Origin: Akkermansiaceae bacterium
GTDB lineage: Bacteria; Verrucomicrobiota; Verrucomicrobiia; Verrucomicrobiales; Akkermansiaceae
DNA length: 64,000 bases
Assembly: GCA_019634595.1 (NCBI GenBank)
Contig: JAHCBC010000002.1
Coordinates: forward strand, 124,001 to 188,000
Direction: 5' to 3'
Positions 1 through 64,000 of this stretch are shown here, one piece after another. The position numbers and the translations under genes are program-made. Below the pieces are notes generated by a model. That model had not been told where the DNA came from, searched no databases, and saw only the letters and a program-made list of their open reading frames with translations. The number at the start of each line of letters is the position of its first letter. Position 1 is the stretch's first letter.

Positions 1-1916
1 TGGCTGCCGCCGTTGTGGAAGACGGTCACGGGCACGTTCTTCGCCCGGTTGGCCTGGGCGGGCCAGCGGAGATAGACGGTGTAGCTCCCGGAGGCGGGCA
101 GGTTCGGGACGAAGCGCACGGATTTCGTACCCTGCCCGGTGTTGCCGTCGGTCAGGTAGTCCTTTCCATAGTAGCCGGACTGGGAGGTGCTCTCCGTCCA
201 CTGGCCGATCTTGATCGCGTTGTCGTCGGCGTTGTCAACGATGGTGCCGGTGCCCGCGCCGCCGTCGGAACCGGTGGTGAGCGCCTGCCTGTCCGCACGC
301 ATCTTCACCACCAGCTTCGCGTAGGGGACCTGCTGGACGGTGAGGCCATCGTCGATGGCGATGGATGCGGCGGTGGCGGAGGACTGGCCCAACCCCATGA
401 ACACCGGCTCCATGCGGATGGAGCCGAACGCCATGTGGGAGGAGGACAGGCACCAGGGGACGAGGAGGTTCTCGCACTCCCCCTGCTTCGGCACGATGGA
501 GCGGTAGGAGATGGGGTAGGGCCCGTTGGTGCGGTCCTGGACGTCGCCCTCGTTGCGGACGAAACCGTTCGCGTTCACGTAGCGCTGCACATGGTGGGAG
601 TCCATGGTGTAGGCGGCCATGCCGACGGAGTCCGGGGCGACCTCCGTGCCACGGCAGTTCTTCGTGCTCATGACGTAGTCGGAGACCATCCGCCGCGCCT
701 CGCGCACGTAGAGCTGGTAGGGCCAGTTGCCGTTGTCGGTGAACTCATCCTTCGGCAGGCCCCAGGTGGGGTAGAGACCGTCGGGGTGGCGGGCGCGCAC
801 CCGCGGGTGGTTCTGCAGCGTCCAGATGAGTCCGCGCTGCCAGTTCTCATGCTCCTTCGCCAGCGCGGTCCGCTGGGCGTGGTTCAGGGTGGCCCAGTTC
901 CAGCCCGGCCCGTAGTTCCGCCCGATGTAGTCGGTGGAGACGGCACCCGTATTGTTGGAGTCCGTCTTGCGGTTGGGCATGAGGTCCAGCTTGAAGAAAT
1001 TGTTGCCCTGCCCGGCCTCCACGGCCCGCAGGAGCAACTCGTAGTTGGCGGCGTCATACCCGGGTGGCTGCGCCACCATCACGCGGTTGTCCGCGCGGTC
1101 GGTGAGGCACATGCGGAAGCAATACGCCTGCAGCCGGTGGTCCGCCGTGCCGTTCGTGGCGACGGATGGCTCGATGCCTGGCAGCAGTCCGCTGGCGGGG
1201 TTCCCGGCGATCCGGTAGGCGCTGATGCTGGCGAGGTTGTTGGTGAAGTTGTGGCTGCCTTTCCCCACCTGCACGCCGCTGTTATCCTCCCCGTAAACCG
1301 CGTTCGCCTCCCGGCCGATGAACCAGCTCACCCCCGCCCCGGCCATCACGTCCCCTTCGTAGGATGCGTCGATGAACATCTTCCCGCGATAGGTTTCCCC
1401 ACCCTCCATGCGGAGGCCGGTGATGCGCAGGCCATCCATGACCACGCCGTCATCCAGGTCCAGCAGGCCGGTGAAGACGGGCACGTTCCACTCCGACAAC
1501 ATCTCGTTGAACACGGCCTCCGCCACCTTCGGCTCGAAGATGGAGGCGACCTGCGTGGTGTGGTTGAATGCCGCCGTCCCCTGGCCGCTCAGGTTCCGGA
1601 TGGAGGTCCAGTTTGGCTGCTGGGAGTAGTGCACGTACACCCGGTGGTAGAAGTCCCGGCTGAGGCCACCGAGGATGGCCGTGCTCCCCAGGTCCGTCCA
1701 GCCGAGGCCGCTGGAGGTGAGGCCGCCGAGGTGCGCGGTGGGGGAAACCAGCACGACCTTCTTCCCCATCTTCGCGGCCTGGACCGCGGCGGTGATGCCG
1801 CCGGAGGTGCCTCCGTACACGACGATGTCGAACTCATCCGGATGCGCGGAAAGCGCACCATGGATGAGCGGGAACAGGAGCGCGGCGAGCGCCCCGGCCC
1901 GGCCGGTGGGTTTCAT
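1..1916 (-). CDS. Secreted FAD-dependent oxidoreductase with C-terminal golvesin-like domain (partial)
   Basis: The frame runs off the left edge, so the C-terminus is missing. The start at 1916 gives an N-terminal signal peptide followed by a dinucleotide-binding motif (VVYGGTSGGITAAVQAAK) and a HLGGLTSSGLGWTD segment typical of the FAD-dependent oxidoreductase family often annotated as xanthan lyase-like. Conserved blocks include MFIDASYEGDVMAGAGVSW, DSHHVQRYV and YRSIVPK. The last visible ~75 residues (IGQWTESTSQSGYYGKDYL onwards) resemble the golvesin C-terminal-like carbohydrate-binding module. A shorter paralogue lies at 39060-40664. The substrate is unknown; export to the periplasm or outside is inferred from the signal peptide. 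Confidence 0.85.
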   Translation of the reverse strand, partial: MKPTGRAGALAALLFPLIHGALSAHPDEFDIVVYGGTSGGITAAVQAAKMGKKVVLVSPTAHLGGLTSSGLGWTDLGSTAILGGLSRDFYHRVYVHYSQQPNWTSIRNLSGQGTAAFNHTTQVASIFEPKVAEAVFNEMLSEWNVPVFTGLLDLDDGVVMDGLRITGLRMEGGETYRGKMFIDASYEGDVMAGAGVSWFIGREANAVYGEDNSGVQVGKGSHNFTNNLASISAYRIAGNPASGLLPGIEPSVATNGTADHRLQAYCFRMCLTDRADNRVMVAQPPGYDAANYELLLRAVEAGQGNNFFKLDLMPNRKTDSNNTGAVSTDYIGRNYGPGWNWATLNHAQRTALAKEHENWQRGLIWTLQNHPRVRARHPDGLYPTWGLPKDEFTDNGNWPYQLYVREARRMVSDYVMSTKNCRGTEVAPDSVGMAAYTMDSHHVQRYVNANGFVRNEGDVQDRTNGPYPISYRSIVPKQGECENLLVPWCLSSSHMAFGSIRMEPVFMGLGQSSATAASIAIDDGLTVQQVPYAKLVVKMRADRQALTTGSDGGAGTGTIVDNADDNAIKIGQWTESTSQSGYYGKDYLTDGNTGQGTKSVRFVPNLPASGSYTVYLRWPAQANRAKNVPVTVFHNGGS

Positions 1917-2045
1917 AGGGGTTTTGGGTTTTCCGGCGGGATGGGTTTTTTGCCGGAATCCGGGGATTCTCCGCGAGCGGAGCCGCGGTTCAATGAAAAT
2001 GTTCCGCCGAAAGTCACGGCGCGCCCGGCGGTCGCGGCCGTTTTT

Positions 2046-2900
2046 TCACAGCGGCTGCCAGGAATGCCTGGCCCAGAAGGCGCGCAGCTCATCCACGGAA
2101 CCGTTGAAGGCGTTGTGCTCCAGCGGACGGTCCATGGTGCCGAAATACTCCGGTGCCCTCCATGGGCCGTGGTTGTAGTGCTTCGAGTTCGACCGGCCCC
2201 GGCCCCACTCGACGCCACCATACTGCCACATCGCCCACTCATCCCAGATGCCATAGGCTTTCATGAGATCCCTCGGCGTGCGGAAGCCGTTGGTGTGGTT
2301 GTAGAGGGCGATCCAATACGGGCACTGGCGGATGCGGCGTTTCTCGGCGGCGCTGGCATTGCTGAGCGTCGCCCGCAGGCCGCCGCTGTTCTCCAGATAG
2401 ATGACGGGCAGCACGCCGGTTAGCTGCTCGATGCGGTCGATGAAACGCACGATGTCCGACGCGCTGGACTTCGTGTCGAAGTCGCCCACCAGCAGGATCT
2501 TCCGGCCCTGAAGCCCGCGCTGCGCGGCGATTTCCCGCAGGCGGCTGACGTAGCGGTCCGCCTGCCACACGGGGTCGCTGGTCTTCAGGACGAAGTAGTA
2601 GGTGCCCAGCATCATGCCCTCACGGTTCGCGGCGCTGAGGAAGTCGGCGCATTTCTCGTCGATCAGCGTGCCCTTTCCGGTGCGGGCGATGAGGCCGTGC
2701 GAGCCGTTCCGCCGCAGCGCGGAGACGTCATGCGGCGAGTAGGAATCCCCCGCCCGCTGCTTTTCCTTCGGGTCGAAGCTGGAGACGTTCACCACCTTCG
2801 GCGCGTCCAGCAGCGCCACGTTGCCGTAGCCGCCGCCACCGCAACTGTTGAGGACAAAGGGGACCAGCGGAACCAGCGCGAGGAGGAGACGTTTCAGCAC
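2046..2900 (-). CDS. GH25-like lysozyme family lipoprotein
   Basis: I chose the GTG at 2900 because it places a lipoprotein signal directly at the N-terminus (VLKRLLLALVPLVPFVLNSC, lipobox LNSC). The mature part has the layout of glycoside hydrolase family 25 (Chalaropsis-type muramidase): VNVSSFDPKEK, then MLGTYYFVLKTSD, LLVGDFDTK, PVIYLENSG and WAMWQYGG. In GH25 the catalytic pair is usually D-x-E; here the equivalent position reads D-F-D, so activity may be altered. A longer ATG start at 2963 is open but would bury the signal peptide. Predicted to be anchored in a membrane and to act on, or bind, peptidoglycan. Confidence 0.7.
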   Translation of the reverse strand: MLKRLLLALVPLVPFVLNSCGGGGYGNVALLDAPKVVNVSSFDPKEKQRAGDSYSPHDVSALRRNGSHGLIARTGKGTLIDEKCADFLSAANREGMMLGTYYFVLKTSDPVWQADRYVSRLREIAAQRGLQGRKILLVGDFDTKSSASDIVRFIDRIEQLTGVLPVIYLENSGGLRATLSNASAAEKRRIRQCPYWIALYNHTNGFRTPRDLMKAYGIWDEWAMWQYGGVEWGRGRSNSKHYNHGPWRAPEYFGTMDRPLEHNAFNGSVDELRAFWARHSWQPL

Positions 2901-2941
2901 GGTTCCAACCAAACGGAGCGTCCACCGGAAAGCAAGCGATC

Positions 2942-3159
2942 CTTCCAAGACACCCAGGGCCATCTCATTTCAGGCGTTGCCAGAGGAAGCAGGTGGATCA
3001 CCACTGATTTCACTGATTTACTGATTCAGAATCCGGCAATATGGCGGAAGAACGTCCATCCCTCCCTTTCTTCAATCAGTAAATCAGTGAAATCAGTGGT
3101 GAATTTTTCCAAATTTCGGGTGGAGCGTCCGAAATGAGGTGGCTCTTCCAAGACACCGC
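2942..3159. repeat. Palindromic intergenic element with 9-bp-periodic arms
   Basis: A perfect 29-bp inverted repeat (2998-3026 and 3074-3102) is built of ACTGATTTC-like units repeating about every 9 bp. It is nested inside a second inverted pair, GCCATCTCATTTC (2959-2971) and GAAATGAGGTGGC (3131-3143, one mismatch), and the word CTTCCAAGACACC occurs directly repeated at both outer edges. There is no coding potential. It lies upstream of the GH25-like gene and downstream of nothing on the plus strand. A related periodic palindrome is at 15393-15480. Confidence 0.75.
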
Positions 3160-3735
3160 TCACCGCTTCAGGTCCACGATCACCCCTGGCGGCGCCTCCG
3201 GCGGGCGGGATGCCTCCAGCCGCGCCCTCACGATCTCGTCCCTCTCGATCCCCCGCACCGTCGTTTCCGCCTGCACCTCCAGCAGGTGGTGCGCCCAGCG
3301 GCTGATGAAATACTGGCACAGCATCCACACCCCGGCCCCCAGCATGACGAGCAGCACCAGCCAGGAAATCCAGCCCGCCGCCAACGGCAGCCACTTTCCG
3401 GAAAAGCCTTCTCCGAGCTTCACACCGAGGGAGGCGGCACCGGCCAGGATCATCCAGCCCTTGTAGCCGGGGTCGGCCGCTCTCACGGAGTATGCCAGAC
3501 CGATCGCAACCGTCAGGAAATTCACCGCGATCCAGCCGTTGATCAGCCCGAGGGGCGCGAGCACGAAGTACCATATGACCCCGGAGCCTCCGGTGCTCCC
3601 GGAAGCCAGGAATGACGCGATCACGGCCAGCACGCCGACGATGCAGCCGGTCCAGATGGCACTGGCGAAGTAAAGGAGACGCTTGAAGATCGAGCCGACG
3701 GCCCCTCCGAAAACATCCAGCGGATCAAAGCTCAT
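3160..3735 (-). CDS. Multi-pass membrane protein of unknown function
   Basis: A 191-residue protein starting MSFDPLDVFGGAVGS. About four hydrophobic segments are visible (roughly residues 20-45, 50-82, 94-110 and 118-142), followed by a charged cytoplasmic-looking tail rich in Arg/Glu (VRGIERDEIVRARLEASR). No family motif is recognised. The gene ends 1 bp before the repeat element and is preceded by a PEP-CTERM gene 23 bp upstream on the same strand, so the two may be cotranscribed. Confidence 0.65.
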   Translation of the reverse strand: MSFDPLDVFGGAVGSIFKRLLYFASAIWTGCIVGVLAVIASFLASGSTGGSGVIWYFVLAPLGLINGWIAVNFLTVAIGLAYSVRAADPGYKGWMILAGAASLGVKLGEGFSGKWLPLAAGWISWLVLLVMLGAGVWMLCQYFISRWAHHLLEVQAETTVRGIERDEIVRARLEASRPPEAPPGVIVDLKR

Positions 3736-3758
3736 TTCCGGAAATCAGGTGGCGTGCA

Positions 3759-4562
3759 TCACGACCGGCGGCGTCCCAGCAGGAGGAGCGCACCAAACGC
3801 TCCCAGCACCGCCGCGGCCGGTTCCGGGATGGCGGTGAACGAGACATCATCGATGCCCACGGCGGCGCGGCGGTTGCCGCCGGTGCTGTTATCCGTCCAG
3901 CGGAGCCACAGCTCCTGGCCCTGTCCCCATGAGATGCCCGTCACATCGGAGGCCAGCACCACGCGGCCGGCGGTGTTCCCGTTGATCGCGCGCGACGACC
4001 CGCCGGAGGGCTCGGTCACCGGTGCGGTGAAGGTCAGCGCGGAAACGGAAGTCCAGCCGGAGGTCGCGCTGAGCGATCCGGTCCCCGCCGCGAAAATCTG
4101 GTAGTCGAAGGTGAGGCCGTCCGCGATCTCCCCGACGATGGCCCGCCATTGCTCACCGGCATACTGGAGGTTGAACGCGCTGATAATGCCCGACGTGTCG
4201 TTGGAGATGCTCACCCCGTAGCTGATCGCGGAGGTGCCGGAATTGTGGTTCTGTGAACCGAGGGCACGGTCGATATTACCGCTTGGCCCCAGGCTCTGGA
4301 TGGTTCCGACGGCTGCGGTTCCTCCCGTGCTGACGGTGTAACTGCTGAAAGAGGCGACCGGAGTGGGAATCCGGGAGACGGCATACCAACCGGGAATGGT
4401 CGAGTTGTCCGCCCACGCGACCGGGTCGGTGCCGCTGCTGGCCAGCGTGTTGAAGTTCTCCGTCAGCGTGGAGCCGTAGGTGGCATAGCTGATCGCGGCC
4501 TGGAGGGGAGTTGCCGACAATGCCAGCAACGCAGTCCGTAAAAGAAAGTCCTTGGGTTTCAT
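3759..4562 (-). CDS. PEP-CTERM sorting-domain protein
   Basis: The start at 4562 (MKPKDFLLRTALLALSATP) gives a clean signal peptide ending near PLQA; an upstream in-frame ATG at 4655 would hide it. The C-terminus is a canonical PEP-CTERM signal: IPEP, a hydrophobic stretch AAAVLGAFGALLLL and a final GRRRS. The body (TLTENFNTLASSGTD..., IPGWYAV, VGIDDVSFTAIPEP) resembles the beta-rich surface proteins commonly carried by verrucomicrobial PEP-CTERM proteins. Such proteins are exported, cleaved by an exosortase and surface-displayed or released. No exosortase is present in the window. Confidence 0.85.
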   Translation of the reverse strand: MKPKDFLLRTALLALSATPLQAAISYATYGSTLTENFNTLASSGTDPVAWADNSTIPGWYAVSRIPTPVASFSSYTVSTGGTAAVGTIQSLGPSGNIDRALGSQNHNSGTSAISYGVSISNDTSGIISAFNLQYAGEQWRAIVGEIADGLTFDYQIFAAGTGSLSATSGWTSVSALTFTAPVTEPSGGSSRAINGNTAGRVVLASDVTGISWGQGQELWLRWTDNSTGGNRRAAVGIDDVSFTAIPEPAAAVLGAFGALLLLGRRRS

Positions 4563-4604
4563 CGCAACCAGACCCCTACAACGGAAGTCGTCCCCAAAGC
4601 ACGG

Positions 4605-4636
4605 AAAAAATGACAGCGGCCCCCGTGGGGGAGGCC
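4605..4636 (-). terminator. Possible intrinsic terminator
   Basis: On the minus strand, just after the stop of the 4652-5389 gene, a CCCC/GGGG hairpin flanked by GGC/GCC is followed seven bases later by six T residues (plus-strand A run 4605-4610). The short loop and the gap before the T run make it weak. Confidence 0.4.
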
Positions 4637-4651
4637 ACTGCCCGGTGTGGA

Positions 4652-5389
4652 TCACCGCGCGGCTCCGCCCCCCGCAGGAACCTGTGGCAACGACTCCCCG
4701 ATCATCTCACCCCAGTGCTGGAGGAAGAATTTCTTCTCCTGGGTGAGCAACCGGTCCGAGCGTCCGAGGATGGGACGGAGCGAGGTGGTCATCTGGAGGG
4801 TGACCAGCGCGAAGATGGCCCCCCAGATGAACAGCGGCCCGCTCTGGGAACCGCCGGTCTGGCGGATGGCGGTGAGGAGGAACTTCAGCGCGAAGAAGAG
4901 GGAGATGATCCACGCGCCGATGGCCAGGAAGCCCATGAAGCCGAAGGAGTCTGTCGATTCCGCGAAGATCCACACCGCGGGCGAGCAACCGAGCAGCAGC
5001 AGCCCGGCGATGGCCAATGACCCGGCGAGGCAGGCCGACAGTTGGGAAAGCGACGCCCGTGCGCCCGCCAGGGTGGCGAAGATGTAGAGGCTGGGGAAGC
5101 AGATGGCACCGGAGATGAGCATGCCCGCGGCGATCTTCAACGGAGCGGCCCAGAGTTGTTCGTGCTTCGCGAAGCAACCGAGCACCACGCCAAAGACCAG
5201 GCACGACACCAGCATGATGAGCGTGAACTTTCCACCCGCCCCGTGGCCGGGTGTGGCGAGGCGGTCCATCAGCTCGTGCGGCCGGCGGAGCAGTCCCTCG
5301 ACCAGGTGCTTGAGATCGAGGTGTGCCGGGAAGGCGGCCTCATCGGGGGCTTGCGGCGTGGCATGGGGGATTTCGGGTGGCGTGTTCAT
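4652..5389 (-). CDS. Integral membrane protein, unknown function
   Basis: I chose the ATG at 5389 because it overlaps the stop codon of the upstream gene as ATGA, giving a translationally coupled pair. The 245-residue product has a soluble N-terminus (MNTPPEIPHATPQAPDEAAF) and five or six hydrophobic helices, for example FTLIMLVSCLVFGVVLGC and YIFATLAGARASLSQLSACLAG. The topology, with a repeated helix-pair pattern, recalls Yip1-type membrane proteins, but no signature lets me name it. It probably forms a complex with the product of 5386-6150, which has similar architecture. Confidence 0.65.
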   Translation of the reverse strand: MNTPPEIPHATPQAPDEAAFPAHLDLKHLVEGLLRRPHELMDRLATPGHGAGGKFTLIMLVSCLVFGVVLGCFAKHEQLWAAPLKIAAGMLISGAICFPSLYIFATLAGARASLSQLSACLAGSLAIAGLLLLGCSPAVWIFAESTDSFGFMGFLAIGAWIISLFFALKFLLTAIRQTGGSQSGPLFIWGAIFALVTLQMTTSLRPILGRSDRLLTQEKKFFLQHWGEMIGESLPQVPAGGGAAR

Positions 5390-6150
5390 GGTCGTTTCTT
5401 TCGTTGGTGGAGATGGGTGGCGGCGGCGGCCAGCGACAGGAGGGCGAGGAGGCACAGGACCTGGATCTGGTGGCCGTCCGTGATGCGGCCGAAGGAAGCC
5501 CACACGGCCTCATAGAAATTCCCGCGCATGGGCTCCGGCCTGAGGAAGGCGACGTCCAGTGACGGCGAGCCGAAGAACGGCCGCAGGATCCAGGAGAACT
5601 GCGCGCCGAGGAAGGCGTTGCCGCCCAGCCAGGCGCAGAGGGTCAGCAGGGCGGCCCTGCGGGTGGGCGCGTGGTGTCCCAGCATGCGATGGAGGTGGAT
5701 GTTCGCGGAAGCTCCGGCAAAGGCGATCAACGCGGTGTGGGTGAGCAGGTAGGCCGCGTGGGAGATCTCCGCGGCGGGAGAGGTGGGCGGCGGGGCGTTC
5801 CACGCCAGCAGGAACGTCACCGGCGCGAGCGAGCCGAGGACCAGCGCCGCCAGCGCGAACGATGACAGCAGCGCGAACAGCGACTGGCGGAAACCGAGGC
5901 CGCTGCCGAGCAACATGCCCAGCAGGCCGTTGAGCAGCCCGTTGCAGAGAAGCGTCAGCCCCACCAGCAGCGGCAGCTTCACCGCCACGTAGAGACCCAT
6001 CACCGGGGAGCGCCAGAAGCCGACGGTGAAGCCATACAACATCAGCCCGCAACAGGCGGTGAGGGCGACCGTCCCGGCCTTTCTTGAGGAGAGGTCATCG
6101 AGCCAATGGGTGTCAGGCTGGATCAGCGGCCGCAGGTTCATGGCGAACAT
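5386..6150 (-). CDS. Integral membrane protein, partner of downstream gene
   Basis: A 254-residue protein (start MFAMNLRPLIQ; an alternative start is three codons in) with about six hydrophobic segments, including LPLLVGLTLLCNGLLNGLLGMLLGSGL and FALAALVLGSLAPVTFLLAW (given here as separate helices), and a short basic tail HLHQRKKRP. It is the first gene of a two-gene operon whose second gene starts inside its stop codon (ATGA). Both genes look like distant relatives of each other. Function is unknown. Confidence 0.65.
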   Translation of the reverse strand: MFAMNLRPLIQPDTHWLDDLSSRKAGTVALTACCGLMLYGFTVGFWRSPVMGLYVAVKLPLLVGLTLLCNGLLNGLLGMLLGSGLGFRQSLFALLSSFALAALVLGSLAPVTFLLAWNAPPPTSPAAEISHAAYLLTHTALIAFAGASANIHLHRMLGHHAPTRRAALLTLCAWLGGNAFLGAQFSWILRPFFGSPSLDVAFLRPEPMRGNFYEAVWASFGRITDGHQIQVLCLLALLSLAAAATHLHQRKKRP

Positions 6151-6273
6151 CCCATGCCCTCACCGTGAAGGGAGGATGTCGCTTCTGTGATCTTCGCGTG
6201 AAATCAGCAGCGGGGAAGAGAAAGACCCCACCACTCAGGGTAATCCAAATCCCACGGTGGAGCCTCCGAAATG

Positions 6274-6316
6274 AAAAAGGCACCGTCGCTCCGTTTTCCG
6301 GAACAGCGGTGCCTTT
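6274..6316 (-). terminator. Intrinsic terminator of dapL
   Basis: A 10-bp perfect stem, AAAGGCACCG (6276-6285) with CGGTGCCTTT (6307-6316), lies 18 bp past the dapL stop. On the minus strand it runs into a five-T tract, the classic rho-independent layout. The plus-strand side (TTTGTG) is weaker, so it mainly serves dapL. Confidence 0.85.
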
Positions 6317-6333
6317 GTGAAACGTGGGCCGTA

Positions 6334-7566
6334 TCAGGCGACCAGCGCCTTCAGCCTGCGGCAGACTTCCTCCACGTTCGCACGGGAGTTGAAGGCGGAG
6401 ATGCGGAAGTAGCCCTCACCGGCGGAGCCGAAGCCGGAGCCGGGGGTGATGACGACCTGGGCCTCGCCGAGCATCTTGTCGAACATGTCCCAGGAAGTCA
6501 GACCGGCGGGGCAGCCGACCCAGACATACGGGGCGTTCTCACCACCGAAGACCGGCAGGCCTGCGGCGGCGGCGGCTTCGCGGAGGAGTTTCGCGTTGCC
6601 CATGTAGTGGGAGATCAGCTCGTTGACCTGCTGCTTGCCTTCTTCCGAGAAGACGGCGGCGGCGGCCTTCTGGACCGGGTAGCTGGCACCGTTGAACTTG
6701 GTGCTGTGGCGGCGGGACCATAGCTGGTGCAGCGGCACGCGCTGGCCGTCGTCCGTCTTTCCGGAAACGGTCTTCGGGATCACGATGTAGGCGCAGCGCA
6801 CGCCGGTGAAGCCGCCGTTTTTCGAGAAGGAACGGAACTCGATGGCGACGTCCTTCGCGCCTTCGATCTCGAAGATGGAACGCGGGATGGCGGGGTCCTG
6901 GATGAACGCCTCATAGGCGGCGTCGAAGAGGATGATGGCGTCGTTCTTCTTCGCGTAGGCCACCCATGCCTCGAGCTGCGCGCGGGTCGCGACGGCACCG
7001 GTCGGGTTGTTGGGGAAGCAGAGGTAGATGAGGTCCGCCTTCTCCGAGGGGACGTCCGCGACGAAGTTGTTGCCCGCGTTGCACGGCAGGTAGAGCAGGC
7101 CCGCGTAGGCGCCCTTGTCATCCGCGTCGCCGGTGTTGCCGGCCATGACGTTGGTATCGACATAGACCGGATAGACCGGGTCGGTGATGGCGATGACGTT
7201 GCCCTTGCCAAAGATGTCGAGGATGTTGCCGGTGTCGCACTTCGAGCCGTCGGAAATGAACACCTCATCCGCGGAGATGCCGAGGCCGGAGAACTGGTTG
7301 TCCACGATGGCCTGGCGGAGGAACTCGTAGCCCTGCTCCGGGCCGTAGCCTTTGAAGGAGTCGCGGCTGGCAAGCTCATCCACGCCTTCGTGCATGGCCT
7401 TCACGACGGCGGAAGGGAGGGCCTCCGTCACGTCACCGATGCCGCAGCGGATGATCCGCGCCGCCTTGTCCGGATTCGCCTCGGTGTAGGCCTTCACCCG
7501 ACGGGCGATTTCGGGGAAAAGGTAACCCGCCTTCAGTTTCAGGAAATTCGCATTGATGGTTGCCAT
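6334..7566 (-). CDS. dapL: LL-diaminopimelate aminotransferase
   Basis: Converts tetrahydrodipicolinate and glutamate directly to LL-diaminopimelate (EC 2.6.1.83) in the lysine/peptidoglycan pathway. The 410-residue length matches the family. It begins [20 protein letters not shown], the typical DapL N-terminus, and has [29 protein letters not shown] and the PLP-binding segment [12 protein letters not shown] with the Schiff-base lysine at about K249, plus [11 protein letters not shown] and RISAFNSR near the C-terminus. DapL is the usual diaminopimelate route in Chlamydiae and Verrucomicrobia. It stands alone, with its own terminator downstream. Confidence 0.96.
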
Positions 7567-7620
7567 GGCGGCGGAGGTTTAGCCGCCCGCCCGGCACCGT
7601 GCAATCGTTTCGTTGGGGGG

Positions 7621-7846
7621 GAAATGTGGCTGGGGCGTCCCGCCCCAATGGAGCGCAGCGACATGGCGGCCCTGATTCAAATCTACCTTTGGCCGCAACC
7701 CGTTGCAGGGGCATCTTGCCCCTGGCATTCCGGTGGGTCCGCTGTCTTCCGTGGCAGGTGGTTGGGATGCGGGCCTGATTCTTCGCGGAAGACAGAGGCG
7801 GGACGCCCCTGCAACGGCCTGGGCCAAGATGGCCCAGCCACATTTC
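7621..7846. repeat. Nested palindromic intergenic element, 226 bp
   Basis: Perfect 14-bp terminal inverted repeats, GAAATGTGGCTGGG (7621-7634) and CCCAGCCACATTTC (7833-7846), enclose further inverted pairs: CGTTGCAGGGGC (7701-7712) with GCCCCTGCAACG (7805-7816), and a CTGTCTTCC/GGAAGACAG pair. A local hairpin CAGGGGCA-TCT-TGCCCCTG is also present. No gene is carried. It fills the dapL promoter side and the 3' end of the neighbouring dehydrogenase gene, and looks like a MITE or composite REP element. Confidence 0.75.
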
Positions 7847-7852
7847 GAAGAC

Positions 7853-8836
7853 TCAGAACGAGAACAGCACCTTCCCGTCGCGGCCGGGCTCGTCCAGGCG
7901 GGAGAGGGCTTTCGGAAAATCCCCGAGGGAGAAAAGGGAATCGACCTTCTGGACGATGCCGCCCGCCTTCACCTTCTCCGCCAGGGTTCCATAGACCTCC
8001 CGGATCTGCTCAGCGGACGCGCCTTCCAGCCACTTGGTGATCCACAGACCGCGCACGGCGATGTCGCGGAAGATGAGGAGACCGTTGGGCACGGTGACGG
8101 GACGCCGCCCCATCGCGCCGTAGGTGATGTGGGAGGCACCCTCCCGCAGGAGCTTCAGCAGGCCCAGCGCACTGTCACCGCCGACGGCGTTGAAGGCCAG
8201 CGCGGCGCGTGCTCCGCCGAGCAGCTCGCGGGCGGAGGCGCGGCCCGCATCGTCATCGGTGAAAACGGCATCCCCGCCGAGCGTCTTCAGCTCGTCCACC
8301 AACTCCGGCCGCCGGACAAAGGACACCGTGCGGATGCCGGAGTCCCGCGCGAGCTGGATGACGCAGCGCCCCACGGCGGAGTTCCCCGCGTTCTGGACGA
8401 TCCATTCCCCATCCTCCACCAGGCCGAAGCCGCGCAGCAGCCGCCACGCGGTCGCCGGGTTCACCTTGAGCATGGCCGCCTGCACCGGATCGATGCCTGC
8501 CGGGAGCTTGAAAAGCGTAGCCGCCGGGACGGTGGTGTGGGTCGCCCAGGTGGCGGAGCGTTTCAGGAAAATGACGGGGTCCCCTGCGGAAAAACCTTCC
8601 GCCGCGCTGTCCTCCACCACGCCGAATCCCTCGATGCCGGGTGTGGCGGGCAGCTCCGGCTTCACGCCGTAGGTGCCCTCGATGGTGTTGAGGTCCGCCG
8701 GGTTAAGCGGCGCGGCGACCATGCGCACGAGCACCTCCCCGGGCGCGGGTTCATTGGGTGTGAAATTCTCCAGCTCCAGGACATCCGCGGGCTTTCCCGT
8801 GGTGCGGAAGATCAGGCGTGTGCCGCTTTCGGTCAT
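7853..8836 (-). CDS. Zinc-free MDR dehydrogenase, enoyl-thioester reductase (MECR)-like
   Basis: Medium-chain dehydrogenase/reductase fold. The segment NPADLNTIEGTYGVKPELPA followed by TPGIEGFGVVED is close to the pattern of mitochondrial-type 2-enoyl thioester reductases, and NAGNSAVGRCVIQLA is the NADPH-binding loop in the same place. Catalytic zinc-binding cysteines of alcohol dehydrogenases are absent. The likely reaction is NADPH-dependent reduction of a trans-2-enoyl thioester or a quinone-like substrate. The ATG at 8836 (MTESGTRLIFR) is preferred; one at 8869 is also open. The gene stands alone. Confidence 0.75.
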   Translation of the reverse strand: MTESGTRLIFRTTGKPADVLELENFTPNEPAPGEVLVRMVAAPLNPADLNTIEGTYGVKPELPATPGIEGFGVVEDSAAEGFSAGDPVIFLKRSATWATHTTVPAATLFKLPAGIDPVQAAMLKVNPATAWRLLRGFGLVEDGEWIVQNAGNSAVGRCVIQLARDSGIRTVSFVRRPELVDELKTLGGDAVFTDDDAGRASARELLGGARAALAFNAVGGDSALGLLKLLREGASHITYGAMGRRPVTVPNGLLIFRDIAVRGLWITKWLEGASAEQIREVYGTLAEKVKAGGIVQKVDSLFSLGDFPKALSRLDEPGRDGKVLFSF

Positions 8837-8909
8837 GCCCCAATGTGGAATCCCCGCACGGCTTTGCAACCCTTCCCCCGCCCGACCGCCGGTCGCGCCG
8901 GAAGCCCGC

Positions 8910-10205
8910 TCACTTCGACATGCCGGAGATGGTGGAGAAGATGGCGTTGATCATCAGGTAGGCCATGGTGCCGATGAGACCGGCCATGATGATGAGGACG
9001 GTGGGCATGATGAGCGCCATGATGCGCTGCAGGTCCTTGTCCAGTTCCTTGTCGTAGCGTTCCGCGGCGCGGCGCAGGGAAAGGTCGATCTTTCCGGTCT
9101 GCTCTCCGACGGCGATCATGTCGATGAGCAGCGGCGGGAACGCACCGGAGCGGATCATCGACTTTGAGAAAGACCGTCCGTCGCCCACCTGGTCGATGAC
9201 GGTGTTGAGGTAGCCGCGCAGGGAACGGTTCTGGGTGGCGTCACGGGACAACTCCAGCGCCCGGTGCAGGGGCAGGCCGTTGCCGACGAGGTTGGCCATG
9301 GTTTCCAGAAACTGGACGTAGAAGCGGCTGGAAATGACCGGGCCGACGAGGGGCAGCCGCAGCTTGATGCGGTCCCACGCGGGCTTGTTCGCCTCGTTGT
9401 CCTTCCACGCCTTGAAGAAGAAGCCCACGGCGATCATGCCGATCAGCATGGCCAGCCACCACTTCTTGAGGAACTCCGACGCGCCGATGAGGATGACCGC
9501 GCCGATGGGGATCTTCCCGCCCGGGGTGCTCTCGATCAGCTCCGTGAGCTGCGGGATGAGGATGGTGACGAAGACGATGGACACGCCGATGCCCGCGAGG
9601 ACGAGGAAGGCGGGGTAGATCATCGCGAGGATGAGCCGGGCCTGGAGTTCCGCCAGCGTCTTGAGGTAGTGGGCCTGCCGCTTGAGGATGTCATCCAGCG
9701 CGCCGGACGCCTCCCCCGCGGCGGCGAGGGAGCAGTAGAGCGGGCCGAAGGAGGGGCTGGCCTTTTTCAAAGCCACGGAGAAATTCACGCCGTCCCGGAC
9801 GATCTGGCGGATCTTGAAGGAGACGGCCTTCAGGTTGCCCAGCTCCTGGCGGCCTTCCATGGACTTCAGGGCGGGTTCCAGTTGCAGGCCTGCGCCCAGC
9901 ATGTCGGACAGTTCCTCGGTGAAGAGGATGACCTCCTGGCGCTTCAGCTTCACCGGGCCGTCGGGGATCTTTTCCTCCGCGTCCGGCTTCGCGGCAGTCT
10001 GGCGCAACGGGGGTGCCTCCTCCTTCGCTTTCTTGCCCTTGGCCTTTGAAGCGGATGGAGCGGCGGCGGCGGACTCCCGCAGGTTCACCGGCTGCAGGCC
10101 CTTCTTGTCCAGCAGGCGCAGCGCCTCCGGACGGTCGGTCGCATCGATCTCGCCGGTGGTGACGGAACCGTTGGCGGCGAGGGCTTTGTAGGCGAAGACT
10201 GGCAT
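8910..10205 (-). CDS. gspF: Type II secretion / type IV pilus inner-membrane platform protein
   Basis: Begins MPVFAYKALAANGSVTTGEI, the hallmark N-terminus of the GspF/PilC family. An Ala/Lys-rich linker (about residues 45-90) is followed by two T2SSF domains, each with a GxxLxxAL motif (MLGAGLQLEPAL and LVGNGLPLHRAL), and three membrane helices (about 193-218, 232-270 and 400-425). The protein couples the GspE ATPase to the pseudopilus. It is downstream of gspE by 12 bp in the same operon. Other secretion genes are not in the window. Whether it serves secretion or pili cannot be decided here. Confidence 0.92.
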   Translation of the reverse strand: MPVFAYKALAANGSVTTGEIDATDRPEALRLLDKKGLQPVNLRESAAAAPSASKAKGKKAKEEAPPLRQTAAKPDAEEKIPDGPVKLKRQEVILFTEELSDMLGAGLQLEPALKSMEGRQELGNLKAVSFKIRQIVRDGVNFSVALKKASPSFGPLYCSLAAAGEASGALDDILKRQAHYLKTLAELQARLILAMIYPAFLVLAGIGVSIVFVTILIPQLTELIESTPGGKIPIGAVILIGASEFLKKWWLAMLIGMIAVGFFFKAWKDNEANKPAWDRIKLRLPLVGPVISSRFYVQFLETMANLVGNGLPLHRALELSRDATQNRSLRGYLNTVIDQVGDGRSFSKSMIRSGAFPPLLIDMIAVGEQTGKIDLSLRRAAERYDKELDKDLQRIMALIMPTVLIIMAGLIGTMAYLMINAIFSTISGMSK

Positions 10206-10217
10206 CGGTGGATGAAG

Positions 10218-11939
10218 TTATTCGGCCCCTCCGAGATCCGACGATGTGACGGAGATGACCTCCTCGATGGTGGTGTCCCCTTGCATCACCTTGTGCCAGC
10301 CGTAGCTGCGCATGGGGATGTAGCCGTCCCTCACGGCCTGGGCACGCAGGTCGTTGGACGGCGCGCTGTGGGCGACGAGCTCCTGCATCTGCTGGGTGAG
10401 CAGGATGACTTCGTAAATGGCGAGCCGTCCCGCGAAGCCGGTGGCGCGGCAGCGGTCGCAGCCACCCGGGCGCGCGCTGTAGGCCTGGCCGTGGAGGTTC
10501 AGCGGGATGCCCAGCTCCGTCTTGTCCTCGTCCGTGACCTCGCGCGGCAGCTTGCAGTTCGGGCACAGGCGGCGGACCAGACGCTGGGCGAGGAAGGCAC
10601 GGACGGCGGCGGAAACGAGGAACGGCTCCACGCCCATATCGACCAGACGGGAAATGCCGCCGAGCGCGTCGTTCGTGTGCAGGGTGGAGAAAACCAAGTG
10701 ACCGGTGAGGGACGCCCGGATGGCGATTTCCGCCGTCTCCAGGTCCCGGATTTCCCCGATCATGACGATGTTCGGGTCCGCCCGCAGGATCGACCGCAGC
10801 GCGGTGGCGAAGGTCAGGCCGATCTCCGACTTCACGGCGATCTGCATCACCCCGGACAGCTTGTTTTCCACCGGGTCCTCCACCGTGACGATCCGCCGCT
10901 CCGGGTGGTTCACCTCGCTGAGGAAGGAGTAAAGGGAGGTCGATTTACCGGAACCCGTGGGACCGGTGATGAGGATGATGCCGTTGGGCAGGTGAAGCAG
11001 TTGCTCGATCTTGCGCCGCACGAACGGCTCCATGCCCAGCTTCTCCAGGTTGAACTTCTGCTGGTTGAGCAGACGCAGGGAAACGCTCTCCCCCTCCACC
11101 GTCGGCACCGTCGCCACCCGGACGTCGATGGTCTGGCCCTCGAACTGGAGGTTGATCCGGCCGTCCTGCGGGATGCGCCGCTCCGCAATGTCCAGCCGCG
11201 ACATGATCTTCAGACGGGCGATCACGGAACTCTGCAGCGCCTTGATGTTCTCCGGCACCGTCACCTCGATCAGCCGCCCGTCGATGCGATAGCGGATGCG
11301 CAGGTTGTTGGCCAGCGGCTCCACGTGGATGTCCGTCGCGCGCTGGTCCAGCGCCTCCCGGATGATCTGGTTGACGAACTTGACCACGCTGGCCTCCTCG
11401 TCGTCGTCATTGTCGATGACGTTCGCCTCGTCCTCGTTGTCGGTGATGTTCTCGTAGTCGAAGTCCCGGCCCTCCAGGATCTGCTCGAACGTGTCCGCGC
11501 CCACCCCGTAGAGGCGGCGCAGCGCCTCGTGCAGCCGCCGCCGGGACGCCATGCACCAGTCGATGGGCAGGTCCAGCTCCTGCGCCACCGCCTGCCGGGC
11601 GACGAGGTTGAAAGGATCGAAAGTCGCCAGTTTCAGCCGCCGGTGCGCGCCCTCACCCGTGATCTCCACGGGCAGAAGCCGGTGCCGCAGGGCGATCCTC
11701 GGGCCGCACGCCTCCCGCAGCGGCAGCGTCACCTCCGTGATGGGGATGCTGTCCAGCCACTCGATGCCCAGCTCCCGGGCCAGCTCGCCCAGGTATTTTT
11801 CCTCATCCACCAGCCCCGCATCCAGCACGTCGTCAATCGGAGAACGCTGGCGCTGAACGGCTTCCTTCAGCACCTCCGCGAGGGCGGGCAGGTCTTCGCA
11901 ACCGGTGCGGCGGGCGGGTTCGATCAAAAGCTGGCTCAT
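10218..11939 (-). CDS. gspE: Type II secretion / pilus assembly ATPase
   Basis: A 573-residue AAA-type secretion ATPase. The N-terminal GspE/PilB domain (about 1-150) is followed by the motor: an Asp box (EDPVEN, about 354), Walker A GPTGSGKS (326-333), Walker B IVMIGEIRD (391-399), a His box (STLHTNDA) and a zinc-binding tetracysteine (C459, C462, C494, C497). An acidic linker (NEDEANVIDNDDDEE, about 168-182) is unusual. It powers assembly of the pseudopilus with GspF, encoded immediately downstream. Confidence 0.94.
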   Translation of the reverse strand: MSQLLIEPARRTGCEDLPALAEVLKEAVQRQRSPIDDVLDAGLVDEEKYLGELARELGIEWLDSIPITEVTLPLREACGPRIALRHRLLPVEITGEGAHRRLKLATFDPFNLVARQAVAQELDLPIDWCMASRRRLHEALRRLYGVGADTFEQILEGRDFDYENITDNEDEANVIDNDDDEEASVVKFVNQIIREALDQRATDIHVEPLANNLRIRYRIDGRLIEVTVPENIKALQSSVIARLKIMSRLDIAERRIPQDGRINLQFEGQTIDVRVATVPTVEGESVSLRLLNQQKFNLEKLGMEPFVRRKIEQLLHLPNGIILITGPTGSGKSTSLYSFLSEVNHPERRIVTVEDPVENKLSGVMQIAVKSEIGLTFATALRSILRADPNIVMIGEIRDLETAEIAIRASLTGHLVFSTLHTNDALGGISRLVDMGVEPFLVSAAVRAFLAQRLVRRLCPNCKLPREVTDEDKTELGIPLNLHGQAYSARPGGCDRCRATGFAGRLAIYEVILLTQQMQELVAHSAPSNDLRAQAVRDGYIPMRSYGWHKVMQGDTTIEEVISVTSSDLGGAE

Positions 11940-12123
11940 GCGGTGGATGCAGTCTCACCTGAAACGCCGCCGGGATGCAACCTTGTCGGTGGAATGTGGA
12001 AGAGTGCCGAGTGAGCGGTGATCAGAATGGAGCGGAGCGACATGGACGCCAGCGAAGCGGCGCCCGAAGGGATTCGCCGGGAGGCGAAGTCAAATCAGTG
12101 AAAGAGGGCCGGCCCCAGTCGGA

Positions 12124-12942
12124 TCATCCGCGCTTCCGCCGCAGGCAGAGCGGCGCGGCAAGGCCGAGCAGGACTGCGGCGACGGGTTCGGGAATCGCTT
12201 CCAGATTGACGTCGAAGTTCTGGATGCGGGCGGCGTTGGCGGTCTTGTCGGTTTCGAAGTAGAATCCGACCTCCGTCACATTGGCGATGATACCGTCGCT
12301 GACGATGTTGGCGGCGACCAGCGATCCGGAGTCCACCTTGATGCCGGCGGCCGGATTGTAGGCGAACCAGTTCAGGGCCGTGGGTGTGGGTGTGAAGGTG
12401 GTGCTGCCGCCGTTGAAGACCTGCTGGGAGACGTAGTAGCTGCCACCGGTGCGGATCACCATCCGTCCGCTGTCGGTCGCGGACTGGGAGGCGTAGGTGG
12501 TGGTGGTGAGGGTCACGTTGGTGGCGGAGGTGAAGCCGACATTGCCGGTGTTCAGTCCGTTGAGGAAATCCGCCTGCTTCCAGAGGACCAGGAAGCCGGT
12601 GTTGTTGGCGACGCCGTCGATGAGGTCGGATGACTTCAGGGAGATCACATCTCCGCTGGCCGCGTTGTTGATGCTGCTTTGGATGACGCTGGTGCCGCTG
12701 AAAGTCTCGATCTTTCCGTAGAGATTGGCACTGGGCTGGCTGGCGGAGTAGCTGGGGATGGAGAAAGCGTCGGGGCTGCCATCGGTGAATCCTCCGGTGT
12801 TGTTGAACGTCCGGTTGGCGGTGACGTAGGCCGTCCCGCCCCAGTTGACCGCCAAGGCGGCCCGCGCGGTGCCGCAACAGATGCAGAGCGAAAACAGGAG
12901 TAAGGGAAAGCGGGCGCTGAGAGGGGATTTCAGGGCTTTCAT
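12124..12942 (-). CDS. PEP-CTERM sorting-domain protein
   Basis: A 272-residue secreted protein: signal peptide MKALKSPLSARFPLLLFSL... ending near ARA, a Ser/Thr/Asn-rich beta-type body, and a C-terminal IPEP-hydrophobic-RRKRG sorting signal (IPEPVAAVLLGLAAP, then LCLRRKRG). No enzyme motif is seen. Monocistronic; 184 bp separates it from gspE, with no recognisable element in that gap. Confidence 0.83.
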   Translation of the reverse strand: MKALKSPLSARFPLLLFSLCICCGTARAALAVNWGGTAYVTANRTFNNTGGFTDGSPDAFSIPSYSASQPSANLYGKIETFSGTSVIQSSINNAASGDVISLKSSDLIDGVANNTGFLVLWKQADFLNGLNTGNVGFTSATNVTLTTTTYASQSATDSGRMVIRTGGSYYVSQQVFNGGSTTFTPTPTALNWFAYNPAAGIKVDSGSLVAANIVSDGIIANVTEVGFYFETDKTANAARIQNFDVNLEAIPEPVAAVLLGLAAPLCLRRKRG

Positions 12943-13036
12943 GACCAGTTACTCTGGAAAGGCCGGGAGGTCATAGCAAGGGGATTTCCGCCACTTCCCG
13001 CTGGCACTTTCATCCCGCAGGGGGTTTCATGCCGGT

Positions 13037-13834
<798 letters not shown>

Positions 13835-13836
13835 AC

Positions 13837-13957
13837 GGAGCGCGGACTTCAGTCCGCTTGGCTTCGCAATGTCGGTTTCTACTGGGACCGCGGGATTCAT
13901 CCCGCTTGGCTTCGCATGCTGGCTGGATTCCCCGGGGCGGACTGAAGTCCGCGCTCC
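13837..13957. repeat. REP cluster (family A, three palindromes)
   Basis: Three 21-bp REP units: 13837-13857 (GGAGC then GCGGACTTCAGTCCGC), 13885-13905 (GGACC then GCGGGATTCATCCCGC) and 13937-13957 (the inverted form of the first). All have a 7-bp stem around a TC loop, and the first two are followed by TTGGCTTCGCA. The stem sequences differ but stay fully paired. The same family flanks the RAYT gene at 32205 and occurs at 45316-45387. Confidence 0.85.
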
Positions 13958-14030
13958 ATCCTGTCACCCACCTCGGGCCCAGGACATGGTGGCTTGAAAG
14001 TACGCCGGAAATGGCGTGTATTCTCGGGTC

Positions 14031-15344
14031 ATGAACCCGTCCCCGTCCCTCCGCAGCACCCGCATCGAGCTTCCGGGCGCGGGCATGAGCCGCCGCCGGT
14101 TCCTGCGCGCGTCGGGGGTGGCGATGACCTTGCCTTTCCTCGAAAGCCTGCTGCCAAGGGCGCTGGCGGCGGAGACTCCGAACGCATCGCCGGACGGGGT
14201 GAAGCGGTTCGTCGCCATCGGCGCGCCGTTGGGATTCCACACGCCGTTCCTTTTCCCGGAGACGGCGGGCACGGACTACAAGCCGGTGAAATACCTGGAA
14301 CCGCTGCAGGACCACCGGGACAAGTTCACCGTCATCTCCGGCCTCATGCACCCGGATGTGGACGGCGGGCACGCGGCGGAGGCCAGTTTCCTCACCGGTG
14401 CGCCGCATCCGTCCGCGCCCAGCTTCCGCAACACCATCTCCGTGGACCAGTATGCGGCGGAAACCATCGGCCACCTGACGCGATACCCCTCGCTGAGCCT
14501 GTCCGCCACCAGCGGCAACAGCCTTTCCATCTCCCGCTCCGGGGTGAAGGTGCCACCGGATGTCAGCCCGTCCCGCCTTTACGAAAAACTGTTCCTCGAA
14601 GGCTCCGCGAAGGAAAAGGAAAAGCAGGTCAAGCGCCTCCAGGACGGCCGCAGCGTCATGGACCTGGTGATGGATGACGTGAAGCACGTCCAGCGCAAGG
14701 TCGGCCGCGACGACCACGAGACTCTGGACCAGTACCTCACCAGCGTCCGGGATTTCGAGCAACGCATGGTCGCCGCCGAAGAGTGGACGAACAAACCGAA
14801 GCCGAAGGTCGATGTGCCGAAACCGAAGGACATCGAGGACCGCGCGGACTTCGTCGGCAAGATGCGGCTGATGTATGACCTCATGTTCCTGGCACTGAGC
14901 ACGGACTCCACCCGCCTCATCACCTTCGTCGGGGCCGGTGGCAATGAAGTCGTCACGCTGGAGGGCGTGGACGACGGCTGGCACAACCTGAGCCACCACG
15001 GCAAAGATCCGGAAAAGATCGACATGCTCGCCATCATCGAGCGGGAGGAGTTCGTCCTCTTCGCCGAGTTCATTGGCAAGATGAAGGCGTTCCAGGAAGG
15101 CCGGCACTCGCTGCTGGACCAGACCGCCATCGTCATCGGTTCCAGCCTCGGCAACGCGTCCAGCCACAACAATTCCAACCTGCCCATCGTCCTCGCGGGC
15201 GGCGGCTTCAAGCACGGCCAGCACCTCGCCTTCGGGGAGAAGGGCGGCCCGCCGCTCTCCAACCTGTTCGTTTCCTGCCTCCAGCACATGGGGCTGGAAG
15301 CGGAGAGCTTCTCCTCCGGAAACGGCAGGCTGGCGGGGATCTGA
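14031..15344 (+). CDS. DUF1552 family secreted protein with Tat signal
   Basis: A Tat-type signal (MSRRRFLRASGVAMTLPFLE) follows a short leader; translation probably begins at 14031 (MNPSPSLRST). The rest matches the DUF1552 family of planctomycetes and verrucomicrobia: GAPLGFHTPFLFPE, VISGLMHPDVDGGHAAEA, FLTGAPHPSAPSFRNTISVD, SGNSLSISRSG and WHNLSHHGKDPEKI, with TAIVIGSSLGNASSHNNSNL near the end. Such proteins usually travel with a large DUF1587/1588/1592 cytochrome-like partner; none is adjacent here. Function is not established. Confidence 0.88.
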   Translation: MNPSPSLRSTRIELPGAGMSRRRFLRASGVAMTLPFLESLLPRALAAETPNASPDGVKRFVAIGAPLGFHTPFLFPETAGTDYKPVKYLEPLQDHRDKFTVISGLMHPDVDGGHAAEASFLTGAPHPSAPSFRNTISVDQYAAETIGHLTRYPSLSLSATSGNSLSISRSGVKVPPDVSPSRLYEKLFLEGSAKEKEKQVKRLQDGRSVMDLVMDDVKHVQRKVGRDDHETLDQYLTSVRDFEQRMVAAEEWTNKPKPKVDVPKPKDIEDRADFVGKMRLMYDLMFLALSTDSTRLITFVGAGGNEVVTLEGVDDGWHNLSHHGKDPEKIDMLAIIEREEFVLFAEFIGKMKAFQEGRHSLLDQTAIVIGSSLGNASSHNNSNLPIVLAGGGFKHGQHLAFGEKGGPPLSNLFVSCLQHMGLEAESFSSGNGRLAGI

Positions 15345-15392
15345 GGCAGATCTTCCGCAGTGAAGGGGACTTCATGGTGAGGCAGCCTTTTT

Positions 15393-15480
15393 GACCACGG
15401 ATTGAAGGATTGAACGGATTACACGGATTCAGAGAGAAACGTAGAATCTGGATCCGTGAAATCCGTATAATCCGTGGTTC
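15393..15480. repeat. 9-bp-periodic palindrome between convergent genes
   Basis: Left arm 15393-15431 consists of CACGGATT-type units about 9 bp apart; right arm 15448-15480 consists of ATCCGTGAA-type units and ends CCGTGGTTC, complementary to the left edge. It sits between the convergent DUF1552 gene and the permease gene, where a long hairpin could act as a two-way terminator. It shares the periodicity, but not the sequence, of the element at 2998-3102. Confidence 0.7.
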
Positions 15481-15545
15481 CAGAAAGGCGGTTTTCCCAT
15501 CATGCCGCATTCATGGTGGAGCACGCCATGACCGGGCATGCCCAC

Positions 15546-16673
15546 TCACAGGTTGAGCAACCAGCCGATGAGCAGGATCTGTGGCGTGGCGATGAGCGGC
15601 AGCGCCAGCGCGATCTTCCATGACTTCGTGGTTTCACGCAGCACCAGCATCTCCGTGTAGTCCGTGGCGGCTCCGGCCATCAGGAACGTGAATGCATTTC
15701 CCGGTGCGGCGGCCCGCGCCATCAGGTCCGCCGCGATGGGGCTGGAGCCTTCCGAGCAGACCTCGATGACCGTCGTGGCCAGCAGCGTCAGGAACAGCCC
15801 CAGCAACGTCGGGCCGAAGTAGTGGGAGAACAGGTCGTCCGGCACGAAGGCGCGGATGATGCCCGCCAGCACGATGCCGAAGAAGATCCAGCGCAGGATC
15901 ATGGTGGAATCGCGGAAGCCGTCCACGACCATGCCACGGATGTTCGACGGTGTCGGCTTCACCGCGCGTCCGGCGTCACGCAGCGCGCTGCGCAGGCGGA
16001 AGTCATCCGGCAGCGTGAACGCGTTCGGGTTGGCGGGGAGCTTGCCCGCCTTCACCAGACGGTCGGCGGTCCAGCCGGTGATGACACCGATGACCATGGA
16101 CAGCAGGATGAACAGCAGCATCCACTTCCAGCCGATCATCGCCGCGAGGATCAGCGTCACGGATAGCGAATTCCACGGGCTGGAAATGAGGAAGGCCATG
16201 GTCTGGCCGGTGGACGCGCCTTTCTTGTAAAGCTGCGCCGCGATCATCAGCACACCATGGTTGCATAGGTCCAGCAGCGTGCCCGCGAGCACCGCGCGGA
16301 TGGTGCCCGTCAGCGTCCCGCCCTTGCCCAGCAGGCTGGCGATGATCTCACGCGGGATGCGGCCGATCACCCCCACGGCGATGATGCCGACGAGGATGCC
16401 CCACCATGCCTTTGACAGGAACTCGAAGCTGGCGTGGGAAAATTTGTGCCACCACACCGGGCCGCCGCTGACGAAGTGGCCCGCCAGTCCCGCCACCAGC
16501 AGGATGAGGGAACCCCACAGCAGCCAGTCGATCCGGCGCTTCGGCGCGCAGCAGTCCGCGGTCTCCGCGGCGGGTGCTTCATCGTGGCAGGAGGGCGCCA
16601 CGGACGGTTCCGGCGGAGTGGCGGAGCAGCAGCTCCTTTTCTCCGGTTCGGGCTTCGGTGTGCAGCAGGACAT
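15546..16673 (-). CDS. Permease, SO_0444-type Cu/Zn efflux transporter family
   Basis: A 375-residue permease (DUF318/ArsP-like superfamily) with about eight membrane helices. The cytoplasmic N-terminus carries seven cysteines, mostly as CC pairs (C3, C4, C15, C16, C29, C41, C42), a feature of the SO_0444 family of putative copper/zinc efflux permeases. Recognisable core segments are LDLCNHGVLMIAAQLYKKG and FLISSPWNSLSVTL, and EVCSEGSSPIAADLM later on. It is encoded 24 bp downstream of a CsoR-type repressor, which supports a metal-export role. The exact metal is not determined. Confidence 0.82.
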   Translation of the reverse strand: MSCCTPKPEPEKRSCCSATPPEPSVAPSCHDEAPAAETADCCAPKRRIDWLLWGSLILLVAGLAGHFVSGGPVWWHKFSHASFEFLSKAWWGILVGIIAVGVIGRIPREIIASLLGKGGTLTGTIRAVLAGTLLDLCNHGVLMIAAQLYKKGASTGQTMAFLISSPWNSLSVTLILAAMIGWKWMLLFILLSMVIGVITGWTADRLVKAGKLPANPNAFTLPDDFRLRSALRDAGRAVKPTPSNIRGMVVDGFRDSTMILRWIFFGIVLAGIIRAFVPDDLFSHYFGPTLLGLFLTLLATTVIEVCSEGSSPIAADLMARAAAPGNAFTFLMAGAATDYTEMLVLRETTKSWKIALALPLIATPQILLIGWLLNL

Positions 16674-16697
16674 GGCTTCGGGAAATGGGAGAGGGGT

Positions 16698-16973
16698 TCA
16701 GGAAAGGCGGCGCTTGTAGAGCGTGACGATCTCCTCCAGCCGGGTTTCGAGCTGGCGGGGGTCCGCAGCGGCATCCGTCACACAGTGACGGACGTGGTCC
16801 TCCAGCAGCTTCGCCTCCAGGGCGCGCAACGCGGAGTGGACCGCCGTGATGGTGTGCAGGATCTCCGGGCAGTCCCGGTCCTCCTCGATCATGCGGGCGA
16901 TGCCCTGCGTCTGCCCTGCGATCTTCTTCACACGGGCCAGCAGCGGTGCTTTGTCAGAACAGTTGCGGTGCAT
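16698..16973 (-). CDS. CsoR/RcnR-family metal-sensing transcriptional repressor
   Basis: A 91-residue DUF156 protein (start MHRNCSDKAPLLARVKKI). It has the Cu(I)-sensor ligand set C35, H60 and C64 (EEDRDCPEI and EDHVRHCV), as in CsoR; the RcnR His at the last position is absent. These repressors are all-helical tetramers that leave DNA when metal binds. A matching operator lies directly in front of the start codon. The downstream permease gene is probably under its control. I avoid a gene symbol because Cu versus Zn specificity is inferred from ligands only. Confidence 0.88.
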   Translation of the reverse strand: MHRNCSDKAPLLARVKKIAGQTQGIARMIEEDRDCPEILHTITAVHSALRALEAKLLEDHVRHCVTDAAADPRQLETRLEEIVTLYKRRLS

Positions 16974-16976
16974 GCT

Positions 16977-17009
16977 TATACCTATAGGGGGTATGGGTAG
17001 AAATGCAAA
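16977..17009 (-). promoter_or_regulatory. Promoter with embedded CsoR-type operator
   Basis: On the minus strand a -35 box TTTGCA (17004-17009) and a -10 box TATAGG (16981-16986) are separated by exactly 17 bases. The operator ATACCCCCTATAGGTAT fills the spacer and -10 and matches the known CsoR operator layout (ATACC...GGGTAT around a G/C run). Transcription would start within a few bases of the csoR ATG at 16973, so the mRNA would be nearly leaderless. Confidence 0.7.
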
Positions 17010-17050
17010 TGGATATTTTTCCACCCATCCGCCGGGCCGTGCGGGGCCTC

Positions 17051-19042
17051 TCAGTCGAAGCGGTTCCGCAGCAACCGCAGGGCATTGAGGATGACCAGCA
17101 GCGTCGCCCCCGTATCGGCCAGGATGGCCAGCCACAGCCCGGTCATGTCGAGGAAGGCGAGGATGAGGAAGACCGCCTTGATCCCCAGGGCGAAGGCGAT
17201 GTTGAAATGAATGACCTTCAGCGTGCGGCGGCCGAGCAGGACCGCATCCGCCACACGGTTGAGGTCGTCTTTCATCAGCGTGATGTCGGAGGTCTCGATG
17301 GCGGTGTCGCTGCCGATGCCTCCCATGGCGATGCCCACGGAGGCGATGGCGAGGGCGGGCGCGTCATTCACCCCGTCGCCGATCATGCCGGCGTGGCCGT
17401 GGGTGGCCACCAGTTCGCGGATCTTCACCACTTTGTCTTCCGGCATCAGGTCGCCATAGGCACGGTCGATGCCCGCCTCCGCCGCGATGGCGTCCGCCGT
17501 CCGCTGGTTGTCCCCGCTCAGCATCACGACCTCCGCGACACCGGCGCGGTGCAGCCGCCTCACGGCGTCGGCCGCTTCCGGCCTCACCTGGTCCGCGATG
17601 GCGATGATGCCGAGCAACTCTCCGGCGCATCCTCCGTGCGGGGCATGGCCGATGACCGCCAGCGAGCGTCCCTTTGCCTCGATCCCCGCGAGTTGTTCCT
17701 CCACCTCCGGACCGCAGAGGCCGGTTTCGTGGGTGAGCCTGTGGTTGCCGATGAAATGGGGATGCCCGCCGATGCTGGCGGTCGCGCCCCGGCCGGTGAC
17801 GGACTGGTAGTCGCCGGCAGCCTCGAAGGACAGGTTCCGCTCCCGGGCCGCCGCCACCACCGCCATGGCGAGCGGGTGGGAGGAGTGGGTGTCGATCGCC
17901 GCGGCGCGCCGCAGGACTTCATCGGCGGGGAGGCCGGAAAGCGGGATCACCTCCACGACCTCCGGCCTGCCCCGGGTGATGGTGCCGGTCTTGTCCACCG
18001 CCAGCGCCCGCAGCTTGCCGACGGTTTCCAGATGCAGTCCGCCCTTTACCAGCACACCGCGCCGCGCCAGCGCGGTGATGCCGGAAACGATGCTGACGGG
18101 AGTGGCGATGACCAGCGCGCAGGGGCAGGCGATGACCAGCAGCACCAGCGAGCGGTAGATCCACGGGCCGAACGGCTGGCCGGAGACAAGGGGCGGCACC
18201 AGCGCGACCAGCACCGCCATCACGAAAACCAGCGGGGTGTAGATGGCCGCGAAACGGTCCACGAACCGCTGGGTCGGCGGGCGTTCCTCCTCCGCCTCAC
18301 CCACCAGCCTGATGATGCGGGAAAGGGTCGAGTCGGATGCGGTCCTGGTGACTTTCACCACCAGCGAGCCTTCGCCATTCACGGTGCCTGCGAAGACCGG
18401 GTCACCCGGAGCCTTGTCCACCGGCACGGACTCCCCGGTGATGGGTGCCTGGTTGATGGAGGAACGGCCGGAAAGGATCTCACCATCCAGAGGGACCCTC
18501 TGGCCGTTCCGGATGAGGATCTCGGTTCCCGCAGCCACATCGGTGACGGGTGTTTCGGATTCCGTGCCATCGGGGTTCCTCACCACCGCCGTTTCCGGGG
18601 AGAGATCGAGCAACGAGTTCACGGACCGCCTTGCCCGGTCCGCCGCCCATGACTCCAGCAGTTCCGAGAGCGAGAAAAGGAACACCACGCTGGCTCCCTC
18701 CAGCCGTTCGCCGAGAATCCACGCCCCCGCGACGGCTGCGGTCATCAGCACATTGATGTCCAGTCTCAGCCTGAGCAGGGACTTCACGGCGAGTGGCACC
18801 ACCAGGATGCCTCCGGCCACCGTAGCGATCCCGTAAAGGATGGCCGTCACCAGTGGCGGCGGACCGAACGCCCAGTCCACCACCATGCCAGCGCCGATCA
18901 GCAGGCCGGACAGGATCACCAGCCAGAGGGCCATGGCATTTGACTCCGGGTGTTCATGCCCATGTGTGGCACCGCCGCCTTCATGGTGGTCATGTCCGTG
19001 GTCGTGATGTTTTTCGTCGGGAGTGTGGCAATGGCAGGACAT
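17051..19042 (-). CDS. Heavy-metal translocating P1B-type ATPase (Zn/Cd/Pb type)
   Basis: A 663-residue P-type ATPase: His-rich N-terminus (MSCHCHTPDEKHHDHGHDHH) in place of a CXXC metal-binding domain, actuator TGES (202-205), CPC metal site (306-308), phosphorylation motif DKTGT (350-354), an HP motif in SSHPLAMA and hinge GDGVNDAP. The final helix region has DMTGLWLAILADTGATLLV, whose Asp is typical of the Zn/Cd group (P1B-2, ZntA/CadA). It exports divalent metal from the cytoplasm. It is a separate transcription unit just upstream of the csoR promoter. Confidence 0.93.
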   Translation of the reverse strand: MSCHCHTPDEKHHDHGHDHHEGGGATHGHEHPESNAMALWLVILSGLLIGAGMVVDWAFGPPPLVTAILYGIATVAGGILVVPLAVKSLLRLRLDINVLMTAAVAGAWILGERLEGASVVFLFSLSELLESWAADRARRSVNSLLDLSPETAVVRNPDGTESETPVTDVAAGTEILIRNGQRVPLDGEILSGRSSINQAPITGESVPVDKAPGDPVFAGTVNGEGSLVVKVTRTASDSTLSRIIRLVGEAEEERPPTQRFVDRFAAIYTPLVFVMAVLVALVPPLVSGQPFGPWIYRSLVLLVIACPCALVIATPVSIVSGITALARRGVLVKGGLHLETVGKLRALAVDKTGTITRGRPEVVEVIPLSGLPADEVLRRAAAIDTHSSHPLAMAVVAAARERNLSFEAAGDYQSVTGRGATASIGGHPHFIGNHRLTHETGLCGPEVEEQLAGIEAKGRSLAVIGHAPHGGCAGELLGIIAIADQVRPEAADAVRRLHRAGVAEVVMLSGDNQRTADAIAAEAGIDRAYGDLMPEDKVVKIRELVATHGHAGMIGDGVNDAPALAIASVGIAMGGIGSDTAIETSDITLMKDDLNRVADAVLLGRRTLKVIHFNIAFALGIKAVFLILAFLDMTGLWLAILADTGATLLVILNALRLLRNRFD

Positions 19043-19109
19043 GGCTTGTGGATGGACGGTTGGGAAAAGGGCGGAAATGGATGCGCAACGGAGCGTTCAT
19101 CTCGGACAA

Positions 19110-19263
19110 AGCGCCGTTAGCCGATTCCGCCGGTTTGTGGAATGATCTGAATCACGCGGGACGGCTGTCGCAGGCTCCCCGCAACATATACTCACTGGTG
19201 CTATGGGTTGCGCCTGTGATTCAAACCAGGCCTGAAGTGGCGGGATCCGCTTCAGGCCTTTTT
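19110..19263 (+). ncRNA. Candidate structured small RNA with own terminator
   Basis: No gene is present on the plus strand here, yet a strong plus-strand terminator ends the region. Nested pairing is extensive: GATTCCGCC (19123-19131) with GGCGGGATC (19239-19247), GGTTT (19132-19136) with AAACC (19223-19227), GAATCAC (19149-19155) with GTGATTC (19216-19222), and CGCAAC (19180-19185) with GTTGCG (19207-19212). This makes a long rod with bulges, in outline like 6S RNA, but I recognise no 6S sequence signature. The outer stem and the terminator are mutually exclusive. Identity is unproven. Confidence 0.5.
19229..19263 (+). terminator. Intrinsic terminator of the candidate sRNA
   Basis: GGCCTGAAG (19229-19237) pairs perfectly with CTTCAGGCC (19250-19258) and is followed by five T residues. 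On the minus strand no T tract follows, so its direction is plus. No protein gene ends upstream on that strand. Confidence 0.85.
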
Positions 19264-19290
19264 GTATGGTGGAGGCTGGAAGTTCATCGC

Positions 19291-19497
19291 TGCCGCGTTA
19301 CGGTAGGGTGCCTGGGCATTGCGCCAGCTTATGGAGTGCGGCGGCCCTCCGCCGCTTTGGGGGTGGATGGCACCTGCCGGACGATGTGGGGAAAATCACC
19401 ACGCCCCAACTTGCGGATGGCATCTTCACTTCAGGGAAAATCCCGCCCGCGACTGATGGCGGCAGAAGACTGCCGCACTCCATGACGCTGCCGCGCC
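19291..19497. repeat. BIME-like composite repeat, copy 1 of 3
   Basis: An intergenic element of about 205 bp bounded by two facing REP-like hairpins (ATGGAGTGCGGC and GCCGCACTCCAT) with a conserved linker that includes GGACGATGTGGGGAAAATCA and a ACTTGCGGATGGCATCTTC-like segment. Copies in the opposite orientation are at 34600-34812 and 54431-54636. Short open frames inside are by-products of the repeat. It lies between the candidate sRNA and the last gene of the RND operon. Confidence 0.85.
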
Positions 19498-19530
19498 TAT
19501 GGAATGCCACAGCCACTTTCCGTCTCCCGC

Positions 19531-19986
19531 TCAATGCAGGTGCAGCGTCAGACGCTCGGTCACGGTTTTCGCGTCAGGAGCAACCTTGATCTGCAGGACG
19601 ATGTCCACGTGCTCGCCTTCCGGGATTTCCTTGTCGGAAATGAGGGCGTTCGCGTTTTCACCCTCACCTTTGGCAAAGGTCAGACGCGTGGGGTTGGCGC
19701 GGTCGCCGCTGATGGCGGTGACCACCTGCTTGTCCGGCGCGACGACCTTGTTGTCGTCATCGACGAAGACGATCTTCGCCTTGCGGTCCTTGGTGATGAC
19801 CAGCTCCGCGTGCGGCTCCACGGAGTGGATGAGGATGCCGCCGTTCGGGCCTTTCTTGTTCTTGTCCTCATCTCCGTCGTGGTCGGCGTGGTCGTGCTTG
19901 TGTTCCTTTTCAGCGGCGGTCACATGGGGGACGGCGGCCAGTGCGGTGAGGGCGATCAGTGCGGTGATGATGTTGTTGGTTTTCAT
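19531..19986 (-). CDS. Secreted His-rich metal-associated protein
   Basis: A 151-residue protein with a signal peptide (cleavage near VTA-AEKE) and a His/Asp-rich segment EHKHDHADHDGDEDK right after it. The rest is a small beta-rich domain (GPNGGILIHSVEPHAELVIT...) common in proteins linked to CzcCBA operons. It is the last gene of the RND efflux operon; its ATG overlaps the stop of the pump gene (ATGA). It likely binds metal in the periplasm. It matches no family I can name. Confidence 0.75.
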   Translation of the reverse strand: MKTNNIITALIALTALAAVPHVTAAEKEHKHDHADHDGDEDKNKKGPNGGILIHSVEPHAELVITKDRKAKIVFVDDDNKVVAPDKQVVTAISGDRANPTRLTFAKGEGENANALISDKEIPEGEHVDIVLQIKVAPDAKTVTERLTLHLH

Positions 19987-22900
19987 GCGATGGTTGGTTG
20001 TGGGTTGATGGTTGGTGTTGGATTCGGTGAAGCGTGCGCCGCGATGGCGGCCTGGGATGCCTTCCTGCCCAGCAGGCGGAAGAGGGCGGGCGTGACGGCG
20101 AAGTCGAGCAAGGTGGAGGACACCAGGCCACCGACGATGCAGACGGCGACGGGGTGCAGGATCTCCTTGCCCGGCTCCCCGGCGGCCAGCACCAGCGGGA
20201 TCAGCGCGATGCCTGCGGCGAGCGCGGTCATGGTGACCGGCACCAGCCGTTCCAGCGTCCCGCGCTCGATCATCTTGCGGCTGAAGGTTTCCCCCTCATG
20301 CGTCATCAGGTGCAGGTAGTGGGAGATCATCATGATCCCGTTCCGCGCGGCGATGCCGCACACGGCGATGAAGCCGACCAGCGTGGCGATGCTGATGTTG
20401 CCCACCAGCAGCCACGTCAGCGCCAGGCTGCCCATCAGTGCGAGGGGAAGATTCACCATCACCTGCAGCGCCAGCGCGAGGCTGCGGAAGTAGGAGAACA
20501 GCAGGATGATGATGATGCCGAGCACCCCGGCGAACAGCAGGGCGATCCGCGTGGTGGCCGCCTTCTGCGCCTGGAAGTCGCCCTCGTAGCTGATGAACGT
20601 GCCCGTCGGCAGCTTCACCTGGGCGGTGACCTTTTCCTGGAGCTGCCGCACCAGCTCGCCCGCATCCGGACGAGTCGGCTTGATGGAGACGACGTAGCGC
20701 CGCTGCGTGTTCTCGCGGAAGACGGAGGACGGTCCTTTCGCCTCGCGGATCTCCGCCACCAGCCGCAGCGGGATCGACTTTCCGCCCTGCGTGTCGATGG
20801 GCAGTTCGCGGATGCGTTCCGGATGCTCCCGCCATTCCTCCGGCAGGCGGATGGCCAGGTCGATGATGCGCGGCCCATCACGGAGCTGCGCCACCGCCTC
20901 CCCGCCCATCAGGGTGGAAAGCGTCTCGTTCAGCTCGCCGGGGGTGACGCCGTAGGCCAGCGCGCGCTCCCGGTTCACCTCGATCCGGAGCTGCGGGATG
21001 GGCGCCTGCTGATCCAGCTTCGCGTCCTCCAGTCCGGGGATGGTCTTGGCGATCTTCTGGATCTGCTCGCCGACGTTCTGGTTGGTCTCGAAGTCGGGGC
21101 CGAAGACCTTGATCGCGATGGGTGCGGTCACGCCGCTGAGCAGGTGGCTGATGCGGTGGGACAGCGGGCCGGAAAGCACGCTGAAGGAGCCGGGCACCTG
21201 CCGCACCTTCTGGCGGATGTCCTCCAGGATCTCCTCGCGGGATCGCTCGGAAACGCCGGTCTTGAAATCCACGTCGAACTCCGCGTTGGAGATGGGCACC
21301 ACGTGGTCGCTGCGTTCCGCCCGCCCGATGCGGCGACCGATGTGGTTGATCTCCGGCACCGTGCGGAGCTGCTTTTCGATGGAGGCGGCCAGACGTTCCA
21401 TCTCCATCAGCGAGGTGCCGGGGGCCGCGCCCGTGGTGACGATCACGGTTTCCTCGTTGAAGGCCGGGAGGAAGTCCTTGCCCATCTTCGGATAGAGCGT
21501 GAGGGAAAGCCCCAGCAGGATGACCACGGGAATCAGCACCAGCACCGGCTGGTCCAGGCTGGCCTTCAGCAGGGTGTGCTTCACCAGCCACTTCATGCCA
21601 CGGGTGACGGGACCGTCGTGGTGCTTCGCCTTCTCCTCGTCACCGGGCTTGCGCTTCCGCCAGCCGAGCAGGAACGAACACAGCACCGGAATGGCCGTCA
21701 GCGAAACGATGAACGACGCGATCATGCTGATGATGGTCGCGATGGCGATGGGGCCGAACAGGCGTCCCTCCACCCCGCTCAGGCCGAGCAGCGGCACGAA
21801 CACCAGGATGATGAGGACGGTGGCGTAGAAGATGGAGTTCCTCACCTCGCCGGAGGCGGCGGCGATCACTTCGATCTTCGGCAGCGGATCGGCCAGCACC
21901 GCGTTTTCCTTCAGCCGCCGGAACACATTCTCCACGTCCACGATGGCGTCGTCCACCACCATGCCGATGGCGACCGCCAGCCCGCCCAGCGTCATGCTGT
22001 TCATGCTGAGGCCCATCAGTTGGAACGTGATCAGCGTGACGGCGAAGCTCAGTGGCATCGCCATCAGCGTGATGAACGTCGTGCGGAAGTTCAGCAGGAA
22101 CAGGAACAGGACGACGATGACCATGATCACCGCCTCGAAGAAGGCCTTCACCAGGTTGTCCATCGCGCGGTCGATGAAGTCGCCCTGGCGGAAAAGCACG
22201 GTGGCCTCCACGCCGGGTGGCAGCGTCTTCTGGACTTCCGCGATGGCGGTCTCGATCTGCCCGGTGAGCTTCAGCGTGTCGAAGCCGGGTGCCTTCGTGA
22301 CGCTCATGATGACCCCGGGGTCGCCGTTGACGTGGGCATTGCCACGCATCGGCTCCGTGTCCCAGGCGACGGTGGCGACGTCACCGATGCTGATCGGCTG
22401 GTCCTTCACCGTCTTCACCGGTGTCTTCGCGATGTCACCGAGGTCGGTGGTCATCGCCAGATTGCGGACCATGATTTCCTGGGAGAAGGAACTGAGGAAG
22501 CCGCCGGTGGTGGTGGTGGCGGCCTTCTTCGCCGCGTCCCGCAGTTCGTCCAGCGTCACGCCGTATGCCTGCATCTTCCACAGGTCCGGCTGGATCTGCG
22601 CCTGCTTCACGCCGCCGCCCATGTTGAGCACTTCGGCGATGCCGGGGATCGACTGGATGCGCCGCCGGACGTTCCAGTCCGCGATGGAGCGGACCTCCAT
22701 CGGCTCCACCTTGCCATCCGTGCTGCGGATGCCGACAAGGAGGATCTCCCCCATCAGCGACGCGACCGGCGTGAGGTACGGCTCGGTTCCTTCCGGCAGC
22801 GTCTCGCGGACGGACTGCAACCTTTCCTGCACGAACTGGCGGGCCTGGTAGATGTCGGTCCCCCAGTCGAACTCCGCGAAGACCAGTGACAAGGCGATGT

Positions 22901-23159
22901 CCGACTGCGAGCGCAGCCGGTTCAGCCCGGCGATGCCGGTGAGGGAGCTTTCGATGGGCTGGGTGACCAGCGCCTCGACTTCCTCCGGAGCCAGCCCGGG
23001 AGCCTCGATCAGGATGGTGACCGTGGGCTTGGTCAGGTCCGGCAGCACTTCCAGCGGCAGCTTCGTGGACGAGCGGTATCCCATGACCAGCACCAGGATG
23101 CACAGGCCGATGATGACCGCGCGGTGCCGCAGGGAAAAACGGATCAGTTTTTCGAGCAT
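19983..23159 (-). CDS. Heavy-metal efflux RND permease (CzcA/CusA family)
   Basis: A 1058-residue inner-membrane proton antiporter that moves metal from the periplasm through an adaptor and an outer-membrane channel. Typical RND architecture: N-terminal helix, a large porter loop (ALVTQPIESSLTGIAGLNRLRS), then helices containing GMVVDDAIVDVENVFRRLKE, whose acidic residues carry protons, and a second loop. The HME subtype is indicated by TPVASLMGEI and by the internal HRISHLLSGV. It lies 3 bp after the adaptor gene. Metal specificity (Zn/Co/Cd versus Cu/Ag) is not certain; the His-rich partners favour a divalent cation. Confidence 0.92.
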   Translation of the reverse strand: MLEKLIRFSLRHRAVIIGLCILVLVMGYRSSTKLPLEVLPDLTKPTVTILIEAPGLAPEEVEALVTQPIESSLTGIAGLNRLRSQSDIALSLVFAEFDWGTDIYQARQFVQERLQSVRETLPEGTEPYLTPVASLMGEILLVGIRSTDGKVEPMEVRSIADWNVRRRIQSIPGIAEVLNMGGGVKQAQIQPDLWKMQAYGVTLDELRDAAKKAATTTTGGFLSSFSQEIMVRNLAMTTDLGDIAKTPVKTVKDQPISIGDVATVAWDTEPMRGNAHVNGDPGVIMSVTKAPGFDTLKLTGQIETAIAEVQKTLPPGVEATVLFRQGDFIDRAMDNLVKAFFEAVIMVIVVLFLFLLNFRTTFITLMAMPLSFAVTLITFQLMGLSMNSMTLGGLAVAIGMVVDDAIVDVENVFRRLKENAVLADPLPKIEVIAAASGEVRNSIFYATVLIILVFVPLLGLSGVEGRLFGPIAIATIISMIASFIVSLTAIPVLCSFLLGWRKRKPGDEEKAKHHDGPVTRGMKWLVKHTLLKASLDQPVLVLIPVVILLGLSLTLYPKMGKDFLPAFNEETVIVTTGAAPGTSLMEMERLAASIEKQLRTVPEINHIGRRIGRAERSDHVVPISNAEFDVDFKTGVSERSREEILEDIRQKVRQVPGSFSVLSGPLSHRISHLLSGVTAPIAIKVFGPDFETNQNVGEQIQKIAKTIPGLEDAKLDQQAPIPQLRIEVNRERALAYGVTPGELNETLSTLMGGEAVAQLRDGPRIIDLAIRLPEEWREHPERIRELPIDTQGGKSIPLRLVAEIREAKGPSSVFRENTQRRYVVSIKPTRPDAGELVRQLQEKVTAQVKLPTGTFISYEGDFQAQKAATTRIALLFAGVLGIIIILLFSYFRSLALALQVMVNLPLALMGSLALTWLLVGNISIATLVGFIAVCGIAARNGIMMISHYLHLMTHEGETFSRKMIERGTLERLVPVTMTALAAGIALIPLVLAAGEPGKEILHPVAVCIVGGLVSSTLLDFAVTPALFRLLGRKASQAAIAAHASPNPTPTINPQPTIA

Positions 23160-23162
23160 GGG

Positions 23163-24302
23163 TCAGGCTTCCGTTGATGGGTTCCCGCGGCGGATGAAAA
23201 GGACGGCGACGAGCGCCAGCGCGAGCACCGCGGTGGTGCCCATGAAGATGCGCTCGCGCAGCGGGCTGGCCTCATGGTCGTGGTCATGTCCGTGGTCGTC
23301 GGCGGAGGCATCGCCCTTGTCGCGGGCGGCCTTCTGCTCCGCGCTCATTTCGGACCCGTCTTCGTTGTGTTCGTGGCCGTGGGCGGCATCCAGCGCTTCC
23401 TTCAGCGAGACACCGGAGCCGCTGCCGACGAAGCCCAGCGCATACGATCCGCGCGTGACGACGAGGTCCCCGGGGAACACCCCGGAAAGGATCTCCACCT
23501 GCGTGCCGTTCGTGCGCCCCGTCCTCACCGCGGAGCGGACGAAGGCGTTCGGGATGTTGAAGTCCTTCAGGAACACATGGCGGTTCGACGGGTCGCCTTG
23601 CACCGCCTCCTTCGGGATGGTCAGCACGTTTTCATGGCGCGCGGTGATGATCTCGAACTCCGCGCGCATGCCGGGGCGCAGGCGGTTGTCCGGGTTCTTC
23701 ACCAGGAAGATCGCGTCGATGGTCGCGCGCTCGCGGTCGGCGGTCGTGCCGAAGCGGACGAGCTTCCCCTCCAGCGGCTGGTCGCCCAGCGCGGAGATGC
23801 GGATGATGGCGGTGGTGCCGGGCGGCAGCTTCGACGTCTGGTGCTCCGGCACGCGGGCGATGGCGTGGACGTCCGTCAGGTCGGAGATGTCGAGCAGCTC
23901 CTTTTCCGGCTCCACCGGCTCGCCCAGCCGCACGTGGGACTCCACCACCAGTCCGGAGATGGGGGCCTTCAGCTCGATGGTGGGCGGCGGGTCGCCGGGC
24001 TGGCGGCTCTCCACGCGGGCGATGGTCTGGCCTGCGGTGACCATGTCGCCCTCGCGGGCTTCCAGGCCCACCACGCGGCCAGGGATGCGGCTGCTGAGGA
24101 CGGCGTGCTTTTCCGGGATCTCCTCGATCCGGCCGAGCGCGAAGGTGGTTTCCTCAAAGACGGATTCGGACGCTTCGACGGTTTCGATGCCGAGCGACTG
24201 CACGCCCGTCTCATCGAGCATGACAGGTTTCTCCGCAGCGTGGGCGGCGGTGAGGAAGGAAAGGAGGCTGGCGGTGGCCAGCGTGAGTGATTTGAAATTC
24301 AT
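23163..24302 (-). CDS. RND periplasmic adaptor (CzcB-like) with His-rich C-terminus
   Basis: A 379-residue membrane-fusion protein: signal peptide (MNFKSLTLATASLLSFLTAAHA), barrel-sandwich/lipoyl halves (IPGRVVGLEAREGDMVTAG and IELKAPISGLVVESHVRLG), a beta-barrel (LEGKLVRFGTTADRER) and a membrane-proximal domain. It carries an unusual C-terminal extension with DDHGHDHDHEASP followed by a hydrophobic helix (FMGTTAVLALALVAVLFI), so it appears tethered by its C-terminus. It connects the RND pump to the TolC-type channel encoded upstream. Confidence 0.9.
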   Translation of the reverse strand: MNFKSLTLATASLLSFLTAAHAAEKPVMLDETGVQSLGIETVEASESVFEETTFALGRIEEIPEKHAVLSSRIPGRVVGLEAREGDMVTAGQTIARVESRQPGDPPPTIELKAPISGLVVESHVRLGEPVEPEKELLDISDLTDVHAIARVPEHQTSKLPPGTTAIIRISALGDQPLEGKLVRFGTTADRERATIDAIFLVKNPDNRLRPGMRAEFEIITARHENVLTIPKEAVQGDPSNRHVFLKDFNIPNAFVRSAVRTGRTNGTQVEILSGVFPGDLVVTRGSYALGFVGSGSGVSLKEALDAAHGHEHNEDGSEMSAEQKAARDKGDASADDHGHDHDHEASPLRERIFMGTTAVLALALVAVLFIRRGNPSTEA

Positions 24303-24316
24303 GGAAATGGAGTGGT

Positions 24317-25543
24317 TCAGAAGTTGCCCAGCGCGGCCTGGTGGCGGGCGCGGGCGAGGTGGAAATCACGCAGCGCGTCGAGCCGGGTGGACTCGAGCTG
24401 GAGGCGCTGTGCGCGGGACTTGAGGACGGTCTGGAAGTCAGCCTGGCCATCGCGCCATGCCGCCTCCGTGTCCGTGGCCTGCTTGGTCGCCAGTGGCAGG
24501 AGCTGGCTGTCGATCTCGCGGATCAGCTTCGCCCACTCCGCCATTTCGGAACGTGCGCCGCCCGCCTCATGGCGGATGCTTTCCGCCAGTGCGCGCGTCT
24601 CCAGTTGCTTCCGCCGGTGGGTGACCTCCGCCGCCTCGATGTTGCCTTCGTTCTTGTTCCAGAACGGCAGCGGGATCTTCAGCCGCAGACCGACGACGGC
24701 CTCGTTCTCATAACCCTCCGGGGCGTCCTCCGTGCGTTCGGCGGAGAAAAACGCGCCGCCCTCGAAGTCCTCGCGCCGCTTCGCTTTCTCCAGCCCGATG
24801 GACTGTTCCGCGATGTCCGCCTCCACCTTGGAAAGCTGGAAGTCCGCACGGCGGGACGGGTCCGCTCCGGTGCCCGGCAGGGCGGGGGACGCCAGCGTGC
24901 CGGAAACGACCAGCCCTTCATCCGGGCGGATGCCCAGCAGCGGCTTCAGCTCCGCCAGCGCGGATGCTTCCTTCGCATCGAGCTGCCTCGCCTCCGTGTC
25001 CGCCTGCATGGCCTCCACCCGCGCCTGTCCGGCGTCGAGCAGGGAACCCTCGCCCTTCTCCGCGGCGGTGCGGATGCTTTCCGCCAGCTCCTTCGTCAGG
25101 CCGGACTGCCGGTTGAGCAGGTCTTTCCGCAGGCGGATGGCCAGCACCTCGATCAGCGCGCGGTTCGCGTCGGAGACCAGCTTCTGCTCCACCTGGCGGA
25201 CTTCCAGCTCGGCGGCTTTCAGCTCGGTGACGGAGATGCCTTTCTCGCGGCGCAGCCGGTCGGTGACCGGAAACCTCTGCGAGATGCCGATCTCGACGCC
25301 GCCCTCGCGGAAGTCGCGGCTGTGCTGGAGGGACGTTTCGAGCTGCGGGTTGTCGAGCCGTCCGGCCTGCTTCATGCGGCCGACCGCTTCCGCGATGCGC
25401 AGCCGCGCCGCGGCCAGGTCCGGGTTCTGGGCACGGATCCGTTTCGGGATGGTGTCCGGGGTGACGACGACGGCCGGCGCGGCATGGAGCGCCGGGACCA
25501 TGAGGAGTGAGGCCGCGCACAGCGCGGTGAAATGGGAAAACAT
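24317..25543 (-). CDS. TolC/CzcC-family outer-membrane efflux protein
   Basis: The ATG at 25543 (MFSHFTALCAASLLMVPALHA) gives a signal peptide; a longer frame up to 25651 has none. The 408-residue product has two long helical repeats with the OEP pattern: RIRAQNPDLAAARLRIAEAV at the start, DNPQLETSLQHSRDF, then LRLKIPLPFWNKNEGNIEAA in the middle and QADFQTVLKSRAQRLQLE at the end. It forms the outer-membrane tunnel of the CzcCBA complex and is 14 bp upstream of the adaptor gene. Confidence 0.88.
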   Translation of the reverse strand: MFSHFTALCAASLLMVPALHAAPAVVVTPDTIPKRIRAQNPDLAAARLRIAEAVGRMKQAGRLDNPQLETSLQHSRDFREGGVEIGISQRFPVTDRLRREKGISVTELKAAELEVRQVEQKLVSDANRALIEVLAIRLRKDLLNRQSGLTKELAESIRTAAEKGEGSLLDAGQARVEAMQADTEARQLDAKEASALAELKPLLGIRPDEGLVVSGTLASPALPGTGADPSRRADFQLSKVEADIAEQSIGLEKAKRREDFEGGAFFSAERTEDAPEGYENEAVVGLRLKIPLPFWNKNEGNIEAAEVTHRRKQLETRALAESIRHEAGGARSEMAEWAKLIREIDSQLLPLATKQATDTEAAWRDGQADFQTVLKSRAQRLQLESTRLDALRDFHLARARHQAALGNF

Positions 25544-25671
25544 AGGGGTGTTGTCTGACGGTTGGGCAGGCGGGAACACGGAGGTTCCTGCGGGGGGCAT
25601 CCGGCGGAAATGGCCGGGCCACGGTGGGAGCGGGGCGTGCGGAATGGGCACGCCGCTCCCGGGAGGGATCG

Positions 25672-26025
25672 TCAGATCAACGGTGGCTTGTCCAGCGACT
25701 GGAACGGGCCTTCCGGCGGCCGCTCGCTCTCATGCCGGATCACGCTCCGGGAAAATTCCGGCACCGTCAGCCGGTGGAAAACATCCTGGTCCAGGCCGAG
25801 CGGGAGATGGTGCAGGCAGGTGCCGCAATGATGGTGGTGGTCCGGCGGGCACGTGTCATCGTGCGTGTGCCCGTGATGGTGGTCATGGCCGTGGCCGTCA
25901 TCATGGCCGGAGCAGTCGTGGTGCTCGTGCATGCAGACCGGCTCCTGGCCGTGCGCGGCAAGCACACGCGTCCCCAGCCCGGCAATGAAGCCGATGACCA
26001 GGAACCATGTCAGGAAAGTGCGCAC
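25672..26025 (-). CDS. His/Cys-rich exported protein, first gene of the RND operon
   Basis: Starts with GTG at 26025 (V/M-RTFLTWFLVIGFIAG...). After the signal peptide comes a segment dominated by His, Asp and Cys (HEHHDCSGHDDGHGHDHHHG, then DDTCPPDHHHHCGTCLHH), clearly metal-binding in character. The last ~40 residues are ordinary. No family is recognised; it may sense, buffer or hand over metal to the pump. A TTGGGA / ATAAAT pair 17 bp apart upstream (about 26046-26075) could be its promoter, with low confidence. Confidence 0.72.
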   Translation of the reverse strand: MRTFLTWFLVIGFIAGLGTRVLAAHGQEPVCMHEHHDCSGHDDGHGHDHHHGHTHDDTCPPDHHHHCGTCLHHLPLGLDQDVFHRLTVPEFSRSVIRHESERPPEGPFQSLDKPPLI

Positions 26026-26100
26026 GCTGGATTCCGACGTAACCGTGTTGCGGATTTATTCAAGAAATTTCAGTTATCCCAAGTATCTTGCGATTGCAAC

Positions 26101-26220
26101 GGAGTAGCGGAGTAGCGGAGTAGCGGAGTAGCGGAGTAGCGGAGTAGCGGAGTAGCGGAGTAGCGGAGTAGCGGAGTAGCGGAGTAGCGGAGTAGCGGAG
26201 TAGCGGAGTAGCGGCATAGC
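26101..26220. repeat. Octamer tandem repeat (GGAGTAGC x14)
   Basis: Fourteen perfect copies of GGAGTAGC (26101-26212) plus one variant GGCATAGC (26213-26220). The unit length of 8 shifts frame, so three units encode an 8-residue peptide repeat in spurious frames. The array abuts the dispersed repeat starting at 26213, whose own first bases (AGTAGCGGCATGGC in the second copy) look like the seed from which the array expanded. Confidence 0.98.
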
Positions 26221-26378
26221 TGCGCCATGACGGTTGGGGAGATCCACCCGATCTCACAGACCCGCATGGAAAAGACGCCATCCATGATAACCGGAATCAC
26301 GGAATGGCACCCATCCGCTCCGCCGTAGTGGCGCAGTCATTACGCTACGTCAGGGTGAGCCGCAGCGATGGCTGCTAA
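26213..26378. repeat. Dispersed palindromic repeat, copy 1
   Basis: About 165 bp starting GGCATAGCTGCGCCATGACGG and ending near GCAGCGATGGCTGCTA. A second, diverged copy in the same orientation is at 26738-26906. Shared words include GCGCCATGACGG, AAGACGCCATC and ACCGGAAT. Each copy is followed by a small lipoprotein gene. Together with the octamer array it fills the 26026-26442 gap, which holds no gene. Confidence 0.8.
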
Positions 26379-26442
26379 AGATCTAACAAAGATTTATCTC
26401 GACGAGTTAGGGGAGATACACCATGTAGATTCCCCATATCTT

Positions 26443-26718
26443 ATGTTGAACCCCCGTATTAAGTATCTCGCCCTCATCTTTCCCTTCCTGCTTACCTCCT
26501 GTCCTTGGACCAGTGAAGAACTGGATGAATACCGGCAGGCAGAAGCGGCCCGCAACAAAGAAAGTGTCGCCAATCAGCAAAAGTCCGCTCCGGCGAACAA
26601 TCCCTTGGACGGACCGTCCGACAGCGGCGGCGCGGGATCAAGCGGTCATCGTTCGCCCGGATCCACCAGCACCTCCAGTGGATCCGGCTCTGTAGGGCCC
26701 ATGGGCGGCGCGGATTGA
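26443..26718 (+). CDS. Small lipoprotein, Ser/Gly-rich
   Basis: The ATG at 26443 (MLNPRIKYLALIFPFLLTSC) gives a lipoprotein signal with lipobox LTSC; an upstream in-frame ATG at 26368 lies inside the repeat and is less likely. The 91-residue product has a charged stretch (EELDEYRQAEAARNKES) and a low-complexity Ser/Gly/Pro tail. NNPLDGPSD resembles DPLDGAPGND of the next small lipoprotein, suggesting common origin. Function is unknown. Confidence 0.6.
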   Translation: MLNPRIKYLALIFPFLLTSCPWTSEELDEYRQAEAARNKESVANQQKSAPANNPLDGPSDSGGAGSSGHRSPGSTSTSSGSGSVGPMGGAD

Positions 26719-26737
26719 CAGATGGCTTCCAGAGTCA

Positions 26738-26906
26738 GTAGCGGCATGGCTGCGCCATGACGGCTGGGGAGATCAACCTCCTCCCCACGGCTCCCTCCGC
26801 ACGGGAAAGACGCCATCAACGGCGAACCGGAATCGTGGCATGCCCCCCCATCCACTCCGCCGCAATGGCTGTGCCATTACGGAGGGGTGCAGCGATGGCC
26901 GCTATA
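26738..26906. repeat. Dispersed palindromic repeat, copy 2
   Basis: Starts GTAGCGGCATGGCTGCGCC and ends GCAGCGATGGCCGCTATA. It aligns with the copy at 26213-26378 along its length. Inside, GCGCCATGACGG faces GCCATTACGG-type words, so each end can fold. A short remnant of the same family is at 59720-59751, and another may be at 63245-63300. Confidence 0.8.
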
Positions 26907-26938
26907 CTTTTCACGGATATGCCCTAGTGTCCTCCCAT

Positions 26939-27133
26939 ATGATCCGTTTCCTGCTTTCCTCCATCGCCTGTGCCATCGCTTTCACCTCCTGCGGTCCGCT
27001 GGATGATGGAGATCCGCTGGACGGAGCTCCCGGCAACGATGGCGCGTCGCTCCACCTCCGCTCCACACCTGAGGAAAGCAGCGTCAACCGCTCCATCGGG
27101 GTCGAAGGTCGCTACGACCGCTACTCCCGTTAG
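26939..27133 (+). CDS. Small lipoprotein
   Basis: A 64-residue frame, MIRFLLSSIACAIAFTSCGP..., with lipobox FTSC after a short hydrophobic signal. The mature part is acidic then basic (LDDGDPLDGAPGND ... EGRYDRYSR). It sits 32 bp after the second dispersed repeat, exactly as the lipoprotein at 26443 follows the first, so the two repeat-gene units look like an old tandem duplication. Function is unknown. Confidence 0.5.
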   Translation: MIRFLLSSIACAIAFTSCGPLDDGDPLDGAPGNDGASLHLRSTPEESSVNRSIGVEGRYDRYSR

Positions 27134-27196
27134 CAGTCGGTTGAGGGATCGCGGCTTCCAGCCGGGCCAGGGTCCACTCTGAAACCGGCCCCATAA

Positions 27197-27304
27197 GCCG
27201 ATCACCGGCAAGGCCTTCCGCGCAGGCTCCCGCGCAACACCGCCGGGACACCGATGCGACGGCAGGCTGTGGGACGGGGCAGCCACGCTTGCCGGAGAAT
27301 CGGC
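27197..27304 (+). promoter_or_regulatory. Structured leader upstream of the urease operon
   Basis: A long-range helix closes this region: GCCGAT (27197-27202) with ATCGGC (27299-27304), a small internal loop, then CGGCAAG (27206-27212) with CTTGCCG (27288-27294). Inside are smaller hairpins such as GGCTG...CAGCC. The element ends 42 bp before the ureJ start. It matches no riboswitch I can name, and GC-rich DNA folds easily, so a regulatory role is only suggested. Confidence 0.4.
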
Positions 27305-27346
27305 CATCATTGGCATGTCCCATGCTCATGGTTGTCAGTCCATTCC

Positions 27347-27973
27347 ATGAATCGCCTGAAATTTTCCCCGTCCCGCAGCCTCGCCGCCGCCAGCGCGGGC
27401 GTGCTGGGATTCCTCCCGGCCATCGCCTCCGCCCACCCCGGCCACTATCACCCACCGGGGGAGGAAGATGAATTCGACGCGTTCACCGCAGGCCTGCTGC
27501 ACCCGGCCACCGGCATGGACCACCTGCTGCTGGCACTGGCCGCCGGGTGGCTGATCTTTTCCTTCCCGAAGGCGAAGGCCGCGCTGCCCTCCGCCTTTCT
27601 CGCCGCGCTGGCCATCGGCGCATGGACCGGCCGCGGCCTGCAGGGCGGTGCCTTTCTGGAGATCGCCCTTTCCTGGACGCTGCTGGCCGCCGGAGCCGCC
27701 ATCCTCATCGGCAGATACCTGAAGGCCGCTCCGCTGGCCGTCGCCCTGTGTATCGCCGGGGCCGTCCATGGCTTCGCCCATGGCGCGGAGACCGCAGCGG
27801 GTGTCCCGTTCCTGCCGTATGCCACCGGCTTCATCCTCGGCACGGGCATGCTGGTCGCCGGGGGTGTCGCCCTCCACGCCGCCACCTCCCGCCTGCGCCA
27901 GCCGCTGGTGCCCCGCATCGCCGGAGCCGCCCTGCTCGCCGCAGGCACCGCATCCCTCATCCACGCGATCTGA
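27347..27973 (+). CDS. ureJ: HupE/UreJ-family membrane protein, probable nickel permease
   Basis: A 208-residue protein with signal-like N-terminus and six to seven helices. Two family signatures are clear: [20 protein letters not shown] then [18 protein letters not shown], and later [13 protein letters not shown]. HupE/UreJ proteins take up nickel for urease or hydrogenase. Its stop overlaps the ureA start (TGATG), making it the first gene of the urease operon. The ATG at 27347 was chosen because it precedes the hydrophobic leader. Confidence 0.88.
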
Positions 27974-28275
27974 TGCACCTCTCACCGCGCGAACAGGAGA
28001 AACTGCTGGTCGTCGTCGCCGCGGATCTCGCCCGGCGCAGGCGCGACCGCGGGGTGAAGCTGAACTACCCGGAGGTCATCGCCCTCATCACCGCGGAGAT
28101 CTTCGAAGGCGCGCGCGACGGAAAGTCCGTGGCCGAACTCATGAGCTACGGCACCACCCTGGTGAAGCGCGACGAGGTCATGGAAGGCATCCCCGAAATG
28201 ATCCACGACATCCAGGTGGAGGCCACCTTCCCGGATGGCACCAAGCTCGTCACCGTCCACAACCCCGTCCGATGA
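27973..28275 (+). CDS. ureA: Urease subunit gamma
   Basis: A 100-residue protein of the exact family length: [54 protein letters not shown] and [21 protein letters not shown] end ([19 protein letters not shown]). It is the small structural subunit of the urea amidohydrolase. Its start overlaps the ureJ stop and its stop overlaps the ureB start (ATGA). Confidence 0.97.
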
Positions 28276-28586
28276 TCCCCGGAGAAATCATCACCCCCGC
28301 AGGCGCGCCCGACCTGGATCTCAACGTCGGCCTCGCCACGAAGACCCTCGCCGTCGCCAACACCGGCGACCGCCCCGTGCAGGTGGGCAGCCATTTCCAT
28401 TTCATGGAGGTGAACAACCAGCTCGCCTTCGACCGGGACGCCGCGCGCGGCTTCCGCCTCAACATCCCCGCCGGGACCGCCGTCCGCTTCGAGCCGGGTG
28501 ACACGCGGGAGGTGCCGCTCGTCGCCTTCGCCGGGCGGAGGATCGTCCACGGCCTCAACAACCTCGTCAACGGACCGCTCGACTGA
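28272..28586 (+). CDS. ureB: Urease subunit beta
   Basis: A 104-residue protein starting [11 protein letters not shown], with the family segments [40 protein letters not shown] and [18 protein letters not shown]. It is a structural subunit that stabilises the UreC active-site flap. ATGA overlap with ureA and 3 bp before ureC. Confidence 0.97.
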
Positions 28587-28589
28587 TCC

Positions 28590-30311
28590 ATGAAACAGAC
28601 GCGAAAGAACTACGCCGGCATGTTCGGCCCGACGGTGGGCGACCAAGTGCGGCTGGGCGACACGGAGATTTTCATCGAGGTCGAGCGCGACCTCATCGCG
28701 GAGAACGGCGGCTACGGCAACGAGGTGAAATTCGGCGGCGGGAAGGTCATCCGTGACGGCATGGCGCAGCACCCGCTGGCCACGGATGAAGAGGTGCTCG
28801 ACCTGGTCATCACCAACGCGCTCATCCTCGATGCCGCGCACGGCGTCATCAAGGCGGACATCGGCATCAAGCACGGCCGCATCGCGGGCATCGGCCATGC
28901 GGGGAATCCGCTGCTGCAGGACGGCATCACCATGGTCATCGGCGCGGGCACGGACGTCATCGCCGGGGAAGGCTGCATCATCACCGCGGGCGGCATCGAC
29001 ACGCACATCCACTTCATCTGTCCGCAGCAGATCGAGCATGCCATCGCCAGCGGCGTCACCACCCTCATCGGCGGCGGCACCGGTCCGTCCCACGGCACCT
29101 ACGCCACCACCTGCTCACCCGGCATCTGGAACATCCACCGCATGCTGGAGGCAGCAGACGCTTTCCCGGTCAACATCGGCTTTCTCGGCAAGGGCAACTG
29201 CTCGTCCATGGACCCGCTGCGGGAGCAGGTGAAGGCCGGTGCCATCGGCCTGAAGCTCCATGAGGACTGGGGCACCACCGCCGCCGCCATCGACACCTGC
29301 CTTTCCGTCGCGGATGAACTGGACGTCCAGGTGGCCATCCACACGGACACGCTCAATGAGGCCGGTTTCCTGGAAACCACGCTCGCCGCCTTCGCCGGAC
29401 GCACCATCCACACCTACCACTCGGAGGGAGCGGGCGGCGGCCATGCGCCGGACATCATCCGCGTCTGCGGGGAGTCGAACGTGCTGCCTTCCTCCACCAA
29501 CCCGACGCGTCCGTTCACCGTCAACACCATCGACGAGCACCTGGACATGCTGATGGTCTGCCACCACCTGGACTCCCGCATCCCGGAGGACGTCGCCTTC
29601 GCCGAAAGCCGCATCCGCCCGGAGACCATCGCCGCGGAGGACCTGCTGCACGACCTGGGGGCCATCTCCATGATGTCGTCCGACAGCCAGGCCATGGGCC
29701 GCATCGGCGAGGTCATCACCCGCACCTGGCAGACCGCGCACAAGATGAAGGTCCAGTTCGGCCCGCTGGAGAGCGCCGACCACCCCGCCGCCGACAACTT
29801 CCGCGCGCTGCGCTACGTTTCCAAATACACCATCTGCCCCGCGCTCACCCATGGCATCGCCCATGAGGTCGGCAGCATCGAGGTGGGCAAGCTCGCGGAC
29901 CTCGTCGTCTGGAAGCCCGCGTTCTTCGGCGTGAAGCCGGAGACCATCCTGAAAGGCGGCCTCATCGCGTGGGCGAACATGGGCGACCCGAACGCCTCTA
30001 TCCCCACGCCGCAACCGATGATGTACCGCCCGCAGTTCGGCGCGTTCGGAAAGGCCATCCACTCCACCTCCGTCACCTTCGTCAGCCAGTGCTCGCTGGA
30101 GGACGGCGGCCTCGACCACCTGGGGTTGAAAAAGCGCCTCGTCGCCGTGAAGGGCTGCCGCACCGTCACCAAGGCGGACCTTCCGTTCAACAACGCCCAG
30201 CCCGACATCACCGTCGATCCGGAAACCTACACCGTCACCGCCGACTGCAAGGCACTCCGCTGTGAGCCGCTGGCGGAACTGCCGCTGGCACAGCGGTATT
30301 TCCTGTTCTGA
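28590..30311 (+). CDS. ureC: Urease subunit alpha (catalytic)
   Basis: A 573-residue amidohydrolase that hydrolyses urea to ammonia and carbamate at a dinickel centre. The metal-bridging carbamylated lysine is K222 in GLKLHEDWG; other nickel ligands lie in [13 protein letters not shown] and in [12 protein letters not shown], and the mobile-flap general acid is H325 in [13 protein letters not shown]. Length and order match bacterial UreC throughout, with no deletion. Maturation needs UreD, UreE, UreF and UreG, all encoded downstream. Confidence 0.98.
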
Positions 30312-30338
30312 ACCTATCCACCTGGCATATTGGCAAGG

Positions 30339-30443
30339 ATGAGTTCCAAAGACAAAAGCCCATCTCCCGCGAGAGGAGTCACGCCCACCAGCATCGGCGG
30401 CATCCTGCTGCAGGCCATCGCCCGGTGGTTCCGGAGAAAGTGA
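30339..30443 (+). CDS. Possible 34-residue small protein inside the urease operon
   Basis: An open frame from ATG 30339 to TGA 30441-30443 fills most of the 134-bp gap between ureC and ureE. It encodes a basic, short amphipathic peptide (MSSKDKSPSPARGVTP, then SIGGILLQAIARWFRRK). It ends 2 bp before the ureE ATG, so translation could be coupled. No homologue is recognised, and chance occurrence is possible. Confidence 0.35.
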   Translation: MSSKDKSPSPARGVTPTSIGGILLQAIARWFRRK

Positions 30444-30445
30444 CC

Positions 30446-30877
30446 ATGCACCTCATCCACCGCATGCTCGCGGAAGCGTCCGCGCTTCCAGCCACGGCAC
30501 AGGTCACGCTTTCCGCCGAGCGCCGCCAGTTCCTCAAGCGCCGCTGGCGTGGCATCGCGCAGGACGGCACCGAGTTCGGCTTCGACCTGGAGGCGCGCCT
30601 CACCGACGGCTGCGTCATCCACCAGGCGGATGGGAAGGACTACATCGTCCGCCAGCTCCCGGAGGTGGTGTATGAAATCCCCATCACCTCCCCGGAGCAG
30701 GCCGCGCTCGTCGGCTGGAAGTCCGGCAACCTCCACATGCCCGCGCAGATCCTGCCGGACTGCATCCGCATCCTCCATGACGATGCGATGAAGCAACTGC
30801 TCGAACGCGAGGGCTGGCCTTTCACCGAGCCGGAGGTCGTCTTCACCCCCATGAAAGCCATGGCCCATGCACCCTGA
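30446..30877 (+). CDS. ureE: Urease accessory protein, nickel chaperone
   Basis: A 143-residue UreE: N-terminal peptide-binding-like domain with LSAERRQFLKRRWRGIAQDG and a C-terminal metal-binding domain with VVYEIPITSPEQAALVGWKSG then NLHMPAQILPD, whose His is the conserved nickel ligand. The His-rich tail of some UreE proteins is absent; it ends MKAMAHAP. I chose the ATG at 30446 over a GTG at 30425. It overlaps ureF by 11 bp. Confidence 0.9.
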   Translation: MHLIHRMLAEASALPATAQVTLSAERRQFLKRRWRGIAQDGTEFGFDLEARLTDGCVIHQADGKDYIVRQLPEVVYEIPITSPEQAALVGWKSGNLHMPAQILPDCIRILHDDAMKQLLEREGWPFTEPEVVFTPMKAMAHAP

Positions 30878-31532
30878 CCCATGGCTGTGGCTGCTGCAGG
30901 CGAATGACACCGCCTATCCCTCCGGCTCCTACGCCCATTCCTTCGGGCTGGAGGAACTGGTGGAGTGCGGCGTGGTGAAAACCGGAGCCGACTTGGAGAC
31001 GCTCCTCGAAAACCAGGTGCTGCCGAACCTCCTCACCTTCGAGATCCCGCACTTCGTCACCGCCCACGCCGCCGCCGTCGCTGGAGATGTCCCGGCCCTC
31101 CTCGCGCTCGACACCGAACTCGACGCCTGGCGCATCCCCCACGAGCTGCGCGACGCCTCCCGCCGCATCGGCTCCCAGCGGCTGGATCTTCTCCACCAAC
31201 TCGACCCCACGCCGCTCATCGCGGAAATCCGCGCCGCCAGCCCGCGCTGCCACCACCTCGTCGTCACCGCGCTGGAGCTGTCCTCGTTGCCGGTGGAACA
31301 GGCCGCACGCGCCTTCGGTTTCCAAACGGTCGCCAGCCTCACCGCCGCGTCCATGAAGCTCATGCGCATCGGCCAGACCGCCGTGCAGAAGATCTCCCGC
31401 AATACGCTCGCCCGGCTGGGCGAACAGATCGACGCCTCCCTCTCAAAACCCGCCGATGGCTGGTTCAACCCGCTCCTCGAAATCGCCTCACTCCGCCATG
31501 CCCGCGCCAACCACCGACTCTTCATTTCCTGA
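30867..31532 (+). CDS. ureF: Urease accessory protein UreF
   Basis: A 221-residue all-helical protein: [20 protein letters not shown] is the diagnostic N-terminal segment, followed by [11 protein letters not shown] and the C-terminal [20 protein letters not shown]. UreF bridges UreD and UreG in the maturation complex and acts in the cytoplasm. Its 3' end overlaps ureG by 35 bp. Confidence 0.92.
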
Positions 31533-32142
31533 AACCCCGCGCCGTCCGTTCCGCCTCGGCGTCGGCGGCCCCGTCGGTTCCGGAAAGACCATGTGCGTCC
31601 TCCGCCTCAGCCAATGGTTGAAGGACGAGATCTCCCTCGCCGTCATCACCAATGACATCTACACCCGCGAGGACGCCGAGTTTCTCCTCCGTGCCAACGT
31701 CCTGCCCGCCGACCGCGTCATCGGCGTGGAGACCGGCGGCTGCCCGCACACCGCCATCCGTGACGACACCAGCATGAACATGGCCGCCGTCGTCGATCTG
31801 GAGAACCGCCACCCGGACCTGAAGCTCATCCTCATCGAGAGCGGCGGCGACAATCTCTCCGCCACCTTCTCCCCCGAGCTGGTCGATGCCTACATCTACG
31901 TCATCGACGTCGCCGAAGGTGACAAGATCCCGCGCAAGGGCGGCCCCGCCATCCGCACCAGCGACCTCCTGCTCATCAACAAGACCGAGCTGGCACCCTA
32001 CGTCGGTGCGGACCTCGACATCATGGCCCGCGACGCGAAGATCCAGCGCGGCGACCGGCCCTTCCTCTTCGCCGACCTCAAGTCCGAGAAGGGGAAGGAC
32101 GACCTCATCCACTGGCTGAAGCACGAGTATTTGTTTGTCTAG
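31498..32142 (+). CDS. ureG: Urease accessory GTPase UreG
   Basis: A 214-residue SIMIBI GTPase. P-loop GGPVGSGKT, then [14 protein letters not shown], the metal-binding CPH in [14 protein letters not shown], the Walker B-like [11 protein letters not shown], and the specificity motif [13 protein letters not shown]. It supplies GTP-dependent nickel delivery. The ATG at 31498 lies within ureF. After it, instead of ureD directly, a REP and a RAYT gene follow. Confidence 0.96.
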
Positions 32143-32151
32143 GCATCACTG

Positions 32152-32172
32152 GGACCGCGGAATTCATTCCGC
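32152..32172 (+). repeat. REP palindrome upstream of RAYT
   Basis: GGACC (32152-32156) followed by the palindrome GCGGAATTCATTCCGC (32157-32172), 9 bp after the ureG stop. It is a perfect 7-bp stem with TC loop. The same sequence returns at the other end of the RAYT gene at 32791-32811. Confidence 0.9.
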
Positions 32173-32204
32173 ATCTTCTCTTCCACCGGCTATCATCTCG
32201 CATC

Positions 32205-32837
32205 ATGTCCCACAAAGGCATCCATGACCGGGGTTATCTGCCCCACTGGGATTTCGATGGTTCCCTCCAGGCGGTCACCTTCCGGCTCGCGGATTCCGTG
32301 CCGGCAAAAGTCATCTGCGGTTGGCGCTGCGAGCTTCAAACCCTGCTGGAGAGTTCTGACAAGCCGACTTCACAGAAAGCGGCCCTCGAACTCCAGCGAC
32401 GGATCGCCAAGTATGAGGACGCTGGCTATGGATCATGCCTCCTCGCCCGCCACGCCCCCATCATCCAGAATCTCCTGATCGCGGATCACTATTCCTCCTA
32501 CAAGCTGATTGAGTGGTGCATCATGCCCAACCATGTCCATGTATTGATCCGGCTTCTTGATGGCCAGCCGTTGGGCAATCTGGTCAAGAAGTGGAAGGCG
32601 TCATCCGCGATCCAGATCAACCGGATCGAGAACCGGACAGGTTCGCTATGGGCACCCGACTACCATGACCGCTTCATCCGCGATTTCGACCACTACTACA
32701 ATGCCATCGCCTACATCCGCAACAACCCGGTGAAAGCCCGCCTCTGTTCTTCACCCACCGACTACCTTTGGAGCGGCATCGGCCAAAATTGGACCGCGGA
32801 ATTCATTCCGCCCCTCAACCGAAGCAATGCGGAATGA
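32205..32837 (+). CDS. REP-associated tyrosine transposase (RAYT)
   Basis: A 210-residue Y1-type HUH nuclease. The HUH motif is H110-V-H112 in IMPNHVHVLI, and the likely nucleophile is Y170 in AYIRNNPVKARL, the usual RAYT C-terminal block; SLWAPDYHDRFIRD is also typical. RAYTs mobilise REP palindromes. REPs flank this gene on both sides, and the last ~15 codons (from WTAEFIPP onwards) are encoded by the downstream REP pair. It sits inside the urease operon between ureG and ureD, in the same direction, and its stop overlaps the ureD start. Confidence 0.92.
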   Translation: MSHKGIHDRGYLPHWDFDGSLQAVTFRLADSVPAKVICGWRCELQTLLESSDKPTSQKAALELQRRIAKYEDAGYGSCLLARHAPIIQNLLIADHYSSYKLIEWCIMPNHVHVLIRLLDGQPLGNLVKKWKASSAIQINRIENRTGSLWAPDYHDRFIRDFDHYYNAIAYIRNNPVKARLCSSPTDYLWSGIGQNWTAEFIPPLNRSNAE

Positions 32838-32849
32838 ATTCCGCGGTCC
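32791..32849. repeat. Inverted REP pair at the RAYT-ureD junction
   Basis: REP 1 at 32791-32811 (GGACC plus GCGGAATTCATTCCGC) and REP 2 at 32829-32849 in inverse orientation (GCGGAATGAATTCCGC plus GGTCC), 17 bp apart: a BIME. REP 1 encodes residues T197-P202 of the RAYT; REP 2 carries the RAYT stop codon and the first five or six codons of ureD. Confidence 0.9.
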
Positions 32850-33676
32850 CAGTCACCAACACCGCCCTCACCGGCCACCTCCAGCTCCGCTGCGAGGCGC
32901 GGGCGGATGGCACGCCCTACATCCCGCAGCAGAGTTTCCGCGCTCCCATCCACCTCAGCAAATCCCACGTGGACGCGGGGTGCGTGGTGCAGACCATCGT
33001 CAACCCGACCGCAGGGTTCTTCGACGGCGACCTGCTTGAATGCGACATCTCTGTCGGCGAAGGCGCGCGGCTGGTCCTCAGCACGCCATCCTCGTCCCGC
33101 GTCTATCCCACCCGCACGGGAAAGGCCGCCCGCAACCTGCAGCGGTTCCATGTGGAGAAAGACGGCTTCCTGGAGTGGATCCCGGAGCCGTTCATCCCCC
33201 ACGCGGGCGCGAGCTATTTCCAGAAAACCGACATCCATCTCCATCCGGATGCCTCGCTGTTGCTGTTCGACTGGATCGCCCCCGGGCGGGTGGCGATGGG
33301 CGAGATCTTCGCCTACCGCAACCTTCGGTGGGAGCTGGACCTGCATGTGGACGACGTCCTCATTTCCCGCGAGCGATACGACCTCGATCCCGCCACACAG
33401 AGCTTGGAAGCACTGAAGGCGAAGTTCCCCGCCGCCCACTACCTGTCCGTCTACGCCGCCGGGGATTTCTCGAAAAACTGGCCCGCCGCCGAACTCGACG
33501 CATTGGGCGGAGATGACACCTACCTCGGCCACGGTCCGTTGCCGGGAAATCTCCACGTCATCCGCGCACTCTGCCGTGACAGCCTCGCGGCGCGCCGCCT
33601 GCTGGAGAACATGCGTGGCATCCTCTACGCCGCCTCCGGCCATGACGCGCCTAAGCTCGGGCGGATCTTCCTCTGA
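32834..33676 (+). CDS. ureD: Urease accessory protein UreD (UreH)
   Basis: A 280-residue UreD: GHLQLRCEARADGTPYIPQQ, KSHVDAGCVVQTIVNPTAG, FFDGDLLECDISVGEGA, STPSSSRVYPTRTGKA, WIPEPFIPHAGASYFQ and DWIAPGRVAMGE are all family segments. The best start, ATG at 32834, lies in the REP palindrome, so residues 1-6 (MNSAVP) are REP-derived. UreD is the scaffold that binds apo-urease first during activation. It is placed last in this operon and convergent, 3 bp from the next gene. Confidence 0.93.
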   Translation: MNSAVPVTNTALTGHLQLRCEARADGTPYIPQQSFRAPIHLSKSHVDAGCVVQTIVNPTAGFFDGDLLECDISVGEGARLVLSTPSSSRVYPTRTGKAARNLQRFHVEKDGFLEWIPEPFIPHAGASYFQKTDIHLHPDASLLLFDWIAPGRVAMGEIFAYRNLRWELDLHVDDVLISRERYDLDPATQSLEALKAKFPAAHYLSVYAAGDFSKNWPAAELDALGGDDTYLGHGPLPGNLHVIRALCRDSLAARRLLENMRGILYAASGHDAPKLGRIFL

Positions 33677-33679
33677 CGG

Positions 33680-34519
33680 CTACTCCGCCAACTTCGTCCG
33701 CACCTTCTCCAGCCCGTCGAGATTCCCTTTCAGGATCACCTCCGCGTCCTGGTCGAGATGGCACAACACACCGACCGGACCTTTCCAGCCGCTGGCCAGC
33801 ACCGCATCGATCATCGCCTGCTCCCGGTCCCCGTCGCCGATGGGCAGGATCTTTTTCCCGACCTTGTCACCATCCTTGACCATCCCGTTCAGGTTCAGCG
33901 CCAGCAGGTGCGGCTTCATCGCCGCGAACAATTCCGGGAACCGCTCCATGTGGCCGTGGGCATGGTGGAAATTATAAACGATGCCCACGTTCTCCATCCC
34001 CAGCTCCTTGATGATGGCGAGCTGGTTCTCCGGCTCGCCGAACCAGCCACCGTGGTTGTAGAGCGCCACCTTGCAGCCCAGCCGCTTTCCTTCCTCCGCG
34101 ATCGGGCGGATCTGTTCCGCCGCCGCCTTCACCTTCGCCTTCTGGCCGTCCACCTTCGGCTCATCGATCAGCACCCAGAGCTGCGGGTGGATCTGGTGGC
34201 GGGCGATGACTTCGAAAATGCGCTTGTTCGTCTCATCCGTTCCGCGGGACATCCACCACGCGCTGATCTCTATGCCATGGGCCTTCATCGCCTCCACCTC
34301 CGCATCGAAGGTGGGCAGGTGTTCCACCCTCCAATCGTAGGCCAGCTTCGTGATGCCCAGCCGCTCCAGCATCTCCGCCCGCTCCACCGGCCCGCGCTTC
34401 TTTGAGTCGAAAGGGACGATGCACCACGCCGCGAGGTTCTCCTTTGCGAGCAGGGAAAGATCCCGCGCGGACGCGGCGAGCGACGAACACAGCAGAAAGA
34501 CAGCGAGCAGGATTCTCAT
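33680..34519 (-). CDS. Secreted sugar phosphate isomerase/epimerase-like TIM-barrel protein
   Basis: A 279-residue protein with a signal peptide (MRILLAVFLLCSSLAASA) and the xylose isomerase-like TIM-barrel pattern: LERLGITKLAYDWRVEHLP, MKAHGIEISAWWMSRG, LWVLIDEPKVDG, VALYNHGGWFGEPENQ, VGIVYNFHHAHGHMERFPEL and GPVGVLCHLDQD. His, Glu and Asp at the strand ends are consistent with a divalent metal site. Many secreted homologues occur in planctomycetes and verrucomicrobia, usually without known substrate. It converges with ureD. Confidence 0.82.
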   Translation of the reverse strand: MRILLAVFLLCSSLAASARDLSLLAKENLAAWCIVPFDSKKRGPVERAEMLERLGITKLAYDWRVEHLPTFDAEVEAMKAHGIEISAWWMSRGTDETNKRIFEVIARHQIHPQLWVLIDEPKVDGQKAKVKAAAEQIRPIAEEGKRLGCKVALYNHGGWFGEPENQLAIIKELGMENVGIVYNFHHAHGHMERFPELFAAMKPHLLALNLNGMVKDGDKVGKKILPIGDGDREQAMIDAVLASGWKGPVGVLCHLDQDAEVILKGNLDGLEKVRTKLAE

Positions 34520-34599
34520 GGGATTGGCACCATGCCATCCGTTCTTCCCCGCATCGACAAGCGATCTTTCGGCGCCCCCTACGGGGTTTCCTCCCCACG

Positions 34600-34812
34600 C
34601 GCGGCAGCCTCATGGAGTGCGGCAGTCCCTGCCGCTATCAGTCGCGGGCATAACCCACCCTCAGTGCAGATGCCATCCGCAAGGCGTGAGCGTGGCCATT
34701 TCCCCCACATCGTCCGGCAGGTGACATCCTCCCCCAAAGCGGCGGAAGGCCGCCGCACTCCATAAGCTTGCGCAATGCCCGGGCACCCTCCCCACACGCG
34801 GCAACGTCACGG
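34600..34812. repeat. BIME-like composite repeat, copy 2 of 3
   Basis: Same element as 19291-19497 but inverted: starts GCGGCAGCCTCATGGAGTGC, hairpin GCGGCAG-TCC-CTGCCGC, conserved linker with CACATCGTCCGGCAGGTG, and ends with the CCGCCGCACTCCATAAGC block. It fills the 307-bp gap between two minus-strand genes. Confidence 0.85.
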
Positions 34813-34826
34813 CGCACCTCCCACCC

Positions 34827-35399
34827 TCACTGCCCATCCGCAGCCGGGGCATCGACGGCTTTCACCACGATGTCATCCAGATCGAACGTGCCGGCCTCCA
34901 CCTGGAACAGGCTGGGCATGAACTGGAGGAACGCCGCGTATTCCGGCACATCGATGGTGATGCTCTTTTCCTCCCAGCCGTTGGTGTCCTTTGAAATGTT
35001 CGGTGCCTTCGGCTTGCCGGAAATTTTCACCCGTTCGGCATTCGCCCACTCCAGCAGGATGCGCGCGTCGAACCACGGCTGCGCACCGCGCTTCAGGCCG
35101 GTCACGCGCTGTTTCCAGGAAAGCTCCAGCTTCTTCGTGCCGGCGGGGATCTTGAACTCCTGGTAGAGCATCACCATTTCGCCCGGGGTGGCGGACTTCA
35201 GGGAGAGGAAGCGGTTCGTGCCTTCCTTGCCCCACTCACCGCCTGCCTTCGGCTTCGCCCAGCCCTCGGGCCAGTCTCCGGCGGCAGCCGCTTTCTCAAA
35301 GTCGCCGTTGGCAACGACGTTGTCGCCCGCGTGGACGGGGAGGGTGCCCGCGAGGAACGGGAGGCAAAGAAGCGGCAGTCTGGAAGCGATGGATTTCAT
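34827..35399 (-). CDS. Secreted jelly-roll / carbohydrate-binding-like protein
   Basis: A 190-residue protein: signal peptide (MKSIASRLPLLCLPFLAGTLPVHA, given here only in part as its first hydrophobic stretch) and one beta-sandwich domain beginning NVVANGDFEKAAAAGDWPEGW, the typical N-terminus of CBM4/9-like modules, and ending FDLDDIVVKAVDAP. The pattern NGDFE...W...GW and FDLDDIVV supports a carbohydrate-binding fold. No catalytic domain is attached. It is 22 bp downstream of a PEP-CTERM gene on the same strand. Confidence 0.75.
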   Translation of the reverse strand: MKSIASRLPLLCLPFLAGTLPVHAGDNVVANGDFEKAAAAGDWPEGWAKPKAGGEWGKEGTNRFLSLKSATPGEMVMLYQEFKIPAGTKKLELSWKQRVTGLKRGAQPWFDARILLEWANAERVKISGKPKAPNISKDTNGWEEKSITIDVPEYAAFLQFMPSLFQVEAGTFDLDDIVVKAVDAPAADGQ

Positions 35400-35421
35400 G
35401 GCAGTGGGATGGCTGTGGGTT

Positions 35422-36162
35422 TCAGGCGGAACGGCGGCGCAGCAGGCCGAGCAGGCCCAGCGAGGCGATGACGGAAATGGCTGCGGACGGCTCGGGGATC
35501 GTCTGCGCGGTGAGCAACACGTTGTCGATCCGTACGGAGGTGTTGTTCTGCACCCCCGCTTCGTTGGCGGGGATGTTCGGCACGGAGAACCGGATCTGCA
35601 CGGAGGCAGCGTCCTCGATGGCAGCCAACGATGTCAGGTCGAGGCTGAAGGCACCAAAGCTACCCGCCGCGGGGAAGTTCAGGCCGCTCCCCGTGGTGGC
35701 CGCGGAAAAGGCGGAGCCGTTCACGCTGTATTCGATCGCACTGAACGCACTGACGACCGTTCCCAGTTCCGCCGCGGTGCGGATGGCCATGGCGATGGTC
35801 AGATCCTGGAGACCCGCCATGTTGATCGTGATGGTGAGCGAGTTGTTCGCCGAGCCGTTTACCCAGTTGAAGGACCGCCCCGTGGAACTCGTGCCGCCGT
35901 CCCCCACCCACACATAGCCATTGAAGTCCGTGTAGCTGGAAGCTCCGCCATTTCCCTGGTTCCCGGAGGAATTACCGCTGCCCGCCCTCACCAGCGTGGG
36001 CGCGACGGGGAACGTGTTCGCGGACACATTGGCGGAGTAGCCGGTAACGGCCGTGTTGCTGGAATTCTGGGTCTGCGCCGTGAACAGCGCCTGCACGGTG
36101 GCCGCACGCACGGCGGCGGAAGCACAGAGGAGGATCGACAGCGGAACGATAACGGCTTTCAT
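35422..36162 (-). CDS. PEP-CTERM sorting-domain protein
   Basis: A 246-residue secreted protein: signal peptide MKAVIVPLSILLCASAAVRA, a Ser/Asn/Thr-rich beta body ending VRIDNVLLTAQ, then IPEPSAAISVIASLGLLGLL and RRRSA, a standard PEP-CTERM signal. It may form a transcription unit with the CBM-like gene downstream. Divergent from the histidine kinase gene; the 167-bp intergenic space must hold both promoters, but none is clear. Confidence 0.85.
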   Translation of the reverse strand: MKAVIVPLSILLCASAAVRAATVQALFTAQTQNSSNTAVTGYSANVSANTFPVAPTLVRAGSGNSSGNQGNGGASSYTDFNGYVWVGDGGTSSTGRSFNWVNGSANNSLTITINMAGLQDLTIAMAIRTAAELGTVVSAFSAIEYSVNGSAFSAATTGSGLNFPAAGSFGAFSLDLTSLAAIEDAASVQIRFSVPNIPANEAGVQNNTSVRIDNVLLTAQTIPEPSAAISVIASLGLLGLLRRRSA

Positions 36163-36329
36163 GAGGCGCGGACTGGATTCATATGGCAGCCGGACATCGG
36201 GAAACGCCGGGCTGCGCCATTTGACCCATGGATGAAACCACCTGCCCGCTGCTTCCGTCCACTGCCCGGACGGTTAGTGAAATACCGGTCATCATCCGCC
36301 CTCCGACACCGTAATATCCCTTCCGCCGA

Positions 36330-38420
36330 ATGCCCCGCCCCTTCCATCTCCTGGTCTGTCTCGCCATCACGGGCGCGGTCCAGGCGCAGCCTGCGGCACC
36401 GCTGCCACTCATCACAGAGGCGAAGGAACTCCACCGGCTGACCCGCGCGGAGATGCTCCTGCCGCGGCAGGTGAAGATCAGGGGCATCATCACCTACAAG
36501 CGGGGGGACGAGTTCAATGACTTCGCCATGCAGGACGCGACCGGCGGCTTCATCGGGGATTTGCAGACCGCCATCCCCATGACCCAGTCCCTGCAGCCCG
36601 GGCAGGAAATCGAGATCAGCGGCTACACCGTGATCGATCCACCGCCCGCGCCGCGGATCAGCATCACGGAAATGAAGCCCGGCCCCATCGTCGGGCTTCC
36701 GGCTCCGCTGCCCGTCACCCCCCAGTCGCTGCTCGGCGGGGCGGGCCTTTTTTCCTACGTCGAGTTCAGCGGGGTCATCCGCAGCACCCGCATGGAAAGG
36801 GATCTGAATCCCCACCGGCTCGTCCTCGACCTCGGACCGCCGGAACAAAGGCTGGCGGTGAGGATCGCCCGCTTCGATGACGACACGATTTCCCGTCTCA
36901 CGCCGGACACCCGCGTGCGCGTGCGCGGGACCGCACTGGCGTGGACCAGCGTGAACCTCCAGCCCTACTCCATCTTCATCGGCGTCCATGATGCCGCACA
37001 GGTGGAGGTGCTGGATGGCACACGGGACCCCGCCCACATCCCCCTCACGGAGTTCGGGAAACTGGTCTCCGCCCATCCGGAGGGCTTCGACGCCCGCCGG
37101 GAAAAGCTCCGCGGGATCGTGACGCTGCATTGGCCCGGGGAGGCCGTCGTCGTGCAGGGCAGCGGCGGTGCCATCCGGGCGATCCCCGCCGGTGACACCC
37201 ACCTCCAGGTCGGTGACGAGGTGGATGTCGCCGGGTTTTCCACGGCGGCGAGCGGCCGCGTGTATCTGGATGAGGCGGTCTTTGAAAAGGTGGCGCCCGG
37301 CAGGCTGCCGGAGGCGGAGGAAATCAACGCGAGCCGCCTGAAGGTGGAGGCCGGGGTGGCGGACCGCGAGGCCCACCGCGTGCGGGTCACCGGCACGCTG
37401 ATGGAGATCACCCGGCGGGATGACAACCCGCTGCTCAAGCTGGAATGGCATGGCCGCATGTTCGACGTGCTGATGCGCGCGGGCGCGACGGTGCCGCCGG
37501 ACCTCCGTGCGGGCGCAAAGCTGGAGGTCACCGGCGTCTGCCACTACCAGGTCGGGGAAACCGCGCGCAAGTTCGCCATCCGGCTGGATGGGGTGGAGAT
37601 CCACCTCGCGGACGTGGCGGATATCCGCCTGCTGTCCGCGCCTCCGTGGTGGACGCCCGGGCGGCTGGCCATGGTCATCGCCGTCATCCTTTTCATCCTC
37701 GGTCTTTCGCTGCTGTGGGTGGTCGCGCTGCGGCGGCGGGTGGCGGTGCGCAGCGCCATGCTGGTGCGGGAGATCCGCGCACGGCATGACACGCAGCTCC
37801 TGGTGGCGGAGCGGTCGCGGCTGGCCGCGGACCTGCATGACACGCTTTCCCAGACGTTGTCCGGTGCGGCCCTGCAGATGGAGATCGCCGACTCGCTGGA
37901 TGAACCGACGGCGGTGTCCCACCGGGAACTCGCGCGCCGCCTGCTGGACCGCAGCCGCGAGGACCTCCGCCGCGCAGTGTGGGACCTGACGCCCAGCGTG
38001 CTGCTCAACCAGGACCTCGGCGGGGCTTTCCACTCCATCGCGGAGGAAGTCTCCGCGGAACATACCTGCGAAGTCCGGATCGATGCCGGCGGGCCGCTGC
38101 CCACGCTGCCGGAAAGAACGCGCTCCCACCTGCTGCGCGTCGGCCAGGAGGCCATCCACAACGCCATCCGCCACGGCGGCGCGGAAACGGTCACCGTCTC
38201 CCTCCTGCACGATGACGGCGTGGTCTTCCTCCGGGTCGAGGATGACGGCGCGGGATTCGACCCCGCGCAGGCACCCGGCCCCACGGACGGTCACTTCGGC
38301 CTCAGTTCCATGCGCAACCGCATCCAGCGGCTGGGCGGCACTTTCACCATCCGGTCCTCACCGCGCGGCACCACCGTCACCGCCACCGTCCCCATCCCCA
38401 CGATGTCAGAAGATCCATGA
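36330..38420 (+). CDS. NarL-type sensor histidine kinase with OB-like periplasmic repeats
   Basis: A 696-residue HisKA_3 kinase. After a signal peptide come about 420 extracytoplasmic residues with several similar beta-rich segments (KIRGIITYKRGDEFNDFAMQ, EFSGVIRSTRM, LRGIVTLHWPGEAVVVQG, VRVTGTLMEITRRDDNP) resembling repeated OB folds. One membrane helix (about 447-470) leads to a coiled linker, the H box LAADLHDTLSQTLSG with phospho-acceptor H503, and an HATPase with GQEAIHNAIRHG and VEDDGAGFDP. It pairs with the response regulator that starts inside its stop codon. Confidence 0.9.
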   Translation: MPRPFHLLVCLAITGAVQAQPAAPLPLITEAKELHRLTRAEMLLPRQVKIRGIITYKRGDEFNDFAMQDATGGFIGDLQTAIPMTQSLQPGQEIEISGYTVIDPPPAPRISITEMKPGPIVGLPAPLPVTPQSLLGGAGLFSYVEFSGVIRSTRMERDLNPHRLVLDLGPPEQRLAVRIARFDDDTISRLTPDTRVRVRGTALAWTSVNLQPYSIFIGVHDAAQVEVLDGTRDPAHIPLTEFGKLVSAHPEGFDARREKLRGIVTLHWPGEAVVVQGSGGAIRAIPAGDTHLQVGDEVDVAGFSTAASGRVYLDEAVFEKVAPGRLPEAEEINASRLKVEAGVADREAHRVRVTGTLMEITRRDDNPLLKLEWHGRMFDVLMRAGATVPPDLRAGAKLEVTGVCHYQVGETARKFAIRLDGVEIHLADVADIRLLSAPPWWTPGRLAMVIAVILFILGLSLLWVVALRRRVAVRSAMLVREIRARHDTQLLVAERSRLAADLHDTLSQTLSGAALQMEIADSLDEPTAVSHRELARRLLDRSREDLRRAVWDLTPSVLLNQDLGGAFHSIAEEVSAEHTCEVRIDAGGPLPTLPERTRSHLLRVGQEAIHNAIRHGGAETVTVSLLHDDGVVFLRVEDDGAGFDPAQAPGPTDGHFGLSSMRNRIQRLGGTFTIRSSPRGTTVTATVPIPTMSEDP

Positions 38421-39043
38421 AAAAGCGCATCCGCCTCCTGCTCGCGGATGATCACGCGATCGTCCTCGCCGGCCTCACCACCCTGCTCTCGCTCGAACCG
38501 GGCATCGAGATCTCCGCCACCGCGGAGAACGGTGAGGAAGCGGTCACCCGCTACCGCGAAGCCCGGCCGGACGTCGCCCTGCTCGACCTCCGCATGCCCG
38601 GCATGGACGGCGTGGAAGCCGCGGCCCGCATCCTGAAGGAATTCCCCGACGCGCGCATCCTCATCCTCACCACCTTCGAGAGTGAGGAGGACATCCACCG
38701 CGCCCTGCAGGCAGGCGTGCTGGGCTACCTGCTGAAGGAGTCGAAGCGCCCGGACCTGCTGGCCGCCATCCACGCCGTGCTCGCCGGAAACCGCTGGCTG
38801 CCCCAGCCCATCGCCCGGCTCGCCGCGGAACGGGCGAAGCAGCCCGGACTTTCCGCACGCCAGCTCGAGGTGCTGGATCTGGTCTCGAAAGGCCTGACCA
38901 ACAAGGAGATCGGTGCCATCCTCGGCTTCAGCGCGGAGGGGGCGAAGCAACATCTTCATCAGATTTACCAGAAACTCGGCGTATCCACCCGTGCCGAAGC
39001 CACCGCCGAAGCGCTCAAGCGCGGCATCCTCAGACCCGACTGA
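38417..39043 (+). CDS. NarL/FixJ-family response regulator
   Basis: A 208-residue regulator: receiver domain with acidic pocket D11/D12, phospho-acceptor D57 (VALLDLRMPGMDG), a conserved Thr in LILTTFE and Lys in GYLLKES, then a LuxR-type HTH (GLSARQLEVLDLVSKGLTNKEIGAILGFS). The ATGA overlap with the kinase gene marks a two-component operon. Target genes are unknown; the FAD oxidoreductase gene starts 16 bp downstream and may be cotranscribed. Confidence 0.93.
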   Translation: MKKRIRLLLADDHAIVLAGLTTLLSLEPGIEISATAENGEEAVTRYREARPDVALLDLRMPGMDGVEAAARILKEFPDARILILTTFESEEDIHRALQAGVLGYLLKESKRPDLLAAIHAVLAGNRWLPQPIARLAAERAKQPGLSARQLEVLDLVSKGLTNKEIGAILGFSAEGAKQHLHQIYQKLGVSTRAEATAEALKRGILRPD

Positions 39044-39059
39044 CCCACTCCGAGAACCC

Positions 39060-40664
39060 ATGAGAAACACCATCGCCCTCCTCACCGCCGCAGGCATCGC
39101 GGCCGCAGCCGCCCAACAGAATGCGGAGACCGACGTGCTGGTCTACAGCGGCGTCCCCTGCGGCATCGCCTCCGCCATCACCGCCGCGCGCGAAGGAGCG
39201 AAGGTCATCCTCATCGAACCGGAAAAACACGTCGGCGGCCTCTCCACCAGCGGCATCAACACCGCCGAGTCGGAGCATATGCTGAAGTGGACCATCGGTG
39301 GATTCGCCGACGAGTTCTACCGCGAGTTGGGCAAGCACTACGGCAAGGGTGACAAGCCCGAATACTACTTCGAGTCCAGCATCGCGCAGCAGGTCTATGA
39401 CGCCATGTTGAAGAACGCGGGCATCGAGATCCGCTACGGCTCCCCCGTGGACAAGGTGGCGAAGGATGGCACGCGCATCACCTCCATCACCCTCACCGAC
39501 GGCTCCGTCATCTCCGCGAAGGTGTTCATCGACGCCAGCTATGAGGGCGACCTCATGGCCCGCGCCGGGGTGGACTACCGCATCGGCCGCGAGGCGAAGG
39601 CGGAGTTCGGCGAGGAAGCCGCCGGCATCCGCTTCGACAAAACCCCGCGCAAGGCACCGACCGTCGATGCCGACGGCAAGCTGCTCCCCGGCATCTCCGC
39701 ATGGGCGAAGGACCTCAAGGAAGGCGATGCCCACCCTGCGCCGATGAACTACAACTTCCGTTTCACCATCGCCCGCGATCCCGCCCTCCAGGTGCCCTTC
39801 CCGGAGCCGAAAAAATACGACCCGAAGCGCTACACCATCCTCGCCAACTGGCTGAAGCAGCAGACCGCAGCCGGTGAGAAAACCCAGTTCCGCGACATCA
39901 TCGACCCCTACAAGCGCCGCAACGGCAAGTTCGAGATGAACAACCGCCAGGCCGCCATCTTTTCGCTCGGCCACTTCGGCGGGCAGTTCGAATGGGCGGA
40001 TGCCAGCTATGAAAAGCGGAAGGAAATCTTCGACGACCACATGGAATACTCGCTCGGCCTGATCCACTTCCTCCGCAACGACGAATCCGTTCCGGAAAAC
40101 ATCCGCGAGGAAGCGAAGTCCATCGGCCTCCACAAGGACGAGTTCAAGGACAACGGCAACATCCCCTACCAGCTCTATGTCCGTGAGGCACGGCGCATGC
40201 GAGGCGAGTATGTCGTCCGCCAGCAGGACGTGCAGGATGAGCGGAGGAAGGAAGACAGCATCGGCATCAGCAGCCACTTCATCGACAGCCACCACGTCCA
40301 ACGCGTCGCCCTTTCCGAAACCGAGTTCGTCAACGAAGGCCGCATCTGGCGCCTGGGCTACGCCTACCAGATCCCCTACCGCTCCATCATCCCGAAGGCC
40401 GCACAGGCATCCAATCTGCTGGTCCCCGGTGCCGCCAGCTACACCCATGTCGCCTTCTGCACCCTGCGTCTCGAAAGCGTGTGGATGATCACCGGCCACG
40501 CCGCGGGCATCGCCGCCTCCATGGCCGCCAAGGACAAGGTGGACGTCCAGAGCGTCCCGGTCGCGAAGCTCCAGGAAAAGCTCCGGACGCAGAAGCAGGT
40601 CGTCGATTTCATCGAAGGCCAGCCCGAGAAGTGCGAGAAGCTCAACGGCCCGCCGGAGTTCTGA
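39060..40664 (+). CDS. Secreted FAD-dependent oxidoreductase
   Basis: A 534-residue protein starting MRNTIALLTAAGIAAAAAQQ, a signal peptide. FAD-binding segment VYSGVPCGIASAITAAREGA, then VGGLSTSGINTAESEHM, VFIDASYEGDLMARAGVDYR, DSHHVQRVALSE and YQIPYRSIIPKAAQASNLLV follow, as in the xanthan-lyase-like/FAD-dependent oxidoreductase family. It is a paralogue of the partial gene at the left edge but lacks the C-terminal binding module. Substrate is unknown. Position after the two-component pair suggests possible regulation by it. Confidence 0.88.
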   Translation: MRNTIALLTAAGIAAAAAQQNAETDVLVYSGVPCGIASAITAAREGAKVILIEPEKHVGGLSTSGINTAESEHMLKWTIGGFADEFYRELGKHYGKGDKPEYYFESSIAQQVYDAMLKNAGIEIRYGSPVDKVAKDGTRITSITLTDGSVISAKVFIDASYEGDLMARAGVDYRIGREAKAEFGEEAAGIRFDKTPRKAPTVDADGKLLPGISAWAKDLKEGDAHPAPMNYNFRFTIARDPALQVPFPEPKKYDPKRYTILANWLKQQTAAGEKTQFRDIIDPYKRRNGKFEMNNRQAAIFSLGHFGGQFEWADASYEKRKEIFDDHMEYSLGLIHFLRNDESVPENIREEAKSIGLHKDEFKDNGNIPYQLYVREARRMRGEYVVRQQDVQDERRKEDSIGISSHFIDSHHVQRVALSETEFVNEGRIWRLGYAYQIPYRSIIPKAAQASNLLVPGAASYTHVAFCTLRLESVWMITGHAAGIAASMAAKDKVDVQSVPVAKLQEKLRTQKQVVDFIEGQPEKCEKLNGPPEF

Positions 40665-40698
40665 GCGGCGTATCGCAAATCTCCACGCTCCTGTCCCC

Positions 40699-40970
40699 AG
40701 TAAGGAGGGAGGACACTCCTGTCCTCCGGCGGCATTGGCCAACAAAGAAGGAGAAGTTTTCAGTGTTCAGTTTTCAGGGAAGAGAAGAAGGCTGACCGAG
40801 AATCCTCCGAGCAAAGCGAACCTGAAGAGGTCCACATGGAATCTTTGCGCATTCTTCGCGACCTTTGCGGCTTTGCGGTGAATCTTTGATGATTCGCCAA
40901 TGCCGCCGGAGGACAAGAATGGGAGCGAAGCGGGCATAGCGGCTCTGCCGCAATGTCCACCCTCCTTACT
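40699..40970. repeat. MITE-like element with short periodic repeats inside
   Basis: Terminal inverted repeats of 16 bp, 40699-40714 (AGTAAGGAGGGAGGAC) and 40955-40970 (GTCCACCCTCCTTACT, 15/16 paired), plus a perfect 19-bp inner pair (40721-40739 with 40896-40914). Between them lie three heptamers TTTTCAG-TGTTCAG-TTTTCAG (40757-40777) and a set of TTTGCG-containing units about 9 bp apart (about 40840-40888). No gene is carried. The right terminus supplies the stop codon of the 40966-41580 gene. Confidence 0.85.
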
Positions 40971-41580
40971 TCCCCACGCCAGGCAGCTCGAGCAGGAGCT
41001 TCCTGACTCTCTTGGGAAGCCCGCTCTCCGCAAGCTTCCTCAGATCCGCGAGTTGCACTTCCATCCTGCGGCCGAGTTCCGATCTCCGCTGACGGTGATG
41101 GGGCGCAGCCCGTTCCGGATCCATTACCGGCGGCGCGCAATCCCGCATGGTATCCTCCAGCGTGGCGAGAGCCTCCGGGCCACCGCTCGTCCAGAATACG
41201 ATGCCGTCCCGCGAGCACAGCCCGATCATCGCGGCGGTGCCTTCGAGGAGATCCTGGAAGACAGTCTCCGGCGGTGCCTCGTCGATCGAGATTTCAATGT
41301 TCGACACCACAAGCTCCCTGAAGTTCACGAGCAACCTGAGCGCCTCCTGGGCGCAGACCCGGAAGATATCCGCATCCTCGCTTTCGACGACGTCTTCGTG
41401 TCCCATCCTGCACTCGAGGTGCCAGAGATGCTTGAGACCGATGAATTCGTCCCACTTGTCCCGGTAGCCCTTGGTGAGGTCCCCGAAATTGCACAGATGC
41501 CAGCAGGCCGACCACTTCGGCATCCTGACGCCATTGAAGTAAAACGGCGGCGGCCAAGCGTCTTCTTCTTCCCCGCTCAT
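40966..41580 (-). CDS. Unrecognised fourth protein of the MNIO cluster
   Basis: A 204-residue soluble protein starting MSGEEEDAWPPPFYFNGVRM at 41580, where its ATG overlaps the stop of the DUF2063 gene (ATGA). It has several Cys/His (SACWHLCNFGD, LWHLECRMGHEDV, FRVCAQEALR) and a basic C-terminal third. It is not a DoxX protein, the usual fourth member of bufferin-type operons, and I recognise no family. Its stop codon lies in the terminal repeat of the MITE-like element, so the original C-terminus may have been changed by that insertion. Confidence 0.7.
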   Translation of the reverse strand: MSGEEEDAWPPPFYFNGVRMPKWSACWHLCNFGDLTKGYRDKWDEFIGLKHLWHLECRMGHEDVVESEDADIFRVCAQEALRLLVNFRELVVSNIEISIDEAPPETVFQDLLEGTAAMIGLCSRDGIVFWTSGGPEALATLEDTMRDCAPPVMDPERAAPHHRQRRSELGRRMEVQLADLRKLAESGLPKRVRKLLLELPGVGK

Positions 41581-42491
41581 GGTTCTTCCTCCCCCATCGC
41601 CACCGCCTGTGACCCCATCTTGTCGAGACCGTTCCAGTCCATTTCCTCCACCGCCTGCTTCCTCGCAGGCATGAAGTCCACCACATCCCCTTCCGGTGCG
41701 GTGGCGATCCATCCCCGCTCCTGCCAGCTTGTGAACCATGCGGAAATTTCCTCCGGCTCCGGTTCGCGGCTCGCGGGTTCCGCGAAGAGGTCCACCAGCG
41801 TGCCGCCTTTCCGCAGCCGCAACAGCAACTCGTACTCCACATCGTCCAGACGGCACTGCAGCCGCCCGCGGTTCTCCCCGCGCCAGATGGCCAGCCGGGT
41901 AACGGCTTCCTCCACCGGAGCGAACGACTCCCACTCTTCGCACAGGTCCGCGCGCACGGGCAGCTCCAGCAGGATGACATGCGGCTGCAGGCCCAGCACC
42001 GCCATGGCCAGTTGCTCCGGCGCGACCGGCTCCCAGTCCGCCGCCTCGAAAATCTCCATGTAGGCGTACTCGATCCGTGCGAGCGCGGAAAACCACCGCC
42101 GCTCCGTTTCATCCAACGCGTCCCAGCCCGCGACGAACTCCGGCATCTTCCGCCCGAGGTGCCGCAGGGTGAAGCTGCCGGACGGACATGCCATCATGTA
42201 CGCCTCCATCAGGTCCCAGAACACCTGCTCCCCCGCCATCTTCCGCAGCACCGGAAAATCCTCCGCCACGGAATCCAGCACCCGGAACCAATACTGGCGG
42301 TGGTAAAGCTCCAGCCGTTCCTCCGAGGAAAGGTTCTGCCCCGGCTTCATCAGCTCCCGCGCCTTCGCCAGGAACTCCTCCGCGTGGCCCTCGTCGCTCG
42401 GAGCCAGCTCGGTGCTTTCCCGGCTGGTGCCGCGCAACGGCATCTGGATGGCGGCGAAAAACTCGCGCTGCATTTCATCAAGCGGCTTCAT
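41577..42491 (-). CDS. DUF2063 (BufC/HvfC-type) MNIO partner protein
   Basis: A 304-residue protein. I chose ATG 42491 (MKPLDEMQREFFAAIQMPLR). The N-terminal half has the DUF2063 pattern: EERLELYHRQYWFRVLDSVA, EDFPVLRKMAGEQVFWDLME, AYMMACPSGSFTLRHLGRKM and PEFVAGWDALDE. These proteins recognise the precursor and assist DUF692 enzymes; the old label 'putative DNA-binding' is not supported. The start overlaps the MNIO gene by 14 bp. The C-terminal half continues with a second helical domain ending in an acidic tail. Confidence 0.85.
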   Translation of the reverse strand: MKPLDEMQREFFAAIQMPLRGTSRESTELAPSDEGHAEEFLAKARELMKPGQNLSSEERLELYHRQYWFRVLDSVAEDFPVLRKMAGEQVFWDLMEAYMMACPSGSFTLRHLGRKMPEFVAGWDALDETERRWFSALARIEYAYMEIFEAADWEPVAPEQLAMAVLGLQPHVILLELPVRADLCEEWESFAPVEEAVTRLAIWRGENRGRLQCRLDDVEYELLLRLRKGGTLVDLFAEPASREPEPEEISAWFTSWQERGWIATAPEGDVVDFMPARKQAVEEMDWNGLDKMGSQAVAMGEEEP

Positions 42492-43341
42492 AACCCCCTC
42501 TCTTCTCCATCGCGGACGCCCGCCATGTTTCCGACTTCCGCGCCTCCGTCCACACTTCCTCGAACGAAGGGATCCGTCCGTCCCACTCCAGCAGCGTGGC
42601 GACATGCCCGCACCGTTCGATGGCACGTTCATAGAGCTTCCACACCGGATCGATCACCGGGTGGTCATGCGTGTCCACGATGAACCTCTCATAACGCGAG
42701 TGCCCCGCGATGTGGATCTGCGCCACCCGCTCCGGCGGCACGAAATTGACATACTCCAGCGGATCGAACCCGTTGTTGATGGACGAAACATAGATGTTGT
42801 TCACGTCGAGCAGGATGCCCACGTCCGCCAGCTCGCACACCTCCGCGAGGAATTCCCACTCGGTCATCTCGTTGCCGTTGAACTCGCCGTAGCTGCTCAC
42901 GTTTTCCATCGCCAGCGGCGTCTCCAGAAAGTCCTGCACCATCTTCAGGTTCTCCGCCGTCTTCCGCGCGGCCTCGAAGGTGAACGGGATGGGGAGCAGG
43001 TCATGGCTCATGCGGCCATCCACACTGCCCCAGCAAAGGTGGTCGGACACCCAGGGTGTCTTCGTCCGTCGGACCAGCCGCTTCAACCGCTGCAGGTGGT
43101 CCCTGCTCACGCCGCCCGCATTTCCCGGGTACAGGCCCACCCCGTGCTGGACCACGCGGTACTGCTCCAGGATCATGTCCAGCACCTCCAGCGCGCGCCC
43201 GCCCTCCACCATGTAGTTTTCCGAAATGATCTCGAACCACCCGACCGCCGGTTTTTCCGAAAGGATGTGCTGGTAGTGCGGCACCCGCAGGCCGATGCCC
43301 GTGGCAAGCTCCACTCCGCCGGTGAATTTCGACGCGCTCAT
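42478..43341 (-). CDS. DUF692 multinuclear non-haem iron oxidative enzyme (MNIO)
   Basis: A 287-residue TIM-barrel enzyme of the MbnB/TglH/BufB superfamily, which uses two or three irons and O2 to modify Cys (or other) residues of ribosomal peptides. Likely metal ligands are conserved: H66 (VVQHGVGLYPG), D100/H101 (VSDHLCW), E146/N147 (MENVSSY), D179/N182 (LLDVNNIYVSS), H210 and H214 (QIHIAGH), D223/H225 (VDTHDHPVID) and E252 (LLEWDG). It is encoded between a small Cys-containing secreted peptide and a DUF2063 partner. The product is predicted to be a modified metal-binding peptide. Confidence 0.9.
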   Translation of the reverse strand: MSASKFTGGVELATGIGLRVPHYQHILSEKPAVGWFEIISENYMVEGGRALEVLDMILEQYRVVQHGVGLYPGNAGGVSRDHLQRLKRLVRRTKTPWVSDHLCWGSVDGRMSHDLLPIPFTFEAARKTAENLKMVQDFLETPLAMENVSSYGEFNGNEMTEWEFLAEVCELADVGILLDVNNIYVSSINNGFDPLEYVNFVPPERVAQIHIAGHSRYERFIVDTHDHPVIDPVWKLYERAIERCGHVATLLEWDGRIPSFEEVWTEARKSETWRASAMEKRGGYEAA

Positions 43342-43360
43342 CCCTGTTGGTGGTTCCGGG

Positions 43361-43400
43361 AAAAAAGAAACCCCGCGGCACGGTGGCGCGCCGCGGGGTC
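43361..43400 (-). terminator. Terminator/attenuator between precursor and MNIO genes
   Basis: A 10-bp GC-rich stem, ACCCCGCGGC with GCCGCGGGGT (43370-43379 with 43390-43399), is followed on the minus strand by TTTCTTTTTT (43361-43370). It lies 11 bp after the precursor stop and 20 bp before the MNIO start, so most transcripts should end after the precursor gene, with read-through for the enzymes. Confidence 0.85.
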
Positions 43401-43410
43401 TCCGCGAAAA

Positions 43411-43686
43411 TCAGAGAATGGTGCCCTTCTTCTCTTCTTCCTTCTTCTTGCCCGGGCAATCATCCTTGTCCTTCTTGTCCTTGCCGGCGAGGAGGGTGCC
43501 TTTCTTCTCCTCTTTCTTTTTGCCGGGGCAGTCGTCCTTCTCCTTCTTGTCCTTGTTCGGGCAGTCGTCCTTTTTCTTTTCAGCGGCGACGGCCTTCTCC
43601 TGGAGAGGAGCGGCGGTGACGACGTTGGAACCGGCGGCGAGGACTCCGGCGACGGCGGCTGCAACGAGTGCGTTGGTGGCTTTCAT
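43411..43686 (-). CDS. Secreted Cys/Lys-repeat peptide, predicted MNIO RiPP precursor
   Basis: A 91-residue peptide with a Sec signal (MKATNALVAAAVAGVLAAG..., cleavage near residue 26) and a low-complexity mature part with Cys at 42, 53 and 77. Two near-identical units, KEKDDCPGKKKEEKKGTLL and KDKDDCPGKKKEEEKKGTIL, follow a shorter KKKDDCPNKDK. No other Cys is present. Long signal-bearing precursors with repeated Cys motifs next to DUF692 and DUF2063 genes define bufferin-like clusters, but the EGKCG motif of known bufferins is absent. A GGAACTT box about 110 bp upstream recalls ECF promoters, but I find no clear -10. Confidence 0.8.
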   Translation of the reverse strand: MKATNALVAAAVAGVLAAGSNVVTAAPLQEKAVAAEKKKDDCPNKDKKEKDDCPGKKKEEKKGTLLAGKDKKDKDDCPGKKKEEEKKGTIL

Positions 43687-43815
43687 TTGGGTTCGGTTGT
43701 TTTCTTTGGTTTTTAGCGTGAAAACCGGACGCTCATCGCCTCCGATTCCATCCGGACTATTAGCACGAATTTTCCCGGCGCGAGAGATTTCCTCAGAAGT
43801 TCCCGGAAAAAAATT

Positions 43816-45258
43816 TCACTGGATGGGGGCCAGCAACCGGGCCAAACGCGCGGCAACCCGGAAGTGGAACGGCCGGCGGGTGAAGTCCTCCACGCGTTCT
43901 TCCTTACACCCGGAGAAGTCCTCCTCCAGCATCTCCGCCACCTCACGGAGGAACTTTTTGTCCGAGGAAAACGCCATGATCTCGAAGTTCAGGCGGAAGG
44001 AACGGTTGTCCAGATTCGCCGAACCCACCGCGGCCAGACGGCTGTCCACCAGGACGACCTTCTGGTGCAGGAAGCCGGTCTGGTAGCGGAAAATCCTCAC
44101 CCCGAACGGGATGGACTGCTCATAGTAAGTGAACGCCGACAACCAGACCAGCAGGTGGTCAACCCGCTCCGGGATCATGACGCGGACATCCACCCCGCGG
44201 ATGGCGGCCGCCTGCAGCGCGGTCATCACCCCTTCGTCCGGAACAAAATACGGCGAGGCGATCCACAGCCGCTCGCGGGACGAGTTCGCCGCCTCCGCCA
44301 CCATCAGTTGCCAGGAGTCCATGTCATCCGCAGGTCCCGTCGGGATGATGGCGGCGATCTGGTCCTCCGCCTCCACCTCCTTCTCCCAGGTCAGGTCCAG
44401 CATCTCATCCGTGGCCCAGAACCAGTCCTGGAGGAAAACCAACTGGAGGGCCTCCACCGTCGGGCCGCGCATCCGCAGGTGCGTGTCACGCCATTTCCCG
44501 AACTTCTGGTTCCGTCCGAGATACTCATCCCCGACATTGATCCCGCCGATGAAGCCGATCTCCCCGTCAATCACGACGAGCTTCCGGTGGTTGCGGAAAT
44601 TCACCTGGAGGCGGGAGTACCACATCCGGTTCGTCCCGAACGATTCGCAACGCACCCCGGCCTCCTTCAGTTCCCGCAGGTAGCGGCGCGGCAGCTTGCT
44701 CGACCCGATCTCATCGAAGAGAAACCAGACCTTCACCCCCTGCCGGGCCTTTTCCATCAGCAGGGCCTGGAACTTTTTCCCGATCCGGTCGTTTTTGACG
44801 ATGTAGAAATTGACGCACACATACTCCTTCGCAGAACGGATGGAGGTGAAGATGGCCTCGAAGATCGCCTCGCCGTCGATCAGCAGCTCGAGCGCGTTCC
44901 CCCGGGTGAACGGCAGCCCGCCCAGGTAGCGCGCGGTTCTGGCGAAGGCGTCATCCCGCGGAATCTCCACCTCACGGATGGCCAGTTTTTCATACATGGC
45001 GGAGGCCAGCCGGCTCATCCGGTTGTCATCATCCCGCCGCGCTTTCACGTAGCCCTCGAACCGGGTCCGCCCCAGCATCCAATACAGCGGGATGGCGACG
45101 TAGGGGAACGTCAGCAGGGAGATCACCCACGCGATGGTCCCCTGGGAAGTGCGGACGTGCATGACCGCGTGGATCACATGGACGATGCCCAGCACATGGA
45201 GGGTGACCACCCCCGCGACACCGAGCCACGCCATCACCTCCGGACTGATCACTGCCAT
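43816..45258 (-). CDS. cls: Cardiolipin synthase, phospholipase D family
   Basis: About 480 residues (start MAVISPEVMAWLGVAGVV at 45258; 45294 also open). Two N-terminal membrane helices are followed by two HKD motifs: HRKLVVIDGEIGFIGGINVG and HQKVVLVDSRLAAVGSANLD. This is the bacterial Cls layout, which condenses two phosphatidylglycerols to cardiolipin at the inner membrane. RRDDDNRMSRLASAMYEKL and the remaining spacing match the family. It is upstream of the MNIO precursor gene on the same strand, but 129 bp apart. Confidence 0.9.
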   Translation of the reverse strand: MAVISPEVMAWLGVAGVVTLHVLGIVHVIHAVMHVRTSQGTIAWVISLLTFPYVAIPLYWMLGRTRFEGYVKARRDDDNRMSRLASAMYEKLAIREVEIPRDDAFARTARYLGGLPFTRGNALELLIDGEAIFEAIFTSIRSAKEYVCVNFYIVKNDRIGKKFQALLMEKARQGVKVWFLFDEIGSSKLPRRYLRELKEAGVRCESFGTNRMWYSRLQVNFRNHRKLVVIDGEIGFIGGINVGDEYLGRNQKFGKWRDTHLRMRGPTVEALQLVFLQDWFWATDEMLDLTWEKEVEAEDQIAAIIPTGPADDMDSWQLMVAEAANSSRERLWIASPYFVPDEGVMTALQAAAIRGVDVRVMIPERVDHLLVWLSAFTYYEQSIPFGVRIFRYQTGFLHQKVVLVDSRLAAVGSANLDNRSFRLNFEIMAFSSDKKFLREVAEMLEEDFSGCKEERVEDFTRRPFHFRVAARLARLLAPIQ

Positions 45259-45315
45259 CACGGCCCAGCCTAAGCCATGCCATCCTCCGCACAAGGAATC
45301 TATCAGAGGTCTGTT

Positions 45316-45387
45316 GGAGCGCGGACTTCAGTCCGCCTGGCTTCGTAAAGACCAGATTCCATGGATGCGGACTGAAGTCCGCGCTCC
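45316..45387. repeat. REP pair (family A) as BIME
   Basis: GGAGC plus GCGGACTTCAGTCCGC at 45316-45336, and the inverse at 45367-45387, 30 bp apart. The first is followed by CTGGCTTCGTA, as in the 13.8-kb copies. The pair sits in the 138-bp gap upstream of cls. Confidence 0.9.
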
Positions 45388-45396
45388 ATTTCCAAT

Positions 45397-46134
45397 CTAA
45401 CCACCCTTGGCTATGCGGTGGAAATGCCAGCGGATCTCTTCGTCATAGGCGTGCAGCGAAGGATAGAGTATTTCCGAACTGCGGATACCAGTATTGGTCC
45501 GCTCCACCGGCAGCACAGCCCGGATTTCCGCCACCGTGGTTGCAATATCCTCCTCCTTGTGGAGCTGGATGTGCCTGCCATTCACAAAAATCGCGTTGGT
45601 GGCGATGAGCGAGAGCTTCATCCGCTGCGGCGTCGTCCAGAAGAAGAACTCGATGCGGAACTCTTTCTCCGGCTCCTCCCGGTAAATCCGCTCCACGCCG
45701 TCCTCCCCGTAACCTCTCTGCCGGCCTCTGTTCGGGTTCAGCACGTTCCCGGGCTTCACCCGCGTTCTCATCAGGTACCCGCCCGAGAGGAAAACCAGAT
45801 CCGCCAGCGCCCGGGAGGTCACCCGTCCCATGGAGTCCGTGAAACGCAGCCATTCATCCGCCACCTCCACCCGCTGCACCTGGAAGTCCGCAGGCAGCGG
45901 CGGAAGTTCCGCATCATCCACGATCTCGACCGGGAATCCGCGCGCGTCCAGCGCCGCCTTCATCCGCACGGCATCGCCATGCGGGAGCCTCGAAACCACG
46001 ATGCCGAACAGGTCCCGGTGGTGCTGCACCAGATCCGCCTTCGCCACGGTCTCCGTCCCTTCGGCGGTTTCCAAAAAAGAATCCCGCCCGATCATCTGAT
46101 CGAGCGAGATTTGCAAAAGGCTGAAGGTGGGCAT
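45397..46134 (-). CDS. Conserved hypothetical protein
   Basis: About 245 residues from ATG 46134 (MPTFSLLQISLDQMIGRDSF; a longer start at 46143 exists). Soluble, with no signal or membrane helix. Notable segments are KADLVQHHRDLFGIVVSRLP, GGYLMRTRVKPGNVLNPNRG and FRIEFFFWTTPQRMKLSLIA. I do not recognise the family. It follows ndk by 37 bp on the same strand and may share its transcript. Confidence 0.65.
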   Translation of the reverse strand: MPTFSLLQISLDQMIGRDSFLETAEGTETVAKADLVQHHRDLFGIVVSRLPHGDAVRMKAALDARGFPVEIVDDAELPPLPADFQVQRVEVADEWLRFTDSMGRVTSRALADLVFLSGGYLMRTRVKPGNVLNPNRGRQRGYGEDGVERIYREEPEKEFRIEFFFWTTPQRMKLSLIATNAIFVNGRHIQLHKEEDIATTVAEIRAVLPVERTNTGIRSSEILYPSLHAYDEEIRWHFHRIAKGG

Positions 46135-46171
46135 GCCCCCCACTCAATCCATCCCCGGAGGGAAGTTCACC

Positions 46172-46609
46172 TCAAAACTTGAAGACTTCGCCGGGCTGGA
46201 AGAAGCGCTTGATTTCGGCTTCCGCAGCTTCCGGGGAATCGGAGGCGTGGCACACGTTGCGCATCTTGGACTCGCTGTCCTTGAAGCCGAAGTCACCGCG
46301 GATGGTTCCGGCGGGGGCCTGGGTGGAATCCGTCGGTCCGAGCAGGTCGCGCACGCGGCCGATCACGTTCTCGCCTTCCAGGGCGAGGGCGATCACCGGG
46401 GACTCCTGCATGAAACCGCGCACGGACGGGAAGAACGGCTTGTCGGCGATGTGGGAGTAGTGCTCCGCGAGAACCTCGTCGCTCAGCGCGAGCATCTTGA
46501 TGCCGCGGATGACGAATCCTTCCTTCAGGAAGCGTGCAAGCACCTCGCCGGTGAGGTTTTTCTGAACCGCGTCCGGCTTGAACAAAATCAAAGTGGTCTC
46601 AAGAGCCAT
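46172..46609 (-). CDS. ndk: Nucleoside diphosphate kinase
   Basis: A 145-residue enzyme that transfers the gamma phosphate from ATP to NDPs through a phospho-His. It starts MALETTLILFKPDAVQKNLT and has the active-site loop NVCHASDSPE with catalytic H121; FPSVRGFMQESPVIALALEG and RGDFGF (usually RGDFG/RGDYG) are also conserved. The small changes (N-V-C-H-A-S-D instead of the more usual N-x-x-H-G-S-D) are within family variation. Confidence 0.95.
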   Translation of the reverse strand: MALETTLILFKPDAVQKNLTGEVLARFLKEGFVIRGIKMLALSDEVLAEHYSHIADKPFFPSVRGFMQESPVIALALEGENVIGRVRDLLGPTDSTQAPAGTIRGDFGFKDSESKMRNVCHASDSPEAAEAEIKRFFQPGEVFKF

Positions 46610-46651
46610 GCCGCGAAGTAGGTGGCGGAACGCGGGGTGGCAAGCCTTTCT

Positions 46652-47986
46652 TCAAGGCGGGTCCAGGGCATCCGCCCGTTGTTTCAGGGCTTTCGCGGCC
46701 TCCGCGTTCCGGTTTTCCCGATCCCACAGCCCGGCCAACCGGCGCAGCGCGGCGGCGGTTTCCTTCTTCTGTTCCGGGGGAAATGACCGGATGGCGGTGC
46801 GCATGCGTTCCTCCGCCGCCTTGCTCTGCCCCTCTTCCAGCAGGCAGTCCGCGGACTCCATCAGGAAGGCGGCGTCCGGCTTCATGTCGCCCATGGCAGC
46901 CTCCGCCTCGCGGAACAACCGGCCCGCCTTTGACTTCGTCTCCGGGTCCAGACGGGTGGCGACCGCCAGCTTCATCGCCAGCTCCGGCCGTGACGGATGG
47001 TCGAAAACGCCCTTCTCCAGCAGCAACCTCGCCGCCCGGGGATCTCCGGCGGCCAGGAACTCGTCCGCCAGGATGACGAACTCCCTCGGCGAGCCGCCGC
47101 GTGCCTTCAGCAGCTCCGCCCCGTAGTGGCGGGCTTCCTTTTCGTTCCCCTTCAGCCGGTGGAACTTCGCCAGCGACTGCAGTGCCAGTTCGCTCTTCGG
47201 GCGGATGTCCACCACCTCCTTCAGCGCGGCCTCCCCCTCGGCATCCCGCTTCGCGGAAAACAACAGCACCCCCAGCCGGGTCCGCAGGTCCAGCGACCAC
47301 GGCGCGGCCTTCACATGATCCGACAGGATCCGGATCGCGTCATCCGGACGCCCGGTGGTGCGGAAATACTCCGACGCCGCCCTGGCAAGACCCGCGTCCT
47401 CCGGGTGCGCCTGCAACGCGGTAAGGTAGCGGCGGTCCACCCGGTCCCGAGCAACGATGTCATCCCCCTTGAACAAGCCCCGCGCGGTGGAGGCGTAGAT
47501 TTCCGCCGCCTGCGGATCGGAGTCCGGGAGCTGCTCCATCAGGGTCATCGCCTTGTCCATCTCACCCCGGGTCCGGAAAATGGTCAGCAGCCGGGAAATC
47601 AGCGTCAGATCCCCCGGATGTTTCTCCAGCGTCTTTTCCAGGATCTCCACCGCCAGCTTCTGCGCCACCGCGTCACCATGGCCCGTCTGTTCCAGGATGG
47701 AGGCATAGGCCAGTTGGACATCCGTCCGTTCCGGCGCGCCCTGCGCCAGGTCACGGTAAAGTTTCACCGCACCCGCACGGTCGTTCGCGGCCAGCCGGTA
47801 TTCCGCCAGCTTCCGCACCAGAGGGAGCGCCTGCGGGTCCAGCTTCCACGCCTTTTCAAAAGCCGTCTGCGCCGCCGCGTCATCCCCGCGCTCCTCCGCC
47901 CGCACGCCCATCGCATATTCCACACGGGGATCCGCCGCGAGCAGTGGGGATACCATCGTCATCACCACAACGGAAACCTTGTTCAT
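46652..47986 (-). CDS. Secreted tetratricopeptide-repeat protein
   Basis: A 444-residue protein with a short signal peptide (MNKVSVVVMTMVSPLLAADP) and TPR units almost throughout: AAAQTAFEKAWKLDPQALP, RAGAVKLYRDLAQGAPERT, PDDAIRILSDHVKAAPWSL, AEGEAALKEVVDIRPKSEL and others. It likely scaffolds protein contacts in the periplasm. Its start overlaps the stop of the 91-residue gene upstream, and ndk follows 42 bp downstream. Confidence 0.82.
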   Translation of the reverse strand: MNKVSVVVMTMVSPLLAADPRVEYAMGVRAEERGDDAAAQTAFEKAWKLDPQALPLVRKLAEYRLAANDRAGAVKLYRDLAQGAPERTDVQLAYASILEQTGHGDAVAQKLAVEILEKTLEKHPGDLTLISRLLTIFRTRGEMDKAMTLMEQLPDSDPQAAEIYASTARGLFKGDDIVARDRVDRRYLTALQAHPEDAGLARAASEYFRTTGRPDDAIRILSDHVKAAPWSLDLRTRLGVLLFSAKRDAEGEAALKEVVDIRPKSELALQSLAKFHRLKGNEKEARHYGAELLKARGGSPREFVILADEFLAAGDPRAARLLLEKGVFDHPSRPELAMKLAVATRLDPETKSKAGRLFREAEAAMGDMKPDAAFLMESADCLLEEGQSKAAEERMRTAIRSFPPEQKKETAAALRRLAGLWDRENRNAEAAKALKQRADALDPP

Positions 47987-48258
47987 GCGGATTTCCTACG
48001 GTCCGTATAAAATCCCAGATCCCTGGCTTTGTCCAACCGCTCTAGCGCGCACCGCACCTCATTCCAGCCTTCGTCCTCATCCTCCGTATCCAGCCGGGCC
48101 ATCGCACCTGCGAGCATCATCTGGAATTGGAAATCCGACAGCTCGAACACCGATCCCAGCCGATCTTCAGGTGATGCACGCCTCGCCCGCATCACCTTTT
48201 CCCGATAAATCGAGTCCTGCAGATCGAGCAGGGCGGTCGGGTAATCATGAGGGTTCAT
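47983..48258 (-). CDS. Small hypothetical protein
   Basis: A 91-residue acidic soluble protein (MNPHDYPTALLDLQDSIYRE ... EDEDEGWNEVRCALERLDK). Predicted helical; no motif. It is translationally coupled to the TPR gene by an ATGA overlap. Function is unknown. Confidence 0.6.
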   Translation of the reverse strand: MNPHDYPTALLDLQDSIYREKVMRARRASPEDRLGSVFELSDFQFQMMLAGAMARLDTEDEDEGWNEVRCALERLDKARDLGFYTDRRKSA

Positions 48259-48373
48259 GGTGTCGGGAGAATAAACCTCTCCCGGTACACCGGCAAGCCG
48301 TCATGCGGAGGAGGCTTGGAGAGTCTCCCGTCCCGAAAAATGGTGAATTATGACGGTCCATCACGCCGTGGTT

Positions 48374-48483
48374 GGGTAGCGAATTTCGTGAGAAATTCGG
48401 TGGGGAGGATGGCACCTCACGGATAAGCGTCGGCTTTTCGGGGACTTCCCCACAGCCGGAAGTCTCACGACTTCCGCTACCCC
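48374..48483. repeat. REP pair, family B (GTAGC-type)
   Basis: Two facing units: 48374-48400, GGGTAGC then stem GAATTTC-GTGA-GAAATTC then GG, and 48457-48483, whose reverse complement reads GGGTAGC then GGAAGTC-GTGA-GACTTCC then GG. Flanks and the GTGA loop are constant while the stem changes in a compensated way. It fills most of the 236-bp gap between 48259 and 48494. Confidence 0.88.
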
Positions 48484-48494
48484 ACCGCGCCCGG

Positions 48495-51400
48495 CTACTT
48501 CACCGGGATCCGCCGGTGCAGCTCTCCCGCAACCTTTCCGTCCTTCTCCAGGACGATGGTGACGGGCAGCTCCCGCACCGCCGTGGTGGCGGGCGGGGTG
48601 AGCGTGAGGTTCCCCGCCGCCTTCCAGCCGGGCGGGACGACCACCTTCGTTGTGACGCCGGAGGAAACGGTCACCGGGATGGCCGTCTCCGCACCGCGTG
48701 AAACGGATGCCGGCACCTCGCCGAATCCGGTGCCGCCCTTGCCGAGCGTCGCCGCCAGATCCCCGCCGCCGTCATACACCAGCAGGATGGGATCCGCGCC
48801 GAGGCTGAGCGTGAGGGCCTTTCCGCCCGCATCCAGTTGCGAGGTCGTGCCATCCACCCGCACCAGCTTCACCGCGCCCACACCTTCCAGCGGGATGTCG
48901 AGGTCATCGGTCCCGGACTCCTTCCACAGGAACTGCAGCGACCTGCCCTCCCGGTCCCGGAAAAGGAACGCCTGCACCCCGCCGTCATAGGTCTTCTCCG
49001 CGACGAACTTCTTGATGCCGACGGCGTTGACCGTGTGGTACCACGCCACCGCATCCAGCCGCGGCGCGTAGCGGTTGAAGCGGCAGTCGAACAGGTTGTG
49101 CGAGTCTCCGGACGAGCCGTGGCTTTTCCCCTCCGGGTCCGGATAAAGAATGCCGAACCAGCACATGTTCGCCCCGCCTTCGGCGAAAAACGCCGCCGTC
49201 TTCTTGAAGACCTCCACCGCCACCACATGGCGCGTCTGGCCCTGGCTGTTGAGGCCCAGTTCCGTGGACCACAGCGGCTTTTCCACGCCGTGCTGTTTCA
49301 TCAGCTCCTTGTATTTCACCATCGTCCGCCGCACGTCCGCGGGCCGCTCGTAAATGTGGAAGTCAAAGGCGTCGCAGTATTTCCCATAGTCCAGACCGAA
49401 GTATTCCGGGTTCGGCTCCACGGAGGTGGCCACCACCGGGATGGTGGGGTCGGTTTTCTTGATCTCGTCGTAGAGCACGCGGTAGGCCTCCACGTTCGCC
49501 TTCACCCGCTCGCCCGTGCCGTGTGGCTCGTTGCCCAGGTTGATGATCATCGGCCGGTAGCCGCCGAACTCATTGATGAAATTCCGCACGCCCTGCCGCA
49601 GCGCTGTCTCGTCGTAATCGCGCTTTCCATCCTCGATGAACTTGGCCGGGGTGGTGGTCAGCCAACCGAGGCCGAGTTCCTTCACCAGCTCGATCCGCGG
49701 AAGCTCCGGCTTGTAGGGCGGCTTCGATGACCACCCTCCCCACAGGCCGACGATGCGGATGCCCATCCGGTCGCTGAGGCGGATGTATTCGGCCACGCGG
49801 TTGTCCCAGTTGCGGGCGGTGAAGGGCACCTCATCCGGCTTGTACTGGCGGTTGGGTGATTCCGGCAGGATGGCGAAGGATGTCTGGTGGAAGAACGGCT
49901 TCGCGCCCGCCTGTTCGCTGGTCGCCTCGATCTCATAGTAGCGGCCGATCTCCAGCGGTGCCTGGGAAAGGTCGAGCGTGGCGGTGTAGGTGTTCTTTTC
50001 CCCTGCGGTGAGCTTCAGCTTCACCGGGGACATCTGCTCCGCGCCCCAGTAGTCCCGCACCACACAGGTGATTTCATGATCCTTTGGCAGCGGCTTGCCC
50101 GCCGCCACCGTGAGGGTGACCGTCCGCGGATCCTCCGGCTTCAGCAGGTTCCCCAGCGCCGCCGTGGAAAAGAGGATGCGGGTAACGGCGTTCGGCGTGC
50201 CACTGGCCGGGGTGAGGAATCCCGCGCTCACGTTTCCGATCCAGAATGACCCCCAAGTCTTGTTGAGCTGCGCCACGAAACGGGCGGAGACCGCGCCTTT
50301 CGGCAACTCGATGGCCTGCTGGATCTCCGTCATCGGCTTCGGCCCGTACACATCCGCGACGGTAAAATTCCCCATCACCTTTCCTGCGGCGTCCGCCACC
50401 TCCAGCACCATGGTGCCGCTGTAGGAACTGTCCGGCGACTTCAGCTCCGACCGGACAGAGGCGGATACCTGCCAGTTCCCGGGCGTCACCTTGAACGACG
50501 GGCTGGCCGCCGTGGCGGGTTGGTTCGCCTCATTCTCCGTGCGGGAAAATTTCAGGCTGTCCCCGTCCACGGTCACCCCGCCCTGGGTCTTCCACGGGGC
50601 GTTGGCGAAGTCCACCTTGAACGCCTCCGCCACCACCGACGCACGCGTCCCTTCCACGGAGATGTCCTTCAGCAGGATGACCGGTTCCTTTTCCGCCCCG
50701 CTGTTGAGGGCGATGGAAATGAGCTTGGCGGGCGCATGCCACTTTCCGTCCTTCGCGCCGCCCCAGTGTTCGCCACCGGCGATCTTTGACGGCAGGATCT
50801 CCAGGTCATTCCACTGCCCATCCGCGTTGATCTTCATCCTCGCCTGGTGCGTCTGGCCGGTGCCGTCCACGAGCTGGATGCGGATGCCGGCTGCGTTCGA
50901 CGTTTTATATTTCAACCGGAATCCGGAGGTGTCCTTGAAAGCGAGATCCTCCAGACGCTTCACCGCCGCCACGTAGGCACCACCGCCGGTGAAGTCTCCG
51001 GAAAGTTTCATCGCCCCATCTTCATCGTTGAGAGAGCCTTTCGCGCCCTTGAACTCCGGTCCGTTCGTGAAGTTCCAGGCCGCGCTGCCCCCCTCACTGA
51101 GCGGGGCGGTTGCTTTCACCAGCGTCTCCGGCGGGGTCGGCAGCAGGTTCACTTCATTCAGCCAGAGCGTCCGGACCGGTTGCTTCTCCGTCTTTCCCAG
51201 CAGGAGGTAGATCGCGGACGCGGGCTGGTGCCATTTGCCATCCTTCGCTCCGCCCCAGGATTCATACTTCGCCACCCCGGGGATCGCGTCCGACTGTCCG
51301 CGCTTCGAGAAAAATTCCTCGATGGGGAACTCGATCTTCTGCCAGTCGTCGGAGGTATCCGTCACCAGCGCGAGCTGGTGGCACTGGCCGGAGCCGTCGA

Positions 51401-51722
51401 TGAGCCGCATGGTGAAGCGGTCGGAGCCGGGATTTTTCACCCACATGGAGACCCCTGCGATGGGAGTCTTCGTGAACTGCTTCCCCGCCTGCACGTACAT
51501 CCCGGCCTTGGAGAAATCCCCGCTCAGTTTGAGCGACGGCTTCCCGTCACGCGGGGCGGTGGCATCGATCTCCAGCCCGCCTTTCGCCCCGCCGCCGAAT
51601 TCCTGGCCGTTGTTGAACGACCAGCCGTTGGACGGCTGCGCGTCCTCGATGAGCGGAACCGGTGGCTGCGCGGCGAGCAGTCCGGCGCTCAGGATCAGGA
51701 GCAGGGCGGCTTTTTTGATCAT
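48495..51722 (-). CDS. Large secreted clan-A glycosidase-like protein with duplicated N-terminal modules
   Basis: 1075 residues with a signal peptide (MIKKAALLLILSAGLLA). Two homologous N-terminal beta-sandwich modules (about 30-195 and 215-355) share WxFxNGxEF, LKLSGDF and HWGGAKDGKWHxPA motifs, the last appearing twice (ESWGGAKDGKWHQPASAIYL and HWGGAKDGKWHAPAKLISIA). A TIM-barrel follows (about 640-900) with acid/base Glu in MIINLGNEPHGTGERV and a candidate nucleophile Glu in PLWSTELGLNSQG, like GH-A families such as GH5/GH39. A C-terminal beta domain completes it. It probably degrades a polysaccharide outside the cell; the substrate is unknown. Confidence 0.78.
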   Translation of the reverse strand: MIKKAALLLILSAGLLAAQPPVPLIEDAQPSNGWSFNNGQEFGGGAKGGLEIDATAPRDGKPSLKLSGDFSKAGMYVQAGKQFTKTPIAGVSMWVKNPGSDRFTMRLIDGSGQCHQLALVTDTSDDWQKIEFPIEEFFSKRGQSDAIPGVAKYESWGGAKDGKWHQPASAIYLLLGKTEKQPVRTLWLNEVNLLPTPPETLVKATAPLSEGGSAAWNFTNGPEFKGAKGSLNDEDGAMKLSGDFTGGGAYVAAVKRLEDLAFKDTSGFRLKYKTSNAAGIRIQLVDGTGQTHQARMKINADGQWNDLEILPSKIAGGEHWGGAKDGKWHAPAKLISIALNSGAEKEPVILLKDISVEGTRASVVAEAFKVDFANAPWKTQGGVTVDGDSLKFSRTENEANQPATAASPSFKVTPGNWQVSASVRSELKSPDSSYSGTMVLEVADAAGKVMGNFTVADVYGPKPMTEIQQAIELPKGAVSARFVAQLNKTWGSFWIGNVSAGFLTPASGTPNAVTRILFSTAALGNLLKPEDPRTVTLTVAAGKPLPKDHEITCVVRDYWGAEQMSPVKLKLTAGEKNTYTATLDLSQAPLEIGRYYEIEATSEQAGAKPFFHQTSFAILPESPNRQYKPDEVPFTARNWDNRVAEYIRLSDRMGIRIVGLWGGWSSKPPYKPELPRIELVKELGLGWLTTTPAKFIEDGKRDYDETALRQGVRNFINEFGGYRPMIINLGNEPHGTGERVKANVEAYRVLYDEIKKTDPTIPVVATSVEPNPEYFGLDYGKYCDAFDFHIYERPADVRRTMVKYKELMKQHGVEKPLWSTELGLNSQGQTRHVVAVEVFKKTAAFFAEGGANMCWFGILYPDPEGKSHGSSGDSHNLFDCRFNRYAPRLDAVAWYHTVNAVGIKKFVAEKTYDGGVQAFLFRDREGRSLQFLWKESGTDDLDIPLEGVGAVKLVRVDGTTSQLDAGGKALTLSLGADPILLVYDGGGDLAATLGKGGTGFGEVPASVSRGAETAIPVTVSSGVTTKVVVPPGWKAAGNLTLTPPATTAVRELPVTIVLEKDGKVAGELHRRIPVK

Positions 51723-51765
51723 GCGGCCACCTGATACGTGGCCATGCGGCGCTTTCGTTCGCGGA

Positions 51766-52461
51766 TCAGCCGTTCCGCCGCCGGACCAGCAGGAACGCCG
51801 CGGCCCCCGCCCCCAGCAGGGCGACGGATGGCTCCGGCACGCTGGTGATCTCCATCGCTCCGATATAGAAAAATTTCTCCGTGGTCGTATTGTTCGCCCC
51901 GGGACCCACGTTGATGACGATCTTTCCTTCCGCGTCCGGAGTCAGCCCGGTGACGGTGACCGACCCGTTCGTGTTCGTGGCGTTCAGAGCCTCGGATTGG
52001 GAGCCGTTTCCTCCGATGGCGGTATAAACGGTTTCACGGTTGACCCCTGCGCCGGTACGCGAGGCGTAGAACAGGATGTTGTAGGTTTCGGAGGGATTCA
52101 GCCCGCTAAGTGTGAACTGCCCGTTCGGAAAGGTCGGCGCAGGGAAGGATCCGCTTGCCACCGTGTGCCCGAAGAAACTGTCTCCGGTCGCACTGGCTGG
52201 AAACAGGGTCGAATTGGTGGCCCCGTTATTGTTCACTCCGCGGAAAGCACCGGTGACCTCGAGCCGGATGCCTGTCGCCGCATTTCCGATGTCGCGCAGA
52301 TCCGCGATGTTGGAGTTGACCGTGCTTCCGGTGAGATTGTTCCACGTCACACCGGCCTCCGTCGTCGTGTTGCCCGTCCCGCCGAAGTCGATCCGGATGA
52401 CGGCGGCTCCGGCGGTGGAAGCGAGGGCGAGTGCGGCGAATGGGGCGAGGAATCGGCTCAT
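51766..52461 (-). CDS. PEP-CTERM sorting-domain protein
   Basis: A 231-residue secreted protein: signal peptide MSRFLAPFAALALASTAGA, early IDFGGTGNTT motif, a FTLSGLNPSETYNILFYASR fibronectin-like strand, and C-terminal VPEPSVALLGAGAAAFLLV then RRRNG. This body type (IDFG start, LxxGxxYxxxFYAS) is frequent in verrucomicrobial PEP-CTERM proteins. It lies downstream of leuA beyond a terminator. Confidence 0.84.
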   Translation of the reverse strand: MSRFLAPFAALALASTAGAAVIRIDFGGTGNTTTEAGVTWNNLTGSTVNSNIADLRDIGNAATGIRLEVTGAFRGVNNNGATNSTLFPASATGDSFFGHTVASGSFPAPTFPNGQFTLSGLNPSETYNILFYASRTGAGVNRETVYTAIGGNGSQSEALNATNTNGSVTVTGLTPDAEGKIVINVGPGANNTTTEKFFYIGAMEITSVPEPSVALLGAGAAAFLLVRRRNG

Positions 52462-52468
52462 GGGAAAG

Positions 52469-52499
52469 AACGGGGGCGGGGAGGCAACGTGGCCTCCCC
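52469..52499 (-). terminator. Probable terminator of leuA
   Basis: An 8-bp stem, GGGGAGGC (52478-52485) with GCCTCCCC (52492-52499), lies 10 bp past the leuA stop. On the minus strand it is followed by GCCCCCGTTCTTT, a weak T tract. Confidence 0.5.
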
Positions 52500-52509
52500 A
52501 CCGGATATT

Positions 52510-54195
52510 TCAAGCCCGCAGCAGATTCCACGCGGTGACCAGGGCCTTCAGGCCCGCCATCTCGATGGATGGATCGACACCCGCACCCCAGATCAGCCGG
52601 CCGTCATCCGCCTGCAGTTGGACGTAGGCCGCCGCGTTCGCGTCAGAGCCTCCGCGCACCGCGTGGGAACGGTAGTCCGTGAGCTTGAAGTTCTTCAGTC
52701 CCGCTTCCTCCAGCGCATGGACGAAGGCATTGATGGGGCCATTGCCAAGTCCGGTGATGTCGCGCTTTTCCCCATTCAGCTCGACGGTCGCGTTGCACTG
52801 CACCTGCCCGCGCTCCGTGGTGTGGTGGCCCAGCTCATAGTCCAGCACGGCCAGCGGCGCGTCGATGTTCACGAACTCGCGGAAGAACGCGTCGCGGATC
52901 TCATCCGTCGAAAGCTCACGGCCCAGCTCGTCCGCCAGATCATAGATGCGCTTGCCCACCTGCGGGTGCATCGTCTTCGGCAGGTCGAAGCCATGCTCGC
53001 GGTCCAGCACGTAGGCGACGCCGCCTTTGCCGGACTGCGAGTTGATGCGGATGATCGCCTCATATGAACGGCCGATGTCCTGCGGGTCGATGGTCAGGTA
53101 GGGTACGCCCCACGGCACGTCCGGGTCCGCGGCGGTTTCCTTTTCCCGGCGGTCCAGGCCCTTCTTGATGGCGTCCTGGTGGGAACCGGAGAAGGCGGTG
53201 AAGACCAGCTCGCCCGCGTAGGGCTGCCGCTCCGGCACCACCAGCCGGGTCATCCTTTCATAGACATTGCGGATCGACTGCAGGTCGGAGAAGTCCAGTC
53301 CGGTTTCGATGCCGTGGCTATTCATGTTCAGTGCCACGGTCACGATGTCCAGGTTGCCGGTCCGCTCCCCGTTGCCGAAGAGGGTGCCCTCCACGCGGTC
53401 CGCGCCGGCCATCAGGCCCAGCTCGGTGGCGGCCACGCCGGTCCCGCGGTCGTTGTGCGTGTGCAGGGACAGGATGACGGACTCCCGCCGGTGCAGGTGG
53501 CGGCCCATCCACTCGATCATGTCGGCATGGATGTTCGGCGTGGTCCACTGCACGGTGTCCGGCAGGTTGATGATCATCTTTCTCTCCGGGGTCGGTTCCC
53601 AGACGTCGATGACCGCGTTGCAGATCTCCGCCGCGAAATCCAGCTCCGTGTCCGAGAAGGACTCCGGGGAATACTGCAGCACGACCTCCGTACGCGGGAT
53701 GGTCGGCACCAGTTCCTTCACCAGCTCCGCACCCTCGATGGCCACCTGCTTGATGGAATCCCGGCTCGCGTCCCCGAAGGTCACGCGGCGCTGCAGGGGT
53801 GAGGTGGAGTTGTAAATGTGGACGATCGCCCGCTTCGCGCCGTCGATGGCCTCGAAGGTGCGGCGGATCAGGTGCTCCCGCGTCTGCACCAGCACCTGGA
53901 TGGTCACATCCTCCGGGATGCGGTTTTCATCGATCAGGCGGCGCAGGAAATTGAACTCCGTCTCCGCGGCGGACGGGAAGCCCACCTCGATCTGCTTGAA
54001 GCCGACGCGTACCAGCAGGTCGAAGAACTCGAGCTTCTCCTCCACGGACATCGGCTGCGGCAGGGCCTGGTTGCCATCGCGGAGATCGACCGAACACCAT
54101 TCGGGGGCGGCGGTGATCGTTTGGTCCGGCCACGTGCGGTCGGGCAGGGACACCGGCGGGAATGGCCGGTATTTCTTCAGGGAAGTCGGATTCAT
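52510..54195 (-). CDS. leuA: 2-isopropylmalate synthase (long form)
   Basis: A 561-residue enzyme that condenses acetyl-CoA with 2-oxoisovalerate, the first committed step of leucine synthesis. WCSVDLRDGNQALPQPM is the catalytic/metal-binding start of the HMGL-like TIM barrel, SLHTHNDRGTGVAATELG carries the metal-ligand histidines, and GTLFGNGERTGNLDIVTVAL is diagnostic. The C-terminal LeuA regulatory domain (from about 440) includes the leucine-feedback region. KKYRPFPPVSLPDRTWPDQ at the N-terminus marks the long LeuA type. A Leu-rich short frame upstream may control it by attenuation. Confidence 0.96.
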   Translation of the reverse strand: MNPTSLKKYRPFPPVSLPDRTWPDQTITAAPEWCSVDLRDGNQALPQPMSVEEKLEFFDLLVRVGFKQIEVGFPSAAETEFNFLRRLIDENRIPEDVTIQVLVQTREHLIRRTFEAIDGAKRAIVHIYNSTSPLQRRVTFGDASRDSIKQVAIEGAELVKELVPTIPRTEVVLQYSPESFSDTELDFAAEICNAVIDVWEPTPERKMIINLPDTVQWTTPNIHADMIEWMGRHLHRRESVILSLHTHNDRGTGVAATELGLMAGADRVEGTLFGNGERTGNLDIVTVALNMNSHGIETGLDFSDLQSIRNVYERMTRLVVPERQPYAGELVFTAFSGSHQDAIKKGLDRREKETAADPDVPWGVPYLTIDPQDIGRSYEAIIRINSQSGKGGVAYVLDREHGFDLPKTMHPQVGKRIYDLADELGRELSTDEIRDAFFREFVNIDAPLAVLDYELGHHTTERGQVQCNATVELNGEKRDITGLGNGPINAFVHALEEAGLKNFKLTDYRSHAVRGGSDANAAAYVQLQADDGRLIWGAGVDPSIEMAGLKALVTAWNLLRA

Positions 54196-54286
54196 GGAAA
54201 AATGGAAATGAGACGGATTTTGGAAAAGGAATGGCCGCGCCGAAAAGATGGGCGTGCCGGGGAACGGAAGTGAAGGAAAGAAATGG

Positions 54287-54388
54287 TCAGCGGGAGGCCA
54301 ACCCTAGAAGAAGGGTGAGGCTGCTTGGAAGTGTCCCGGTGAAATTCACTGCGCCGCCAAGGTAAGGAGGCCCGGCCGCCCCGTCCAT
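54287..54388 (-). CDS. Possible leucine leader peptide (attenuator)
   Basis: A 33-codon frame (ATG 54388, stop 54287-54289) ends 91 bp before leuA. It contains seven Leu, five of them within seven codons (S-L-T-L-L-L-G-L-A) using CTC, CTT, CTT, CTA and TTG, none the CTG that dominates in this genome. The Leu codons overlap an ACCCT/AGGGT hairpin, and a second imperfect hairpin (GGCACGCC with GGCGCGGCC) followed by a T-rich stretch lies between it and leuA. The arrangement matches classical leu attenuators, but conservation is untested. Confidence 0.5.
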   Translation of the reverse strand: MDGAAGPPYLGGAVNFTGTLPSSLTLLLGLASR

Positions 54389-54430
54389 GAGAATTTTCCG
54401 GGGCCTGCCGCCTTCGTGGATTCTCCTTTG

Positions 54431-54636
54431 GCGCGGCAGCGTCATGGAGTGCGGCAGTCCCTGCCGCTATCAGTCCCAGGTGGGACTTTCCCTGAAGTGA
54501 AGAAGCCATCCGCAAGTTGGGGCGTGGTGATTTCCACCACATCGTCCGGCTGGTGCCATCCACTCCCAAAGCGGCGGAGGGCCGCCGCACTCCATAAGCT
54601 GGCGCAATACCCGCGCACCCCCATGACGGGGCAGCG
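54431..54636. repeat. BIME-like composite repeat, copy 3 of 3
   Basis: Same orientation as the 34600-34812 copy: GCGGCAGCGTCATGGAGTGC start, GCGGCAG-TCC-CTGCCGC hairpin, linker with ACTTTCCCTGAAGTGAAGAA and CACATCGTCCGGCTGGTG, and CCGCCGCACTCCATAAGC end. It lies between lpxA and the leuA leader region, in the 445-bp gap 54196-54640. Confidence 0.85.
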
Positions 54637-54640
54637 CGCC

Positions 54641-55429
54641 TTATCTCGTAATCCCCCGCTCCGACTGCTCGATGAACTTGATGAGATGCGCCACTTGTGG
54701 CACGGAGGCTTCGTGCGTCGCCTTCAGGGAGCTGAGGGCGTTCGCCATGTTGCCGTCCTTTTTCAGGAACAGCTTCTTGTAGGCGAACTTCAGCGCCTTG
54801 ATGTCCTCCTCCGGGAAACCCCGGCGCTGCAGGCCGATGAGGTTCACCCCGCGGGTCACGCCCGGATTGCCGTCCACGATCATGAACGGCGGCACGTCCT
54901 GGATGATCTTCGACAGGCCGCCGACGATGGAGTGCATGCCGATCCGGCAGAACTGGTGGAAGCCCGCCATGGCGGAAAGGATCGCGTGGTCCTCAACCAC
55001 CACGTGCCCGGCGATGCCCGCGGAGTTCGACAGGATGATGTGGTTGCCGAGCTGGCAGTCATGCGCCACGTGGGAGTAGCACAGGAAAAGATTGTGGTCG
55101 CCGATGCGGGTCGGCGTCTCCGCCACCGTGCTGCGGTGGATGGTCGTGTTTTCCCGGAACACGTTGTGGTCGCCGATCTCCAGGAAAGTCGGCTCCCCGA
55201 GGTACTTCAGGTCCTGCGATTTCATCCCGATGGCCGCGAACGGGAAGAACTCGTTGTGCCGGCCGATCTTCGTGTGCCCCTCCACCACCACGTGGGAGTG
55301 AAGGATGCTGTCGTCACCGATCTCCACATTCGCCCCGACCACGCAATAGGGACCGATGCGGACATTGTTGCCGATGTGCGCGAGCGGGGAGACGATGGCG
55401 GTGGGGTGGATCACGCGCCAATCAGGCAA
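54641..55429 (-). CDS. lpxA: Acyl-ACP:UDP-N-acetylglucosamine O-acyltransferase
   Basis: A 262-residue left-handed beta-helix protein with hexapeptide repeats (IGNNVRIGPYCVVGANVEIG...). The catalytic His is H123 in YSHVAHDCQLG, and GHVVVEDHAILSAMAGFHQF carries acyl-chain ruler positions; the C-terminal helical domain follows (GLQRRGFPEEDIKALKFAYK). It performs the first step of lipid A synthesis in the cytoplasm, showing a Gram-negative envelope. No other lpx gene is adjacent. Confidence 0.95.
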   Translation of the reverse strand: MPDWRVIHPTAIVSPLAHIGNNVRIGPYCVVGANVEIGDDSILHSHVVVEGHTKIGRHNEFFPFAAIGMKSQDLKYLGEPTFLEIGDHNVFRENTTIHRSTVAETPTRIGDHNLFLCYSHVAHDCQLGNHIILSNSAGIAGHVVVEDHAILSAMAGFHQFCRIGMHSIVGGLSKIIQDVPPFMIVDGNPGVTRGVNLIGLQRRGFPEEDIKALKFAYKKLFLKKDGNMANALSSLKATHEASVPQVAHLIKFIEQSERGITR

Positions 55430-55467
55430 AACCCCGGCCCCTGTGGCGAGTGGAAATTTCCGACCGG

Positions 55468-58400
55468 TCAGGGATGCTTCAACCGATAGAACGCCTTCGG
55501 CTGGGGAGGCTCCGGATCGGTGAAATCCAGAAGACCCTCCGCATCGGGGGTGGAGGTTTCGACATCTTCCCAGAAGATGAGATCCACGGAGCGCTGGATC
55601 TTGTAGGGCCGGGCGGGGATCGCACTGAACCTCACCTTCTTCGGCCCTCCACCCAAGGTGGAGATTTCGGCAGGCCGTGGGTTGAACCCGAAGGGGCCGC
55701 TTACCTCCACCATGACCTGAAATGCGGAGGTCGCCCCGTGGGAATCCCTAACCGTGATCGGAAACTGGTCGGCACCGGAAAAACCGGCTTTCGGCTGGTA
55801 GGTGAGATTTCCGGAGTTGAGGGCGATGCTTCCGCCCATCGCCGAGCTGGCTCCTGTCTCCGCGATGGTCACGGGATCCCCCTCAGGATCCGAAATCCCG
55901 AGCGCGGCGGTTCCGGCGGACAGGGACAAGCCAGTCTGGTAGTGGGTGCCCAGCAGCCCGCCGGTTGATACGGGAGGCAGATTCGGGTCCGTCGTAAAGG
56001 AGCCAACCGTCGTCGTGGACGCGCCACCTTCATTGTTCGCCGTGAGCCGGTAGTGATAGGTGCGGCCCGGCAGCAGCCCGGTGAGGGGTAATGAGAATGG
56101 TGTGGCGGATGAGGCATTGTCAGGGGCCAGCTGGATCTCCGCGGAATGCTCCCACGGCTGGTTGACCCCATACTCAATGTAGGCAAGGCTGGCGGACCCA
56201 TGCGGATTCACGCTGCCTTCCGCATTCGCGGTGAAGCGTCCGGTGGCCGCCACCCCGCCGTTCACCAGCGCCGGTGGCGCCGGGGCCGCCGGATCATAGA
56301 CATACCACTCCCTTCCTTCCCTCTCCGTCATCGCGGTGAAATAAAGTTTCTGCCCGATGACCGTAAGGTCCAGCGGCCTCGAACTCCCCGAGTCCCCCGT
56401 GATGTCATGGACCATCCGCGTGCCTGCTTCGGTGCCGTCGGTCTGCCACAGCTCCGCACCATTCACCCCGTCGTCGGCGATGATATATGCCAGAGAACCG
56501 AGGACGGCGAACTGTTGCGGGGTGTACTCAGGCGTTGAGGTGGCGGGGCCTGGGTTAACGTCCTTGATCATTCTGGTTCCCCCTGGTGTCCCATCGGTTC
56601 TCCAGAGTTCCCGGCCATTCCGGTCCTCATTGGTGAATATGACATAGGGCCCCAAGGAGGCGGGCGTACGTGCCCGGGCGGAGTATTCGCCCGGCTCATC
56701 GGTCGGGATGGAGGTGAGGGGAAAGGTGCCAACTCCCGTTCCATCGCTTCTCCAGAATTGCCAGTCATTCGGCCCCTTGAGTGCGGTGAAGTAAATAATC
56801 CCGTCCTTCAGAAAAGGGTCGCTGATCACACTCGACTGATTACCCGGATAAACATCCACCACCATGGTCGTCCCGGCGCTGGTTCCGTCCGACTTCCAGA
56901 GTTCGTTCCCATTTGCGGCTGTTGTGGCGGTGAAGTAGATCGTACTCCCGATGGTAGCGACATAGGATGGCGAACTGGACGCGGATCCGGAGTTAACATC
57001 TCTCACGATCACGGTTCCCGCCGATGTTCCATTGCTTTTCCACAACTCAGTGCCAGATGAAGTGGTGCAGGCGAGGAATAACGTGCTTCCCACGGTCGCC
57101 AGCAAAGTGGGGTTTGATGCGCCGGAGCCCGGACTGATGTTTCTGACCATCACCGTCCCGGCGGTGGTTCCGTCGGTTTTCCAGAGTTCTCTGCCGTTGG
57201 TGCCGTCGTCAGCGCTGAAGTAGAGCGTGGATCCGATGACCGCCAATGCGGCCGGATAGCTGGGGGCGCTGCCAGGATTGAGATCCTTCAATAGCACGGT
57301 TCCCGCTTCGGTGCCGTCACTTTTCCAAAGTTCTGTACCGTTGGTGCCATTGTCCGCGCTGAAAATCACAAGGCTCCCTAATCTGGTGAGGTCTCTCGGA
57401 TTGCTTGCCAAGCCACCTGGCCGGATGTCCTTCACCATCAGTGTTCCCGCAGCCGTGCCATCTGTCTTCCAGAGCTCGACCAGTGATCCGCCCCCGGAGG
57501 CCGCGAAGTAAAGATGGGTTTCGGTCAGCAGAATCGGAGGGCTCGGGAGCGCGATACTCCCGCTCTCCCCATTTTGGATATCCTTGAGCATCATGGTGCC
57601 TCTCGGAGTTCCGTCGCTTGTCCAAAGCTCCCTGCCGCTCCGGCCATCGTTGGCGGCAAGAAGCACTTTTCCTCCCAGCGAACCCAGGAAGGTGACGTTA
57701 CCGGAGTTTGCCCCGGGGTTGATGTCCCTGAGAAGATGCGTGCCCTCAGCCGTTCCATCACTCGTCCATGGCTCGAAGCCCGTCCCCACGTTCCCATTCA
57801 GAAATAGTCTCGTTTTGGTCGCCATCATCGTCCTGGTTTCCCCCCCATTCGGATATCCCAAGCCGGTATTCCTGACTATCCTTGTACCGTCTTCGGTACC
57901 GTCCGAACGCCATAGCTTGGCGTCCGATGCGCAGATAAAATAAACGACCGATCCCATGGCGGACAAAAACAACGGACTACTACCTGAAGACCCGGAAGCG
58001 ATGTCCCTGACCATCATGGTTCCATCCGGCGTACCATCACTCTTCCAAAGCTCGGCTCCGTTGAGATTGGTCGTGGCGCTGAAGTAGAGCTGATCTCCCA
58101 CGGCGGCGAACGAACCCGGCGAACTGGCGGCCGCGCCCGGATTGATGTCTTTCAGAAGTGTGGTCCCTTCCGGGGTTCCGTCGGAAATCCAGAGCTCGTG
58201 ACCGGTGGTTCCATCGCTCGCCGAGGCATAGAGAAGGGACTCCGTTGCTATGAGGTTGTGGAAGGATGCAGTTGAGACAGTACTCGGGAATTCCTTGACC
58301 AGCACCGTACCGTTAGGGGTCCCATCGCTCTTCCACAGTGTTTTTCCACCGTTGCAGATGAAGAAAATCCGTGATCCCACGACACTCAGGGATTTGGGAA

Positions 58401-59085
58401 AGGACGCATTTTGTCCGGGCGTGATATCCTTTACGATAAAGGTGCCTTCGGAAGTTCCATCGCTGCGCCACAACTCGGTTCCACTGGTGGCGTTCCTTCC
58501 CGCGAAATACATGATGCCATCAAGCAGCACGATGTTCGACCCCTGCCCCGATGAACTCAATGAATTCGTCAGGCTTACGTCGGAACGGACCAAAGTGGTC
58601 CCTTCGACAGTTCCATCCGATTTCCAGAGACCACCCGCATTGAAGAAGAGCTGGCCTCCCACACACGTCAACAATGAGGCATCGTTGAAAGCCCCGAGCT
58701 TCACGGTTCCCTCGGCTGTCCCGTCGGTTTTCCAGAGGTTACGATAATAAGTCCCATCCGATGCGACGAAAAATAGGCTGCTCTCCACTGCGGTGAAATA
58801 CCCCGGACTACCCGAAGCGGTCCCGGGCAGCAGATCTTTCAGCATTACGGTTCCCGTGGGGGTACCATCGGACTTCCATAGTTCCGTTCCGTGAGTAACC
58901 GTGGTGGCGGAGAAGAAAACGTAGCCCCCCATTTCGCAATAGCCTGCCGGGTTGGAGCCTGCCGCGGTTCCACCGGGAAAGATATCCTTCACCATACGGG
59001 GAATGGGAGCCCCCGTCGCGATGGCTGAAGCAAACACGGCAATCAAACAGATAATTCGGCGTAAAAAACAGGCTCGGTTCAGCAT
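55468..59085 (-). CDS. Giant secreted ELWxxDGT-repeat protein
   Basis: 1205 residues from ATG 59085 (MLNRACFLRRIICLIAVFAS), which places the signal peptide at the N-terminus. Eighteen copies of an ELW(K/R)(S/T)DGT-x-x-GT motif spaced about 45-50 residues run through the first ~940 residues, forming beta-propeller-like blades. They are followed by a fibronectin III-like domain (LLPGRTYHYRLTANNEGGAS) and a cadherin-like Ig module (SDPEGDPVTIAETGASS ... FPITVRDSHGATS). There is no PEP-CTERM signal. It is probably an extracellular or surface adhesin-like protein. Confidence 0.88.
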   Translation of the reverse strand: MLNRACFLRRIICLIAVFASAIATGAPIPRMVKDIFPGGTAAGSNPAGYCEMGGYVFFSATTVTHGTELWKSDGTPTGTVMLKDLLPGTASGSPGYFTAVESSLFFVASDGTYYRNLWKTDGTAEGTVKLGAFNDASLLTCVGGQLFFNAGGLWKSDGTVEGTTLVRSDVSLTNSLSSSGQGSNIVLLDGIMYFAGRNATSGTELWRSDGTSEGTFIVKDITPGQNASFPKSLSVVGSRIFFICNGGKTLWKSDGTPNGTVLVKEFPSTVSTASFHNLIATESLLYASASDGTTGHELWISDGTPEGTTLLKDINPGAAASSPGSFAAVGDQLYFSATTNLNGAELWKSDGTPDGTMMVRDIASGSSGSSPLFLSAMGSVVYFICASDAKLWRSDGTEDGTRIVRNTGLGYPNGGETRTMMATKTRLFLNGNVGTGFEPWTSDGTAEGTHLLRDINPGANSGNVTFLGSLGGKVLLAANDGRSGRELWTSDGTPRGTMMLKDIQNGESGSIALPSPPILLTETHLYFAASGGGSLVELWKTDGTAAGTLMVKDIRPGGLASNPRDLTRLGSLVIFSADNGTNGTELWKSDGTEAGTVLLKDLNPGSAPSYPAALAVIGSTLYFSADDGTNGRELWKTDGTTAGTVMVRNISPGSGASNPTLLATVGSTLFLACTTSSGTELWKSNGTSAGTVIVRDVNSGSASSSPSYVATIGSTIYFTATTAANGNELWKSDGTSAGTTMVVDVYPGNQSSVISDPFLKDGIIYFTALKGPNDWQFWRSDGTGVGTFPLTSIPTDEPGEYSARARTPASLGPYVIFTNEDRNGRELWRTDGTPGGTRMIKDVNPGPATSTPEYTPQQFAVLGSLAYIIADDGVNGAELWQTDGTEAGTRMVHDITGDSGSSRPLDLTVIGQKLYFTAMTEREGREWYVYDPAAPAPPALVNGGVAATGRFTANAEGSVNPHGSASLAYIEYGVNQPWEHSAEIQLAPDNASSATPFSLPLTGLLPGRTYHYRLTANNEGGASTTTVGSFTTDPNLPPVSTGGLLGTHYQTGLSLSAGTAALGISDPEGDPVTIAETGASSAMGGSIALNSGNLTYQPKAGFSGADQFPITVRDSHGATSAFQVMVEVSGPFGFNPRPAEISTLGGGPKKVRFSAIPARPYKIQRSVDLIFWEDVETSTPDAEGLLDFTDPEPPQPKAFYRLKHP

Positions 59086-59099
59086 GGATTGGGAACCGA

Positions 59100-59128
59100 C
59101 ATACAATCAGGACGCCAATTGATGTCAA
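59100..59128 (-). promoter_or_regulatory. Candidate promoter of the ELWxxDGT gene
   Basis: On the minus strand a perfect -35 box TTGACA (59123-59128) is followed 17 bp later by TGTATG (59100-59105), a weak -10. Transcription would begin only about 7 bases before the ATG at 59085, a very short leader. Confidence 0.45.
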
Positions 59129-59225
59129 CCCCACGAAGATCTCACGGTCTTCCGAATGATGTCATACCAACAGATGCATGTCGGATGCGTCACTTGCATG
59201 CTTTCCGCAGCCGGACGGCATTATG

Positions 59226-59642
59226 TCAGAATCTGACCGCCCGCGCCACCATCCCCATCACCACGAATACGACCAGCATAAGGCAGGGGACGAGAGCGAG
59301 CTGGAGGAGAAAGAATTTCAACACGTGCCAACCGTCATCGGACCGGTCGTTCTCCCGGGAGATCTTCTCCTGTTGCCGCTTCAGTCTGGCATCAAAGTAG
59401 CCGAGGCCGAGAGTCCCTACCATGGATCCGATCATCCAAAGTAAGAGCACCAAGCCATGCATTTCCCGAAAGTTGCCAGTCACCCCCAATTTCCGGAGTA
59501 CGACAAACGCCCCGCCCACCAGCAGGATCAACCCAGAGACAAGGGCCGTCGGCATGAGCCATACGAAAACGCGGAACCATGCCACCGCCGCGTTGCCCTC
59601 ACCCGCTGGCGCGGGCTCATCCTGTGGTGGCTCCTCGATCAT
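59226..59642 (-). CDS. Small membrane protein of unknown function
   Basis: 138 residues from ATG 59642 (MIEEPPQDEPAPAGEGNAAV); the frame stays open further upstream, but that part overlaps a repeat remnant. Three to four hydrophobic helices (VFVWLMPTALVSGLILLVGG, LVLLLWMIGSMVGTLGLGYF, FFLLQLALVPCLMLVVFVVM) with a charged loop (LKRQQEKISRENDRSDD). Function is unknown. Confidence 0.6.
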   Translation of the reverse strand: MIEEPPQDEPAPAGEGNAAVAWFRVFVWLMPTALVSGLILLVGGAFVVLRKLGVTGNFREMHGLVLLLWMIGSMVGTLGLGYFDARLKRQQEKISRENDRSDDGWHVLKFFLLQLALVPCLMLVVFVVMGMVARAVRF

Positions 59643-59719
59643 ATCTCCCGACCGGAGATCATTGGCCGGGGCGGATGCGGCAGGCAAGAACTCGATCGGT
59701 TTGGTGAGAGGTGGGATGA

Positions 59720-59751
59720 CTCCGCCGTAGCGCCATGACGGCTGGGAAGAT
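59720..59751. repeat. Remnant of the 26-kb dispersed repeat
   Basis: CTCCGCCGTAGCGCCATGACG followed by GCTGGGAAGAT resembles GCGCCATGACGGCTGGGGAGAT of the copies at 26213 and 26738. The rest of the 241-bp gap 59643-59883 shows nothing recognisable. Confidence 0.5.
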
Positions 59752-59883
59752 GGCGGGGAGTTCGCCGGGCAAGGGATTGAAAGTTCATCGCGTAGGGGGG
59801 AGATTCGGCAGGTAGAGCGGGCCGCTGCGGCCATGGGGGCCGCGTCTGTCAACCGGGAGACCGGCAAGGAGGGCGAGCCACGT

Positions 59884-62358
59884 TCAGGGGGTGGCAACCT
59901 TCACGCGGGCAAAGCGCCGGTTGCCGCCGGGGTCAGTGTCCTCAATGATGACCCGTTCCCAAGTGGCGTCGATGGAGTGCACGGTTTCGTTGCCTATGAA
60001 AGTCTCCCATGAGCCGGGGCCGGAATCGGTGAGGTTGGTGGAGAACTGGGGAAGATAGGCGATGCCCGGCTGGGTGCTGGCTTTCCGCCGGATATATTCG
60101 AGCCTCAGGCGGGGCTCGGAGTTGCCGCCGGTGCTCTGGATCACCGGCAGCCCGCTGGTCCCTGAGCCAGGAGTCAGGATGGATGTTCCGGCGGTTGTGG
60201 GGTTCATGTTGAAAGCGAATTCCTGGAGATTGGTGATTCCGTCCTTGTCATGGTCAATGGCGGAGGCCGCCTCCGTCAGAGCCGGATTGATGAAATGCAG
60301 GCGTTTCCAGGCGACCAGCGGCGTATCCGGCCCGGTGATGATGAAATTGTCCGCGAACAACAGCCCTCCCGGAACCGTGGTCCCATCGCCATATGCCCAG
60401 ATCGCAACCCGAAAGGCCTGGGAACCGGACATTCCCCAGGAACGGTTGGCGGTGGCTCCACCGGTCCCTGCGATACCGTAGGAAGCGAACTGGTTCCAGG
60501 TGTACCCCCCGGCAGCGCCATCCGGATCATGAAAGCAGGCAATTACCTTCGTGCTCGCTTTGTAGGTGATACGAAGCGAGGCAACCGTCGAATTGCTCAG
60601 GGACGAAGTTTCCCCCCCACCGTTGATGCCCGCATAGACACCATTGAATATGAACGTTCCGTTGCGATAGGCATAGAGGGCGGTTTCCACCCGGTTGGTC
60701 GTCCCGGTGGGAGAGAATACGGCGATACCAATCCCGGTTTCCGAACCGGTCAGCGAAGGTGAAGTGAGATTGCTCACATCGATCACCGTTTCCCAGTCCT
60801 TGTCGTATCCAGGAGGATTCAGTATCCAAGGACGGTATAGATCACGGTCCGCGGCCGTGGCGCTGAACTCCAATCTACCGTTGACCTCGGAAAGGGTTCC
60901 GGAGGATCCGAGATCAGCCCCCCACTTCTCCGGTGACTTCAGATTGTCATTGAAGTTATCAGAATACTCGGCCGGCGCGGGAAGAACATGGAGAACAAAC
61001 GATTCCCTCGTTCCCAACGACGCTGGATTGGAGGTGACTTCCACGGAGATGCGGGTGGTGCCAACCACGGAGGGTCCGGAAAGGATCGACAATGTGCGCT
61101 CAGCGGCGCTCCCGCCGATCTGCAGATTGGCGTTGGGAAGGAGTGCCGTGTTGGATGATGTGGCGGTGACGGTCAGCTCCTCTTCGGGTCGGGTTTTGCT
61201 GTCGATGGTGAAAGCGATCGGGGGGATGGTTTGGTTGGCGTAGATGGTGATGTCCGGGAGGTCGCTTATCCGGATGTCGGGCACGGGAGTTCCGGGCGGA
61301 TCAGGAGGCTCCGGCTCCAGTGGGGCCGAAAAGCTTGCCGACTGGTCCAGATCGAACAAAGCATATGGGGTAGTGAGAGGGAGGTATCCGGCTTTATATA
61401 CCCTCCAGCGGTAGTAGCCGTTCTCGGATGCGCCGGGAAACCCCTGTTGCTTACCGTTGGGTAGGGTGGTCAAAACGTAGATATCCCCCACGGACGCTTG
61501 TTCGAACGTAACCCGGGCTCCTTCGATCGGGAGGCCGGTGGTTCTGTCCGTGACCTGGATGGCGGTATTCTGGTGGACGCCGAAGCCCATGGTGGCCGGA
61601 TGGCTCTGGTCGAAACGGACGGTGATTTGATATTGCCCCAAACCCTTCTCCAATACATTGGGAAGATCTCCAATCGTATCGCTCAAAAGGCTGAAACTCC
61701 GGCTATGACCCGGCTGAAGGGTAATCTTTTCCCCGGTGTAGGAGAAAAAACGGACTCCAGGAAAGGCATCGATCGAAAGATAGCCTGAAGCGGGATAGTG
61801 TCCCTGGTTGGTGAGTTTGATCTCCTCGCTGAGGCTTGATTGCGGCTCGTAGGTGAGATTGCTCTCATCCGTGATCACGACGCTCAACGGAGGGTTGTAG
61901 GAGAAGGTGCCGCTCCCGGTGAAGGTGCCGCTGTAGCTGCCCTGGCCGCCCTCACTTTCGGAGTAGGTTCCTTGGAAAGTTCCGCTGGAGGAATAGGTCC
62001 CTCCGTTCGCACTGGTGAAGACCAACGAAACATTTCCGGTTTCGGTCCCTACGCCGCCTTCATTGTCCGGAACCGTGTAGCGGAGCGTCGCGGCGTCCGG
62101 CCCGGTTCTGGTGAATGAATACGTGCCGCCTGCCACGGAGTTTTCTGAAACGAACCGTAGGCTGCGGGAGTCGGCGTAGGTTTCTGTTTCACTCGATGAG
62201 CCCCCTTCGCTGGAGACGTAGGTGATCTGGTCGGTGGCCGTCCCGGAAAATGAAACATCAGATCCCAGGGCAATGGAATCCGGAGCGAACCCCGCGGCCC
62301 CCGCCCGCAGCATGGCGGCGAGGATAAAGGGAATGATGTAGGTGACGGTGGATTTCAT
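59884..62358 (-). CDS. Large multidomain secreted protein
   Basis: 824 residues with a signal peptide (MKSTVTYIIPFILAAMLRAG). A Ser/Gly/Thr-rich N-terminal beta domain is followed by a carboxypeptidase-regulatory-like domain (VTDRTTGLPIEGARVTFEQA), a putative Ig/cadherin-like segment (DIRISDLPDITIYANQTIPP), a concanavalin-like domain (YSDNFNDNLKSPEKWGADLG ... FIITGPD) and an EF-hand/thrombospondin type-3-like motif (IDHDKDGITNLQEFAFNMNP) common near the C-terminus of verrucomicrobial exoproteins. No sorting signal is present. It is probably exported; its role is unknown. Confidence 0.72.
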   Translation of the reverse strand: MKSTVTYIIPFILAAMLRAGAAGFAPDSIALGSDVSFSGTATDQITYVSSEGGSSSETETYADSRSLRFVSENSVAGGTYSFTRTGPDAATLRYTVPDNEGGVGTETGNVSLVFTSANGGTYSSSGTFQGTYSESEGGQGSYSGTFTGSGTFSYNPPLSVVITDESNLTYEPQSSLSEEIKLTNQGHYPASGYLSIDAFPGVRFFSYTGEKITLQPGHSRSFSLLSDTIGDLPNVLEKGLGQYQITVRFDQSHPATMGFGVHQNTAIQVTDRTTGLPIEGARVTFEQASVGDIYVLTTLPNGKQQGFPGASENGYYRWRVYKAGYLPLTTPYALFDLDQSASFSAPLEPEPPDPPGTPVPDIRISDLPDITIYANQTIPPIAFTIDSKTRPEEELTVTATSSNTALLPNANLQIGGSAAERTLSILSGPSVVGTTRISVEVTSNPASLGTRESFVLHVLPAPAEYSDNFNDNLKSPEKWGADLGSSGTLSEVNGRLEFSATAADRDLYRPWILNPPGYDKDWETVIDVSNLTSPSLTGSETGIGIAVFSPTGTTNRVETALYAYRNGTFIFNGVYAGINGGGETSSLSNSTVASLRITYKASTKVIACFHDPDGAAGGYTWNQFASYGIAGTGGATANRSWGMSGSQAFRVAIWAYGDGTTVPGGLLFADNFIITGPDTPLVAWKRLHFINPALTEAASAIDHDKDGITNLQEFAFNMNPTTAGTSILTPGSGTSGLPVIQSTGGNSEPRLRLEYIRRKASTQPGIAYLPQFSTNLTDSGPGSWETFIGNETVHSIDATWERVIIEDTDPGGNRRFARVKVATP

Positions 62359-62366
62359 GGAAGGAA

Positions 62367-63173
62367 TCAGGATGGCCGGGATGGCCGGTTTCTGCGCACG
62401 ACAAGCGCCAGAGTTGGTCCGTACAGCAGGAGTGCCGAAGACTCCGGCACCGCGTTGAATGTCATCGTGAAGGAACCGGATGCCGACGCACCCGCCCCGG
62501 TGGACTGGCTGCCGAGAGATGCAGGGAGCCGTCCGCCCACTCCGATCTCGATCTCATAGACACCTGCGCCAAGCGTGCCGGATGTTCCATCCCCGGACAG
62601 AGGAAACATCGGAGCGCCCGTGGCGGGATTCACGGCACTCACTGCCTCCGGGCTCCAGATCAGTTGCGGGATATCCACCCTCCGGAGTTCGACCGTTGCG
62701 GTGGAGATATGGGAACCATTCGCCGTGTCACGTGCGGAGCCTGTCGCCAGATAGGCCTGTGCGGACATCTCCACATCAAGGGTGAAGCCAAACGTGCCAT
62801 CCAGGATGAAGCGATAAATGCTGGTGGCCTGGGCCTCTGAAAACACCCTGCCCGACTGCCCCGTACTCTGTCCTGCCGCAAGGACGGATGTCGATGCCTG
62901 CAGGGTGAAATCCGTCCCCCCAACCGTGAATGAGCCGCTGGCCGAATGGGCGGCCCGGACCAGGATTCCTCCCGTCACCACCGCTTCCTGATCGTTGGCG
63001 AACCCCGTTGTGCTGACAGCCGGGGAATCGGTGGACGGCATCGGGGTGATGCGTTCCGCGGCCAGTGTTCCGGAGTGGCTGACGGAATCCAGGGTCACCG
63101 AGGCGGCCTGGAGGGAAAGTGAGCTGGTCAGGAAAAAGACCAGCGCAGCGGCCGGGAGGAGGGGATTTTTCAT
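62367..63173 (-). CDS. PEP-CTERM-like secreted protein
   Basis: 268 residues from ATG 63173 (MKNPLLPAAALVFFLTSSLS). It ends VPESSALLLYGPTLALVV then RRNRPSRPS, a variant in which the usual PEP reads PES, and a basic tail. The body (ASVTLDSVSHSGTLAAERIT..., EIEIGVGGRLPASLG) is beta-rich. It lies 8 bp upstream of the 824-residue gene on the same strand, so the two form an operon. Confidence 0.72.
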   Translation of the reverse strand: MKNPLLPAAALVFFLTSSLSLQAASVTLDSVSHSGTLAAERITPMPSTDSPAVSTTGFANDQEAVVTGGILVRAAHSASGSFTVGGTDFTLQASTSVLAAGQSTGQSGRVFSEAQATSIYRFILDGTFGFTLDVEMSAQAYLATGSARDTANGSHISTATVELRRVDIPQLIWSPEAVSAVNPATGAPMFPLSGDGTSGTLGAGVYEIEIGVGGRLPASLGSQSTGAGASASGSFTMTFNAVPESSALLLYGPTLALVVRRNRPSRPS

Positions 63174-63314
63174 CGGGAAAGGAGGCTCAAGGATTCTAGG
63201 ATTAGATCCTCTCATGGTGAACTTTGGGAACCCCCCAAACCATGGGGGTGCCACGACGCCGTTCAGCAAACCCGATGCGGGAGCGTCATGACTGCGCCAC
63301 GCCGCTACGGAAAC

Positions 63315-64000
63315 TCACCTCTCCGCCAGCGTCCCCTCGGTCACGCCGAGTTTCTCGATGGCCTCCACGTCATCCAGCAGCTCGGTGGCGGTGGATTTCC
63401 CGGCGAGCAGGGCCTGGTAGGCGCGGATGGTGCGCCCGGCGGTGGTGCCGTCCTCGTCCAGCAGCTCGATCCGGAAATTCGACAGCCCCGTCACGCGGAG
63501 GTCACGGTAAAACCTGGCACCGGTCTGGGCACGGCCGTTGAAGAGGGTGTTGCGGCAGCCGACGTCCGCCTGCAGGCGGTGGAGCTGGCCGACGCGGTCG
63601 CGCAGGTGGACCACGTGGCTTTCGCACGGGCGGCCGCAGTCCTTGTAGGTGGTGCCGGTGCTGAGGAAGGTGCAAAAAACACAGTGCTCCATATGGAACA
63701 TGGGCATGTGCTGGTGCAGGGTGACCTCGAACCAATCCGCCGGCGCGCCGTTGAGCAGGTCCAGCACCTGGCCGATGTTCAGGTCATAGGAAACGGTGAG
63801 CCGGTCGAGGTTCGCATGCTCCTTCAGCAGCCGCGCGGTGATCGGGTTGGCGACATTGAGCGAGAAGTCGCCCGTCTTCACCAGGTCACTACGGTCCTTG
63901 TAGTATTCCAGCGACGACAGGTTGCGCAGCAGCAGGCCGTCCGGCTCCGCGCGCTCGATGAGCTTGAGGTATCCTCCCTCGCCCGGCTTCAGGATGCGCG
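63315..64000 (-). CDS. U32 peptidase family protein (partial)
   Basis: Only the C-terminal ~228 residues are in the window; the frame continues past the right edge. The Fe-S-type cysteine set MEHCVFCTFLSTGTTYKDCG then RPC is the U32 (YegQ/RlhA/TrhP-like) signature, preceded by NVANPITARLL and LTVSYDLNIGQVLDLL and followed by VGQLHRLQADVGCRNTLFNG. Members modify rRNA or tRNA (hydroxylation) or were first classed as collagenases. Which subgroup is not decidable from this fragment. Confidence 0.82.
   Translation of the reverse strand, partial: RILKPGEGGYLKLIERAEPDGLLLRNLSSLEYYKDRSDLVKTGDFSLNVANPITARLLKEHANLDRLTVSYDLNIGQVLDLLNGAPADWFEVTLHQHMPMFHMEHCVFCTFLSTGTTYKDCGRPCESHVVHLRDRVGQLHRLQADVGCRNTLFNGRAQTGARFYRDLRVTGLSNFRIELLDEDGTTAGRTIRAYQALLAGKSTATELLDDVEAIEKLGVTEGTLAER

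What the first reader, a model, noticed from the sequence alone, without database searches (positions are those of the whole stretch)
40966..43686. Four-gene MNIO (DUF692) RiPP-like cluster with an unusual precursor and a new partner
The sequence shows, in one direction, a secreted Cys/Lys-repeat peptide, a DUF692 enzyme with its metal ligands intact, a DUF2063 protein (14-bp overlap) and an unrecognised 204-residue protein (ATGA overlap). DUF692 plus DUF2063 next to a signal-bearing Cys peptide is the known hallmark of bufferin-type metal-binding RiPPs. Here the precursor lacks the familiar EGKCG motif and the fourth gene is not DoxX, so this may be a distinct, undescribed class.
Basis: partly seen in the sequence, partly recalled or inferred. 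Interest (0 to 1): 0.92.

Follow-up and report, generated by a model that had tools for sequence, protein, structure and literature searches.

The report
Cys-Pro bufferin cluster in Verrucomicrobia
A bacterium related to Akkermansia carries a three-gene set of the known bufferin type that likely makes an exported, copper-binding peptide; in this peptide all three cysteines are followed by proline rather than the lysine usual in its relatives, and the enzyme spot predicted to read that position has changed as well.

Summary
On the minus strand lie a secreted-looking Cys/Lys peptide, a DUF692 (MNIO) enzyme and a DUF2063 partner, then a 204-residue gene. The enzyme passes NCBI's bufferin-maturase cut-off (330.6 against 310 bits) and the partner's model matches NGO1945 and TglI: a bufferin-type core. 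The precursor is the novelty: a family with signal peptide, DDCPGK repeats and C-terminal IL (46 homologues at E<=0.1), found beside an MNIO in 22 of 22 genomes of its family that hold it. Relatives suggest it descends from Cys-Lys (BufA2-like) peptides. In the same clade the enzyme residue modelled in BufB2 to touch the Lys after Cys went from Asp to Ala to Gly, and DoxX left the locus (0 of 8 Gly loci against 46 of 54 Asp loci). The fourth gene is no partner: a cluster with a 99%-identical enzyme lacks it, 0 of 99 other MNIO loci hold it, and its homologues lie elsewhere. So: a new variant of a known kind, not a new four-gene class. Cys modification, export and copper binding are predicted, not shown.

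The parts
43411..43686 (-). Precursor peptide, 91 aa, with three DDCP[N/G]K repeats (Cys42, Cys53, Cys77; codons at 43561-43563, 43528-43530, 43456-43458) and C-terminal IL
   Evidence: family
43609..43686 (-). Apparent Sec signal peptide, about residues 1-26, also the most conserved part of the family
   Evidence: read by eye; no predictor run
42478..43341 (-). MNIO (DUF692) enzyme of the bufferin-maturase type
42577..42579 (-). Gly255, next to the proposed catalytic Asp254 (motif LLEWDG); Asp in 81 of 112 relatives compared
   Evidence: site named from PMC13097082, mapping inferred
41577..42491 (-). DUF2063 partner protein (PME type 1), predicted recognition and cofactor-tuning subunit
40966..41580 (-). 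204-aa protein of an unnamed, scattered verrucomicrobial family; passenger, not part of the pathway by this evidence

Best explanation
Window genes 43686-41577 are a bufferin-type cluster (precursor, MNIO maturase, DUF2063 partner) that likely makes an exported peptide whose three Cys-Pro cysteines are predicted to be oxidised to 5-thiooxazoles that would bind copper in the cell envelope. Steps inferred from studied relatives: the partner would hold the precursor, probably through its signal peptide, before export; the MNIO iron cluster would take four hydrogens from each Cys; Sec would export the peptide; the Lys/Asp/Glu spacers would keep the metal-binding groups soluble and apart. What the sequences show: in the MNIO tree, enzymes beside Cys-Lys precursors carry Asp after the proposed catalytic Asp; across the Akkermansiaceae clade this is Ala, with some precursors still of the CKGKDGCKG type; in its crown it is Gly, 9 of 11 precursors there have Cys-Pro repeats, and DoxX is absent from the locus. 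The 204-aa gene is a passenger absent from the same place in the nearest relative.
For: MNIO_BufB 330.6 bits over a cut-off of 310, while HvfB, ApyH, ChrH and MbnB models stay under theirs. Partner: PF09836 and a model (pLDDT 87) with only two PDB matches at E<=0.001, NGO1945 (3dee) and TglHI chain A. Precursor family: 46 homologues; 46 of 47 share the signal-peptide motif and 45 of 47 end in IL; 22 of 260 family genomes have it, 22 of 22 beside an MNIO. Series of precursor types on the enzyme tree. Asp enzymes: 76 of 77 with mostly Cys-Lys precursors; other residues: 9 of 28. DoxX near the MNIO: 46 of 54 Asp, 9 of 11 Ala, 0 of 8 Gly loci. Cu binding and 5-thiooxazoles are reported for such MNIO-PME1 products (PMC13097082, passages and sections; PMC12452194, sections).
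Against: No modification, export or metal binding was measured. The precursor matches no precursor model: no BufA2 hit for the window or for L075, L076, P0041, P0024, P0017; only weak, sub-cut-off hits in L067 (18.0) and P0043 (12.7), and even the Cys-Lys relatives tested (46.1, 36.0, 36.7) are under the cut-off of 60. The enzyme-peptide match is not strict: L067 and L074 have Gly with CKG/CSG repeats, L071-L073 Ala with CKG, and only 2 independent pairs agree, 3 do not differ, 0 disagree (p 0.5). The tree needs two changes of the Cys-Pro label, so it was gained and lost again or gained twice.
Confidence: 0.7

Rival explanations
1. The MNIO acts on this precursor but does other chemistry: Pro after Cys and the Gly pocket lead to another oxidation product or another target residue.
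For: FonBC rejects Pro in its repeats; the pocket residue differs from that of 81 of 112 relatives; MNIOs do modify other residues in other families (PMC12452194).
Against: The enzyme is over the bufferin-maturase cut-off, and Cys is the one residue kept in all repeats while spacers vary.
Confidence: 0.15
2. The Cys-Pro peptide is no longer modified by the MNIO and serves as a plain thiol- and charge-rich metal or protein binder; the MNIO is kept for another precursor.
For: Proline block in FonBC; PMC12452194 allows that some precursors act unmodified.
Against: The window's genome has only one match to the precursor profile, and the family was never found without an MNIO in 22 of 22 genomes.
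Confidence: 0.1
3. One reading: a four-gene system in which the 204-aa protein is a new dedicated partner.
For: ATGA overlap with the DUF2063 gene suggests coupled translation.
Against: Absent at this place in G103; 0 of 99 other MNIO loci hold a relative (some with short flanks); of the 10 other genomes with one, 7 have no match to this MNIO and 3 have it elsewhere.
Confidence: 0.05

Closest known systems
BufA2 (Buf2, Cys-Lys) bufferins with their MNIO and PME1 partner
   Same: Gene order precursor-MNIO-DUF2063, signal peptide, enzyme over the MNIO_BufB cut-off, relatives at 64-71% MNIO identity carry such peptides
   Different: Three isolated Cys-Pro repeats instead of six clustered Cys-Lys; no BufA2 model match; no DoxX; Gly instead of Asp next to the catalytic Asp
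Buf_EGKCG / oxazolin / fontiphorin (Lys-Cys captophorins)
   Same: Repeat-built, charged, secreted-looking precursor; MNIO plus PME1
   Different: No EGKCG; Lys follows by two after Pro-Gly rather than preceding Cys; MNIO 234 bits against the HvfB cut-off of 360; no Phe at the specificity site
Unassigned signal-peptide ORFs before bufferin-type MNIOs in PMC12452194 (section 15, Table S2)
   Same: Small ORF with 1-18 Cys and signal peptide just before an MNIO of the large cluster
   Different: Not described there as families; whether this peptide is in Table S2 was not checked, as supplements could not be read

Membership tests
Bufferin / captophorin cluster | MNIO of the bufferin-maturase family | tested here: met
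   NF050167 330.6 bits, cut-off 310
Bufferin / captophorin cluster | PME1 partner: DUF2063 domain plus RRE-type domain | tested here: met
   PF09836; model matches 3dee and 8hci_A. NCBIfam HvfC 34.7 bits is under its cut-off of 142
Bufferin / captophorin cluster | Cys-bearing precursor with Sec signal peptide just before the MNIO | tested here: inconclusive
   Position and Cys met; signal peptide by eye only
Bufferin / captophorin cluster | DoxX gene in the cluster (common, not universal) | tested here: not met
   Three DoxX genes in the genome, all on other contigs; 0 of 8 Gly-type loci have it
BufA2 precursor family | Match to NF050166 over the cut-off of 60 | tested here: not met
   No match for the window's peptide at E<=1
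Buf_EGKCG / oxazolin precursors | EGKCG repeats | tested here: not met
   Sequence of P0001
Bufferin / captophorin product | Cys turned into 5-thiooxazole; copper binding | not testable with these tools
   Needs mass spectrometry, NMR and metal titration
Aminopyruvatide cluster | MNIO over the ApyH cut-off of 400 | tested here: not met
   88.7 bits
New MNIO partner family (204-aa protein) | Recurs beside MNIO/DUF2063 genes | tested here: not met

The most novel reading that the evidence does not exclude
Cys-Pro captophorins: a lineage in which enzyme pocket and substrate changed together, so that a bufferin maturase that lost its Lys-reading Asp (Asp to Ala to Gly) now installs thiooxazoles on cysteines that precede proline, on a charge-rich tandem-repeat peptide of variable repeat number that works without DoxX. 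It would be a natural record of how an MNIO switches substrate.
Probability: 0.4. Interest if true: 0.65.

Novelty: new variant of a known kind. Interest (0 to 1): 0.5.

Why it matters
How MNIO enzymes choose which cysteine to modify has been probed mainly with designed repeats on one enzyme (PMC13097082). Here living relatives offer a natural series: Cys-Lys, mixed and Cys-Pro peptides beside enzymes with Asp, Ala or Gly at the very site that modelling singled out. Swapping enzymes and peptides between three relatives would test directly what sets the choice and whether proline is allowed. It also adds a conserved precursor family that the NCBIfam precursor models used here do not recognise.

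Tried and rejected
The 204-aa protein as a partner: rejected. Its function stays unknown: no Pfam match for it and only single weak hits among its 21 aligned relatives; a confident helical model (pLDDT 85) had no PDB match at E<=0.001. One neighbour in L056 looked immunity-like by eye; not tested.

The CbtA match of the precursor (21.7 bits, cut-off 30.7) covers signal peptide and Lys-rich residues; set aside as composition.

A strict rule 'Gly enzyme = Cys-Pro peptide' was tested and does not hold (L067, L074). A first tally left out L069 by a faulty filter; the counts used are. For one search the three most distant enzymes (L030-L032, under 45% identity) were dropped; seven of 112 rows had no usable precursor (one of them, L100, because the ORF picked was plainly not one).

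BufA2 scores do not fall smoothly along the tree: L075 and L076, which branch early, have none, while L067 in the crown has 18.0. I therefore rest the descent on repeat motifs, gene order and enzyme tree, not on that score.

The sequence search of the DUF2063 protein against the PDB found nothing; the fold search did.

Papers: listings; PMC12452194 outline, passages and sections 13-15, 17-19, 21; PMC13097082 passages and sections 7, 13, 14; PMC13419390 passages. The motifs CPGKDK, DDCPGK, KDDCPG and DCPGKK occur in 0 papers of this library; supplements could not be read.

Full report
What is there. The four ORFs stand as described, on the minus strand, with the stated overlaps. The window lies on contig C2 of a 5.09-Mb genome. 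G094, of the same genus, has its MNIO on a contig of 73,131 bases, the length and place of the match in Luteolibacter pohnpeiensis (L075); the closest named records are mostly labelled Akkermansiaceae. So the host is a Luteolibacter-like member of that group (inference).

The core is bufferin-type. The MNIO passes the NCBIfam cut-off for bufferin maturases and falls short of those for HvfB, ApyH, ChrH and MbnB. The DUF2063 protein has the Pfam domain; its model (mean pLDDT 87) has two PDB matches at E<=0.001, N. gonorrhoeae NGO1945 (3dee) and chain A of TglHI (8hci), which I take to be TglI. That is the PME type 1 layout of PMC12452194.

The precursor family. phmmer gave 46 entries at E<=0.1, 42 at E<=0.001. 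With the window's own, 46 of 47 share the signal-peptide motif, 45 of 47 end in IL, and Cys counts run from 1 to 7 (2 in 25, 3 in 11). Of 120 Cys past residue 35, 106 precede Pro (summed); all were found by likeness to the window's peptide, so this share is biased upward. In L046 the repeat is a charged Cys segment plus a short hydrophobic piece (GKDKDKDDCPGKDKEKKEETVLA), and the end GTIL of the window's peptide looks like the last, cut copy of that piece (read). A profile of 22 members found matches in 22 of 260 genomes of the family. In 15 of the 22 the MNIO lies in the first stretch of about 3 kb. Five more (G349, G350, G352, G353, G354) have precursor, DoxX and MNIO in that order, and G235 has MNIO, DUF2063 gene and a precursor on one contig. 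In G200 a precursor piece and the MNIO share a contig (L174).

Where it comes from. Outside the Akkermansiaceae clade nearly all enzymes with Asp at the site below have a Cys-Lys peptide such as HACKGHNECKGQGGCK before them. In the clade, precursors range from CKGKDGCKG repeats (L071-L073) and CSGK, CKGK, CNGK mixtures (L068, L076, L158, L159) to isolated CPGK or CPDK repeats. On the tree the clade of 20 is supported at 100/100; the Cys-Pro label needs two changes, which I read as one gain and a return in L067 and L074. BufA2 model scores are 46.1, 36.0 and 36.7 for three Cys-Lys relatives, 18.0 for L067, 12.7 for P0043 and none for L075, L076, P0041, P0024, P0017 or the window; the cut-off is 60, so no member tested is formally BufA2.

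The enzyme side. Gadgil et al. (PMC13097082) tie the residue after the catalytic Asp to the residues around Cys: Phe in Lys-Cys enzymes, Asp in Cys-Lys enzymes, where it is modelled to touch the Lys. I map that pair to Asp254-Gly255, because 3bww, close to HvfB, reads LLERDF where Cys-Lys relatives read LLEWDD; the mapping is mine. Over 112 enzymes the site is Asp 81, Ala 18, Gly 11, Gln 1, Ser 1. Of 77 Asp enzymes with a usable precursor 76 have mostly Cys-Lys peptides; of 28 others 9 do. On the tree two independent pairs agree, none disagree and three do not differ (p 0.5), so the statistical case is weak. By the tree, Asp was lost first and Gly came with the crown of 11, of which 9 have Cys-Pro.

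DoxX. Among loci with at least 2.5 kb on both sides it is found in 46 of 54 Asp, 9 of 11 Ala and 0 of 8 Gly loci (L069 and L189 are one contig from two sources, so seven distinct Gly loci, and some Ala loci are doubled in the same way). The window's genome has three DoxX genes, on other contigs. The fourth gene did not take DoxX's place in one step: DoxX is missing throughout the Gly lineage.

The 204-aa gene. G103 has the same cluster (MNIO 99%, partner 93%, precursor 97%) and the same flanks. About 0.6 kb is missing there, from the last codons of the DUF2063 gene to the last codon of the 204-aa gene. Homologues occur in 10 other genomes of 141 (28-48% identity), in mixed surroundings judged by eye. 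In the MNIO search of that order 7 of those 10 have no match and 3 have it on another contig or millions of bases away. None of 99 MNIO loci holds a relative, though some have short flanks. Gain here and loss in G103 cannot be told apart.

Verdict. Enzyme and partner are members of the bufferin families; the precursor fails the BufA2 and EGKCG tests and is filed as a derived variant. Export, oxidation of Cys-Pro and copper binding are predictions.

Noticed in passing
L002 (same genome, G000:C1:1328413-1332207), 671-3769, minus strand: The genome's second MNIO belongs to an aminopyruvatide cluster: ApyH 428.6 bits (cut-off 400), ApyI 257.7 (200) and a 73-aa ApyA-type precursor ending in WLYD, 85.0 (47); a P450 ORF matches ApyO at 345.5 bits, under its cut-off of 525.
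   Followed up: partly
about 90-100 bp before the precursor start in L045, L046, L047, L067, L069, L074, L149, L152, L155, L158, L159: A GGAATA[A/T] box at nearly the same distance in 11 of 15 upstream regions (mean 0.31 in 500 first-order resamples), possibly the -35 part of an ECF sigma promoter; not in the window, L044, L068 or L048. The sequences are related, so shared descent inflates this.
   Followed up: partly
L045 and L049 (both from G117): One genome carries both types of locus: a Cys-Pro precursor cluster without DoxX and a Cys-Lys precursor cluster with DoxX.
   Followed up: partly
L134 (MAG labelled Deltaproteobacteria): A bufferin-type MNIO (69%) with Ala at the specificity site and a Lys/Asp-rich precursor with CSGK repeats, perhaps a second, separate case of the same drift.
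   Followed up: no
window 40966-41580 and alignments A3, A4: The 204-aa protein belongs to an unnamed family of about 205-240 residues with no Pfam match for this member and no PDB fold match, scattered in Verrucomicrobiota genomes of this order.
   Followed up: partly
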